DNA from: Lachnospiraceae bacterium
Lineage (GTDB): Bacteria > Bacillota > Clostridia > Lachnospirales > Lachnospiraceae
Assembly (NCBI GenBank): GCA_017561085.1
Contig: JAFZDQ010000022.1
Location: forward strand, 1-40,265
Direction of reading: 5' to 3'
DNA length: 40,265 nucleotides
Of the stretch, positions 1 through 40,265 are shown piece after piece. The number at the start of each line of letters is the position of its first letter. Within the stretch, counting starts at the first letter, position 1. The translations under genes and the position numbers were made by a program. The notes beneath the pieces are model-generated. The model did no database searches, was not told the origin of the DNA, and saw only the letters and a list, made by a program, of their open reading frames with translations.

Positions 1-939
1 AAGGTGTGGGATTACGTGCAACAATTTGCTGAATTTAACCGCTATACGAATTCGCCGGTTGCCCGATACAAGACAGAATTATACAATATGCCCTTTAACA
101 TGAATACGTTCAGTAAAATGTGGGGAGTTGTAACTCCGGCTGAAGCAAAAGCAAAGATTAAAGAACAGATTGAAGATGCTGGAATTAGTGAACCTCAAAA
201 TTTGGAAGAACAAGCCATCAGTTTAGTCGGAAGAGATATTTATGAGAAACTGGTGAAAGGCTACACAGAGAAACAGTGGGGCAAGCGTGCTAAAGAACTT
301 CCGGCCTTTATTATCAAAAGATTACCTGTACGTATGACCTATGACAATAATTATTTTAATGATACTTATCAGGGAATTCCTATTGGCGGTTATACGCAAA
401 TTATAGAGAGAATGCTTGAAGGAATTGAAGTAAGGCTGAATACGGATTATTTTGATAACCGTTCAGAGTGGGATAATTGTGCTGAAAAAATTGTGTTTAC
501 CGGCATGATAGATGAATTTTTTGATTATTGTTACGGAGAACTTGAGTATCGGAGTCTGCGTTTCGAAACAGAAGTACTGGAAGAAGAAAACTATCAAGGA
601 AATGCTGTAGTAAATTATACTGAGTACGAAATTCCTTATACGCGAATTATTGAGCATAAGCATTTTGAGTTTGGTTGTCAGAATGGTACATATAATCCAA
701 AGACGATTATTACTAGAGAATATCCTGCTACATGGAAGAAGGGGAATGAACCCTACTATCCTATGAATGATGCAAAAAATAATGAATTATTTGACAGATA
801 TAAAAAATTAGCAGAAGAGCGGGACAGAGTGATATTTGGTGGACGTCTTGGTATGTATAAATACTTTGATATGCACCAGGTAATAGAAGTAGCATTAGAG
901 TGTGCGGAGAAAGAACTTAGTAGGAGTAACCATGAATAA
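1..939 (+). CDS. glf: UDP-galactopyranose mutase, C-terminal part (5' end outside window)
   Basis: This flavoenzyme interconverts UDP-galactopyranose and UDP-galactofuranose in the cytoplasm and supplies galactofuranose for surface glycans. The frame is open from base 1, so the gene begins upstream. About 312 residues are visible, against roughly 370 for the family, so only the N-terminal FAD-binding Rossmann part is missing. The visible part carries family-typical segments: YNMPFNMNTF, the GYTEKQWGK stretch, RLPVRMTYDNNYFNDTYQG, IPIGGYT, and near the end GRLGMYKYFDMHQVI. The GTG at position 4 is an internal valine codon, not a start. The stop overlaps the next gene by 8 bases, so the two are probably translationally coupled in a cell-surface polysaccharide operon. 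The identification is firm. Confidence 0.93.
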   Translation, partial: KVWDYVQQFAEFNRYTNSPVARYKTELYNMPFNMNTFSKMWGVVTPAEAKAKIKEQIEDAGISEPQNLEEQAISLVGRDIYEKLVKGYTEKQWGKRAKELPAFIIKRLPVRMTYDNNYFNDTYQGIPIGGYTQIIERMLEGIEVRLNTDYFDNRSEWDNCAEKIVFTGMIDEFFDYCYGELEYRSLRFETEVLEEENYQGNAVVNYTEYEIPYTRIIEHKHFEFGCQNGTYNPKTIITREYPATWKKGNEPYYPMNDAKNNELFDRYKKLAEERDRVIFGGRLGMYKYFDMHQVIEVALECAEKELSRSNHE

Positions 940-2113
940 ACAGAAGACCAATTTCAAAAAATCTACCCTCACAATCTTAACCTGCATAGTTCTTTTGTTA
1001 TGCATTCTTACAGGTTGTGGAAGAGAAAAAGTAGATATTCCTCATGTGGATATACATCCAATTGCAGAAGAAAAGGATAATCTCCTAACTCCTCAGAACT
1101 CTGTTTCCTTGTCGGAAGAAGTATCGGACGACAAGGAAACAGAATCTCCTAATGCAGAAGAACCGGAGGAATTGCGTGCTTCAGAGGAAAATACGACACC
1201 GGATGCTCCGGAAGAAACACAGGAACCGGAACCGACACCGGAGGAGACTGTTGAGCCCGTAGAAGAGGCTACAATTGAGCCTACAGAGAGTCCTACACCG
1301 GAAGTGGCACCTCCTCAGGGTCCTATAGTAGCTCCCAATATAGATAAAGATTGTTTTGTAGTATATTTCAGTGGAATCGATGTTTGGGGTTGGACAGATA
1401 CTAAGAGCAGAAGTGACGTAAATATTCTTGCGGCAGTAAATACCAGAACCCGTCAGGTTCAATTAATTAATACACCGAGAGATTATTATGTACAAATGCC
1501 CATTAGTACAGACTTAAAGGACAAGCTTACCCATGCAGGATTATATGGTGTGGAAAATTCAATGGGTACATTAGCCAATCTGTATGGAGTAAACATTGAC
1601 TATTATGTGCGTATGAATTTCTCTGGATTTGAAGCAATTATCAATGCTGTAGGCGGCGTAGATGTATATTCGGAACAGGAATTTACGGTAGATCCTATTA
1701 AGCATTATGTGAAAGGCTATAATCATTTAAATGGGTTGGAAGCATTAGCATTTGTGCGAGAGCGTAAATCATTCGTAGACGGAGATAATCAAAGAGGACG
1801 CAATCAGATGGCTATGGTACAAGCTATGGCTAAAAAGGCATGCAGTCCGGAATTTTTGATGAATTATCCTGCAATTATGGAACAATTAACTGATATGTTC
1901 CGAACTAATATGCCGACAGAATTGATTGCATCACTGGTTGCCAATCAGATGGTGGATGGACGTGAATGGACTGTACAGACTTTTGCGGTCACCGGTAGCA
2001 ATGGTAAAGAGAGGACTTATTCTACGCCTAATTCCAAGTCTTATGTAATGATTCCGAATGAAAGTGACATAAATACAGCGAAAGAATTAATAGGACGAGT
2101 TTTAAATGGTTAA
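932..2113 (+). CDS. LytR-CpsA-Psr (LCP) family protein with lipoprotein-type signal
   Basis: LCP proteins transfer polyprenyl-phosphate-linked glycopolymers (teichoic acid, capsule) onto peptidoglycan outside the membrane. The start is taken at the ATG at 932, where AGGAG lies just upstream, rather than an in-frame start 30 bases earlier. The 393-residue protein has a basic N-terminus, a hydrophobic stretch and a lipobox LTGC with Cys29. An acidic Pro/Glu/Thr-rich linker (about residues 45-135) follows. The LCP domain (about 140-340) shows SRSDVNILAAVN, NTPRDYYV, DKLTHAGLYG, the AVGGVDVYS motif and FVRERK with a downstream QRGRNQ, which supply the Asp and Arg residues of the phosphate-binding site. 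It overlaps glf and the next LCP gene by 8 bases each. A lipid anchor instead of a transmembrane anchor is unusual for the family and is inferred from the lipobox. Confidence 0.9.
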   Translation: MNKQKTNFKKSTLTILTCIVLLLCILTGCGREKVDIPHVDIHPIAEEKDNLLTPQNSVSLSEEVSDDKETESPNAEEPEELRASEENTTPDAPEETQEPEPTPEETVEPVEEATIEPTESPTPEVAPPQGPIVAPNIDKDCFVVYFSGIDVWGWTDTKSRSDVNILAAVNTRTRQVQLINTPRDYYVQMPISTDLKDKLTHAGLYGVENSMGTLANLYGVNIDYYVRMNFSGFEAIINAVGGVDVYSEQEFTVDPIKHYVKGYNHLNGLEALAFVRERKSFVDGDNQRGRNQMAMVQAMAKKACSPEFLMNYPAIMEQLTDMFRTNMPTELIASLVANQMVDGREWTVQTFAVTGSNGKERTYSTPNSKSYVMIPNESDINTAKELIGRVLNG

Positions 2114-3737
2114 AGATAGTAAATGTGCATTTCGATATCTGTTATGGTTATTGGCACTGGTTACAACAATTGTATTATACATATATGTAGTCAAGACAGC
2201 GATGTTGCCGGTCGGTTTGCTTATATTGATGGCAGTGTTGTTTAGTGGAATTTATTTTCTGCTGTTGTGGTTACAGAAAAAGAAAAAAAGGATATGTTTA
2301 TGGGTTGCGATTGTATCGGAGATAGTGATACTCGCAGTCTGTATTTACGGAATATCCGTACTGCATCATACCACCAAAATGATTCGTGATATTACAGAGA
2401 TTGTGACAGAAACAGAAGCAATTTCCGCATATGTATTGAAGGATGAGCAATCAGAAAGTCTGCAAGATATGGCGAATGAAGAAATCGGCATTGTAAGCGG
2501 TCAAAGTAGTGAGGCAGTTTCAAGTGTTTTAAAGAAACTGCAAAAAGATAACAACCTTTCCGGAACGATACATGAATATGGAGATATGTTTTCGGCTGCA
2601 GATGCGTTAAGACAAGGTGAAGTGGCTGTTTTGCTTATGAATGATGCCTATGCCGGATTGATTTCGGAAATTGAAGGCTATGAATGGTTTGCACAAGAAG
2701 TAAAGATATTGGAAACATCAGTGGAAACCGTGCAAATGGAAAAGGAATCACCAAGTAAAGAGAATCCTGCCAAAAACGATTGGAATAAGCAGAAAGAAGA
2801 TACTGAGAAACCTGACGATGTTGCCGACCAAACAGTGGGAATGGAAAATGAAATAAATGTACCGCAAAGTGGTATAGCAACTGAAACTGTTACGATGGAA
2901 CTTGTTGAGGAACCTGAATTTGTAGATTGGGACAGTTTGGTAAGTCAGGATATGACGGAAGTTCCTGAAGGGGCTTTTGTCATGTATATCAGCGGAGTGG
3001 ATACCTGGGGAAGTGTTTCTTCAAAATCCAGAAGTGATGTGAACATATTGGCAGTAGTGAATACCAATACGAAAAAGGTATTGTTAGTGTCAACCCCTCG
3101 TGATTATTATGTTCCGCTTTCGGTTGCAAAGGGACAAAAAGATAAATTAACCCATGCCGGCATTTATGGAATCGATTGTTCGGTAAATACATTAGAAATG
3201 CTGTATGGTGTGGATGTTCAGTATTATGCAAGACTTAATTTTACGGGTTTTGTGAATATCGTAGATGCATTAGGAGGTGTGGATGTTTATTCGGATGCTT
3301 CCTTTACAGTAGGCGATGCTTTTGCATTTTCACAAGGAATGAATCATATGAGCGGCATAGAAGCGCTTGCTTTTGCGAGGGAAAGATATAATGTATCAGG
3401 TGGTGACCTATCCAGAGGAAATCATCAGATGGAGGTTATAAAAGCAGTACTGAATAAATGTACATCCGCGTCGATTTTATATAATTATGCGGATGTGATG
3501 AATAGTGTATCCGGCTCTTTTGCGACCAATATGTCCCGTGAAAAGATGGCTTCTTTGGTACGTATGCAGCTTAGTGATATGGCACAGTGGTCAATTTCAT
3601 CTATTGGCGTAGGCGGAAGCGGAGCGCGAAAAACGACTTATTCAATACCGGGAAAAACGTCCTATGTAATGTTGCCGGATGTGGTATCAATACAGAATGC
3701 CAAGACGCAAATAACCAATGTTTTAAGTGGAAATTAA
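2106..3737 (+). CDS. LytR-CpsA-Psr (LCP) family protein with three N-terminal membrane segments
   Basis: This is the second LCP-type glycopolymer transferase in the operon. The 543-residue protein begins with three hydrophobic segments (about residues 10-30, 33-56 and 63-85). An extracellular segment of about 110 residues follows (about 95-205), with a DMANEEIGIVSGQSS and QGEVAVLLMNDAY pattern like the accessory domain of streptococcal CpsA-type LCP proteins. A charged linker comes next, then the catalytic LCP domain (about 285-480) with SRSDVNILAVVN, STPRDYYV, DKLTHAGIYG, ALGGVDVYS and FARERY plus SRGNHQ. Its catalytic half closely resembles that of the preceding gene, so the pair looks like a duplication with different anchors and front ends. 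ATG at 2106 overlaps the upstream stop by 8 bases. Confidence 0.9.
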   Translation: MVKDSKCAFRYLLWLLALVTTIVLYIYVVKTAMLPVGLLILMAVLFSGIYFLLLWLQKKKKRICLWVAIVSEIVILAVCIYGISVLHHTTKMIRDITEIVTETEAISAYVLKDEQSESLQDMANEEIGIVSGQSSEAVSSVLKKLQKDNNLSGTIHEYGDMFSAADALRQGEVAVLLMNDAYAGLISEIEGYEWFAQEVKILETSVETVQMEKESPSKENPAKNDWNKQKEDTEKPDDVADQTVGMENEINVPQSGIATETVTMELVEEPEFVDWDSLVSQDMTEVPEGAFVMYISGVDTWGSVSSKSRSDVNILAVVNTNTKKVLLVSTPRDYYVPLSVAKGQKDKLTHAGIYGIDCSVNTLEMLYGVDVQYYARLNFTGFVNIVDALGGVDVYSDASFTVGDAFAFSQGMNHMSGIEALAFARERYNVSGGDLSRGNHQMEVIKAVLNKCTSASILYNYADVMNSVSGSFATNMSREKMASLVRMQLSDMAQWSISSIGVGGSGARKTTYSIPGKTSYVMLPDVVSIQNAKTQITNVLSGN

Positions 3738-3745
3738 GTAAATAA

Positions 3746-3788
3746 AAACCTTACCGGACAGATGATTACATACTGTTAGGTAAGGTTT
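3746..3788. terminator. Bidirectional intrinsic terminator between the LCP operon and the histidine kinase gene
   Basis: A 10-bp perfect stem (AAACCTTACC at 3746-3755 pairs with GGTAAGGTTT at 3779-3788) is followed by a T-rich run on the plus strand. Its opposite flank is A-rich, so a T-rich run also follows on the minus strand. It sits between two convergent operons and can stop both. Confidence 0.85.
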
Positions 3789-3808
3789 CTTTATTTATTG
3801 TGCGTTAT

Positions 3809-4867
3809 TTATGCAACCGGTAAGGTTACCGTAAAGGCCGTGCCTTTTCCGGGGGCAGAGTCTACTTCTATGGTGCCCCGATGCAGCGTAGCAACCTTAT
3901 GGGCAATGGTAAGTCCCAGGCCTGTTCCGGGAACGGCTCTGGAGGACTTGGAACGGTAGAATTTATCAAAGATAAAGGGAAGTGCATCGGGAGCAATTCC
4001 TTTGCCGTGATCTCTGATTAATATTTGCAGCTGCTTCTCTGATTTCGTAATGCGGATATCAATGGTACTTCCCACAGGAGAGTATTTAATGGCATTGTCC
4101 AAAAGGTTTAACCAAAGATGCTCCAGAAATTCTTCATTTCCCGTCAGATAATATTCGGGACAGTCAAAATCAAATTCAATATCCTTCGGCTCCCAGCGGA
4201 TGCTGAGCAGAACAATCATACGTCGGAGCTGCTCGGTAATATTGATTCTTGTTTTATTGGTTAAGATGGTCTGTTGTTCAATCTTGGATAAATGCAGTAC
4301 ATTCACGGCCAAAGTGGAAAGTCTGTCACTGCTGGCAATAATCCGGTCGATATAATCCTGTTCCTCTTCGGGGGATAAGTTTCCATGCTTTAATAACGTT
4401 GCAAATCCCTGAATGGAGTTGATGGGCGTATTAAATTCGTGGGAAAAGTTATTGATAAAATCATTTCTAAGCATTTCCAGACTGCTTAATTCCTCCGCCA
4501 TGCGGTTGAATTTGTCGCCCAAAACAGCATATTCATAAACGTTGGTATCATCAAAGGGGAGCCTTGTGGAGTAGTCGCCACCTGTGATTGCTTCCGTGGC
4601 ATCAATAATGGTATTTAGTGGTGCCAGAAGCTTTTTACAAATCAGAACGGCAGCAAAGGTACCCACCAGGATACTGATGATATCAAATAAAAATACCGGA
4701 AGAAGGGGATAGCCGAAATCGAGAGCTTCAAACTTGATTAATAACTGCATACTGCCATAAGTAAGCAGGGCAGTAAAAAGCATGATAACAAAAATCGTAA
4801 CGGCAATAATCAGTGCCAGCTTAAGTTTCGGGAAATTATCGTTTTCTGTTTGATTTTTCTTAGTCAT
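3809..4867 (-). CDS. Sensor histidine kinase (two membrane segments, HAMP, HisKA, HATPase)
   Basis: This is the membrane sensor of a two-component system, pairing with the response regulator encoded just upstream. The 352-residue protein has hydrophobic segments at about 16-42 and 53-78 with only a very short loop between them. It probably senses the membrane or a partner protein rather than a large extracellular ligand domain. A HAMP linker (about 78-130) leads to the HisKA box FSHEFNTP with the phosphoacceptor His143. The ATP-binding domain carries the N box around Asn258 (LLDNAIKYSP), G1 DHGKGI (287-292) and G2 GTGLGL (315-320). The ATG at 4867 overlaps the response regulator stop by 8 bases. 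The signal cannot be read from sequence. Confidence 0.93.
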   Translation of the reverse strand: MTKKNQTENDNFPKLKLALIIAVTIFVIMLFTALLTYGSMQLLIKFEALDFGYPLLPVFLFDIISILVGTFAAVLICKKLLAPLNTIIDATEAITGGDYSTRLPFDDTNVYEYAVLGDKFNRMAEELSSLEMLRNDFINNFSHEFNTPINSIQGFATLLKHGNLSPEEEQDYIDRIIASSDRLSTLAVNVLHLSKIEQQTILTNKTRINITEQLRRMIVLLSIRWEPKDIEFDFDCPEYYLTGNEEFLEHLWLNLLDNAIKYSPVGSTIDIRITKSEKQLQILIRDHGKGIAPDALPFIFDKFYRSKSSRAVPGTGLGLTIAHKVATLHRGTIEVDSAPGKGTAFTVTLPVA

Positions 4868-5540
4868 TTTGATGAATCACCGCCTTATAGCCGATTCCGC
4901 GAATGGCTTTGATTTCAAATTCCGGCCAGTTCTCAAAACGTCTTCTGAGCCTTGTAATATGGACATTAATGGTGGTGTCCACGGTCTCCGAACTCATTCC
5001 CCAGATTTCATCCATAAGCTGGATACGTGTAAATATTTTGTCCGGATAGGAGAGCAGTTTATATAAAAGATAAAACTCCTTCTGGGGCAGGGTATAGCTT
5101 TCGTCTTCACGCTTTACGGTAAGAGAATTGTAATCCAGCATGATTTTGCCGATATGGAGCTTTTGTTCGTTGGCAATCTGGCTTCTGCGCAGGATTGCAC
5201 GGATCCGGAGCAGAATTTCTTCCTCGTGGATGGGTTTGGTTACATAATCATCCACACCCAGGATAAAGCCTTTGCATTTATCCTCCGGAAGCTGCTTGGC
5301 AGTCAGCATCAGAATAGGCGTATTATCGCCGCAAGAGCGCAGACACTGGGTGAATTCATAGCCATCCATTTCAGGCATCATTACATCCAGTAAAATCAGG
5401 TCAATATAGTTTTTGTCCGTAACCTTCAGTGCTTCTTTGCCGTTTTCGGACAAAAGGACATGATAGCCTGCCTGGGTTAAAATCAGTTTTAGAAATTTCG
5501 CGGTATTTGCGTCGTCTTCCACAACCAGTATTTGGAACAA
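4860..5540 (-). CDS. OmpR/PhoB-family response regulator
   Basis: This is the DNA-binding partner of the adjacent histidine kinase. The start is set at a TTG codon at 5540. A strong GGAGGTG lies seven bases upstream of it, and starting there gives the usual N-terminus MFQILVVEDD and a normal length of 226 residues. The in-frame TTG at 5576 would place the ribosome binding site inside the gene. The receiver domain has the acidic pair Asp9-Asp10, the phosphorylated Asp52 (LLDVMMPEMDG), Thr80 and Lys102. The C-terminal winged helix ends with the typical RGIGYKAV. Family members usually bind direct repeats of 5-6 bp at 10-11 bp spacing. Such a repeat lies in its own upstream region at 5595-5611. 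Confidence 0.93.
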   Translation of the reverse strand: MFQILVVEDDANTAKFLKLILTQAGYHVLLSENGKEALKVTDKNYIDLILLDVMMPEMDGYEFTQCLRSCGDNTPILMLTAKQLPEDKCKGFILGVDDYVTKPIHEEEILLRIRAILRRSQIANEQKLHIGKIMLDYNSLTVKREDESYTLPQKEFYLLYKLLSYPDKIFTRIQLMDEIWGMSSETVDTTINVHITRLRRRFENWPEFEIKAIRGIGYKAVIHQND

Positions 5541-5594
5541 ACCGGTCACCTCCGTAAGTAAATCTATATACTTCAAAATACTATACCATAATTA

Positions 5595-5611
5595 TTAACT
5601 GAAAATTAAGT
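5595..5611. promoter_or_regulatory. Paired TTAACT / TTAAGT element, possible response-regulator site, in divergent promoter region
   Basis: The 165-base gap between the minus-strand response regulator gene and the plus-strand glycosyltransferase gene holds TTAACT (5595-5600) and TTAAGT (5606-5611). They are spaced exactly 11 bp apart, the layout of OmpR-family operators. A minus-strand TATAGT (5580-5585) has no good -35 and would have this element over its -35 and spacer. A plus-strand TATAAT lies at 5672-5677, also with a poor -35. That the neighbouring regulator binds here is inference. Confidence 0.35.
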
Positions 5612-5705
5612 TTTAGGATAAAAAGCGTTTTTGAACGTGAAAAAGTTAATTTTCGGTTCATTTTATTGCTTTATAATAAAATGTCTAATTATGGGAGAGT
5701 GCGAT

Positions 5706-7223
5706 ATGAAACGATGCAAGAATGAAACGATAATCAGTATAGTGATTTGTGCTGTCACGGCATTTTGTTTTTTACTGCTTTGCAGCAGATCCTCATTTTT
5801 ATACTGTTTTAATAATTGGGATGATGCCAACAGCTATTTTTCCATGGGGAAACTGATGATGAACGGCGGCGTGATTTACCGGGATTTGTTTGACCAGAAG
5901 GGGCCGCTTCTTTATTTCCTTTACGGAATCGGTTATTTGCTTTCGAACACAACCTTTCATGGCGTTTTTCTTTTGGAAGTGCTGGCATTGTCGGTTGTTT
6001 TGACGGCGGCGTACCGGTTCGGCCGGCTGTATGCAGGGATGTTTACCTCCCTTTTTGCGGTGGTTTTACTGGCCCTTGGTATTACGGTTTCCAAAAGCTT
6101 TTACTGGGGCGGCAGTGCGGAAGAGTTTTGTCTGCCCTTTATGGCGGTAGGATTGTACATTTCCGCGAAGTATTTTAAAGAAGAATATCCGAAAAATATG
6201 TCCGTTAAGACCGTATTTTTGTGCGGTATCATGGCAGGCTGTATTATGACAGTTAAGTATACAGGACTGGGCTTTTATTTTGCTTTTATGGGAATGATTG
6301 CCCTGATGAACCTGAATAGGAAAAACTGGAAGGGCAGTATCCGGAACTGTTTTATTTTCCTGGCGGGCATGGTTACCCCTGCAGTTCCCTGGCTTTTCTA
6401 TTTCGGTATCCACGGGGCACTGGATGACTGGTATCAGTGTTATGTATATTGTAACGTGTTCCTGTACAGTGATTTTTATGTGGAAAAGGTTTCTTTGGGA
6501 GAAAAGCTTTATAACCTTGCCAAGATACTGTATTGGCTTATTTGGGATAATGCGGTTTATTTCCTGCCGATGATAGCCGGTTTTGTGTACCTGCTGTTTT
6601 CGAGGAAATACAGATGGTACGAAAAAATCAATCTTTATGCCTTGTTCGGCTTTTTGTTTTTGGGAATTTACGTAGGCGGAACCACATTATTTTATTATTC
6701 CCTGCCTTTAACCGTTTTGTCTGTTCCGGGTTTTTTATGTATTGCACAGGGCATAGTATTTCTCGTGAAAAAGATACTGAAAAGGAATCTATTGTGCCAA
6801 AAGAAGGTGCGATTTGGGGCCCTTGCGGCAGTGCTTCTTTTCAGCCTTTGTACAGCCCGGATGCTGTCCATGAATACGGAATATCAAAAGCAGGACAAAG
6901 AGAACTTGTTTTTATATGAATTTACGGAAATTGTAAAAGAAGAAGAAAATCCTACGCTGCTTAACATCGGCTGTCTGGACGCGGGCCTCTATACCATGGC
7001 GGATATCATGCCTACCTGCCGTTATTTTCAGTCCAATGCGGTACATGGATTTGATGAGGTTGCCCTTGAGCAAACACGATATATCAAAGAGGGACAGACC
7101 TCTTTTGTACTGGCCAGAAATACCTATCCGGAGGAAATTTGGGAGAAGTATGAACTGGTTTGTGAACGGGATTATCAGATTTTGGGTGCGGACTTAACTT
7201 ATTATCTGTTCCGCAGGAAGTAA
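5706..7223 (+). CDS. Polytopic membrane glycosyltransferase, GT-C / ArnT-PMT-like
   Basis: This is probably a lipid-phosphosugar-dependent glycosyltransferase of the GT-C fold that acts on the outer face of the membrane. The start is taken at the ATG at 5706, six bases after GGGAGAG. A TTG 75 bases earlier is in frame but lies upstream of the -10 element TATAAT at 5672. The 505-residue protein has about ten hydrophobic segments. The first extracellular loop has the pattern NNWDDANSYFSMG followed by GVIYRDLFDQKGPLLYF. This resembles the family loop where an Asp activates the acceptor, followed by a G-x-Y-x-D...P motif. A soluble tail of about 80 residues ends the protein. The donor and acceptor cannot be named. 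Context (LCP genes nearby) suggests surface glycan decoration. Confidence 0.75.
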   Translation: MKRCKNETIISIVICAVTAFCFLLLCSRSSFLYCFNNWDDANSYFSMGKLMMNGGVIYRDLFDQKGPLLYFLYGIGYLLSNTTFHGVFLLEVLALSVVLTAAYRFGRLYAGMFTSLFAVVLLALGITVSKSFYWGGSAEEFCLPFMAVGLYISAKYFKEEYPKNMSVKTVFLCGIMAGCIMTVKYTGLGFYFAFMGMIALMNLNRKNWKGSIRNCFIFLAGMVTPAVPWLFYFGIHGALDDWYQCYVYCNVFLYSDFYVEKVSLGEKLYNLAKILYWLIWDNAVYFLPMIAGFVYLLFSRKYRWYEKINLYALFGFLFLGIYVGGTTLFYYSLPLTVLSVPGFLCIAQGIVFLVKKILKRNLLCQKKVRFGALAAVLLFSLCTARMLSMNTEYQKQDKENLFLYEFTEIVKEEENPTLLNIGCLDAGLYTMADIMPTCRYFQSNAVHGFDEVALEQTRYIKEGQTSFVLARNTYPEEIWEKYELVCERDYQILGADLTYYLFRRK

Positions 7224-7235
7224 CCGGATTGTTAT

Positions 7236-7263
7236 TTGTTTGAAGAATATTGTCATTTATGAT
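7236..7263 (+). promoter_or_regulatory. Candidate sigma-A promoter for the MgtC/SapB gene
   Basis: TTGTTT (7236-7241) and TATGAT (7258-7263) are separated by 16 bp, about 65 bp upstream of the MgtC-family start codon. The -35 is imperfect. Confidence 0.45.
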
Positions 7264-7328
7264 AAAATGAATGTAATAAAATACAAAAAAGCAGAGAAAT
7301 ACCAAATTACGGATGAGAAGGACTTGTT

Positions 7329-8018
7329 ATGGATAATTTATTACATGTATGGCAATATTTGGAGGAATTAAATGCTGTTTCGGTAGCACTGCGGCTTGTA
7401 ACGGCTACGGTGATGGGAGGCATTATCGGATTGGAAAGAGGTGCCACCAAGCATGCGGCGGGGCTTAGGACCTTTATGCTGGTTTGTCTCGGAGCGGCGC
7501 TGGCGCAGATTGTGGACATGCGGTGCGTGATGATATACGGAACGGGAGACCCTGTAAGACTTGCCCAGGGCGTTATTAACGGAATCGGTTTTTTGGGCGT
7601 CGGCACCATTGTTGTTACCGGCAGAAGCCATATCAAAGGCCTGACCACTGCGGCTACCTTATGGACTACGGCGGTGCTGGGAATTTCCATCGGTTCCGGT
7701 TATATATTTTCTTCCATCATTACCTTTGCACTGATTATGATCGTGATTAAAATGATGGCAGGCTTTAGCCGAAAGCAGATGCAGCATAACCGTTACCTTC
7801 AGGTGAAGGTAGAGGTTTCCGGCAATGAAGGAGCCAAAAATGTAGTTACTTACTTAAGGGGAAACGGATACCGTATTACCGAAATTGAAAAGAAAAAGAG
7901 CGATGAAACTATTCTGCTGGGACTGGATATTGACCTTGGTAAAAAAGTCAATCATGACTTGGTAATTGAGGCACTGGATCAGCTTAAAGAGGTTGAATTC
8001 GTTACGGAAATATTCTGA
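7329..8018 (+). CDS. MgtC/SapB family membrane protein
   Basis: Members of this family are inner-membrane proteins linked to growth at low Mg2+ and to control of ATP synthase or phosphate status in some bacteria. Their biochemical activity in Firmicutes is not settled. The 229-residue protein has the N-terminal signature: GGIIGLERGATKHAAGLRTF, then GVINGIGFLGVGTI and IKGLTTAATLWTTAVLG. These contribute four to five membrane segments up to about residue 145. A soluble ACT-like C-terminal domain of about 80 residues follows. AAGGA precedes the ATG. The next gene begins 20 bases downstream, so the two are probably cotranscribed. The upstream gap is too short for an M-box Mg2+ riboswitch. Confidence 0.92.
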   Translation: MDNLLHVWQYLEELNAVSVALRLVTATVMGGIIGLERGATKHAAGLRTFMLVCLGAALAQIVDMRCVMIYGTGDPVRLAQGVINGIGFLGVGTIVVTGRSHIKGLTTAATLWTTAVLGISIGSGYIFSSIITFALIMIVIKMMAGFSRKQMQHNRYLQVKVEVSGNEGAKNVVTYLRGNGYRITEIEKKKSDETILLGLDIDLGKKVNHDLVIEALDQLKEVEFVTEIF

Positions 8019-8037
8019 TAAACACGGGGGATTTTTA

Positions 8038-9684
8038 ATGAAAACGAGAAGAATGGTTTGTAATATCGGAAAAAGAATATTGGCGGTGCTGCTTACGGTT
8101 GTACTTTTGGCATGTTCTTATAACGGGATGACGGTAGAAGCGTCCGGAAGAACGGTTTCCATCGTATCCTGTCAGATTTCCGGCGGCAATGTAGTGATGC
8201 GTATGCAGAGTGCAAGCGTGCCCGGCAGTGATGACGGTAAGTTTTATGTATATGCGGATGAGGTTTACCAGGACGGCCCCAGAGGACGGGTAGTGGCAGT
8301 GGTAGATAAAGGCGCAGATGTGACGGCGGCTTTTCCGCTTAATTACAATACACCGGAATCCAATTTAAGCTGTAAATTCCTTGTTGCGGTGAAACAGGGC
8401 GGCAGTATGGTGCAGGTAAGTAATGAACACTATATCACCAATCCGGAAGCCGTTGCAGCTTATACAACACCCAGAATGAATGTGGGGATTAAAGGAATTT
8501 TACCGGATGCGGCAAGGCTTACCAGTGGCGAAATAAAGGAACTTGGCGTTAAGCAGGTGGCTTACAATATGCGTCTTGATGATATTTGCTCAGATGCTTC
8601 CGTACCGGGAGCCATTCCCTTTGGTTATAACGGACAGGTTTATTACTTTGACGGCGGCGTGATTGCCGGATATGACAATCTGGTACGTCAGTTTAACCAA
8701 AGCGGTATTCAGGTTACCATGGTATTACTGAATTGCGGTGTGGGACCTTATGCCAAAGATTTGATTCATCCTGCAGCAAGAGGTGCATCCTGTCCCGGCT
8801 ATGCACTGAATGTGGCAGAAGCAGGCGGCACGAATCACTTAAAGGCAATCGGCGCCTTTTTGGGACAGCGTTACTCCGGAAAAGCCGGATGCGGACAGAT
8901 TGACAACTGGATTTTGGGAAATGAAGTCAATGCCAGAACCTCCTGGTGGTATCTGAATTCTTCCTCCCTTGATTTAAATGTAAATACTTATGTAAAAGCA
9001 TTCCGTATCCTTTACAATGAAATGAAAGGAATGAATGCCAATGTGTGGATTTATAACTCCATCGACCAGGAATGGAACAGAAAATCCAATCCCGGCAGCT
9101 TTTTAGCGAGGGAGTATCTGGATCAGTTTAACTACTACATGGTCCGTGAGGGGAATATCGACTGGAGTATTTCTTTCCATCCGTACAATTCCCCGTTATA
9201 TGATCCTTATGCATGGAACGGTCCTGCAGTCTGGGTGAAAAATGATATTACCACACCTTATATTACCATGCAGAATATTGATATTCTGATCGGGTATCTG
9301 CAGCAACCGCACTTTTTGAATCCTGCGGGACAGGTGAGAAGTATTTCCCTTGCAGAAATCGGATATACCTCAAGCTTTGGGTATGAAGCCCAGGAAGCCA
9401 GCGTGGCATACGGCTATTTAAAGGCAGCATCCCTGCCGGATGTGGATTCCTTTATTCTCTTCAGACAGACAGACGATGCCCATGAAATGCAGAGTCATTT
9501 GGCAATGGGACTGGTAGATTTGGCCGGCAATAAAAAGCCTGCTTATCATATTTACAAGAATTTGGGAACCCCCAACGAAGGCGTGGCCAAAGCAAGAGCA
9601 TCTGCCATCATCGGAATGGATATTGACACCATGGTCAATCAAAAAATTATTTGGACCAGAGAAGGAAATGGTGTTGTACAATAG
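8038..9684 (+). CDS. Secreted DUF5722-type protein, glycoside-hydrolase-like
   Basis: The start is the ATG at 8038, preceded by GGGGGA. The first 36 residues form a signal peptide (basic start, hydrophobic core, then VEASG). An LLAC near Cys26 is a marginal lipobox. The rest of the 548-residue protein resembles the DUF5722 family, whose fold looks like a (beta/alpha)8 glycosidase. In clan-A style, the Asn295-Glu296 pair (ILGNEVN) would be the acid/base. Glu440 in LAEIGYTS would be the nucleophile. Between them lie aromatic sugar-binding-like stretches such as SFHPYNSPLYDPYAW. The activity and substrate are unproven. The gene lies 20 bases after the MgtC gene and ends in a terminator at 9706. 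Confidence 0.72.
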   Translation: MKTRRMVCNIGKRILAVLLTVVLLACSYNGMTVEASGRTVSIVSCQISGGNVVMRMQSASVPGSDDGKFYVYADEVYQDGPRGRVVAVVDKGADVTAAFPLNYNTPESNLSCKFLVAVKQGGSMVQVSNEHYITNPEAVAAYTTPRMNVGIKGILPDAARLTSGEIKELGVKQVAYNMRLDDICSDASVPGAIPFGYNGQVYYFDGGVIAGYDNLVRQFNQSGIQVTMVLLNCGVGPYAKDLIHPAARGASCPGYALNVAEAGGTNHLKAIGAFLGQRYSGKAGCGQIDNWILGNEVNARTSWWYLNSSSLDLNVNTYVKAFRILYNEMKGMNANVWIYNSIDQEWNRKSNPGSFLAREYLDQFNYYMVREGNIDWSISFHPYNSPLYDPYAWNGPAVWVKNDITTPYITMQNIDILIGYLQQPHFLNPAGQVRSISLAEIGYTSSFGYEAQEASVAYGYLKAASLPDVDSFILFRQTDDAHEMQSHLAMGLVDLAGNKKPAYHIYKNLGTPNEGVAKARASAIIGMDIDTMVNQKIIWTREGNGVVQ

Positions 9685-9705
9685 AATTGAATTTTATATA
9701 ATGAA

Positions 9706-9735
9706 AAAGTCCATCTGTTATGGGTGGACTTTTTT
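9706..9735 (+). terminator. Intrinsic terminator abutting the ribosome binding site of the MATE gene
   Basis: AAAGTCCA (9706-9713) pairs with TGGACTTT (9725-9732), followed by a T run to 9735. GGAGG of the next gene starts at 9736. Termination and the next gene's translation signal are therefore adjacent, so either partial readthrough or a promoter upstream of this hairpin must feed the exporter gene. Confidence 0.75.
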
Positions 9736-9746
9736 GGAGGTCAAAT

Positions 9747-11090
9747 ATGAAATTTGAGAAGCAAAATGTAAAGACGGCAATCGGAATGGCCTGGCCGGCG
9801 ATTATAGAATCATTTTTTGTGGCATTTACGGGCCTTGTGGACTCTTTTATGGTAAGTTCCCTGGGGGCTTACGCGGTGGCAGCGGTAGGGCTTACCACGC
9901 AGCCGAAATTCGTAGGACTGTCCCTGTTTTTTGCAACCAATGTGGCAATCTCTGCCTTGGTAGCCAGAAGAAGGGGTGAAGAGCGTAAGGATGAAGCAAA
10001 CAGAATTTTATATACATCTTTAATTTTTATCGTGATTGCGGCAGTAGTATTAAGTACCTTACTGGTGGTTTTTGCAGACGGAATTATCCGTATTTGCGGC
10101 TCCACGCCGGAAACCCATGATTCGGCGGTTCTTTATTTCAGAATCATTATGGGCGGCATGATTTTTAACTGTATCCAAATGGGCATTAATTCCGCCCAGA
10201 GAGGTGCCGGTAAAACCAAAATTACCATGCGTACCAATGTCACATCCAATCTCGTGAATATGCTTTTTAATTATTTGTTAATCGGCGGAAAGTTCGGTTT
10301 TCCGGCCCTTGGAATCAAAGGTGCGGCCCTGGCAACGGTGCTTGGTACGGTGGTTGCCTGCATCATGAGTATCTGCTCTGTTATGGATAAAGACGGTTTT
10401 GTCAGTATCCCCTATATTATTTCAGAGAAGATTAAACCGGCTTTTTCGACCTTTGCAAATATGGTAAAAGTAGGATACAGTGTGTTTTTTGAACAGCTGC
10501 TGATGAGAATCGGCTTCATGCTGACGGCAGTAATGGCGGCAAGTCAGGGAATGGGCGCCATGGCGGCCCATCAGGTTGGCATGAATATTATGGGACTTTC
10601 CTTTTCCTTTGGGGATGGTTTGCAGGCTGCGGCGGTTGCGCTGATCGGACGGAGCCTGGGAGCGGGAGATGAAAAACTGGCCAGGGAATACGGCGGTATC
10701 TGTAAGCGAATGGGGATGATTTTATCCGTGATTCTGGCAGTGGTTTATTTTGCGGGAGCGCGTCTTTTGATGGGACTGTTTTTTGAGGAAGCTGAGATTG
10801 TAAGTACCGGTGTGAGTATCATGCGTGTGATTATCTTCGTGGTGGTTTTCCAAATCAGTCAGGTAATCTATATGGGATGTCTGCGTGGCGCGGGAGATAC
10901 CTTGTATACGGCAATTGCTTCCATGATCAGCGTTACCCTTGTACGTACGGCAGTTTCCTATATCGGCGGCTATGTGCTTGGTTTTGGAATCGTAGGAATC
11001 TGGCTTGGCGTACTGGGAGACCAGATTTCCCGGTATCTGTTTGCGTCCATCCGGTTTAAGCAGGGGAAGTGGACGAAAATAACCATTTAA
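9747..11090 (+). CDS. MATE family multidrug/toxin efflux transporter
   Basis: This membrane antiporter expels drugs or metabolites using a Na+ or H+ gradient. The ATG at 9747 follows GGAGG with the usual spacing and gives 447 residues, the normal MATE length. About twelve hydrophobic segments are present in two homologous halves. The first half shows GMAWPAIIESFFVAFTGLVD with DSFMVSSLGAYAVAAVGL, and the second MAAHQVGMNIMGLSFSFGDG with ALIGRSLGAGD. These are the repeated family patterns. Whether Na+ or H+ drives it cannot be read here. It sits between two strong terminators, so it is essentially a one-gene unit unless the upstream hairpin is leaky. Confidence 0.93.
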   Translation: MKFEKQNVKTAIGMAWPAIIESFFVAFTGLVDSFMVSSLGAYAVAAVGLTTQPKFVGLSLFFATNVAISALVARRRGEERKDEANRILYTSLIFIVIAAVVLSTLLVVFADGIIRICGSTPETHDSAVLYFRIIMGGMIFNCIQMGINSAQRGAGKTKITMRTNVTSNLVNMLFNYLLIGGKFGFPALGIKGAALATVLGTVVACIMSICSVMDKDGFVSIPYIISEKIKPAFSTFANMVKVGYSVFFEQLLMRIGFMLTAVMAASQGMGAMAAHQVGMNIMGLSFSFGDGLQAAAVALIGRSLGAGDEKLAREYGGICKRMGMILSVILAVVYFAGARLLMGLFFEEAEIVSTGVSIMRVIIFVVVFQISQVIYMGCLRGAGDTLYTAIASMISVTLVRTAVSYIGGYVLGFGIVGIWLGVLGDQISRYLFASIRFKQGKWTKITI

Positions 11091-11111
11091 AAAATAAAGA
11101 ATTGCTCAAAG

Positions 11112-11153
11112 AAACTCCGGTTTTCCGTCTGTTTGGAAAACCGGAGTTTTTTT
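11112..11153 (+). terminator. Strong intrinsic terminator after the MATE gene
   Basis: A 15-bp perfect stem (11112-11126 with 11135-11149) closes an 8-base loop and runs into seven T residues (11147-11153). Confidence 0.92.
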
Positions 11154-11170
11154 GTTTTCAAAGCAGATTT

Positions 11171-11235
11171 TTGGTGTTATAAATACCATGTTAAGAATTC
11201 TGTCCCGTTGGTATAAATACAGCGTTAAGAAACCA
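11171..11235 (+). repeat. Two imperfect direct repeats in the Ca2+ ATPase upstream region
   Basis: The 187 bases between the terminator and the ATPase start hold two related blocks, 11171-11199 and 11208-11233. Both read TTGG...TATAAATAC...GTTAAGAA, and the first has three extra bases after TTGG. The core is partly palindromic (GTAT-AA-ATAC in the second copy). They lie far upstream of the start codon and could be tandem operators. No strong consensus promoter was found, although TATAAA at 11212 could be a -10. Confidence 0.45.
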
Positions 11236-11340
11236 ATTCCGCGGTAAAAAAGCGTGGCATTTTTCATTTAAGTTTGTTAGCATAATTTTTGTTTCAAATT
11301 GCTTTTTAGGAGATGGAAATAACAACAGGAGGGAAAAGAC

Positions 11341-13992
11341 GTGAAGAATTATTTTGTTCAATCTGTTGCCGATACCGCGAAAGAATTAAATGTAAATACG
11401 GCGGTCGGTCTGACAAATGAAGAAGCACAAAAGCGCAGTGAAAAATACGGTAAAAACCGTCTGGAGGGCGGCAAAGAAAAATCAATCTTTGAAATGGCCC
11501 TTGAGCAGTTAAAGGATTATATGGTGATTATCCTGATTATCGCAGCGGTGATTTCGGTGATTTTGGGAGAAACCCTGGAGGGTATTATCATTATTGCCAT
11601 TGTAATCTTAAATACGTTTCTTGGCGTTTATCAGGAGAATAAGGCTAGTAATGCATTGAAAGCATTAAAAGAGATGGCAAGTCCCCATGCAAAGGTCCTT
11701 CGTGGCGGACAGATTGTGGAAGTGGCTTCCACGGATGTTGTACCGGGAGATATCGCGGTGATGGAGGCAGGAGACTATATTCCTGCTGATGTACGTCTGA
11801 TTGAAGTGGTGAATATGAAGGTAGATGAGGCTGCCCTTACGGGAGAATCCGTTCCGGTAGAAAAGGATGCAGATGTGATTCTGGCAGAAGATGCCTCTCT
11901 GGGAGACAGAATCAATTGTGCCTATATGGGAACGGTTGTGACCTATGGCCGCGGTAAGGGAATCATTACCGATATCGGTATGCAGACACAGATGGGTAAC
12001 ATTGCAGATATGCTCAATGATGTGGAAGATGAAACCACACCTCTTCAGAAGAAATTAGACAGCCTTGGAAAAGTATTAGGAACCGTGTGTCTTGTGGTTT
12101 GTGGCGTAATTTTCCTGCTTGGTCTATTACGTGGTATGCCGTTCTTTGACATTTTCATGCTTTCCGTATCCCTTGCAGTTGCAGCAATTCCGGAAGGTCT
12201 TACCGTAGTTGTAACGGTAGTGCTTGCTATGGGTATGCAGAAGATGGTAAAGTGTAATGCCATTATCAAACGCTTAAGCGCAGTTGAAACGCTTGGCAGT
12301 ACCACTGTTATCTGTTCTGATAAGACCGGTACTTTAACCCAGAATAAGATGACCATTCAGAAATTATACAATGGGAAAGATACTTTTGATGTAAGCGGAA
12401 CCGGTTACAGCCCGGTAGGTAACGTAACCGATGTAATCGGTAATCCTGCAGCAGCTGATGTGAAGAAGGTAGTAGAAGGCGGTCTTCTTTGTAACGATGC
12501 TACATACAATCCTGAAAAAGAAACCATCATCGGCGATCCTACAGAAGGAGCTATGGTTGTACTTGCCCATAAGTTGTCCATAGAAAAGGATGAATGGGAA
12601 AAGAAATATCCCCGTATCCAGGAAATTCCTTTCGATTCCGACAGAAAGCTTATGTCAACTTATCATGAAATGGATGGTAAGATTATTATGTATACAAAGG
12701 GTGCACCGGACGAATTACTTCGCCGTTGTGTGAGTATTGAGCTTGACGGACAGGTAGAAGCCCTTAGCGATGCAAAGCGCGAAGAAATTCTTGCAAAGAA
12801 CCAGGCATTTGCGGAAGAAGCGCTTCGTGTAATCGGTGTTGCATACCGCGTAGCAGATAAGGCGGTTGTAGACCTTACAATGGAAAATGATTTAATCTTT
12901 GTAGGTCTCATGGGTATGATTGACCCGCCCAGAGAGGAAGCAAAGAATGCAGTAGCAGTATGTAAGAAAGCCGGCATTCAGGTTAAGATGATTACCGGTG
13001 ACCATAAGATTACGGCCGGCGCAATCGGTGCACAACTTGGAATTGAAAGTGAACGTACCGTAGAAGGCCGTGAAATTAACGAAATGAGTGATGAAGCGCT
13101 TCGTGAATGTGTAAAAACAACGAGCATTTTCGCCAGAGTTTCTCCGGAACATAAGGTCCGTCTTGTGGATGCTGTCCGGGAAAACGGAAACATTGCGGCC
13201 ATGACAGGTGACGGTGTGAATGATGCTCCTTCCTTAAAGCATGCTGACATCGGCGTTGCCATGGGAATTACGGGTACGGACGTATCCAAAGAAGCAGCAG
13301 ATATGATTCTGACGGATGATAATTTTGCAAGTATTGTAAGCGCAGTAGCAGAAGGCCGTACCATTTATGCAAATATCCGTAAAGTAGTTGGATTTCTTCT
13401 TTCCTGTAATATCGGGGAAATCCTGGTTTTATTCTTTGCGATGCTGATTGGCTTTGACGAACCTCTTGTGGCAATCCAGCTGTTGTCCATTAATCTGATT
13501 ACCGATGCCTTCCCGGCATTTGCCCTTGGTATGGAAAAAGAAGAAGCAGGGATTATGGACCGAAAGCCGAGAGACCCTTCCGAACCCATTGTAAACGGTA
13601 AAATGACAGTAGCCGTAGTGGTACAGAGCCTGGCACTTGCCCTTGGTACCTTAGGATCCTTTGCTTACGGATTCTTTGTACATCATGATTTGGATGTGGC
13701 AAGAACAGCCTGCTTCTTAACCTTGGTACTTGGCGAACTTTTAAGAGCTTATTCCGCACGTTCCGAAAATACATTTGTATTTAAGATGAAGGTGTTTGAA
13801 AACGGTTATCTGAATAAGTGTGTACTGTTGTCCATGGTATTTATGTTTGCAAGTATTTACGTGCCGTTCTTAAATCCCGTATTCAGCACCGTGCCCCTTA
13901 CTTTAGATGAAATGTCAGTAGCGCTCATCCTTGCATTTATTCCCATGCTTGGCGGCGAAACGGCAAAATTCATCACAAGAAAAATGAAGTAA
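11341..13992 (+). CDS. Ca2+-translocating P-type ATPase, SERCA/PMCA-like (P2 type)
   Basis: This ATP-driven pump most likely exports Ca2+. The start is GTG at 11341 after AGGAGGG. The 883-residue protein has the cation-transporter N-domain, the actuator TGES (167-170), the phosphorylated Asp327 in DKTGTLT, the nucleotide domain with KGAPDELL, and the hinge GDGVNDAP (623-630). The transport-site residues of SERCA are visible: PEGL in M4, N-x-x-E in M5 (CNIGEIL) and N-x-x-T-D in M6 (NLITDAFPA). This is why Ca2+ is preferred over Na+/K+ or Mn2+. The M6 run continues into the typical FALGMEKEE. It stands alone behind a terminator, with a repeat-bearing upstream region. Confidence 0.93.
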   Translation: MKNYFVQSVADTAKELNVNTAVGLTNEEAQKRSEKYGKNRLEGGKEKSIFEMALEQLKDYMVIILIIAAVISVILGETLEGIIIIAIVILNTFLGVYQENKASNALKALKEMASPHAKVLRGGQIVEVASTDVVPGDIAVMEAGDYIPADVRLIEVVNMKVDEAALTGESVPVEKDADVILAEDASLGDRINCAYMGTVVTYGRGKGIITDIGMQTQMGNIADMLNDVEDETTPLQKKLDSLGKVLGTVCLVVCGVIFLLGLLRGMPFFDIFMLSVSLAVAAIPEGLTVVVTVVLAMGMQKMVKCNAIIKRLSAVETLGSTTVICSDKTGTLTQNKMTIQKLYNGKDTFDVSGTGYSPVGNVTDVIGNPAAADVKKVVEGGLLCNDATYNPEKETIIGDPTEGAMVVLAHKLSIEKDEWEKKYPRIQEIPFDSDRKLMSTYHEMDGKIIMYTKGAPDELLRRCVSIELDGQVEALSDAKREEILAKNQAFAEEALRVIGVAYRVADKAVVDLTMENDLIFVGLMGMIDPPREEAKNAVAVCKKAGIQVKMITGDHKITAGAIGAQLGIESERTVEGREINEMSDEALRECVKTTSIFARVSPEHKVRLVDAVRENGNIAAMTGDGVNDAPSLKHADIGVAMGITGTDVSKEAADMILTDDNFASIVSAVAEGRTIYANIRKVVGFLLSCNIGEILVLFFAMLIGFDEPLVAIQLLSINLITDAFPAFALGMEKEEAGIMDRKPRDPSEPIVNGKMTVAVVVQSLALALGTLGSFAYGFFVHHDLDVARTACFLTLVLGELLRAYSARSENTFVFKMKVFENGYLNKCVLLSMVFMFASIYVPFLNPVFSTVPLTLDEMSVALILAFIPMLGGETAKFITRKMK

Positions 13993-14017
13993 TTTTGAGT
14001 TAAAACAGGGAGTATTA

Positions 14018-14073
14018 TTAGCAATATTTTAACAGATTTTCCTATAGTAAAAAAAGAAATGTTGTGATATACT
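14018..14073 (+). promoter_or_regulatory. Candidate activator-type promoter of the decarboxylase beta gene
   Basis: TTAGCA (14018-14023) and TTAACA (14029-14034) are 11 bp apart. They lie just upstream of a possible -10 TATACT (14068-14073) whose -35 region (about 14045-14050) does not match consensus. This resembles an OmpR-family-activated promoter. It is a weak, pattern-based call. No terminator is visible after the ATPase gene, so readthrough is also possible. Confidence 0.3.
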
Positions 14074-14122
14074 TACCGAGTATGAATTGACAGAGAATAG
14101 AATATTCTAAGGAGGAACTATT

Positions 14123-15274
14123 ATGGATTATTTATTGGAGGGCGTAAGAGCCTTAGCTGACATTAGCGGTGGCGGCTGGAAAGCAATCGTTATGTATGCG
14201 ATTGGTATTGCGTTAATCTGGCTCGCAATTAAGAAAGAATATGAGCCTTCTTTATTACTTCCCATGGGATTTGGTGCAATTCTTGTAAACCTGCCTTTGT
14301 CAGGTGTTTTGAACCAGAGCGTTGGCGGTATTGAAGCACATGGTATTATTCAGTGGTTATTTGAAGTTGGTATTGAAGCTTCCGAAGCGATGCCTATTTT
14401 GTTGTTTATCGGAATCGGTGCCATGATTGACTTTGGTCCGCTTTTGTCTAACCCCAGTATGTTTTTATTCGGTGCTGCGGCACAGTTCGGTATTTTTGCC
14501 GCGATTCTCTTAGCAGCATTGTTAGGATTTGATATTAAGGATGCTGCTTCCATCGGTATTATCGGTGCAGCTGACGGTCCTACGGCTATTTTGGTATCAC
14601 AGGTACTTAAGTCTAAATATGTAGGTGCAATTGCGGTTGCTGCTTACTCCTACATGGCATTGGTACCCATTGTACAGCCTATGGCAATCAAGCTTGTTAC
14701 GACCAAAAAGGAAAGACAGATACATATGGAATACAGACCTGAATCTGTTTCCAAAACAATGAGAATTATTTTCCCGATTGCAGTTACCATGATTGTTGGT
14801 CTTGTAGCACCTCAGTCCGTAGCATTGGTTGGCTTTTTAATGTTTGGTAACCTGATCCGTGAATGCGGCGTTCTCGGAACCATGTCTGAAACAGCACAGA
14901 ATCAGCTTGCAAACCTGATTACATTATTACTTGGTATTACCATTTCTTTCAGTATGAAGGCTGAAGATTTCGTTGCAGTTGAAACCCTGTTAATCATGGT
15001 AATCGGTCTGTTTGCATTCGTAATGGATACCATTGGCGGTTGTTTATTTGTTAAGTTCCTGAACTTGTTCCGCAAGAAGAAAATTAACCCTATGATTGGT
15101 GGTTGCGGTATTTCCGCATTCCCCATGTCTTCACGTGTAGTACAGAAACTGGCACTTCAGGATGACCCCAGCAATATCCTGATTATGCATGCTGCAGGTT
15201 CTAACGTAGCAGGGCAGATTGCATCTGTAGTAGCCGGTGGTCTGGTAATCAGTCTTGTATCTCAGTTTTTATAA
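14123..15274 (+). CDS. oadB: Sodium-ion-translocating decarboxylase beta subunit (OadB/GcdB/MmdB family)
   Basis: This is the membrane subunit that couples decarboxylation of carboxybiotin to Na+ export in oxaloacetate, glutaconyl-CoA or methylmalonyl-CoA decarboxylases. The 383-residue length is normal. Family motifs are present: LLFIGIGAMIDFGPLLSNP with the conserved Asp of the Na+ path, IGIIGAADGPTAI, and near the C-terminus HAAGSNVAGQIASVVAGG. GGAGG precedes the ATG. The following 41-residue gene looks like the small gamma subunit. No carboxyltransferase (alpha) or biotin carrier gene lies in the window, so the substrate cannot be assigned from context. The symbol denotes the family rather than oxaloacetate specifically. 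Confidence 0.92.
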   Translation: MDYLLEGVRALADISGGGWKAIVMYAIGIALIWLAIKKEYEPSLLLPMGFGAILVNLPLSGVLNQSVGGIEAHGIIQWLFEVGIEASEAMPILLFIGIGAMIDFGPLLSNPSMFLFGAAAQFGIFAAILLAALLGFDIKDAASIGIIGAADGPTAILVSQVLKSKYVGAIAVAAYSYMALVPIVQPMAIKLVTTKKERQIHMEYRPESVSKTMRIIFPIAVTMIVGLVAPQSVALVGFLMFGNLIRECGVLGTMSETAQNQLANLITLLLGITISFSMKAEDFVAVETLLIMVIGLFAFVMDTIGGCLFVKFLNLFRKKKINPMIGGCGISAFPMSSRVVQKLALQDDPSNILIMHAAGSNVAGQIASVVAGGLVISLVSQFL

Positions 15275-15298
15275 GAAGAGAAGAAGGGAGATATTTAT

Positions 15299-15424
15299 AT
15301 GAGCGAAACAGTAATGCAGGCGTTGGAAATTATGGGCAAAGGTATGTTAGGAATCTTTGTTGCCTTGATCGTAATCATGCTTTTTGTATGGATTATGGCC
15401 AAAATGGGTAAGAAGAAAGATTAA
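15299..15424 (+). CDS. 41-residue single-span membrane protein, OadG-like gamma subunit
   Basis: This short gene starts at ATG 15299 after AAGGGAG, 24 bases behind the beta subunit stop. The peptide has an amphipathic start (VMQALEIMGKGMLGIF), one hydrophobic span (about residues 18-34) and a basic tail KMGKKKD. The pattern IMGxGMLGIF followed by a hydrophobic run matches the N-terminus of OadG-type gamma subunits, which hold the alpha and beta subunits together. Known OadG proteins are usually about 80 residues or more, with a C-terminal tail that binds Zn2+ or the alpha subunit. That tail is absent here. The position and motif make the assignment good despite the length. Confidence 0.8.
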   Translation: MSETVMQALEIMGKGMLGIFVALIVIMLFVWIMAKMGKKKD

Positions 15425-15460
15425 TGCTTAGTTTCCGGCATGATGATAATGAATAAGATT

Positions 15461-15494
15461 AGGACGTTTTCTTTGTGGAAAACGTCCTTTTTTT
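15461..15494 (+). terminator. Intrinsic terminator after the decarboxylase genes
   Basis: AGGACGTTTTC (15461-15471) pairs with GAAAACGTCCT (15478-15488), followed by a T run to 15494. Confidence 0.92.
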
Positions 15495-15513
15495 ATGTAT
15501 GAATCTGTACATT

Positions 15514-15563
15514 TTAACAAATGCTTAACGGCAAAACGGCTGATTTTTTCCCGCAGATATTAT
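15514..15563 (+). promoter_or_regulatory. Candidate Pho-box-like element and promoter of the phosphate transporter
   Basis: TTAACA (15514-15519) and TTAACG (15525-15530) are 11 bp apart, the same hexamer and spacing as known PhoP boxes of Bacillus subtilis. A possible -10 TATTAT lies at 15558-15563. The -35 position (about 15535-15540) has no consensus and directly follows the second hexamer, as in activator-dependent Pho promoters. That the gene downstream is a phosphate transporter supports the reading. Binding is not shown. Confidence 0.45.
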
Positions 15564-15619
15564 AAAATAATCTTATTAAAAAGGATGAGTAAATACAGCG
15601 GAAAAGAAGAGGTAAGAGT

Positions 15620-16669
15620 ATGTCAATGTTTGACTTTATAAGCCAAATGATGCAGAGCCCCATGTTGTTTGTGTCTACGTTGCTGACACTTGGCGTCATT
15701 TTGGTAAACGGATGGACAGATGCACCGAATGCAATAGCAACTTGTGTTTCTACAAGGGCCATTGGGGTACGGAAAGCAATTATAATGGCTGCCGTGTTTA
15801 ATTTTTTCGGCGTATTTATCATGACGGCAATCAATGCCTCCGTAGCAATGACAATCTACAATATGGTAGATTTCGGCGGCGATGCAAGGCTGTCGTTAAT
15901 TGCCCTTTGTGCGGCAATGGCAGCAATTGTAATCTGGGCCACTGCAGCCTGGTATTTCGGAATACCTACCAGTGAAAGCCATGCGCTGATTGCCGGTATT
16001 TCGGGAGCGGCAGTAGCGATTCAGAACAGCTTTGCGGGGATTAACGCAGCGGAGTGGATGAAGGTTATTTATGGAATCTTTCTTTCCACGATACTGGGAT
16101 TTTTCATGGGATTTGTTTCTGCCAAGGCTACAACCTTTTTGTTTAGAAACCAAAACCGTATGAAGTCGGAACGCTTTTTCTCCGGGGCGCAGATTGCAGG
16201 CGGAGCGGCAATGGCATTTATGCATGGCGCACAGGACGGACAGAAGTTTATGGCAATCTTTCTTTTGGGAGCGGCATTTGCCAACGGACAGGCAGATACA
16301 TCTACCTTTGTGGTTCCGATATGGCTTATGGTACTATGTTCGGTCATTATGGGACTTGGCACGTCCATCGGCGGCTATCGGATTATCAAATCCGTGGGAA
16401 TGGATATGGTGAAATTAAAACCCTATCAGGGATTTGCGGCTGATTTATCGGCTACAGGCTGCTTGTTGTTATCTTCCCTGACCGGTATTCCGGTAAGTAC
16501 CACCCACACCAAAACAACCGCAATTATGGGTGTCGGGGCTGCCAGAAGGATGAGTAATGTAAACTGGAGTGTGGTAAAGGAACTTGTTTTAACCTGGATT
16601 TGTACATTCCCGGGATGCGGTATTTTAGGATATGTAATGGCAAAACTCTTTTTAATGATATTTGCATAA
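15620..16669 (+). CDS. pit: Inorganic phosphate transporter, PiT family
   Basis: This is a low-affinity, cation-coupled importer of phosphate (or metal-phosphate) across the cytoplasmic membrane. The 349-residue protein is all hydrophobic spans and has the two inverted-repeat PiT signatures. The N-terminal one is VNGWTDAPNAIATCVSTRA. The C-terminal one has ADLSATGC and GIPVSTTHTKTTAIMGVGAAR. The middle has PTSESHALIAGISGAA and GAQDGQKFMAI. The first signature reads GWTDAPN where many homologues have G-x-N-D-x-x-N. AGAGG precedes the ATG. A DUF47 gene follows 18 bases later, the usual partner. Confidence 0.94.
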   Translation: MSMFDFISQMMQSPMLFVSTLLTLGVILVNGWTDAPNAIATCVSTRAIGVRKAIIMAAVFNFFGVFIMTAINASVAMTIYNMVDFGGDARLSLIALCAAMAAIVIWATAAWYFGIPTSESHALIAGISGAAVAIQNSFAGINAAEWMKVIYGIFLSTILGFFMGFVSAKATTFLFRNQNRMKSERFFSGAQIAGGAAMAFMHGAQDGQKFMAIFLLGAAFANGQADTSTFVVPIWLMVLCSVIMGLGTSIGGYRIIKSVGMDMVKLKPYQGFAADLSATGCLLLSSLTGIPVSTTHTKTTAIMGVGAARRMSNVNWSVVKELVLTWICTFPGCGILGYVMAKLFLMIFA

Positions 16670-16687
16670 GGATAAGGAGATGCGAAA

Positions 16688-17308
16688 ATGGCGAAAATCA
16701 GAAACGACTATTTTAAATTAGTGGAACAACAGGTGGAGTATTGTGTGCAGGCATCGGAATACTTACAGGAAATACTGTGCAATTATGCAGCTTCGAACCT
16801 GCAGTCCCAAAGAGAAAAAATGCATACCATCGAGCATAAGGCGGATGAAATTCATCATGACATCTTAACAAGGCTTTCGGCGGAATTTATTACGCCCATT
16901 GACCAGGAGGATATTCTCCGTCTGGTACAGATTATTGATGAGGTGACAGACGCGCTGGATGAAGTGGTGTTAGACTTTTATATGTTCCGGATTGAAAAGT
17001 TGCCGGCTATGGCACCGGAACTTTCCCAAATCATTAACCGCTGCGTAAAAGCTTTGTATGAAGCCGCAAAGGAATTAAAGAATTTCAAGAAACCGGAAAA
17101 TCTGCGTAAGAAGCTGATTGAGGTAAATACCATTGAAAGCGAAGCAGACGAAGTCTATTTGGAAGCAATGCATACGTTGTTTGGCACCGAAACCGAAAGT
17201 AAGGTATTAATCGGTCATAAGGCCATCTACGAAAGTCTTGAAAACTGCTGTGATTTGTGTGAAAGAGCAGCCGATATTATTGAACAGATTGTGATTAAAA
17301 ATACATAA
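16688..17308 (+). CDS. DUF47 / PhoU-like phosphate transport regulator
   Basis: DUF47 proteins are all-helical relatives of PhoU, encoded beside PiT transporters and thought to control them. The 206-residue protein is almost entirely alpha-helical. It has the paired E-x-x-x-D-E-I-type metal-binding patterns of the family: TIEHKADEIHHDIL in the first half, and TIESEADEVYLEAM and LEXCCDLCERAADIIEQI-type helices in the second. The internal two-fold repeat is clear. GGAG precedes the ATG, 18 bases after the transporter stop, so the pair is one transcription unit, closed by the terminator at 17320. Confidence 0.93.
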   Translation: MAKIRNDYFKLVEQQVEYCVQASEYLQEILCNYAASNLQSQREKMHTIEHKADEIHHDILTRLSAEFITPIDQEDILRLVQIIDEVTDALDEVVLDFYMFRIEKLPAMAPELSQIINRCVKALYEAAKELKNFKKPENLRKKLIEVNTIESEADEVYLEAMHTLFGTETESKVLIGHKAIYESLENCCDLCERAADIIEQIVIKNT

Positions 17309-17319
17309 TTTCTAAAAGA

Positions 17320-17363
17320 AAAGATTCGGAATTCATAAAGATATGAATTTTGAATCTTTTTTT
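17320..17363 (+). terminator. Intrinsic terminator after the phosphate genes
   Basis: AAAGATTC (17320-17327) and AATTCAT (17330-17336) pair with ATGAATT (17343-17349) and GAATCTTT (17352-17359) around a two-base internal mismatch, followed by a T run to 17363. Confidence 0.88.
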
Positions 17364-17365
17364 AC

Positions 17366-17394
17366 TTCAAGTGACAGAAAAAATCTGTTATAAT
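17366..17394 (+). promoter_or_regulatory. Extended -10 promoter for the M20 peptidase gene
   Basis: TGTTATAAT (17386-17394) gives a TGn extended -10. TTCAAG (17366-17371) lies 17 bp upstream as a weak -35. The start codon follows 29 bases after the -10. Confidence 0.65.
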
Positions 17395-17423
17395 GTTTGC
17401 AGATAAAAAGTGAGGTTACATAA

Positions 17424-18857
17424 ATGGTCGTATATTTGATTTTAATGGCGGTCGTATTGTTTTTGACGGTTATCCTGGTGAGGGCGCTTTTGTTCAGGCC
17501 GTATCCGGAACCGGAAATCATTTCGGGTGATATCGCTGTTAAAGAAGAAAAAATTGTAAGAGACATGTCTGATATGATCCGCATCAGAACCGTTTCTTAT
17601 CAGGATAGAAGTGATGTTGATCAGGAAGAGTTTGAAAAATTCCGGGAACTGCTTTCGGAAAGGTTTCCCCTTGTCCATCAGAAATGTAGTCGGCTAAGAC
17701 TTGGAGATACCGGACTTTTATATTGCTTAAAAGGGAAAAGTGCGAAGGAACCTTCGGTACTGATGGCACATTATGATGTGGTACCGGTAGAAGAAAAGGA
17801 CTGGGACAGACCGGCTTTTTCGGGACTTGTTGAGGATGGTTATATCTGGGGCCGCGGTACCTTGGATACCAAAGGAACGTTGTGCGGTATTTTTGAAGCC
17901 ATGGAGCAGCTTTTGGAGCAGGGCTTTGTACCGGAGAATGATATCTATCTTTCCTTTACGGGAGATGAGGAAGTAGAGGGCGGAAGTTGTCCTTCTATTG
18001 TTTCCTATATGGAGGAGAACGGAATCAAACCCGCATTTGTACTGGATGAAGGCGGTGCGGTGGTTGAAAATGTATTTCCCGGTGTGAAAAGACCCTGTGC
18101 CGTAGTGGGCATTGGTGAAAAGCGCAGCATGAATGTGGAATTGTCCCTAAAGAGCGACGGAGGGCATGCCTCTACGCCGCCCACACATTCCGTTCTGGGG
18201 CAGTTGTCACGTGCCATTGTACGGATTGAGCAAAAACCGTTCCGTTCCCAGTTTGTAAGGCCGGTAAAGGAGCTGTTTAATACCCTGGGCAGACATTCAA
18301 ACTTCGGGATGAAAATTATTTTTGCAAACCTTTGGTGTTTTCAGCCTCTTTTAAATGCCTACTGTAAAATGGCCGGTGGGGAAATGAATGCACTGATGCG
18401 TACCACCTGTGCCGTGACCCGTATGAAGGGAAGTAAGGCATTTAATGTTTTGCCGCCTGTGGCAACGGCAGGGCTGAATCTCCGGCTCCTGGGCGAAGAT
18501 ACACCGGAATATGCTGTTAACTATTTGAAAAAGGTAATTGCAAACGACAAGATAGAAATAACAGTACAGCATGCCATGTATGAATCCGGCTATTCGGATA
18601 CATCCTGTCCCCAATGGGAGGTGTTAAAGCAGGTGATTCATACCACATGGCCGGATGCCATCGTATCTCCTTATTTGATGATGGCATGTTCGGATTCCGG
18701 ATATTACGGCAGGATTACGGACAAAATATATAAGTTTTCGGCCATGGCACTATCTAAGGAAGAACGTGGGATGATTCACGGTAATAATGAAAGAATTCCG
18801 GTTACGACATTAATAAAGACGGTACAGTTTTATGTACGGTTAATTCAAAATTTATAA
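17424..18857 (+). CDS. M20 family metallopeptidase with N-terminal membrane anchor
   Basis: This is a di-zinc hydrolase of the M20 family (peptidases and N-acyl-amino-acid amidases, the PM20D1-like branch). Residues 1-24 form a membrane anchor, so the catalytic domain may face outward. The visible metal and catalytic residues are His116 and Asp118 (AHYDVVPV), Asp148 (RGTLDTKG), Glu182-Glu183 (TGDEEVEG), Asp208 (LDEGG) and a late His in GMIHGNNE. A dimerisation lid lies about residues 225-350. The 477-residue length fits the PM20D1-like branch. The substrate is not known. GAGG precedes the ATG. The HD-domain gene follows 21 bases downstream, suggesting a three-gene operon to 20796. Confidence 0.9.
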   Translation: MVVYLILMAVVLFLTVILVRALLFRPYPEPEIISGDIAVKEEKIVRDMSDMIRIRTVSYQDRSDVDQEEFEKFRELLSERFPLVHQKCSRLRLGDTGLLYCLKGKSAKEPSVLMAHYDVVPVEEKDWDRPAFSGLVEDGYIWGRGTLDTKGTLCGIFEAMEQLLEQGFVPENDIYLSFTGDEEVEGGSCPSIVSYMEENGIKPAFVLDEGGAVVENVFPGVKRPCAVVGIGEKRSMNVELSLKSDGGHASTPPTHSVLGQLSRAIVRIEQKPFRSQFVRPVKELFNTLGRHSNFGMKIIFANLWCFQPLLNAYCKMAGGEMNALMRTTCAVTRMKGSKAFNVLPPVATAGLNLRLLGEDTPEYAVNYLKKVIANDKIEITVQHAMYESGYSDTSCPQWEVLKQVIHTTWPDAIVSPYLMMACSDSGYYGRITDKIYKFSAMALSKEERGMIHGNNERIPVTTLIKTVQFYVRLIQNL

Positions 18858-18878
18858 CATACAGATAAGAGGTGGATT

Positions 18879-19538
18879 ATGGGAATTACATTTGAACAGG
18901 TAATGCAGGATGAGGTAGTAAAAACATACATTCAAAAAGCGGATGAGACGTTAATTGCGTTAGGTTATACAGAGCATAGTTTTGCCCATGTAACCCGTGT
19001 GGCACAGCTGGCAGGTCAGATTTTACTTACCTTGGGTTACAGTGAAAGAGAAGCGGAACTGGCTTGTATTGCGGGATATTTACATGATATCGGAAACGTG
19101 GTTAACCGTGTGGATCATGCACAGTCGGGAGCAGTTATGGCCTTCCGTATTTTGGACCGTATGGGCGCGGAACCGGAGGATATTGCAACCATTATTACGG
19201 CCATCGGAAACCATGATGAATCTACGGCTTTTCCGGTAAATCCCATAGCGGCAGCATTAATTATTGCAGATAAGACGGATGTCAGATATACTAGAGTCAG
19301 AAACCAGGATTTTGCCACCTTTGATATTCATGACAGAGTAAATTATTCCGTGAAGGAAAGCGAAGTGATTATTGAAAAGGGCTCCCATATTGAACTGCAG
19401 CTTACCATTGAGACGAAGATGTGTTCGGTTATGGATTATTTTGAAATTTTCTTAAACCGCATGATTCTTTGCAGGAAGGCTTCCGAAAAATTGGGACTGG
19501 ATTTCAGACTTATGATCAATGGACAGAGATTAATATAA
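18879..19538 (+). CDS. HD domain phosphohydrolase-like protein
   Basis: This is a soluble metal-dependent phosphohydrolase of the HD superfamily; the substrate is unknown. The 219-residue protein shows the ordered metal ligands: His37 (SFAHVTRV), the His69-Asp70 pair (GYLHDIGNV), His112 (GNHDES) and Asp131 (IIADKTDVR). The last third (about 140-219) is an extra helical and beta region found in Clostridia members of this group. AGAGGTGG precedes the ATG. It sits between the M20 gene and a gene with an HDOD domain, with gaps of 21 and 22 bases, so all three are probably cotranscribed. The HD/HDOD company hints at nucleotide signalling, which is inference only. Confidence 0.85.
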   Translation: MGITFEQVMQDEVVKTYIQKADETLIALGYTEHSFAHVTRVAQLAGQILLTLGYSEREAELACIAGYLHDIGNVVNRVDHAQSGAVMAFRILDRMGAEPEDIATIITAIGNHDESTAFPVNPIAAALIIADKTDVRYTRVRNQDFATFDIHDRVNYSVKESEVIIEKGSHIELQLTIETKMCSVMDYFEIFLNRMILCRKASEKLGLDFRLMINGQRLI

Positions 19539-19560
19539 GGGTATTGAGAGGAGAGGTATT

Positions 19561-20796
19561 ATGCTTGTAACATTAATTCCGTTGTTTGACGAAACAATGA
19601 CAGTAAGTGCATATTCATTATTTGCACAATCCAGAAATTTTTTGTTAAATCCGAGTCTTTTGGGAACCGGTAAAAATGACGGGGCGGTCAATATTCCGGG
19701 ATTAGATATTTTGAGCAGGGTAGGAATTGATTGTCTTACCGGCGGCAAGGAAGTATTTGTGGAAGTAAATAATATTTCCGTTTTTTCTGATATTGAAAAG
19801 CAGTGCGAGGAGATGGATTGCTCTAAAATCGTTCTTTTGTTAGACAATACCGTTACACCAGACGAGATGTACGTAAACCGTCTGAAACAGTTAAAAGAGG
19901 CGGGATTTAAGCTTGCCATGCGTAAACTTGCGGTTGCCAATTTTGAAAAATACCGTGAAATCCTGCTTTTGACGGATTATATTTTATTGGATCATAAGAA
20001 GATTGACATTACCAAAGCAACGGTTTATTTCAGCAATGTTTATCCTAACATTAAGTTATGTGCCGGAAATATCGGTAATCAGGAAATTTATGATGAGTTA
20101 AGACAAAAGGGCGGCTATTCCCTTTATGAAGGCGAGTTTTTCCGTACCCCCGTTACCAAGGGTGCGAATGATGTTTCCCCGCTGAAAATCAACTATATTG
20201 AGCTGTTAAATCTGGTGAATGATGCGGACTTTGAGCTGACCAAGGCGGCAGATGTAATCGGAAGGGATACCGCACTTGTTATTTCCCTTTTGAAGATGGT
20301 AAACCGTATGGCGGTGAACTCAGAAATTACTTCCATCAGACATGCGGCAGCGATGCTTGGTCAGAAGGAACTGAAGAAATGGATTAATACGGCAGTAGCA
20401 CATGAACTTTGTGTGGATAAGCCCAGTGAAGTAATGAGATTGTCCCTGCTTCGTGCGAAGTTTGCAGAAAATCTCGCACCTGTATTTGAAAAGGCAATTC
20501 ATTCTTCCGAGCTGTTCCTGATGGGACTGTTTTCCGTACTGGATATTATTTTGGACAAACCCATGGCAGAAGCACTTGATATGGTGAAGGTTTCCGGTGA
20601 TATCAGGGAAGCACTTGTAAACAAGGATGGAAAGTTTGCATCCGTACTTGATTTCGTACTTCAGTATGAAAATGCCAACTGGCAGGAAGTTTCCAGACAG
20701 ATGGTACTGAAAAACATTGATATGAACAAGGTTTATGAAGCTTATGTAGAATCCCTGCAGTGGTATCGGGATTTGTTCGAGGATATGAAAAAGTAA
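19561..20796 (+). CDS. Degenerate EAL plus HDOD domain signalling protein (YuxH-like)
   Basis: The 411-residue protein has two parts. The N-terminal half (to about residue 200) has the strand-helix layout of an EAL-type barrel: FVEVNNISVF, KIVLLLDNTVTPDEM, GFKLAMRKL, DYILLDHKKI and YSLYEGEFFRTP. The EAL motif and the metal-binding Glu and Asp set are missing, so c-di-GMP hydrolysis is not expected. The C-terminal half is an HDOD domain (about 205-400), with the IGRDTALVISLLKMVNR and LGQKELKKWI patterns. This matches YuxH-type proteins, which are probably ligand or protein scaffolds. GGAGAGG precedes the ATG. A terminator follows at 20850. Confidence 0.85.
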   Translation: MLVTLIPLFDETMTVSAYSLFAQSRNFLLNPSLLGTGKNDGAVNIPGLDILSRVGIDCLTGGKEVFVEVNNISVFSDIEKQCEEMDCSKIVLLLDNTVTPDEMYVNRLKQLKEAGFKLAMRKLAVANFEKYREILLLTDYILLDHKKIDITKATVYFSNVYPNIKLCAGNIGNQEIYDELRQKGGYSLYEGEFFRTPVTKGANDVSPLKINYIELLNLVNDADFELTKAADVIGRDTALVISLLKMVNRMAVNSEITSIRHAAAMLGQKELKKWINTAVAHELCVDKPSEVMRLSLLRAKFAENLAPVFEKAIHSSELFLMGLFSVLDIILDKPMAEALDMVKVSGDIREALVNKDGKFASVLDFVLQYENANWQEVSRQMVLKNIDMNKVYEAYVESLQWYRDLFEDMKK

Positions 20797-20808
20797 GAAG
20801 TGTAAATG

Positions 20809-20846
20809 TAAGCAATTAAGTAATTGTAAGTGATTGTAAGTAATTA
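20809..20846. repeat. Short degenerate 10-mer tandem repeat
   Basis: After the HDOD gene, the 10-mer TAAGTRATTR recurs at 20809-20818, 20827-20836 and 20837-20846, with an 8-base partial copy between the first two. It is low-complexity sequence just before the terminator. Confidence 0.5.
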
Positions 20847-20849
20847 AGG

Positions 20850-20877
20850 AAAGCCGGTGCAAGTGCACCGGCTTTTT
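20850..20877. terminator. Intrinsic terminator between convergent genes
   Basis: AAAGCCGGTGCA (20850-20861) pairs with TGCACCGGCTTT (20864-20875) around a two-base gap, and T residues follow to 20877. On the minus strand the stem is followed by a weaker T content, so it acts mainly on the plus strand. Confidence 0.88.
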
Positions 20878-20918
20878 AGCTTTAAAGACTTTATTTCTTT
20901 GATGAAAAGAGGGAGCGG

Positions 20919-22052
20919 TTATTGTTCGGTATGCATCCGCACATTAATGCCGTTTACTTCCACATGGTCACTGATTTCAATAACCAGACAACGTTTACCG
21001 TCTACAGTCATGGTGTTCACTAAGTCTGCACGCTCCGGATTGACCTTAACCACCACATCAGGGGTCTTAACTTCGAAGGTTCTGGTATTAGCCACATTAT
21101 TAACAAGCAGGGACTGCTTTTCACCTACGGTAGCATCGTATAACTTATCAAATTCCATCAGCTTTTCTTCTTCCACACCGCTTTTTTCAAGGAGAGTTTT
21201 GACTTCCTTCTTATCGATGGTAAGCGACTCGGGAATTTCCTTGTGTTCTTCAATCATTTCCGTAAGATTTTCATGGATATTCTTAATGATTTCGTAGTCA
21301 CATTCTTCCCCAAGGGTTTCTTCGATGATGGCCTGGAAGGTTTCCTTCTGACCGCCGGCGGAGAGGGGGAGAGTACAACCTAAAATCTGTTCCGCAAGCT
21401 CACTGTGGGGCTCTTCGGAGTCCTTGTTGTAATAAAGGATGCTGTGAATATCGGTACAACGGTCATTAAAGGCCGGGAACAGGAAACCGGCATCCGGCAT
21501 ATTTACCACCCAGTCCCTGATGCGGTCATGGAATTCATTGGTTTCTGCATGATAGCTTAAACCGGGCTTGGAGAGTGCTACCGGACAGATACAGCACATA
21601 ATATACTCAAAAACCGTATCGGAAGCGTCATCCATGGTAAGACCGTCTGTGGTTTTACCGGGAACATCATAGGCATCGTGAATTAAGAGAATCAGGTAGT
21701 TACCTACAAATTCATAGGTGTTAATGATTCTGTCATAAAATTCATCCACCAGGGCATCATCCTTTAATTTGGTTTCCCGAAGGCGCATTAAAAAGGAATG
21801 ACCGCTTCCTTCCGCCTCCATTTCGGTGGTAAATTCCATGTTTAAAAGATTCTTTCCCACGGTACCTGAAAGGTTCTTTCTAAGTAAGTCAAAATACTTA
21901 AAGATTTCCTCCTCGGGAAGAGATAAAAAGGCTTCCTTAAAGGTGGTTTTTTTATTTTTTTCACCATCCACGTAACAACCGCAAATTCTGGTAATGGAGC
22001 AGTTGGATGGTGTGAATAATCGTTTGATTTCGTTAATTTCTGCTTTAATCAT
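20919..22052 (-). CDS. DUF4317 family protein
   Basis: The sequence resembles DUF4317, a family of about 400-residue cytoplasmic proteins confined mainly to Clostridia and with no assigned function. The start is the ATG at 22052. GGGAGG lies nine bases upstream of it, and the family start MIKAEINEIKRLF results. An earlier in-frame TTG would swallow the ribosome binding site. The 377-residue protein is acidic and soluble, with no signal peptide or membrane span. Visible blocks include CSITRICGCYVDGEK, the YLILLIHDAYDVPGK segment, CCICPVALSKPGL, and a beta-rich C-terminus ending near IEISDHVEVNGI. It lies 64 bases downstream of the giant activase gene on the same strand but has its own promoter. 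Confidence 0.82.
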   Translation of the reverse strand: MIKAEINEIKRLFTPSNCSITRICGCYVDGEKNKKTTFKEAFLSLPEEEIFKYFDLLRKNLSGTVGKNLLNMEFTTEMEAEGSGHSFLMRLRETKLKDDALVDEFYDRIINTYEFVGNYLILLIHDAYDVPGKTTDGLTMDDASDTVFEYIMCCICPVALSKPGLSYHAETNEFHDRIRDWVVNMPDAGFLFPAFNDRCTDIHSILYYNKDSEEPHSELAEQILGCTLPLSAGGQKETFQAIIEETLGEECDYEIIKNIHENLTEMIEEHKEIPESLTIDKKEVKTLLEKSGVEEEKLMEFDKLYDATVGEKQSLLVNNVANTRTFEVKTPDVVVKVNPERADLVNTMTVDGKRCLVIEISDHVEVNGINVRMHTEQ

Positions 22053-22081
22053 TGTTTCATACCTCCCGTTTGACAAAAAAT

Positions 22082-22110
22082 ATCATACCATATCAAAGAG
22101 GCGAAAGCAA
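22082..22110 (-). promoter_or_regulatory. Sigma-A-like promoter of the DUF4317 gene
   Basis: On the minus strand TTGCTT (22110-22105) and TATGAT (22087-22082) are 17 bp apart. The -10 lies about 30 bases before the start codon. Confidence 0.65.
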
Positions 22111-22116
22111 AAGAAT

Positions 22117-25100
22117 TTAAGGCAGGTTCTTTTGGGCAGTAGAGAGCATCAGCTTGATTCGGTTTAACTGGTTTACCTCACTGGCACCCGGGTCGTAGTC
22201 AATGGCAACGATATTGCTGAGAGGATAGTGCTTTCTCAGTTCCTTGATAACGCCTTTTCCTACTACATGGTTGGGAAGACAGCCAAAAGGCTGGGTACAG
22301 ACAATGTTGTTAACACCGCTGTGAATCAGTTCCACCATTTCGCCGGTTAAGAACCAGCCTTCCCCGGTTTGGTTACCGATGGAAACAATGGGCTTTGCAT
22401 ATTCCGCAATTTGATAAATACCGATATTTTCCGTGAAATGTTTGCTCTTTTTAAAGGCTTTGGTAGCACTGCCTCTTAAAAACTCCAGTGCCCATATACC
22501 AAGACGGCTTAAGAAGGCAGTTTTTTTGCGGCAGCCCAATTCATCTGCTTTATAAATCTGGTTGTAGAAGCAGTAGAGTAAAAAGTCAAGAAGATCGGGA
22601 ACTACCGCTTCCGCACCTTCAGACTCTAACAAATCTACCAGATAGTTATTGGCTGCAGGGGCAAATTTTACAAGGATTTCCCCGACGATACCGACTCTTG
22701 GTTTCTTTTCTTCCGTGATGGGGAGTTTATCAAAGTCTGCGATGATATCTCGGCACATTTTCCGGAAGGTAAAGAAGTCCAAATGCCTCTTGGTTAAAAA
22801 GGACTGACACTTTCTCAGCCATTTTTGGTGAAGGGCATCGGTACTGCCTTTTTCTTTTTCATAAGGACGCATGCGGTATACGCAGCGCATGAAAATATCA
22901 CCAAATACGGCAGCGTAAGCCGCTTTGAAAAATAGTTCTGCATTAATCTGAAAGCCGGGATTGGTTTCAATGCCGCCAAGGTTTAAGGAAATGACGGGAA
23001 TCTGGGGCATGCCTGCTTTTTGCAGGGCACGTCTGATGAAACCGACATAATTGGTAGCACGGCAACCGCCCCCTGTCTGGGTCATAATTACCGCAGTTTT
23101 ATTTAAATCATATTTACCGGATAACAGAGCATCCATCAACTGACCGACTACCAATAAGGAAGGGTAGCAGGCATCATTATTGACATACTGAAGGCCCACG
23201 TCCACAGCCCGCTTGTTGTCGTTTTTAAGAACTTCAAAATGATAACCGCAGGCATGAAAGGCAGGCTCCAACAAATCAAAATGAATGGGTGACATCTGGG
23301 GACAAAGGATGGTGTAATCCTTCCGCATTTGTTTCGTGAAAACGACCTTTTCGATGGCACTGGAATTTATGGTACGCTCTTTTTTCTTCTTTTCCCGGAC
23401 GGAAATAGCAGATAAAAGAGAACGGATTCTGATGCGGGCAGCGCCTAAGTTATTAACCTCATCAATTTTTAAACAGGTGTAAATCTTACCGGAGCCGGAA
23501 AGAATATCGTTTACCTGGTCCGTGGTAACCGCATCCAGACCGCAGCCAAAGGAATTTAACTGGATAAGGTCAAGATTGTCCACAGTTTTTACATAGCTTG
23601 CGGCAGCATAAAGTCTGGAATGGTACATCCACTGGTCGGAGACGATAAGGGGACGCTCCGGCGCTGCCAGGTGAGAAATGGAGTCCTCCGTCAGAACCGC
23701 AATATCATAGGAATTAATCAGCTCTGGAATACCATGGTTGATTTCCGGGTCAATGTGATAGGGTCTGCCGGCAAGAACAATGCCTCTTTTGCCTGTTTCT
23801 TTTAAGTAGGAGAGAACTTCTTCCCCTTTTTGCTGCATGGAGAGTCTGGCTGCGGATAATTCTTCGTAAGCAAGGGTGGCAGCCTTCATAACTTCCGCCG
23901 CGGGAAGTTCACGAAATTCCTTTACCAGTGCGTCGGTAACGGTTTTGATATCGCGGAAGGACAGGAAGGGATTGCGCAGAAGCACTTCACCATTTCCGAT
24001 TTCTTCCATGTTATTTTTAATATTCTCGCTGTAGGACGTAACAATAGGACAGTTGTAGTGATTGTTGGCTTCCTTAAATTCATTACGCTCATAAAAAACA
24101 GCAGGGTAGAAGATGAAATCCACTTTTTGGTGAATCAGCCATTTTACGTGTCCGTGTGCCAGTTTGGCGGGGTAACATTCCGATTCACTGGGAATGGATT
24201 CTATCCCCAGCTCATAAATCTTTCTGTTTGATACGGGAGAGAGTACCACGCGATACTTTAATTCCCGGAAAAAGGTGGCCCAGAAGGGATAGTTCTCGTA
24301 CATGTTAAGGACTCTGGGAATACCGACAGTACCCCTTACAGCCTCATCGGCAGGGAGGGGTTCATAATCAAAGTAACGCTTTAATTTATAATCAAATAAA
24401 TTGGGCACGGCATTTTGGTTTTTTTGTTTGCCGATCCCCCGTTCGCAACGGTTTCCGGATATATACTGGCGTCCGCCGGAAAATTTATTTACCGTCAGAC
24501 GGCAGTTGTTGGTACAGCCTTTGCATTTGGCCATGGAGGTTTCAAATTGCAGGGCATTAATCTTTTCAAAGGAAAGCATGGTGGTTTCATAGCCTTCCTG
24601 ATAGCGTTCTCTGGCAATCAGGGCCGCACCGAAAGCTCCCATAATACCGGCGATATCGGGACGGATGGCTTCGCAACCTGCGATTTTTTCAAAACTTCTA
24701 AGGACGGCATCGTTGTAGAAGGTTCCGCCCTGAACGACGATATTTTTACCAAGTTCTGCGGCGGTAGATACTTTGATTACTTTAAACAGCGCATTTTTGA
24801 TAACGGAATAAGCAAGTCCTGCTGAAATATCAGAAACACTTGCGCCTTCCTTTTGCGCCTGTTTTACCTTGGAATTCATAAATACGGTACATCTGGTGCC
24901 AAGGTCAATGGGATTTTCGGCAAACAGGGCCGCGTAGGCAAAGTCCTCCACGCTGTAATTTAAGGATTTGGCAAAGGTTTCAATAAAGGAACCGCAGCCG
25001 GAAGAGCAGGCTTCATTTAACTGGACGCTGTCTACCGTCCGGTTCTTGATTTTAATGCACTTCATATCCTGACCGCCGATATCTAAGATACAATCCACGT

Positions 25101-26343
25101 CGGGATTAAAGAAGGCAGCGGCATAGTAGTGGGCAACGGTTTCCACTTCCCCGTCATCTAAGAGAAAAGCAGCCTTCATCAGTGCTTCCCCGTAGCCGGT
25201 GGAGCAGGCCCGTACCAGATGGGCACTATCCGGCAGTGAGGTGTAGATTTCCTTCAGGGAGCGGATGGCAGTTTTTAAGGGACTGCCGTCGTTGCTGTCA
25301 TAAAAAGAGTAAAGAAGCTTTCCTTCTTCCGAAACCAATGCAACCTTAGTGGTGGTACTTCCCGCATCAATGCCCAGGAAGCAGTTTCCGGTATAAGAAG
25401 AAAGTTCTTCGGTTACAATATGATGTCTGCTGTGACGCACTTTAAATTCTTCATAGTCGTTTTCCGTGGCAAATAAAGGCTCCATGCGGGCAACCTCAAA
25501 CGCCAGCTTAAAGTCTTCGGAAAGTTTACCTAATAATTCCTCCATGGAAAAAGAAACCTCTTCTTTGGCATTTAAAGCACTGCCCATTGCGGCAAAGAGG
25601 TGGGAATAATCCAAATCAATGATATGTTCTTCATCCAGGTTTAAGGTGCGGATGAAGGCTTTTTTCAGTTCCGACAAAAAGTGCAGGGGACCGCCTAAAA
25701 ATGCCACATGGCCGCGAATGGGTTTTCCGCAGGCAAGCCCGCTTATGGTCTGGTTTACCACGGCCTGGAAGATGGATGCGGACAAGTCCTCTTTGGTTGC
25801 CCCTTCGTTAATCAGGGGCTGGATATCTGTTTTGGCAAACACGCCGCATCTGGCAGCGATGGTATATAAAGAACGATAGTTTTTGGCGTATTCATTCAGT
25901 CCGGAGGCATCTGTCATTAAAAGGGATGCCATCTGGTCAATAAAAGAACCGGTACCGCCGGCACAGATGCCGTTCATACGCTGTTCCACATTCCCGCCTT
26001 CAAAGTAGATGATTTTGGCATCTTCGCCGCCCAGCTCAATGGCCACGTCGGTGCGGGGCGCAAATGCCTGCAGGGCAGTAGCAACAGAGATAACCTCCTG
26101 GCTGAAAGGAATTTTAAGATGGTCTGCCAGTGCTAAGCCGCCGGAACCGGTAATCATGGGATGGACGGTAAGATTACCCAAGGATTCGTGGGCTTTTCGA
26201 AGAAGATATGCCAAGGTTTCACGGATATTGGCATAGTGCCTTTCGTAATCGGAAAAAAGCAACCGTTTTGCTTCATCCAAAACCGCTATCTTCACGGTGG
26301 TAGAACCAATATCAATGCCCAATGTAAAATACTGTTTATTCAT
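22117..26343 (-). CDS. Giant 2-hydroxyacyl-CoA dehydratase activase-related protein (two BadF/BadG ATPase domains, DUF2229, HgdB-like)
   Basis: Activases of this class inject an electron into 2-hydroxyacyl-CoA dehydratases at the expense of ATP. Here 1408 residues hold two ATPase domains in tandem. Domain 1 (about 1-260) starts [11 protein letters not shown] and keeps Cys127 and Cys166, which match the cluster-binding cysteines of HgdC. Domain 2 (about 320-580) starts [11 protein letters not shown] with [10 protein letters not shown]-like and TRCTVF cysteines near 446-485. A cysteine cluster (Cys607, 610, 614, 633) follows. The DUF2229-type region and an HgdB-like C-terminal part (with [16 protein letters not shown] and [13 protein letters not shown]) complete it. 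GAGG precedes the ATG. The substrate and the physiological role of these fusions are not established. Confidence 0.88.
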
Positions 26344-26433
26344 AAAATCGCCTCACAATATGTATAAAAAGTGCGTTAACTGTATATTATTAAATAATTT
26401 TTGTATATTTATATTGTTAAAAGCACTTTAGGA

Positions 26434-26462
26434 ATTATACGACAGTAAAAGTCTTGTTTCAA
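26434..26462 (-). promoter_or_regulatory. Consensus sigma-A promoter of the giant activase gene
   Basis: On the minus strand TTGAAA (26462-26457) and TATAAT (26439-26434) are exactly 17 bp apart. The start codon lies about 90 bases downstream, leaving an AT-rich leader of roughly 80 bases. Confidence 0.85.
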
Positions 26463-26474
26463 CAAAATGCACCA

Positions 26475-26508
26475 TTAAGAAAGTGTTAAGAAATTGTTCA
26501 TTTCTTAA
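26475..26508. promoter_or_regulatory. Tandem TTAAGA repeat plus 23-bp palindrome between divergent promoters
   Basis: Two identical hexamers TTAAGA (26475-26480 and 26486-26491) are 11 bp apart. The second is also the left arm of a perfect inverted repeat: TTAAGAAAT (26486-26494) and ATTTCTTAA (26500-26508) around five bases. The block lies between the -35 elements of the minus-strand activase promoter (26457-26462) and the plus-strand rhomboid-like promoter (26524-26529), a natural place for a shared operator. No regulator can be named. Confidence 0.5.
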
Positions 26509-26523
26509 ATTTTTATGCTTTGG

Positions 26524-26552
26524 TTTACTTTTGTTTATGCTAATGATAAAAT
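26524..26552 (+). promoter_or_regulatory. Candidate sigma-A promoter of the rhomboid-like operon
   Basis: TTTACT (26524-26529) and TAAAAT (26547-26552) are 17 bp apart, 43 bases before the chosen start codon. This also argues against the earlier in-frame ATG at 26515, which lies upstream of the promoter. Confidence 0.65.
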
Positions 26553-26595
26553 AAAAAGAACTATATCTATCTGCCGAAAGGAAGTTTTTAGAAAG

Positions 26596-27483
26596 ATGCG
26601 ATCCATGAGTAAATTTGAAAAGAAGTTTGGGAAATATGCAATTAAAAATATATCGCTGGCACTGATTTTGTGTTATATCTGCGGGTATCTGATTCAGATG
26701 ATTAACCCTATGTTTCTTTCTTATCTGACCCTAAATCCTTATGAAATTGTTTTTCACGGTCAGGTTTGGAGACTGGTGAGCTGGATTATCGTACCGCCCG
26801 AGAGTTTTGGTCTTTTTACCATCATTATGCTGTACTTTTATTATTCCCTGGGCATGACATTGGAACGTACATGGGGAACCTACAGGTTGAATGTGTATCT
26901 GTTTTCCGGCATGCTTTTTACGGTGCTTGGCGCGTTTCTGGTGCTGGGATATGCTTATTTGTTCCAGGCGGATGTACTGGCGGCATTTGGGGCAGAGTCT
27001 TATTTTTCCGTTATTTCGGTTATGTTTACAACCTATTATGTAAATTTGTCCATTTTCCTTGCTTTTGCATGTACCTTCCCGGATATGCAGGTGCTTTTGT
27101 TCTTCCTCATTCCCGTGAAGGTGAAGTACATGGGCGTGGTTTATGTGGGCCTTTTGGCATGGCAGTTTGTGATGGGAATGGGAGATGTACTTACAGTGCC
27201 GCTTCGGGTGGTAATCGTGGCATCCCTGTTAAACTTTATTGTTTTTTACTTTACAAGCAGAAGGAGAGTCCGCATCAGCCCCGTACAAATGAAGCGGCGT
27301 GCAGAGTTTAAGAGAGAAACCGCAAAGAGCGTCCGTCCCGGAAGACATGAATGTGCCGTTTGTAAGAGAACGGATGAAACCAATCCGGAACTGGATTTCA
27401 GATATTGCTCCAAGTGTGAAGGCAGTTATGCTTATTGTCCGGATCATTTATTTACCCATACACATGTGAAAAAATACGAATAA
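26596..27483 (+). CDS. Rhomboid-like membrane protein without catalytic residues, with C-terminal zinc-ribbon-like tail
   Basis: The start is taken at the ATG at 26596, after GGAAG. The ATG at 26605 is possible too. The 295-residue protein has about six membrane segments with rhomboid landmarks: GQVWRLVSWIIVPP in the L1 region, LERTWGTYRLN, and the LLFFLIPVKVKYMG block that follows TM4. The GxSG serine motif and the late catalytic His are absent (the matching positions read NLSIFLAF and ASLLNFIVF), so it is a pseudoprotease. The cytoplasmic tail (about 240-295) has a CAVCK and a YCSKCEGSYAYCPDH set of cysteines and histidines that could bind zinc. It opens an operon with a sigma-like gene. 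Its function is unknown. Confidence 0.72.
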   Translation: MRSMSKFEKKFGKYAIKNISLALILCYICGYLIQMINPMFLSYLTLNPYEIVFHGQVWRLVSWIIVPPESFGLFTIIMLYFYYSLGMTLERTWGTYRLNVYLFSGMLFTVLGAFLVLGYAYLFQADVLAAFGAESYFSVISVMFTTYYVNLSIFLAFACTFPDMQVLLFFLIPVKVKYMGVVYVGLLAWQFVMGMGDVLTVPLRVVIVASLLNFIVFYFTSRRRVRISPVQMKRRAEFKRETAKSVRPGRHECAVCKRTDETNPELDFRYCSKCEGSYAYCPDHLFTHTHVKKYE

Positions 27484-27497
27484 GGCAGGAAGAGAAG

Positions 27498-28241
27498 ATG
27501 GCAGTAAATCAGGAAATATTATTTGCAAAAACATTAGAAGAAGTCAGAAAGCTTGCCAAAGACCAGGGTGGCTTTGTAGAGAAGGAACAGGTAGAGGAAG
27601 CCTTTGAAAGTCTGCATTTTGATGAAGGACAGATGGCCCTTGTTTACGACTATTTAAACCAGCATAAAATCGGAATCGGAAGTCCCGTTAATTTGGATGA
27701 TTACCTGACGGGAGAAGAGATGGATTATCTGGAGGAGTACCGCAAGGAACTGGCCTTTTTACCCACTCTTTCCGCCGGAGAAAAGGAAGCATGTACCTTA
27801 TCTGCCATGGCAGGAGATCCGGATGCCCAGCAGATGCTGATTCGTGTTTATTTGCCGGAGGTAATGGAAATTGCCAAGCTTTATACCGGACAGGGCGTGT
27901 ACCTTGAGGATTTAATCGGGGAAGGAAATGTAGCACTTACCATAGGGGTAACCATGTTAGGTGCCTTGGAAAATGCTGCAGAAGCAGAAGGCGCGCTGAT
28001 GAAAATGGTGATGGATGCCATGGAAGAGAGCATCGGTGAGCAGTTAGAAGTATCCCGTCAGGACAAGAAGATGGAGGACAAGGTCAATAAGGTGGCCAAA
28101 AAGGCAGAGGAATTATCCGGTGAATTAAAGCGTAAGGTGACGGTAGAGGAACTTGCCGAAGAAACCGGTATGTCCAGGAAATATATTGAGGATGCCCTTC
28201 GGTTAAGCGGAGACGGAATTGAAGGAATTGAGCGTGGCTAA
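27498..28241 (+). CDS. Truncated sigma-70-like protein lacking promoter-recognition regions
   Basis: The start is the ATG at 27498 after AGGAAGAGAAG. The 247-residue protein opens with a region-1.1-like block (about 10-55, including VRKLAKDQGGFVEKEQVEEAF and ALVYDYLNQHKIGI). Region 1.2/2.1-2.2-like sequence follows (about 60-155: DYLEEYRKEL, AGDPDAQQMLIRVYLPEVMEIA, GVYLEDLIGEGNVAL), the part that contacts core RNA polymerase in true sigma factors. Regions 2.3-2.4, with the aromatic melting motif and the -10 reading helix, are replaced by an Ala/Glu/Met-rich helix. A region-3-like stretch (about 195-240) ends the protein and region 4 is absent. It cannot read promoters in the usual way; a core-binding modulator is a plausible guess. 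Confidence 0.7.
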   Translation: MAVNQEILFAKTLEEVRKLAKDQGGFVEKEQVEEAFESLHFDEGQMALVYDYLNQHKIGIGSPVNLDDYLTGEEMDYLEEYRKELAFLPTLSAGEKEACTLSAMAGDPDAQQMLIRVYLPEVMEIAKLYTGQGVYLEDLIGEGNVALTIGVTMLGALENAAEAEGALMKMVMDAMEESIGEQLEVSRQDKKMEDKVNKVAKKAEELSGELKRKVTVEELAEETGMSRKYIEDALRLSGDGIEGIERG

Positions 28242-28294
28242 GGATAGCGTAAGCTGCAGCGAAAGAAGAAATGATGAAATGAACAGGTGAAACT

Positions 28295-28738
28295 ATGACA
28301 CGGAATAACGATGAAATGATGCAACAGGATAATGATTTTAAATATGTGATGCAGGATACCGGCAAAGTGTATCTGGGCGCACGTTATACCTTCGGGGAAC
28401 TTTTGGAAGCGGAAATGGTGCCCTTTAAATTAAAGGCAATTATTTCCCATTATGTGTTTAAGGAAGCGGAAAAGGATACCTCCCTGGAAAGCCAGTTTTA
28501 TTATCTGGAGCAAGGAACTTTTCTGTATCAGGTATTTGACCAGCTGAAAATCAAAGTGAAGGTCAATGTGCTGGAAGAAAAGAAGAATATTTTCGGTAAG
28601 AAAAAGAGCATCTATGTAGAGAAAAGACTCTCCCTTAAGGAGCTTACCGATATGAATCTGGCAAGGAAAAAGATGTCCGGAATGATAATCCGTGAAATCA
28701 TCGTATCTAAGCTTGCCATGATGGGATTTAGTGTATAA
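28295..28738 (+). CDS. Conserved-looking hypothetical protein, 147 residues
   Basis: I do not recognise this family. The start is the ATG at 28295 after AGGTG. The protein is soluble, with no signal peptide and no membrane span. Its middle (about 40-100) alternates helix with short strands. The C-terminal half is strongly basic (a KKNIFGKKKSIYVEKR stretch, then RKKMSG), which could suit nucleic-acid or acidic-protein binding. It lies between the sigma-like gene (53 bases upstream) and the M16C peptidase (26 bases downstream) on the same strand, so it is probably part of the same operon. Coding potential is good: a clear ribosome site, full use of the interval and codon use like its neighbours. 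Confidence 0.65.
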   Translation: MTRNNDEMMQQDNDFKYVMQDTGKVYLGARYTFGELLEAEMVPFKLKAIISHYVFKEAEKDTSLESQFYYLEQGTFLYQVFDQLKIKVKVNVLEEKKNIFGKKKSIYVEKRLSLKELTDMNLARKKMSGMIIREIIVSKLAMMGFSV

Positions 28739-28764
28739 AAGTGAAAGAAGAGGACGATTTAATT

Positions 28765-31689
28765 ATGAATAAATTTACCAATCTGACCGCATATGAAGTA
28801 TTGGAACAGCGGACCGTATCCGATTTGAATTCGGAGGGAATTATCTTAAAGCACAAAAAGACAGGGGCTAAGGTTGCCCTGCTTTTAAATGATGATGAAA
28901 ACAAGGTGTTTTATATCGGATTTCGGACACCCCCTACGGACAGTACCGGGGTAGCCCATATTTTGGAGCATTCCGTACTTTGCGGTTCCAAAAACTTTCC
29001 GGTAAAGGATCCTTTTATTGAACTTGCGAAAGGCTCATTGAATACCTTTTTAAATGCCATGACCTATCCGGATAAGACGGTATATCCGGTAGCCAGCTGT
29101 AATGACAAGGACTTCAAAAACCTGGTTCACGTTTATTTGGATGCGGTATTTTATCCTAATATTTACAGGGAAAAGAAGATTTTCATGCAGGAGGGCTGGC
29201 ATTACGAGTTAGAGGATGCAGCGGATAAGCTGACCATTAACGGCGTGGTTTACAATGAAATGAAGGGGGCTTTCTCATCCCCGGATGATGTGGTGGAGCG
29301 GGAGATTATGAATTCCCTTTATCCGTCCATTACTTACGGACTTGAATCCGGCGGTGACCCTGAGGTAATTCCCAAGCTTACGTATGAAGAGTTCCTTGAT
29401 TTCCACGGTAAATATTATCATCCTTCCAACAGTTATATTTATCTTTACGGAAATATGGACCCGCAGGAGTATCTTACCTTTTTGGATGAATCCTATTTAG
29501 GAAAGTATGAGTATCTGGAGATTGATTCTGCCATCCGCACACAGGACCCCTTTGCAGAGAGGCAGGAAGTGCAGAAATTTTATTCCGTAATGGAAGAGGA
29601 CAGCTGTGAAGACAGTACCTACCTTACCTACAATATTTCCATGGGTAGCAGCCTTGATAAGAAGCTTTATGTAGCTATGGATATCCTGGATTATGTACTT
29701 TGTTCCGCACCCGGTGCACCTGTGAAACAGGCTCTTTTAGACAAAGGAATCGGTAAGGATGTATACAGTTCCATGGAAAACGGTATTTTGCAGCCGTACT
29801 TTTCCGTGATTGCCAAGAATACTTCCACAGAGCGGAAAGAGGAATTTGTGAAAACCATTGAAGAGGTTTTAAAGGAGCAGATAAAGAACGGGCTCTCCGA
29901 AAAATCCTTAAGAGCTGCAGTGAATTATTTTGAATTTAAATACAGGGAAGGTGACTTTGGTTCCTATCCTAAAGGACTGATGTACGGTCTGCAGGCGTTA
30001 GACAGCTGGCTGTATGACGATATGGCACCCTTTATGCATATTGAAGCCAATGACACCTACAAGGAATTGAAAGCAGAAATCGGGACAGGTTATTTCGAAG
30101 GACTGATTCAGACCTATATGCTTGACAATACCCACAAGAGTCTTTTGGTGGTAGAACCCATGCCGGGACTGACCACCAGAAAGGACAAGGCTCTTGCAGA
30201 CAAGCTGGCAGCGTATAAAGAGAGCCTTTCCAAAGAAGAAATTGAGAAGATTGTGGAAGAGACCGCAGCCCTTACCGCTTATCAGGAGGAACCAAGCTCC
30301 AAGGAAGCGTTAGAAACCATTCCTCTTTTGAAAAGAGAGGATATGAAAAAGGAAGCCACGGCCTTTATCAATGAAGAAAGAAACGTGGGGGACATTCCCC
30401 TTATTTATCATGATATATTTACCAATGGGATTGCTTATCTGAAGCTGGTATTTGACCTTTCCAAGGTACCCGGGGAGTTACTTCCCTATGTGGGTATTTT
30501 GAAAAATGTGCTGATGATGGTGGATACGGAGCATTATTCCTACGGTGAGCTGTTTAACGAAGTGAATATTCATACCGGTGGTATCCATTTTGGCATGAAT
30601 ACCTATGTAAACGCGGATAATCTGGATGAATTTAAGTTAAAACTGGAAGTGAAATCCAAGGTATTATATGAAAATATCGCAAAAGCATTCGGGCTTATGA
30701 AGGAGATTCTTTTGACCTCCGATTTCTCCGATGAAAAGAGAATCAGGGAATTAATCGGCGAAGGAAAATCCAGAACGCAGGCATCCATGACAGGTGCGGG
30801 ACATACGGTTGCGGCTATCCGTGCGCTTTCTTATTTTTCCAAGACAGCAGCAGTTACGGAGCAGGTAAGCGGTATTCCCCAGTATCGTCTCTTAGAGAAG
30901 ATTGACGGTAACTTTGACGGCGAAAAGGAAAGCCTTGTCGCGAATTTACAAAAGCTGATGAACTGCATTTTCCGGAAAGATAATCTCCTGGTGGATGTAA
31001 CAGGCACACCGGAAATTTTGGCAAAAGTAGAAGGAGAAGTACAGGCCCTTGCAGAAAACCTGTTTGTGAAAGAAGCAGGGGAAGTATTTGAAGTACCTGC
31101 CCTGTCAAGGAAAAACGAAGGCTTTATGACAGCGGGACAGATTCAGTATGTGTGCCGTGCAGGTAACTTTATCAAAAAAGGCCTGCCTTATACAGGCGCT
31201 CTTAAGGTACTGAAGGTGATGATGGGCTATGAGTATCTCTGGAATCAGGTAAGGGTAAAAGGCGGTGCCTACGGATGTATGTGTAATTTTTCCAAAAACG
31301 GGGACGGTTATTTCGTATCTTACAGAGACCCCAATTTGGAAAAGACCATTGAGGTTTATGAGCAGGCTGCGGAATATATCAAAAATTTTGAAGCGGATGA
31401 GCGTACTGTTACCCAGTTTATCATCGGCGCCATGAGTGAACTTGATACTCCTATGACGCCTGCTGCCAAGGGGGCTTATTCTCTTGGCTGTTACCTGACA
31501 GGCCTTACCATGGAACGATTACAGAAGGAACGTGATGAGCTTCTTTCTACCACGGCAGAGACCTTAAACGGTTTGTACCGTTATGTGGAGGCCTTTATGG
31601 AGGACGATTGTCTTTGTGTCGTAGGAAACGGGGACAAAATCAAAGAGAATAAAGATTTATTTATGGAAGTGGAGCAATTGTTCCGCTAG
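28765..31689 (+). CDS. M16C (PreP/falcilysin-type) insulinase-family zinc metallopeptidase
   Basis: This is a large peptide-degrading protease that encloses short peptides in a chamber formed by its four homologous domains. The ATG at 28765, preceded by GAGGA, gives the usual start (MNKFTNLTAYEVLEQR) and 974 residues, the normal size for M16C. The GTG at 28741 would add eight residues. The inverted zinc motif HxxEH is at residues 65-69 (HILEH). The distal Glu ligand is in NEMKGAFSSP about 100 residues on. The C-terminal half carries the M16C-associated region and the Arg/Tyr pair near VRVKGGAYG. No signal peptide is present, so it is cytoplasmic. It follows the hypothetical gene by 26 bases. 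Confidence 0.93.
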   Translation: MNKFTNLTAYEVLEQRTVSDLNSEGIILKHKKTGAKVALLLNDDENKVFYIGFRTPPTDSTGVAHILEHSVLCGSKNFPVKDPFIELAKGSLNTFLNAMTYPDKTVYPVASCNDKDFKNLVHVYLDAVFYPNIYREKKIFMQEGWHYELEDAADKLTINGVVYNEMKGAFSSPDDVVEREIMNSLYPSITYGLESGGDPEVIPKLTYEEFLDFHGKYYHPSNSYIYLYGNMDPQEYLTFLDESYLGKYEYLEIDSAIRTQDPFAERQEVQKFYSVMEEDSCEDSTYLTYNISMGSSLDKKLYVAMDILDYVLCSAPGAPVKQALLDKGIGKDVYSSMENGILQPYFSVIAKNTSTERKEEFVKTIEEVLKEQIKNGLSEKSLRAAVNYFEFKYREGDFGSYPKGLMYGLQALDSWLYDDMAPFMHIEANDTYKELKAEIGTGYFEGLIQTYMLDNTHKSLLVVEPMPGLTTRKDKALADKLAAYKESLSKEEIEKIVEETAALTAYQEEPSSKEALETIPLLKREDMKKEATAFINEERNVGDIPLIYHDIFTNGIAYLKLVFDLSKVPGELLPYVGILKNVLMMVDTEHYSYGELFNEVNIHTGGIHFGMNTYVNADNLDEFKLKLEVKSKVLYENIAKAFGLMKEILLTSDFSDEKRIRELIGEGKSRTQASMTGAGHTVAAIRALSYFSKTAAVTEQVSGIPQYRLLEKIDGNFDGEKESLVANLQKLMNCIFRKDNLLVDVTGTPEILAKVEGEVQALAENLFVKEAGEVFEVPALSRKNEGFMTAGQIQYVCRAGNFIKKGLPYTGALKVLKVMMGYEYLWNQVRVKGGAYGCMCNFSKNGDGYFVSYRDPNLEKTIEVYEQAAEYIKNFEADERTVTQFIIGAMSELDTPMTPAAKGAYSLGCYLTGLTMERLQKERDELLSTTAETLNGLYRYVEAFMEDDCLCVVGNGDKIKENKDLFMEVEQLFR

Positions 31690-31701
31690 ATACTTTAGGT
31701 A

Positions 31702-31733
31702 GGGCTTTTCGCTTTTCCTATGCGAAAGGGCCC
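31702..31733 (+). other. Intergenic imperfect hairpin
   Basis: GGGCTTTTCGC (31702-31712) can pair with GCGAAAGGGCCC (31722-31733) with a small internal bulge. No T run follows, so it does not look like a terminator. It could be an RNA-processing or stability element between the M16C and DUF4349 genes. Confidence 0.4.
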
Positions 31734-31754
31734 ATGGAAAAGGGAGGAATACGA

Positions 31755-32807
31755 ATGAAAAAGAGAAAAATGCGTACGGTTGGTTTGATAATGGTTTTGA
31801 CACTGTTGCTGGCAGGATGCGGTGCTTCTTCTGCGAAGTATGAAGCGGCTGCGGAAGCGGAAGCTCCTGCGGCTGGTGTTATGAACTATGCTACGGATGA
31901 TATTTATTTTGATGCCATGCCGGAAGAGGCGATTGTGGAAGAACCCATGGAGGAAGCCGCAGCAGAGAGCGGTTCCATGTCAGATGCGCCCAAGGTAAAG
32001 GCGGAAGATAGGAAGCTGATTAAAAATGTAGATATGACCGTGGAAACGGAAACCTTCGACGTTCTGATGCAGACGGTTACCGAAAAGACAGAAGCGCTTG
32101 GCGGTTATGTGGAAAACAGCAGTGTATATAACGGCAGTCATTATCACGGGGCAGGCAACAGAAATGCCAATCTGACCCTGCGGATTCCGGCAGATCAGCT
32201 GAATACTTTTCTGGCAACCGTATCTGAGGTCTCCAACGTAGTAAACCGGAATGAAAACGTTAAGGACGTAACCTTGGAATATGTGGATATGAACAGCCGG
32301 AAGGAAGCCCTGGAGGTAGAGCATGACAGACTGCTTGAACTTTTGGAACAGGCAGAAACGGTAGAGGATATTATTGCGCTGGAAGGCCGTCTTTCCGATG
32401 TACGGTATCAGATGGAAAGCATGGAAAGCAGATTAAGAGCCCTGATGAATCAGGTATCCTACAGTACCGTATATCTGTACATAGAAGAAGTGGCTAAGTA
32501 CACGCCCGTTAAAGAACTGTCCGCCTTCGATAAAATCCGTACCGGTTTTGCAGCCAGTCTGCATGATGTGGGACGCGGAATCAAGAATTTCTTCATTGAC
32601 TTTATTATCAGTATTCCTTATCTGGTTGTATGGGCAGTGATTATCACCGTTATGATTTTGGTACTGAAGCTGGTACTGAAAATCCGCAAGAGACGGAAAG
32701 AAAACGGACCGAAAGAAAAGAAAACCAAAAAAAATAAGAAGGGAACGCCTTTTGCAAGTGAAGATACAAACCCTCAGGAAAATACTGTAAATACAGAAAA
32801 ACAGTAA
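31755..32807 (+). CDS. DUF4349 domain lipoprotein
   Basis: DUF4349 proteins are surface lipoproteins of unknown function with a coiled-coil middle. The start is the ATG at 31755, seven bases after GGAGG. The first 22 residues are a signal peptide ending in the lipobox LAGC (Cys22). An Ala/Glu-rich low-complexity linker (about 25-80) follows. The domain itself (about 85-290) shows LIKNVDMTVETETFDVLM, LTLRIPADQLNTFL, VTLEYVDMNSRKEAL, a coiled coil over EHDRLLELLEQAETVEDIIAL-like heptads and SYSTVYLYIEE. A membrane span (about 283-312) leads to a very basic tail. The protein thus has a lipid anchor and a C-terminal span, an arrangement typical of the family. Confidence 0.86.
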   Translation: MKKRKMRTVGLIMVLTLLLAGCGASSAKYEAAAEAEAPAAGVMNYATDDIYFDAMPEEAIVEEPMEEAAAESGSMSDAPKVKAEDRKLIKNVDMTVETETFDVLMQTVTEKTEALGGYVENSSVYNGSHYHGAGNRNANLTLRIPADQLNTFLATVSEVSNVVNRNENVKDVTLEYVDMNSRKEALEVEHDRLLELLEQAETVEDIIALEGRLSDVRYQMESMESRLRALMNQVSYSTVYLYIEEVAKYTPVKELSAFDKIRTGFAASLHDVGRGIKNFFIDFIISIPYLVVWAVIITVMILVLKLVLKIRKRRKENGPKEKKTKKNKKGTPFASEDTNPQENTVNTEKQ

Positions 32808-32817
32808 ATACAGAAAA
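32787..32817 (+). repeat. 14-bp direct repeat across the DUF4349 stop codon
   Basis: GTAAATACAGAAAA occurs at 32787-32800 and again at 32804-32817, period 17. The stop codon lies in the second copy (32805-32807). It looks like a slippage duplication. Confidence 0.7.
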
Positions 32818-32837
32818 GACAGCATAAAGGAGCAGAT

Positions 32838-33740
32838 ATGAATAACCGGCACAAATCCGGATTTGTTACCTTAATCGGAAGACCGAATGTGGGCAAATCC
32901 ACCTTAATGAACAGTATTATCGGACAAAAAATAGCAATTACATCCCATAAGCCCCAGACCACCAGAAACAGGATTCAGACCGTTTATACCTCTGAGGAGG
33001 GTCAGATTGTTTTTGTGGACACCCCCGGTATTCACAAAGCGAAAAACAAACTGGGCGACTATATGGTAAACATCGCGGAACGTACACTAAAAGAAGTGGA
33101 TGTGATTTGCTGGCTGGTAGAACCCACCAATTATATCGGAGCAGGGGAGCAGCACATCATGGAGCAGCTCCGTAAAGCCAATATTCCGGTGATTTTGGTC
33201 ATTAACAAAATCGATACCGTGAAAAAGGAAGAACTGTTCGGGTTTATTGATACTTACCGCAAGGAAATGGATTTTGATGAAATCGTACCGGTTTCCGCCC
33301 TGAAAAAGGACAATACGCAGGAACTGGTTAAATGTATCATGAAGTACCTTCCTTACGGACCTGCTTTTTATGATGAGGATACCATTACAGACCAACCCCA
33401 GCGTCAGATTGTAGCTGAAATGATTAGGGAAAAGGCACTCCGTACCTTAGATGAGGAGATTCCCCACGGAATCGCGGTAACCATCGAGCGGATGAAGTGG
33501 CGCGGGGATATCGTGGATATTGATGCTACCATTATTTGTGAGAGGGATTCCCACAAGGGAATCATCATCGGCAAGCAGGGAGCCATGCTGAAAAAAATCG
33601 GCTCAAATGCCCGCCGTGATATTGAAAAAATGCTGGAAAGCAAAGTAAATCTCCAGCTTTGGGTGAAGGTGAAAAAGGACTGGCGAGACAGTGACTTTTT
33701 ACTGAAGAATTTTGGTTACAATCCCAAAGAATACGAATAG
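32838..33740 (+). CDS. era: GTPase Era
   Basis: Era is an essential GTPase that binds the 3' end of 16S rRNA and checks small-subunit assembly in the cytoplasm. The 300-residue length is normal. The G domain has G1 GRPNVGKS (14-21), the switch Thr region with SHKPQTTRNRI, G3 DTPG followed by IHKAKNKLG, G4 NKID and G5 VSAL. The C-terminal KH domain, with GIIIGKQGAMLKKIG, binds RNA. AAAGGAG precedes the ATG. It is followed by yqzL and recO, the gene order known from Bacillus and other Firmicutes. Confidence 0.97.
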   Translation: MNNRHKSGFVTLIGRPNVGKSTLMNSIIGQKIAITSHKPQTTRNRIQTVYTSEEGQIVFVDTPGIHKAKNKLGDYMVNIAERTLKEVDVICWLVEPTNYIGAGEQHIMEQLRKANIPVILVINKIDTVKKEELFGFIDTYRKEMDFDEIVPVSALKKDNTQELVKCIMKYLPYGPAFYDEDTITDQPQRQIVAEMIREKALRTLDEEIPHGIAVTIERMKWRGDIVDIDATIICERDSHKGIIIGKQGAMLKKIGSNARRDIEKMLESKVNLQLWVKVKKDWRDSDFLLKNFGYNPKEYE

Positions 33741-33758
33741 AAAAAAGAAAATCGTAAA

Positions 33759-33785
33759 CCCTAATAGCATAAGATACCATTAGGG
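33759..33785 (+). promoter_or_regulatory. Hairpin that can cover the yqzL ribosome binding site
   Basis: CCCTAAT (33759-33765) is complementary to ATTAGGG (33779-33785) across a 13-base loop. The right arm contains the first Gs of the GGGGGAA ribosome site (33783-33789), so folding would mask part of it. The ATG follows at 33796. Confidence 0.4.
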
Positions 33786-33795
33786 GGAATTTGCG

Positions 33796-34044
33796 ATGAA
33801 CGAGAGAAACCACTGGCAGCAATTTTGGATGACGGGAAGTGTGGAAGATTACTTATCTTACAAAAACGGTCAAAAGTTGCAGGCCGGAGACGGGATGCAA
33901 ACAAACGGGTTTGCACCCGGCGGAAATACGTTACAAAAGGAAAATGCTTCGATAAAAGCAGGAAATGGGAAAGAGGGAGCAGATGCAGGAACTTTTCACG
34001 GTTACGGGGATGATATTAAAAGCGGAACCTTTCGGGGAATATGA
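33796..34044 (+). CDS. yqzL: YqzL-like small protein
   Basis: This 82-residue gene lies between era and recO, exactly where yqzL sits in Bacillus. Its N-terminus (HWQQFWMTGSVEDYLSYK) matches the short YqzL signature of a Trp, an aromatic, T-G, a Val or Ile, and Y-L-x-x-K. The function of YqzL is unknown. The remaining 55 residues are Gly/Asn/Lys-rich and look unstructured, longer than the usual YqzL. A strong GGGGGA precedes the ATG. The gene overlaps the first 62 bases of recO in another frame, so the two are probably translationally coupled. The end of this reading frame is less certain than its start. Confidence 0.68.
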   Translation: MNERNHWQQFWMTGSVEDYLSYKNGQKLQAGDGMQTNGFAPGGNTLQKENASIKAGNGKEGADAGTFHGYGDDIKSGTFRGI

Positions 34045-34645
34045 CAGAAGAGTTGTGATGCTGACCAAAGAACGGGGAAAAATTGCTGCCTTTGCCAAGG
34101 GAGCGCGTAAGCAGGGAAGCCGTCTGTTGGCCGCTACCAACCCTTTTTGCTTCGGTGAGTTTAAGCTGTTTGCAGGAAGGACATCCTATACCATTTCGGA
34201 GGCTGTGATCAGCAATTATTTCGAGGGCCTTAGAGGAGACTATGAAGGTGCCTGCTACGGCATGTATTTTAATGAACTGGCAGATTATTATACCCGGGAA
34301 AATAACGATGAACGGGAAGTGTTGAAGCTTTTGTACCAGTCCCTCCGGGGACTGATGCACACAGGACTTGATAACCGTCTGGTGCGTTACATATTTGAGA
34401 TAAAGGCACTGGTCATTGCCGGAGAGTACCCAGGAATACCGGAGGGGAGTGCTTATCAGGAATCCACTTTGTATACGCTGGAATTTATCCGGATAAGCCC
34501 GGTGGAGAAGCTGTATACTTTTACAGTAAGTGATGCCGTGCTTTCGCAGTTAAAGGAAATTGCCGATAGCTTCCGGCACAGATTTATAGACAGGAAAATG
34601 AAAAGTCTGCAAATCCTGAATGAAATAACTGAAATTCCATGTTGA
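33983..34645 (+). CDS. recO: DNA repair protein RecO
   Basis: RecO anneals single strands and helps load RecA in RecFOR recombination. The ATG at 33983, after GAGGGAG, gives the usual beginning (MQELFTVTGMILKAEPFGEYDRRVVMLT). The ATG at 33965 would add six residues. The N-terminal OB fold (about 1-80) has the family pattern GKIAAFAKGARKQGSRL followed by FCFGEF. The C-terminal half is helical. At 220 residues it is somewhat shorter than many RecO proteins (about 240-260) and lacks the C-x-x-C zinc motif that many carry. The stop lies inside the promoter of the next gene. Confidence 0.92.
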   Translation: MQELFTVTGMILKAEPFGEYDRRVVMLTKERGKIAAFAKGARKQGSRLLAATNPFCFGEFKLFAGRTSYTISEAVISNYFEGLRGDYEGACYGMYFNELADYYTRENNDEREVLKLLYQSLRGLMHTGLDNRLVRYIFEIKALVIAGEYPGIPEGSAYQESTLYTLEFIRISPVEKLYTFTVSDAVLSQLKEIADSFRHRFIDRKMKSLQILNEITEIPC

Positions 34646-34670
34646 AAAACGAAGTTATCTCATATATAAT
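34642..34670 (+). promoter_or_regulatory. Consensus sigma-A promoter overlapping the recO stop
   Basis: TTGAAA (34642-34647) and TATAAT (34665-34670) are 17 bp apart. The recO stop (34643-34645) lies within the -35. This promoter drives the lipoprotein gene and probably glyS and alaS. Confidence 0.85.
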
Positions 34671-34702
34671 GGATTGGGTAAATCGTAGGAAAGGTTAAAA
34701 GA

Positions 34703-35317
34703 ATGTCCGGAAAGATGAAAATGTTTTTGAAAGCAGGTCTTTGTCTTGCACTTATGCTCAGTTTTATGGGGCTTTGCGGGTGTACCTTGGAGAATTCTGA
34801 GGAAGGGAACAGCGTTTTTCTTGCAAAGGATGGGACAGTTACCTGCCAAATCGTGGAAAAATTTGATAAGCCTTATTATGATGCGGAAGAGATGAAGCAG
34901 ATGATTTTGTCTGAGGTTGCCGAATACAACATAGGCGTAGGAGGCAGCAACGTTTCCGTAGAAAAGGTTATGGTCGAAGAAGGCCTTGCCACGGTTGTTA
35001 TGAAGTTTGCTACAGCCGGGGACTATGCGGATTTCCACGGAAATACATTTTTTGTGGGCACGGCCAAAGAGGCACAGGAGGCCGGCTATGATTTAAATGT
35101 AGTACTGTCAAGTACGGAAGATGAATTAGAAACCATCGGTATGTCAGATATGCTTGCCATGGAAGAGTATCGGATTTTAATAACAGATATGAAAGAACCC
35201 GTTACTTTAAATGGAAAAGCAGCCTATGTCAGCGACAACACCATCTATTCAACCAATTTAAAAACGGTTGTATTTGGCGGTGAAGCGGACGAAACGGCTT
35301 ATGTGATGTATCGTTAA
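34703..35317 (+). CDS. Lipoprotein of unknown function
   Basis: I do not recognise the family. The ATG at 34703 follows AGGAAAGG. The 204-residue protein has a signal peptide ending in an LCGC lipobox with Cys27, so it is expected as a membrane-anchored surface protein. The mature part looks like an alpha/beta domain. It has a FDKPYYDAEEMKQMILSEV helix, then VSVEKVMVEEGLATVVMKFA strands, a DYADFHGNTFFVGT block and a C-terminal beta run (KAAYVSDNTIYSTN). It is the first gene after a consensus promoter, 32 bases before glyS, so a surface protein and two tRNA synthetases seem to share a transcript. Confidence 0.8.
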   Translation: MSGKMKMFLKAGLCLALMLSFMGLCGCTLENSEEGNSVFLAKDGTVTCQIVEKFDKPYYDAEEMKQMILSEVAEYNIGVGGSNVSVEKVMVEEGLATVVMKFATAGDYADFHGNTFFVGTAKEAQEAGYDLNVVLSSTEDELETIGMSDMLAMEEYRILITDMKEPVTLNGKAAYVSDNTIYSTNLKTVVFGGEADETAYVMYR

Positions 35318-35349
35318 AAAGATAAGTAAATGAAAGGTATGTGAGTATC

Positions 35350-36738
35350 ATGGAAAAGACAATGGAAAAAATCGTTGCCCTGGCAAAAGCAAGAGGATTT
35401 GTATATCCCGGTTCCGAAATTTACGGAGGTCTTGCCAATACATGGGATTACGGTAATCTCGGTGTAGAACTGAAAAATAATGTAAAGAAAGCATGGTGGC
35501 AGAAGTTCGTTATGGAAAACCCCTACAACGTAGGTGTAGACTGTGCGATTTTGATGAATCCCCAGACATGGGTAGCTTCCGGACATCTTGGCGGTTTCTC
35601 CGATCCTTTAATGGATTGTAAGGAATGTCATGAACGTTTCAGAGCAGATAAGATGATTGAAGATTATGCAGCAGAAAACGGCATTACGTTAGAAAGCTCC
35701 ATCGACGGCTGGTCCCAGGAACAGATGAAGGCATTTATCGAAGATCATAATGTTCCCTGTCCTACCTGCGGTAAGCACAACTTTACAGATATCCGTCAGT
35801 TCAACCTGATGTTTAAGACTTTCCAGGGTGTTACCGAGGATGCAAAGAATACTGTATATTTAAGACCCGAAACAGCACAGGGTATCTTTGTAAACTTTAA
35901 AAATGTACAGAGAACTTCACGTAAGAAAATTCCTTTCGGTATCGGACAGATCGGTAAATCCTTCCGTAATGAAATTACACCCGGTAACTTTACCTTCCGT
36001 ACCAGAGAATTTGAACAGATGGAATTAGAGTTCTTCTGTGAACCTGATACAGACCTTGAATGGTTTGCATATTGGAAACAGTTCTGTATTGACTGGTTAC
36101 AGACACTTGGTATTAAGCCTGATGAAATGCGTGTACGTGACCATGACAAAGAAGAATTATCCTTCTATTCCAAAGCAACCACCGATATCGAGTTCTTATT
36201 CCCCTTCGGCTGGGGCGAACTTTGGGGTATCGCTGACAGAACCGATTACGACTTAACACAGCATCAGAATGTATCCGGACAGGATATGACTTATTTCGAT
36301 GACCAGAAGAACGTGAAATACGTTCCTTACGTAGTAGAACCTTCTCTTGGTGCTGACCGTGTGGTTTTGGCATTCCTTTGTGCTGCTTATGATGAAGAAG
36401 AAATCGGAGAAGGAGATGTACGTACCGTACTTCATTTCCATCCCGCACTTGCACCCGTTAAGATTGGTGTGCTTCCTTTATCCAAGAAATTAAATGAAGG
36501 CGCTGAAAAGATTTTCGCACAGCTTTCTAAGAAATATAACTGTGAATTTGATGACAGAGGTAATATCGGTAAGAGATATCGTCGTCAGGACGAAATCGGT
36601 ACTCCTTTCTGTATCACCTATGACTTTGATTCCGAAACTGATGGCTGTGTAACCGTAAGATTCCGTGATTCCATGGAACAGGAGAGAGTTGCCATTGCGG
36701 ATTTGGATGCTTATTTTGCAGATAAATTCACATTTTAA
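35350..36738 (+). CDS. glyS: Glycine--tRNA ligase (single-chain, homodimeric type)
   Basis: This class II synthetase charges tRNA-Gly and is of the one-chain type, not the alpha2-beta2 bacterial type. The 462-residue protein has the start [27 protein letters not shown], motif 1 around [19 protein letters not shown], motif 2 with [28 protein letters not shown] and [17 protein letters not shown], motif 3 near [14 protein letters not shown], and the anticodon-binding domain (about 365-462). The start is uncertain. AAAGG lies three bases before a GTG at 35341 but twelve before the ATG at 35350; the ATG gives the family-typical N-terminus. No T-box leader is present, as only 32 bases separate it from the lipoprotein gene. 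Confidence 0.96.
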
Positions 36739-36756
36739 TTAAGGAGATAGGTGAAC

Positions 36757-39411
36757 ATGAGACAATTCACATCAGATGAGTTAAGAAAAACCTGGAAAGA
36801 ATTTTATATTGCCCGCGGACATAAAGATGTAGGAGCTGTTTCCTTAGTTTCTGACGGTTCCACTGGCGTACTTTTCAATGTAGCAGGTATGCAGCCCCTG
36901 ATGCCTTATTTGCTTGGCCAGAAGCACCCTATGGGTACAAGACTTTGCAATGTACAGGGTTGTGTACGTACCAATGATATTGATTCCGTTGGTGACAAGA
37001 GCCACGTTACCTTCTTTGAAATGATGGGTAGCTGGAGCCTTGGTGATTATTTTAAAGAAGAACGTTGCAAATGGAGTTACGAGCTTTTAACGGAAGTGTT
37101 CGGCTTTGATGCCGACCACCTGGCAGCAACCGTATTTGAGGGTGATGAAAATGCGCCCAGAGATGAAGAGGGTGCACAGTACCGTATTGCTTCCGGCTTC
37201 AAGAAAGAAAATATTTACTATTTACCTGCAGAAGACAACTGGTGGGGACTTGAATACGGCCCCTGTGGTCCTGACAGCGAAATGTTTTATATTGCTGACA
37301 GACCGGACTGTGGTCCTGATTGCGGACCGGGCTGTTCCTGCGGTAAATATACCGAGCTTGGTAATGACGTATTTATGCAGTATGAAAAGCATCATGACGG
37401 CCATCTGACACCCCTTGCAAAGAAGAATGTAGACACCGGTTGGGGTCTGGAACGTATTTTGGCATTCTTAAACGGAAGCAGGGATGTATATCAGATTGAT
37501 CTTTTTGCACCGGTAATTGCTTATATTGAAAAGGTATCCGGCTTAAAATACAACGAAGACGAGAAGATGACACGTTCCATGCGTATTTTAGCAGACCATA
37601 TCCGTACAAGCGTAATGTTAATCGGTGATGAAGCGAAGTTACTTCCTTCCAATGCAGGTGCCGGCTACGTGCTTCGCCGTTTGATCCGTCGTGCCGTAAG
37701 ACACGGACGTACCTTAAAGCTTGCTACTGCAGATTTACTGAAGGTTGCAAGTCTTTATATTGATGAAATTTATAACGAAAGCTATCCTTTGTTAGTAAAG
37801 AACAGGGAATATATCCTGACAGAACTGAAGAAGGAAATTGCGCGTTTTGAAAGTACCCTTGAAAACGGTATGAAAGAATTCCAGAAGATTCTGGAAGCAA
37901 AGAGAAAAGAAGAAAAAGATGAAATCGACGGTAAGAGCGCATTTTATCTGTATGATACCTTCGGATTCCCTATCGAACTTACGGTAGAACTTGCAGAAGA
38001 AGAAGGACTTAAGGTAGATGAAGAGGGCTTTGTAAAAGCGATGGAAGAACAGAAACAGAAAGCAAGAGAAAACCAGAACTTCTCTGCGAAGTTAAATGTA
38101 GGGGCTGACCTTGCAGGTGAACTTTCTTCCGAAATTACCAGTGAATTTGACGGTTATGATAAGTTGACCGTTGAAAGCGAAATTACCGCACTGATTTCCG
38201 AAACAGAAATCTGTAACACCCTGGCAGAAGGACAGAAGGGTACCTTAATCGTACCTGTTACTCCTTTCTATGCGACCATGGGCGGACAGAAGGGCGATAC
38301 CGGTGTGATTACTACCGCAAACGGTTCCTTTAAGGTTCTTGATACCGTGAAACTGACCGGTGACAGAATCGGACATATTGGTGAGGTGGTATCCGGAAGT
38401 GTAAGCGTTTCAGAAAAAGCTACCCTTTCCGTAGATACAGAGAACAGAATGAGTACCTGTAAGAATCATTCTGCAACCCACTTATTACAGAAAGCATTAA
38501 AAGAAGTGTTAGGTGACCATGTAGAACAGCAGGGCTCCTATCAGGATAGTGCAAGAACCCGTTTTGACTTCAGCCATTCCCAGGCGATGACTGCGGAAGA
38601 AATTTTAAAGGTTGAACAGATTGTAAATGCACAGATTGCTGCAAATCTTGCTGTTGTAACCGAAGAAATGAGCATTGAAGATGCTAAGAACAAGGGGGCT
38701 ATGGCACTGTTTGGTGAAAAGTACGGCGAAAGCGTAAGGGTTGTATCCATGGGTGATTTCTCTATGGAACTTTGCGGCGGTACTCATGTGAAGAATACCG
38801 GAGATATCGCATTCTTCAAGATTTTATCCGAAAGTGGTGTAGCTGCCGGTGTCAGAAGAATTGAAGCATTAACCGGAGCCAACGTTATGGCATATTACAA
38901 GGAAATGGAAGAGAACTTCATGCAGGCAGTAAGTGCTGCGAAAGCAACTCCTGCAACCCTTTCCGAAAAGATTAAGTCCATGCAGGCTGAAATGAAGACT
39001 ATGTCTTCCGAAATCGAATCCTTAAAGAGCAAAGCAGCAAAGGATGCACTTGGTGATGTTATGAATCAGGTAGCAGAAGTAAAGGGCGTGAAATTGCTTG
39101 CAACTAAAGTATCCGGCGTAGATATGAACGGACTTAGGGATTTAGGCGACCAGTTAAAGGCAAAAATCGGAGAAGGCGTAATCGTACTGATTTCCGATGC
39201 TGACGGTAAAGTAAACATGGTAGCTATGGCAACCGATGCAGCAATGAAGCAGGGCGCACATGCAGGAAACCTGATTAAAGGAATTGCAGCCCTTGTAGGC
39301 GGTGGCGGCGGCGGACGTCCTAATATGGCACAGGCCGGCGGTAAGAATCCTGCGGGAATTGATGCTGCACTTGCTGAAACAGCCAAAGTATTGGAAGGAC
39401 AGCTTGCATAA
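36757..39411 (+). CDS. alaS: Alanine--tRNA ligase
   Basis: AlaRS charges tRNA-Ala and clears mischarged Ser and Gly. The ATG at 36757, ten bases after AAGGAG, gives 884 residues. A GTG six bases earlier is also possible. The catalytic domain has CVRTNDIDSVGD, TFFEMMGSWSLGDYF and VDTGWGLERILAFLNG. The editing domain has the zinc set HSATHLL and CGGTH. The C-Ala part ends with a glycine run (GGGGGGRPN). A cysteine-rich insert in the catalytic domain (Cys185, 189, 193, 195) could bind a metal. The catalytic core is divergent from the usual bacterial form. It follows glyS by 18 bases. No clear terminator follows it. Confidence 0.96.
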   Translation: MRQFTSDELRKTWKEFYIARGHKDVGAVSLVSDGSTGVLFNVAGMQPLMPYLLGQKHPMGTRLCNVQGCVRTNDIDSVGDKSHVTFFEMMGSWSLGDYFKEERCKWSYELLTEVFGFDADHLAATVFEGDENAPRDEEGAQYRIASGFKKENIYYLPAEDNWWGLEYGPCGPDSEMFYIADRPDCGPDCGPGCSCGKYTELGNDVFMQYEKHHDGHLTPLAKKNVDTGWGLERILAFLNGSRDVYQIDLFAPVIAYIEKVSGLKYNEDEKMTRSMRILADHIRTSVMLIGDEAKLLPSNAGAGYVLRRLIRRAVRHGRTLKLATADLLKVASLYIDEIYNESYPLLVKNREYILTELKKEIARFESTLENGMKEFQKILEAKRKEEKDEIDGKSAFYLYDTFGFPIELTVELAEEEGLKVDEEGFVKAMEEQKQKARENQNFSAKLNVGADLAGELSSEITSEFDGYDKLTVESEITALISETEICNTLAEGQKGTLIVPVTPFYATMGGQKGDTGVITTANGSFKVLDTVKLTGDRIGHIGEVVSGSVSVSEKATLSVDTENRMSTCKNHSATHLLQKALKEVLGDHVEQQGSYQDSARTRFDFSHSQAMTAEEILKVEQIVNAQIAANLAVVTEEMSIEDAKNKGAMALFGEKYGESVRVVSMGDFSMELCGGTHVKNTGDIAFFKILSESGVAAGVRRIEALTGANVMAYYKEMEENFMQAVSAAKATPATLSEKIKSMQAEMKTMSSEIESLKSKAAKDALGDVMNQVAEVKGVKLLATKVSGVDMNGLRDLGDQLKAKIGEGVIVLISDADGKVNMVAMATDAAMKQGAHAGNLIKGIAALVGGGGGGRPNMAQAGGKNPAGIDAALAETAKVLEGQLA

Positions 39412-39456
39412 GTATATGCTAAGTGCCACCAATTTAGGTTTATTTCAAAATAATTG

Positions 39457-39484
39457 TTGACTTGCGGATATTTTGTGTTATAAT
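39457..39484 (+). promoter_or_regulatory. Promoter of rpsU
   Basis: TTGACT (39457-39462) and TATAAT (39479-39484) are 16 bp apart. A leader of about 78 bases precedes the start codon. Confidence 0.82.
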
Positions 39485-39524
39485 CTAACTTGTGCATATT
39501 GTGATGCATAAATAAAAACCCAAT

Positions 39525-39548
39525 CAGTCAAGAAACTTGAAGGGACTG
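39525..39548 (+). promoter_or_regulatory. Hairpin in the rpsU leader
   Basis: CAGT-CAAG (39525-39532) pairs with CTTG (39536-39539) and, across a five-base bulge, ACTG (39545-39548), with a three-base loop. It lies about 20 bases before the start codon, next to GGGAGG, and could take part in autoregulation. No known leader class was recognised. Confidence 0.4.
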
Positions 39549-39568
39549 AAGGGAGGTCAGGTGTAAGA

Positions 39569-39745
39569 ATGTCAAACGTAATCGTAAAAGAGAACGAGAC
39601 TTTAGATAGCGCTTTACGTCGTTTCAAGAGAAGCTGCGCAAAAGCTGGTATCCAGCAGGAAATTCGTAAGAGAGAACACTACGAAAAGCCCAGCGTAAGA
39701 CGTAAGAAAAAATCTGAAGCTGCAAGAAAACGTAAATACAACTAA
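39569..39745 (+). CDS. rpsU: 30S ribosomal protein S21
   Basis: S21 is a small basic protein of the 30S platform that helps initiation by exposing the anti-Shine-Dalgarno end of 16S rRNA. The 58-residue product starts [21 protein letters not shown] and ends in a strongly basic tail ([15 protein letters not shown]), normal for Firmicutes. GGGAGG lies upstream of the ATG at a slightly long spacing (about 12 bases). It has its own promoter and terminator, so it is a single-gene unit, although readthrough from alaS is possible. Confidence 0.97.
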
Positions 39746-39755
39746 TGTAAGAATG

Positions 39756-39787
39756 AAGACTCCGAAGTTTTTTCGGAGTCTTTTTTT
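39756..39787 (+). terminator. Intrinsic terminator of rpsU
   Basis: AAGACTCCGAA (39756-39766) pairs with TTCGGAGTCTT (39772-39782), and the T run reaches 39787. Confidence 0.93.
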
Positions 39788-39789
39788 GC

Positions 39790-39935
39790 GCAGCTCGCGG
39801 AAAGGAAATTGTCGCTTCGCGACTCGCTCGCGCGCGGAGATTGCGCGAAGACGCAATCTCAATCAGAAGCAGCTCGCGGAAAGGAAATCAGCCGTAAACG
39901 GCACCGCGCGCGCGCGTGAGATTGCGTATACAATC
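39790..39935. repeat. Two diverged copies of a GC-rich modular hairpin repeat
   Basis: Two units of about 75-79 bases stand in direct repeat immediately after the rpsU terminator. Each starts with the identical 20-mer GCAGCTCGCGGAAAGGAAAT (39790-39809 and 39869-39888). A small hairpin with different sequence follows in each (GTCGC-TTC-GCGAC at 39811-39823; GCCG-TAAA-CGGC at 39891-39902). Then comes an alternating CG tract (39829-39836; 39905-39916) and GAGATTGCG (39837-39845; 39918-39926). In unit 1 this last block has a perfect partner CGCAATCTC (39852-39860). In unit 2 only GATTG/CAATC pairs (39920-39935). The GC content stands far above the surroundings. No coding sequence is visible in the 39746-39998 gap. 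Confidence 0.85.
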
Positions 39936-39998
39936 GAATTCTTTTTTGAAATTTGGCAGCATAATATGGTAGTAGAATCCATAGAGGGAGATTTGGTT

Positions 39999-40265
39999 GT
40001 GAAGAAACGATTAATCAGATTATTATGTTGTGCTTTTTGTGTTATGTTCCTATTTATGAATACGCTTCACGTAGTTGCGGCAGAGGATGTTTTTGCCGGG
40101 ACAGGGTCGGAAAATGCAGGAGAGAGTTCTGATGCAAAGGAAATAACGATGCCGGCGATATCCGGAGTAGAAGCCCCTTCTTACATACTTATGGAGGCGT
40201 CAACGGGACAGGTGATTTGTGAGTATAATGCAGATGAGAAGAGAAGTCCCGCCAGTATCACGAAG
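39999..40265 (+). CDS. D-alanyl-D-alanine carboxypeptidase (S11 family), N-terminal part cut by window end
   Basis: This is a penicillin-binding protein of the DacA/DacF type that trims the terminal D-Ala from peptidoglycan stems outside the cell. The start is GTG at 39999, eight bases after GAGGGAG. The 89 visible residues hold a signal peptide (MKKRLIRLLC, hydrophobic core, cleavage near VVAAED). A low-complexity Glu/Ser linker follows, and then the start of the S11 domain (SYILMEASTGQVICEYNADEKRSPASITK). The last four residues visible are the catalytic SxxK motif (SITK). The rest of the gene lies outside the window. The promoter is not clear. Confidence 0.9.
   Translation, partial: MKKRLIRLLCCAFCVMFLFMNTLHVVAAEDVFAGTGSENAGESSDAKEITMPAISGVEAPSYILMEASTGQVICEYNADEKRSPASITK

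Follow-up and report, generated by a model that had tools for sequence, protein, structure and literature searches.

A dispersed, fold-conserved repeat of Lachnospiraceae found behind transcription terminators

Group IIC introns insert just behind intrinsic terminators, and REP sequences diverge between species. In the parts of the literature drawn on here, REP, REPIN and BIME elements with their RAYT transposase are described as short, intergenic, palindromic, high in copy number and often paired, and REPs as carrying a single-stranded tag that is conserved, with a bulge next to the stem (PMC8266576, PMC3733652). The BOX, RUP and SPRITE elements of pneumococcus are, in the sections of the source used, folded and interspersed repeats that are probably parasitic and may influence co-transcribed genes; BOX is modular (boxA-boxB(n)-boxC), BOX and RUP have terminal inverted repeats, and SPRITE is itself terminator-like (PMC3049150). 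By the partial descriptions at hand, bcr1 and other repeats of B. cereus are confined to that group and measure 100-400 bp, insertion of bcr1 is guided by TTTAT, and those passages on bcr1 are silent on terminator docking and covarying stems.

The repeat described here, from Lachnospiraceae, is likewise short, palindromic, intergenic, high in copy number and paired. It differs from REP, REPIN and BIME in having two or three hairpins within 75-90 nt, in being docked at terminators, and in lacking both a GTAG/CGTC tag and, in the own genome, any RAYT match, RAYT also showing no association with copy number. By eye, both of our alignments (A1 and A2, below) have a 5′-terminal ATGCGC and, ahead of hairpin 1, (A)AGGAA, and no conserved GTAG or CGTC at the hairpin foot. 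Because tag and transposase are both lacking, the repeat cannot be assigned to REP, and the mobile REP-like family proposed in the initial annotation holds as an analogy and fails as a membership. The pneumococcal elements resemble it as folded interspersed repeats of a Firmicute, whereas it lies behind host terminators rather than being terminator-like as SPRITE is. With group IIC introns it shares the insertion site; unlike them it is small, has no intron domains by eye, gave no Rfam match, and occurs in a genome with no RVT_1 match. The TTAT found here is only a resemblance to the TTTAT of bcr1, compared by description. Our best reading, by analogy, is that the repeat would work like REP/REPIN, bcr1 and BOX elements.

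The comparison literature, consulted in part, was PMC8040213, PMC3733652, PMC3049150, PMC6542083 and PMC8266576. A search that covered few subscription papers and no bioRxiv preprints found no description of the repeat, which is possibly among the 3161 supplementary candidates of PMC8040213.

We give a probability of roughly two in three to the reading that this is a non-autonomous REP- or MITE-like mobile repeat of Lachnospiraceae, recognised by its fold, that integrates directly 3′ of terminator hairpins at the T-run. If that is true, a major group of gut bacteria has a family-wide class of small repeats that exchange nearly all of their letters yet keep fold and docking site constant, which would amount to a natural covariation experiment for finding the fold recogniser. 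Landing behind a terminator would add DNA without breaking genes, the origin of some ribosome-binding sites might be explained, and RNA-motif screens could mistake mobile DNA for candidate structured RNAs.

The rpsU locus and the architecture of the repeat

The window is the whole 40,265-nt stretch analysed; it is contig C23 of a 2.96 Mb assembly of 131 contigs with a completeness of ~96%. Two direct units of the repeat stand directly 3′ of the terminator T-run of a gene that we take to be rpsU, a name that goes back to the initial annotation. R1 is the covariance model introduced below.

39569..39745, + strand: rpsU (presumed), ribosomal protein S21, 58 codons, host gene upstream of the repeat; read from the sequence, below the 60-aa limit of the ORF listing
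39757..39787, + strand: intrinsic terminator of rpsU, hairpin GACTCCGAA/TTCGGAGTC and T-run; docking site of unit 1 (class A)
39786..39861, + strand: repeat unit 1, complete; R1 84.2 bits, E 1.9e-16 (own genome)
39788..39800, + strand: unit 1, 5′ arm of stem 1, GCGC-A-GC-TC-GCGG, overlapping the 20-mer
39801..39810, + strand: unit 1, one-sided bulge with AAGGAA, letters conserved where the stems vary
39811..39823, + strand: unit 1, hairpin 1, GTCGC-TTC-GCGAC
39824..39835, + strand: unit 1, 3′ arm of stem 1, TCGC-TC-GC-GCGC, most of the CG-alternating tract
39837..39860, + strand: unit 1, hairpin 2, GAGATTGCG-CGAAGA-CGCAATCTC
39865..39942, + strand: repeat unit 2, tandem follower with decayed hairpin 2; R1 54.8 bits, E 2.1e-9
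39891..39902, + strand: unit 2, hairpin 1 of an alternative type, GCCG-TAAA-CGGC
39904..39916, + strand: unit 2, 3′ arm of stem 1 and CG tract; CGCGCG, against CGCTCG in the C131 allele
39918..39935, + strand: unit 2, degenerate hairpin 2, GATTG-CGTATA-CAATC

The initial annotation had seen two direct units sharing a perfect 20-mer, a hairpin, a CG-alternating tract and a GAGATTGCG block, and all of these are present. The 20-mer, GCAGCTCGCGGAAAGGAAAT, occupies 39790-39809 and 39869-39888 (spacing 79), the CG tracts 39825-39837 and 39904-39916, and the block 39837-39845 and 39918-39926. What changes is how the parts relate: the 20-mer combines the bulge with the 5′ arm of stem 1, whose 3′ arm is the CG tract, and GAGATTGCG forms the 5′ arm of hairpin 2, which unit 1 has intact and unit 2 in decayed form. 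The order of parts within a unit is AT-GCGC-A, 5′ arm of stem 1, (A)AGGAA bulge, hairpin 1, 3′ arm of stem 1, GCGC and hairpin 2; the full layout has in addition an upstream hairpin and a T-run before ATGCGCA.

The 20-mer is not confined to the rpsU locus. At up to three mismatches the genome holds 42 matches (20 forward, 22 reverse), against 0 for the reversed pattern. A third exact copy lies on contig C131, of which positions 1-431 (L003) overlap the window at ~39835-40265 with several differences; since the differences are few, C131 represents the same site in allelic or strain-variant form, and its 20-mer is no independent copy. The overlap is a sign of strain mixture or of duplicate assembly at what is presumably the rpsU-dacF locus.

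Alignment A1 holds 20 of 30 fetched loci, the other ten having been left out as truncated, as tandem duplicates, for an odd hairpin 1 or 2, or for lying at a contig end. The covariance model built from it, R1, has 58 hits at E<=0.01 in the own genome, its 20 members included, which represent 57 sites (C131:31-104 is the rpsU site again); the repeat is a dispersed family. Our clustering divides the hits into 48 first units and 10 followers, standing head to tail; each of two followers (C92:44388 and C119:8948) is preceded by a T-run of its own and may have inserted separately. By simple text match the 5′ arm of hairpin 1 is GTCG in 27 hits, ATTG in 16, GTTG in 6, GCCG in 6 and another type in 3. 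One copy (L006, G000:C30:28345-28409) has an extra hairpin inside the loop of hairpin 1, with the GTCGC/GCGAC stem retained.

Covariation within and between genomes

From the two units at rpsU it had been proposed that the hairpin keeps its structure through changes of sequence, and covariation bears this out both within the genome and across species. In the 20 copies of A1, hairpin 1 is paired in every cell (100%) with double-sided change in 3/5 pairs, and by eye it folds in most of the 58 hits. Hairpin 2 changes on both sides in 8/8 pairs, with 89.2% of cells paired. Stem 1 is uninformative on A1 because none of its pairs changes on both sides. The folding energy of a 160-nt stretch is not significant (z -1.07, and -0.81 for the other strand); the structure rests on covariation, not on folding energy.

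In comparisons across the family, different but still complementary letters take the place of stem 1 and of both hairpins. Among the matches listed, stem 1 in other genomes reads GGCCCGCA, GGGGCGCG, CCCCATGC and others, with matching 3′ arms. Alignment A2 has 48 sequences: 39 of 94 rows found with a pattern containing ATGCGCAG and AGGAA and retained only if well-folding, six own copies, and three from other members of the genus. Double-sided change occurs in 21/29 pairs, and 226 cells are changed on both sides against a mean of 67.6 in shuffles that do not model the relatedness of the sequences, 0 of 500 being as high. In A2, 94.2% of cells pair against 78.5% in these shuffles, a percentage that is partly a selection effect, as is the conservation of ATGCGCAG and AGGAA, because the rows were selected by pattern and fold. 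With the partners shifted by 1 to 3 columns, pairing is <=53%. Independently of the pattern-selected rows, GG stands in the bulge of 55/58 model hits in the own genome. The repeat keeps mainly its fold, its bulge and ATGCGC while the letters turn over.

Two suggestions about individual parts were rejected. The CG tract had been thought able to adopt Z-DNA; it is one arm of a stem, other species have unrelated letters in its place, and a conserved Z-DNA role is therefore unlikely. A coding role fails in that ATGCGC opens a frame in some copies while others stop at once (CGG-TAA in C46, GCA-TAA in G002).

Matched changes in stems can also arise when palindromes are repaired by template switching during replication, with no selection on the fold. 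Whole arms do change together between copies, and tandem units often have common hairpin arms, much as such repair would leave them. It would, however, tend to erase both the TC/TC mismatch of stem 1, kept in 43/58 hits by a loose text match, and the one-sided bulge, which is also kept, and the fold survives total sequence replacement between genera; we regard this explanation as most improbable.

On the mobile-repeat reading, recognition would pass through the folded single strand, that is the stem with its purine bulge and the hairpins, and a trans-acting enzyme or a replication process would do the recognising. The fold would then be kept as unfolded copies fail to multiply.

Position, empty sites and element ends

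The location behind a terminator, noticed at rpsU, is general among the copies of the own genome. The T-run of a terminator hairpin is abutted by 20/47 testable first units, against 317/15,510 random positions in the same loci (2.0%). A further 19/47 come after an A/T-flanked hairpin, in many cases one like TTCATAGGAA..TTCCTATGAA, the random control covering the T-run rule only. The remaining 8/47 fit neither strict rule; seven of them have a hairpin by eye, and one (C27:30312) follows an ORF stop and has no hairpin by eye. Relatives conserve the host terminator of one locus, where an extra hairpin is present only with the repeat, so that this hairpin seems to be part of the insert.

By mechanical ORF calls, the upstream gene is on the same strand for 36/39 first units with a gene within 400 nt, the other 8/47 having no such gene. 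Overlap with a mechanical ORF of >=100 aa was seen for 11/47 first units, and at least one of these ORFs (a 171-aa frame) we read as a start-codon extension; intergenic position was otherwise judged by eye. Integration would occur directly 3′ of the intrinsic-terminator hairpin, at the T-run, and docking would be a target choice and not only survival at such sites; selection against insertion elsewhere could account for part of the pattern.

The main rival of the mobile-repeat reading is a structured RNA element, active in read-through 3′ ends or in leaders, whose AAGGAA bulge and hairpins would act in the RNA and whose copies would be kept for their function; translation, RNA stability, back-up termination and CsrA-type binding are candidate roles. 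Strong covariation together with a sequence-conserved bulge is what such an element would give, the strand agreement with the upstream gene fits it, and in some genomes hairpin 2 is followed by a T-run and is terminator-like. Copies behind terminators, which are many, would by contrast be expected to see little transcription, and the repeat is lineage-specific, being absent at four loci in relatives (below). We judge the RNA explanation unlikely.

Truncated copies touch on the same question. In two loci of the own genome (L026, L028) and three of other genomes (L170, L191, L200), truncated 5′ halves place AGGAA, by eye, in Shine-Dalgarno position just before start codons, which speaks for an RNA role and suggests that the AAGGAA bulge can be reused as the ribosome-binding site of the next gene. 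A copy is also found in an interval of the own genome that we take to be hup-hslR-like (L277 8587-8743), and the truncated copy of L200 precedes a similar gene.

Occupied and empty sites between relatives were found at four loci. For the rpsU locus 37 genomes were searched and 36 matched; 30 loci were fetched, 29 of them from relatives, and the stretch behind rpsU is readable in 28 (L222 does not contain it). None of these 28 has a complete repeat, and both covariance models, R1 and the broader R2, find the two own units and none in the rpsU loci of relatives. By eye, only G006 and G016 have the same gene downstream. In L210 and L219 an apparent upstream-hairpin part stands alone behind the same rpsU terminator, a hint of separate insertions at one site. 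Three further loci, on contig C22, are empty in G006, G016 and G003: both flanks of the second and third locus align in all three genomes, and those of the first in G006 and G003, with the upstream flank only in G016. The unaligned G010 stretches matching these loci gave no hit by either model. Two other pairs (L092/L106 and L109/L202) were rejected as clean empty sites, one partner of each being a truncated copy.

These empty sites are all interspecies, between species ~68-88% identical in aligned stretches, and no strain-level insertion polymorphism was seen. Gain in the source lineage would be the simpler reading; loss in relatives could explain any single locus.

At the 3′ end, many class-A copies of the own genome do not stop at hairpin 2 but continue into another unit, full or partial, that starts GCAGCTCGCGG. 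A match to the copy's own start at a local-alignment score >=20 is found for 15/58 hits (two at a distance) against 4/221 controls. In other genomes a partial follower was seen in 22/103 pattern hits, chance hits included, at a threshold that is weak there, 64/309 controls reaching the same score without a position rule; at a score >=18 the count is 20/103 against 6/309 controls. Many other copies end, by eye, after hairpin 2 with ATT and then unrelated sequence.

A fixed 5′ end at the T-run with a variable 3′ end reaching into a second unit would be the signature of a retro-element, the RNA being copied in trans by a group-IIC-like reverse transcriptase with the terminator T-run as primer. 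The 5′ boundary of class A is indeed fixed at terminator T-runs and its 3′ extension varies; against this, many copies end cleanly after hairpin 2, partial followers are also explicable as remains of ordinary tandem duplication, and the own genome has no RVT_1 match, nor is there an association in 40 genomes (below). A retro-element is in our view very unlikely.

No convincing target-site duplication was found: among 21 class-A copies TTAT stands at the 5′ end of 17, the 3′ end of 10 and both ends of 9, a weak signal because the T-run and a hairpin 2 often ending in TCTT partly explain it. At the 3′ end of the other hits TTAT occurs in 16/37, and in 49/693 control 11-mers. By eye there is no classical TIR, the ends of the repeat being parts of hairpins.

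Distribution and candidate enzymes

R1 found the repeat in 11/24 genomes of the genus, own included, and in 0/16 genomes from other families of the order; within the genus, two genomes have 58 and 51 hits and the others between 0 and 7. R2 was positive in 72/299 genomes of the family, own included, with copy counts that are lower bounds (<=15 candidates scored per genome). In a class-wide sample, with <=11 candidates scored, it was positive in 3/391, all Lachnospiraceae and one of them the own genome, the output being silent on how many of the 391 belong to the family. Twenty stretches from R2-positive genomes show the same layout by eye, in two classes.

Possible drivers of transposition or reverse transcription were sought in three families, Y1, RT and IS110. 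The own genome (~96% complete) has 0 matches to PF01797 (Y1/RAYT), no RVT_1 match and no match to the IS110 transposase, in an assembly so fragmented that an IS could be missing from it. Twenty copy-rich genomes, starting at 5 to 7 hits, were compared with 20 copy-poor ones (no R1 hit in 6, no stricter-R2 hit in 14), some of which, being defined by those searches, may contain undetected copies. Y1 genes (E<=0.001) occur in 10/20 copy-rich and 11/20 copy-poor genomes, RT genes (E<=0.001) in 15/20 and 14/20, one of the latter 14 falling short of the family cut-off; IS110 genes scoring above their family cut-off are present in 12/20 and 10/20. With no match in the own genome and no association with copy number, RAYT, RT and IS110 were rejected as drivers; the driver enzyme may have been lost from the genome or be missing in the assembly. 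A CsrA requirement was rejected as well: CsrA is present in 16/20 copy-rich genomes, leaving four without it, and in 13/20 copy-poor ones, which also weighs against the RNA element.

A new transposition system, with folded-strand recognition, terminator docking, an enzyme outside Y1, RT and IS110, a T-run serving as entry or primer, and head-to-tail copying, is a speculative extension that we think rather unlikely.

A pattern scan of named genomes returned at least 119 stretches, mostly, among the matches listed, from Lachnospiraceae MAGs, several of whose listed matches are truncated or non-folding. Among 80 listed titles five are from clearly unrelated groups (L089, L097, L122, L123, L138) and may be chance matches. 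Carriage by phage or plasmid was not borne out: viral contigs gave four matches to the pattern, and one 111-base copy from another genome had no match in plasmid and phage records at an E limit of 1e-5.

Rfam 15 has no match over the repeat at E<=1 (window 39400-40265), and for 13 loci with other variants at E<=5 none of the 10 matches listed resembled it, coordinates being compared by eye. A T-box leader (L067 1607-1844, - strand; 57.5 bits, below the gathering score of 93) adjoins the repeat in G009.

In several other genera a class with its own upstream hairpin was seen (L251-L260, L263), some members of which have a mini-hairpin, CGC-TCC-GCG or CCC-TCC-GGG, before ATGCGC; its UCC loop could pair with the GGA of the bulge. 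A second modular repeat, with hairpins around TGCCACTGGCA and mostly with GGTCGTTGCTAAACG..CAGCAACC, lies inside the 3′ arm of stem 1 in other Lachnospiraceae (L109, L117, L134, L167, L189), and L117 has two of its modules.

What the first reader, a model, noticed from the sequence alone, without database searches (positions are those of the whole stretch)
39790..39935. Modular GC-rich repeat with a conserved hairpin position but changing hairpin sequence
Two direct units share a perfect 20-mer, a CG-alternating tract and a GAGATTGCG block. The hairpin after the 20-mer is GTCGC/GCGAC in one unit and GCCG/CGGC in the other, so structure seems kept while sequence changes. This suggests selection on a folded DNA or RNA, or a mobile REP-like family. 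The CG tract could also adopt Z-DNA. It sits exactly behind the rpsU terminator, where such elements would not disrupt genes. The unit layout is seen directly; the role is inference.
Basis: partly seen in the sequence, partly recalled or inferred. Interest (0 to 1): 0.75.

Follow-up and report, generated by a model that had tools for sequence, protein, structure and literature searches.

The report
Terminator-hugging folded repeat of gut bacteria
The two repeats belong to a large, apparently undescribed family of small folded DNA elements that has spread through many Lachnospiraceae genomes, mostly by landing in one direction right behind transcription stop signals, keeping its shape while its letters change.

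Summary
The repeat is real and is one locus of a genome-wide family. A covariance model of the ~52-nt core finds 54 matches in the window's genome. The core is 5'-ATGCGCA, stem P1, a purine bulge, hairpin H1, P1', GCGC-3', usually followed by a hairpin H2. Across 109 distinct cores, 13 of 18 pairs change on both sides (225 cells versus 57 in shuffles). It occurs in 35 of 150 genera sampled from the host's family, own included, and is rare outside it.

Copies mostly sit right behind intrinsic terminators, in sense, including T-box and riboswitch terminators. At nine loci relatives have the terminator but no element. Other Lachnospiraceae carry near-identical copies at unrelated sites. In one related family the core lies inside a ~145-bp transposon-like element.

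Best reading: a non-autonomous mobile element that targets terminators, with a folded core. The mobilising enzyme is unknown: no Y1_Tnp or RVT_1 match in the host. No Rfam match; no description in the papers searched.

The parts
39569..39745 (+). rpsU, ribosomal protein S21 gene whose terminator is the landing site
   Evidence: ORF; Pfam PF01165 E 9.9e-24
39758..39787 (+). rpsU intrinsic terminator: stem 39758-39766 / 39772-39780, T-run 39781-39787; acts as H0 of the array
   Evidence: sequence; hairpin ending at the core; terminators at the same place in relatives G016 and G006 without the element. The simple terminator scan did not list it
39786..39835 (+). unit 1 core: TTGCGCA, P1 5' strand 39788-39800, purine bulge, H1, P1' 39824-39835
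   Evidence: R1 match 70.6 bits, E 7.1e-11
39801..39810 (+). unit 1 purine-rich bulge AAAGGAAATT (conserved AGGAA)
   Evidence: alignment columns
39811..39823 (+). unit 1 hairpin H1 GTCGC-TTC-GCGAC
   Evidence: sequence; helix 2
39837..39860 (+). unit 1 hairpin H2 GAGATTGCG-CGAAGA-CGCAATCTC
   Evidence: fold; 47 of 54 own matches carry a >=7-bp stem here
39861..39868 (+). tail between tandem units
   Evidence: sequence
39865..39915 (+). unit 2 core (tandem copy, lacks ATGCGC at its 5' end; H1 = 39891-39902 GCCG-TAAA-CGGC)
   Evidence: R1 match 58.6 bits, E 2.2e-8
39918..39941 (+). unit 2 decayed H2 (GATTG/CAATC remnant)
   Evidence: sequence and fold
39999..40265 (+). downstream gene, D-alanyl-D-alanine carboxypeptidase (start of)
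   Evidence: Pfam PF00768 E 5.7e-8

Best explanation
The repeat is a non-autonomous mobile element. SHOWN: it is dispersed in many copies; copies keep a core of two helices (P1 and H1) around a conserved purine bulge and 5' ATGCGCA / 3' GCGC, usually followed by a third helix H2; most sit in sense directly behind a hairpin, which is an intrinsic terminator or a palindrome that starts in the terminator's T-run; relatives have the same terminators without it. INFERRED: an enzyme acting in trans recognises the folded core (as single-stranded DNA or RNA) and inserts it next to a hairpin followed by Ts. Landing behind a terminator keeps it out of the host's main transcripts, and some copies bring their own terminator (H2 plus T-run), behind which further copies land, which is one way arrays grow. 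Unequal exchange between the repeated CAGCTCGCGG starts is another. The window copy is an old two-unit array with a decayed second H2.
For: Family: 54 matches in the own genome. Fold: 225 two-sided cells versus 57.3 in shuffles, and 88.3% of cells paired versus 12.6-58.6% when slid; a second set of 85 distinct cores, which shares 31 named source loci with the first, gives 228 versus 58.2. Position: 41 of 45 first-of-array copies have a >=8-bp hairpin ending <=10 nt upstream, versus 16% of 6892 random positions and 4 of 46 read inwards from the 3' side; hairpin plus T-run 19 of 45 versus 1.0% and 0 of 46. Orientation: nearest upstream ORF on the same strand in 40 of 46, opposite in 4, none in 2; two of the four opposite are really same-strand (rpmH; tRNA-Pro). 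Leader terminators: FMN, T-box and L10 leader in the own genome; T-box, SAM and L10 leader in relatives. Empty sites with the terminator kept: rpsU, rplL, hup, csp, rpmH, clpX, gpmI, ileS leader, pheS T-box. Mobility elsewhere: near-identical copies in unrelated flanks in Lachnospiraceae A2, Merdisoma, Butyrivibrio LB2008 and MAG MGG03559; in A2 and MGG03559 some next elements start behind the H2 T-run.
Against: No mobilising enzyme is identified; the genome has no match to Y1_Tnp or RVT_1. By eye I see no target duplication or terminal inverted repeat in the window's lineage. In the f11 genomes the same core sits in an element with inverted ends whose upstream ORFs lie on either strand (4 same, 5 opposite, 2 none of 11), so terminator targeting is not a property of the core alone. 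A weak, diverged own copy behind the L10 leader is shared with G006, so some copies are simply inherited. Only 13 of 54 own matches have an H2 stem followed by a T-rich stretch. For 4 of 46 first copies (two at contig starts, two with no gene recognised) no same-strand upstream gene is established; one own copy (C27:30312) follows a stop codon without a terminator-like hairpin.
Confidence: 0.62

Rival explanations
1. A host-useful structured RNA or post-terminator regulatory element: the fold binds a protein or ligand in read-through transcripts and tunes termination or stability; copies are kept by selection at each gene.
For: Strong covariation with a conserved bulge; sense orientation; copies between riboswitch or T-box terminators and start codons; some H2 stems are terminator-like.
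Against: In one search of the genus, counts run from 51 and 29 down to 0 or 1 (R1 was built from the own genome, so divergent copies elsewhere are undercounted); upstream genes are of many kinds; empty orthologous sites; near-identical bursts; 9 of 46 downstream ORFs are convergent, so the element does not simply serve a downstream gene.
Confidence: 0.13
2. The element is mobile DNA, but the kept pairing is produced by replication template switching that re-perfects inverted repeats, not by selection on a fold.
For: The mechanism is documented (PMC8794818, abstract and introduction). H0 arms extend into host-specific terminator sequence: at clpX the right arm is an inverted copy of the terminator arm and is absent from G006 and G016.
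Against: P1 arms are separated by H1 and a bulge that keeps its sequence and side while both arms change; P1 and H1 do not change together; ATGCGCA and GCGC hardly vary.
Confidence: 0.2
3. A short retroelement (SINE-like): read-through RNA ending at the H2 T-run is reverse-transcribed into a nicked terminator T-run, as group IIC introns choose terminators.
For: Same kind of target as group IIC introns (PMC3898094, passages); T-runs on both sides of many copies in A2, Merdisoma and LB2008; RVT_1 in 13 of 15 other carrier genomes.
Against: No RVT_1 match in the own genome, the richest one seen, nor in G020 or G341; RVT_1 is common anyway and I ran no set of non-carriers.
Confidence: 0.13
4. A classical REP/BIME moved by a RAYT (Y1) transposase.
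For: Intergenic, palindromic, clustered.
Against: No Y1_Tnp match in the own genome (the control search found it in 5 of 14 reference genomes); bipartite P1/H1 fold with a long bulge; nearly fixed orientation.
Confidence: 0.03

Closest known systems
[quoted passage not shown]
   Same: Short, no gene, many dispersed near-identical copies, strong pairing; the f11 relative has 13-base inverted ends, and a nested insertion in it suggests a TA duplication.
   Different: No terminal inverted repeat or target duplication seen by eye in the window's lineage; lies behind terminators in one orientation; internal fold covaries.
BOX / RUP / SPRITE repeats of Streptococcus pneumoniae (PMC3049150, passages)
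   Same: Modular, with a central module that can be present in several copies; intergenic; folded if transcribed.
   Different: Different hosts and layout; no sequence comparison was made here. SPRITE is terminator-like itself rather than placed behind terminators.
Group IIC introns (PMC3898094, passages)
   Same: Choose DNA hairpins such as those of gene terminators as insertion sites.
   Different: Those are ribozyme introns with a reverse transcriptase gene; this core is ~52 nt, the whole element about 80-170 nt, with no gene.
REP elements / RAYTs (PMC2817692, search listing and start of abstract)
   Same: Intergenic palindromic repeats in many copies, often in composite arrays.
   Different: No Y1 transposase domain found here; nearly fixed orientation; multi-helix core.

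Membership tests
MITE | short, no coding capacity, many dispersed copies | tested here: met
   54 matches in the own genome; near-identical 120-170-nt elements in unrelated flanks in four other genomes
MITE | terminal inverted repeats | tested here: inconclusive
   none seen by eye in own-lineage copies (no systematic search); present in f11 relatives
MITE | target-site duplication | tested here: inconclusive
   TA duplication inferred from one nested insertion in f11; none visible at own empty sites, whose flanks are diverged
MITE | autonomous partner with the same ends | not tested
   no transposase with matching ends was searched for; only PF01797 and PF00078 were
REP/RAYT | Y1-type (RAYT) transposase in the genome | tested here: not met
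   0 matches to PF01797 at E<=0.001 in the own genome (95.92% complete)
Group IIC intron | insertion in sense behind terminator hairpins | tested here: met
Group IIC intron | intron ribozyme domains and encoded reverse transcriptase | tested here: not met
   no Rfam match at gathering in the window; no RVT_1 match in the own genome; element too short
Intrinsic terminator (H2) | hairpin followed by a T-run | tested here: inconclusive
   13 of 54 own matches are T-rich after an H2 stem; seen in most A2 and Merdisoma copies shown
Any Rfam family | score above the gathering threshold | tested here: not met
   window; one Butyrivibrio-type copy and this locus with a permissive threshold: only matches far below gathering

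The most novel reading that the evidence does not exclude
A bacterial SINE-like element: a folded RNA core plus terminator that copies itself through RNA into the T-runs of intrinsic terminators (riboswitch and T-box terminators included), mobilised in trans by an unidentified enzyme that reads the shape of a terminator hairpin. It would be a new class of shape-targeted mobile element spread across the Lachnospiraceae.
Probability: 0.14. Interest if true: 0.9.

Novelty: new variant of a known kind. Interest (0 to 1): 0.66.

Why it matters
Small mobile repeats are usually seen as passengers with loose site preference. Here a widespread element lands behind terminators, nearly always in one direction, even inside riboswitch and T-box leaders, where it could change termination and read-through. 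Its covarying core with a conserved bulge points to a specific recognition event, so the unknown mobilising enzyme is a concrete target. It also offers a natural test of whether stems are kept by selection or by template switching, because one genome holds dozens of copies, several of which can be set against empty sites in relatives.

Tried and rejected
Rejected: a REP moved by a resident RAYT; a known Rfam RNA (the sub-gathering hits are microRNA and sRNA models with no bearing); a phage or plasmid repeat (exact pattern in viral contigs 0; own unit in plasmids no match; A2 element in phages no match, and in plasmids only three weak 35-nt matches in one coding gene of Paenibacillus plasmids). 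Z-DNA: no test was available; the tract is explained as a stem strand.

Led nowhere: single-sequence folding; promoter and terminator scan (two sigma-70-like sites, 0.8 expected; one terminator-like site, 0.9 expected, which is H1 read on the minus strand; the rpsU terminator was not listed, reason not checked). Literature: searches showed no description of this family, judged from titles and abstract beginnings only (20 of 173 papers listed, 20 of 36, 12 of 130; all; one search found none); the library is open-access only.

I left 12 loci of other phyla or distant hosts out, and L068 (a G010 hit that I did not inspect) out. RVT_1 as mobiliser: found in 13 of 15 carriers, 12 over the cut-off, but not in the own genome; no correlation is claimed.

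Limits: copy counts are lower bounds, because only 24-98 candidates per genome were scored. A4 and A5 are fitted to the model, which favours pairing; A4 includes the sequences R1 was built from and was used to build R2; A5 shares 31 source loci with A4. Gene calls in own loci are simple ORF rules, not annotation. In one search, 3 of the 14 loci given were not matched by my pattern.

Full report
WHAT IS IN THE WINDOW. Behind rpsU (39569-39745; Pfam S21) lie the rpsU terminator (39758-39787) and two tandem units 79 nt apart. Read with the family at hand, each unit is: GCGC-A-GC-TC-GCGG (P1, 5' strand), a purine-rich bulge, hairpin H1, CCGC-TC-GC-GCGC (P1, 3' strand), then hairpin H2. Unit 1 is complete. 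Unit 2 has lost the 5' ATGCGC and its H2 has decayed.

IT IS A FAMILY. The inner 17-mer with up to two mismatches has 32 matches in the genome and the reversed pattern none. A covariance model from 26 cores finds 54 matches at E<=0.1 in the 2.96-Mb genome, 52 at E<=1e-3; one of them (C131) is probably a second assembly of this locus. Most are single; some form tandem arrays of two or three with a period near 79 nt.

THE FOLD IS KEPT WHILE THE SEQUENCE CHANGES. In the own genome H1 appears as GTCGC/GCGAC, ATTGC/GCAAT, GTTGC/GCAAC and GCCG/CGGC, and P1 changes too, for example TGACGCG/CGCGTCA on C22 and C109. In other species P1 can be wholly different, for example GGGGTGTG/CACACCCC in G002, yet ATGCGCA, the AGGAA-like bulge and GCGC stay. 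Over 109 distinct cores 88.3% of 1830 cells pair; 225 cells have two-sided changes against 57.3 in shuffles, and sliding the partner gives 12.6-58.6% paired. A second set of 85 distinct cores from named genomes and other genera, which shares 31 source loci with the first, gives 228 against 58.2. H2 is more variable: 47 of 54 own matches have a stem of at least 7 bp directly after the core, with 40 distinct 5' arms, against 230 of 1080 shuffled stretches. Many longer copies have a further small hairpin before ATGCGCA, such as CGC-TCC-GCG or TGCAC-TTC-GTGCA: 67 of 115 copies not directly behind a T-run, against 548 of 2300 shuffles.

IT SITS BEHIND TERMINATORS, IN SENSE. Of 46 first-of-array own matches, 45 have enough flank. 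A hairpin of at least 8 bp ends within 10 nt upstream in 41 of 45, against 16% of 6892 random positions; read inwards from the 3' side the figure is 4 of 46. Hairpin plus T-run: 19 of 45, 1.0%, and 0 of 46. Of 24 copies without a direct T-run that I folded with longer flanks, 20 show, by eye, a host terminator followed by a palindrome (often TTCATAGGAAATTCCTATGAA) whose left arm starts in the terminator's T-run; C97, C92:44506, C46 and C2 do not. The nearest upstream ORF is on the same strand in 40 of 46, opposite in 4, none in 2. Of the four opposite, one is behind rpmH and one behind a tRNA-Pro, both same strand and missed by the ORF rule; two stay unclear, and the two without an upstream ORF are at contig starts. 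Downstream ORFs are mixed: 33 same, 9 opposite, 4 none. The terminator need not end a gene: Rfam places an FMN riboswitch and a T-box directly before own copies and an L10 leader before a weak one, and a T-box, a SAM riboswitch and an L10 leader before copies in relatives. 40 of 44 own loci and 20 of 24 loci of the genus relatives were scanned.

IT WAS INSERTED. At rpsU, relatives G016 and G006 have a terminator at the same place and the carboxypeptidase gene but no unit. The same holds at eight more loci tested in up to four relatives: rplL, hup, csp, rpmH, clpX, gpmI, the ileS leader and the pheS T-box. At hup G006 carries an H0-type palindrome without a core; at gpmI G016 has neither terminator nor element, and at csp G003 has a different terminator. 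At csp the flanks of G016 and G000 can be followed closely: T-run, three units and a partial CAGCTTTCGGAA, then related sequence. In contrast, a diverged own copy behind the L10 leader is shared with G006, so at least one insertion looks older than the species split.

IT IS MOBILE ELSEWHERE. In Lachnospiraceae bacterium A2, Ca. Merdisoma merdipullorum, MAG MGG03559 and Butyrivibrio sp. LB2008 (named), nearly identical 120-170-nt elements (palindrome, small hairpin, core, H2, mostly a T-run) lie in unrelated flanks, usually right after a hairpin with a T-run; in A2 and MGG03559 further elements start in the T-run of an earlier element's H2. In three genomes of another family of the order (f11) the core lies in a ~145-bp element with ends TATAGTAAACGAC and its complement; in G318 and G341 many copies are near-identical and several G341 contigs end in it; one copy is interrupted by another element with an apparent TA duplication. 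There the orientation rule fails: of 11 loci examined the upstream ORF is on the same strand in 4, opposite in 5, absent in 2. I did not test terminators there formally.

WHERE IT OCCURS. R1 in 60 relatives: 13 hit at E<=0.01, own included, all in the genus (one, G010, not inspected); the richest besides the own genome is G002 with 29. R2 at E<=0.001: 35 of 150 genomes of the family, one per genus, own included; 11 of 196 in the order, 8 in the own family and 3 in f11; 3 of 245 in the class, all own family. Counts are lower bounds. That the own family is Lachnospiraceae is inferred: G316 matches Butyrivibrio hungatei NK4A153 records at corresponding coordinates. No match in phages (A2 element); none in plasmids for the own unit.

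MECHANISM. Shown: dispersal, covariation, terminator position, empty sites. Inferred: insertion by an enzyme in trans that recognises the folded core and a hairpin-plus-T target. The own genome has no match to the Y1 transposase domain or RVT_1, so the enzyme is another kind, or lost, or in the missing ~4% of the assembly. Group IIC introns are the nearest case of terminator choice (PMC3898094, passages). A puzzling clue is that the palindrome before many cores extends into host sequence: at clpX its right arm is an inverted copy of the terminator's 3' arm that G006 and G016 lack. This could be a by-product of insertion or of template switching, which can by itself create and repair stems (PMC8794818, abstract). 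I therefore hold the claim 'selection on a fold' below the claims of mobility and terminator placement.

NOVELTY. No Rfam family matches, and seven literature searches showed no description in the titles and abstract beginnings listed. The kind, small interspersed folded repeats, is known (BOX, RUP, SPRITE, MITEs; PMC3049150 and PMC10969869, passages). Placement in sense behind terminators together with a covarying core is, to my knowledge, new, hence 'new variant of a known kind'.

I corrected the independence of the second alignment, the f11 orientation statement, the number of copies without an established upstream gene, the literature coverage and the inverted-repeat test (now inconclusive). 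None of these required new odds.

Noticed in passing
L049 (own genome C109:4563), rpmH-rnpA spacer: A partial unit ends directly at rnpA: GCGCAGCTCGAGGAGAGGAAATTTAATATG. The purine bulge of the element may now serve as the rnpA ribosome-binding site.
   Followed up: no
L056 (own C27:53061, clpX-lon); also L092 (C114) and L046 (C108): The palindrome in front of the core extends into the host terminator: its right arm is an inverted copy of locus-specific terminator sequence; at clpX this arm is absent from two relatives.
   Followed up: partly
L007 (own C30:28371): A copy whose H1 loop is enlarged by a further hairpin (GCACAAG...CTTGTGC), as if something had inserted into H1.
   Followed up: no
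L275 (G341:C20:7328-7572): A second, different small element is nested in the loop of the f11 element, with an apparent TA target duplication.
   Followed up: partly
L142, L143, L234, L226 downstream of the core: Some copies carry a longer module after the core (paired AGTCCG / CTCCC...GGGGAG / GTCCGC..GCGGAC parts) in place of the simple H2.
   Followed up: no
L290 (G006 hup locus): An H0-type palindrome TTTCATAGGAAATTCCTAT without a core sits at the terminator where the own genome has a core: the modules can occur apart.
   Followed up: no
L038:251-300 (own) and L061 (G006): Both genomes carry a copy behind the L10 leader terminator; the own copy is strongly diverged (28 bits). Probably an old shared insertion.
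   Followed up: partly
own contig C131:1-431: 97% identical to the window's right end (39835-40265); probably a strain variant or split assembly of the same locus.
   Followed up: partly
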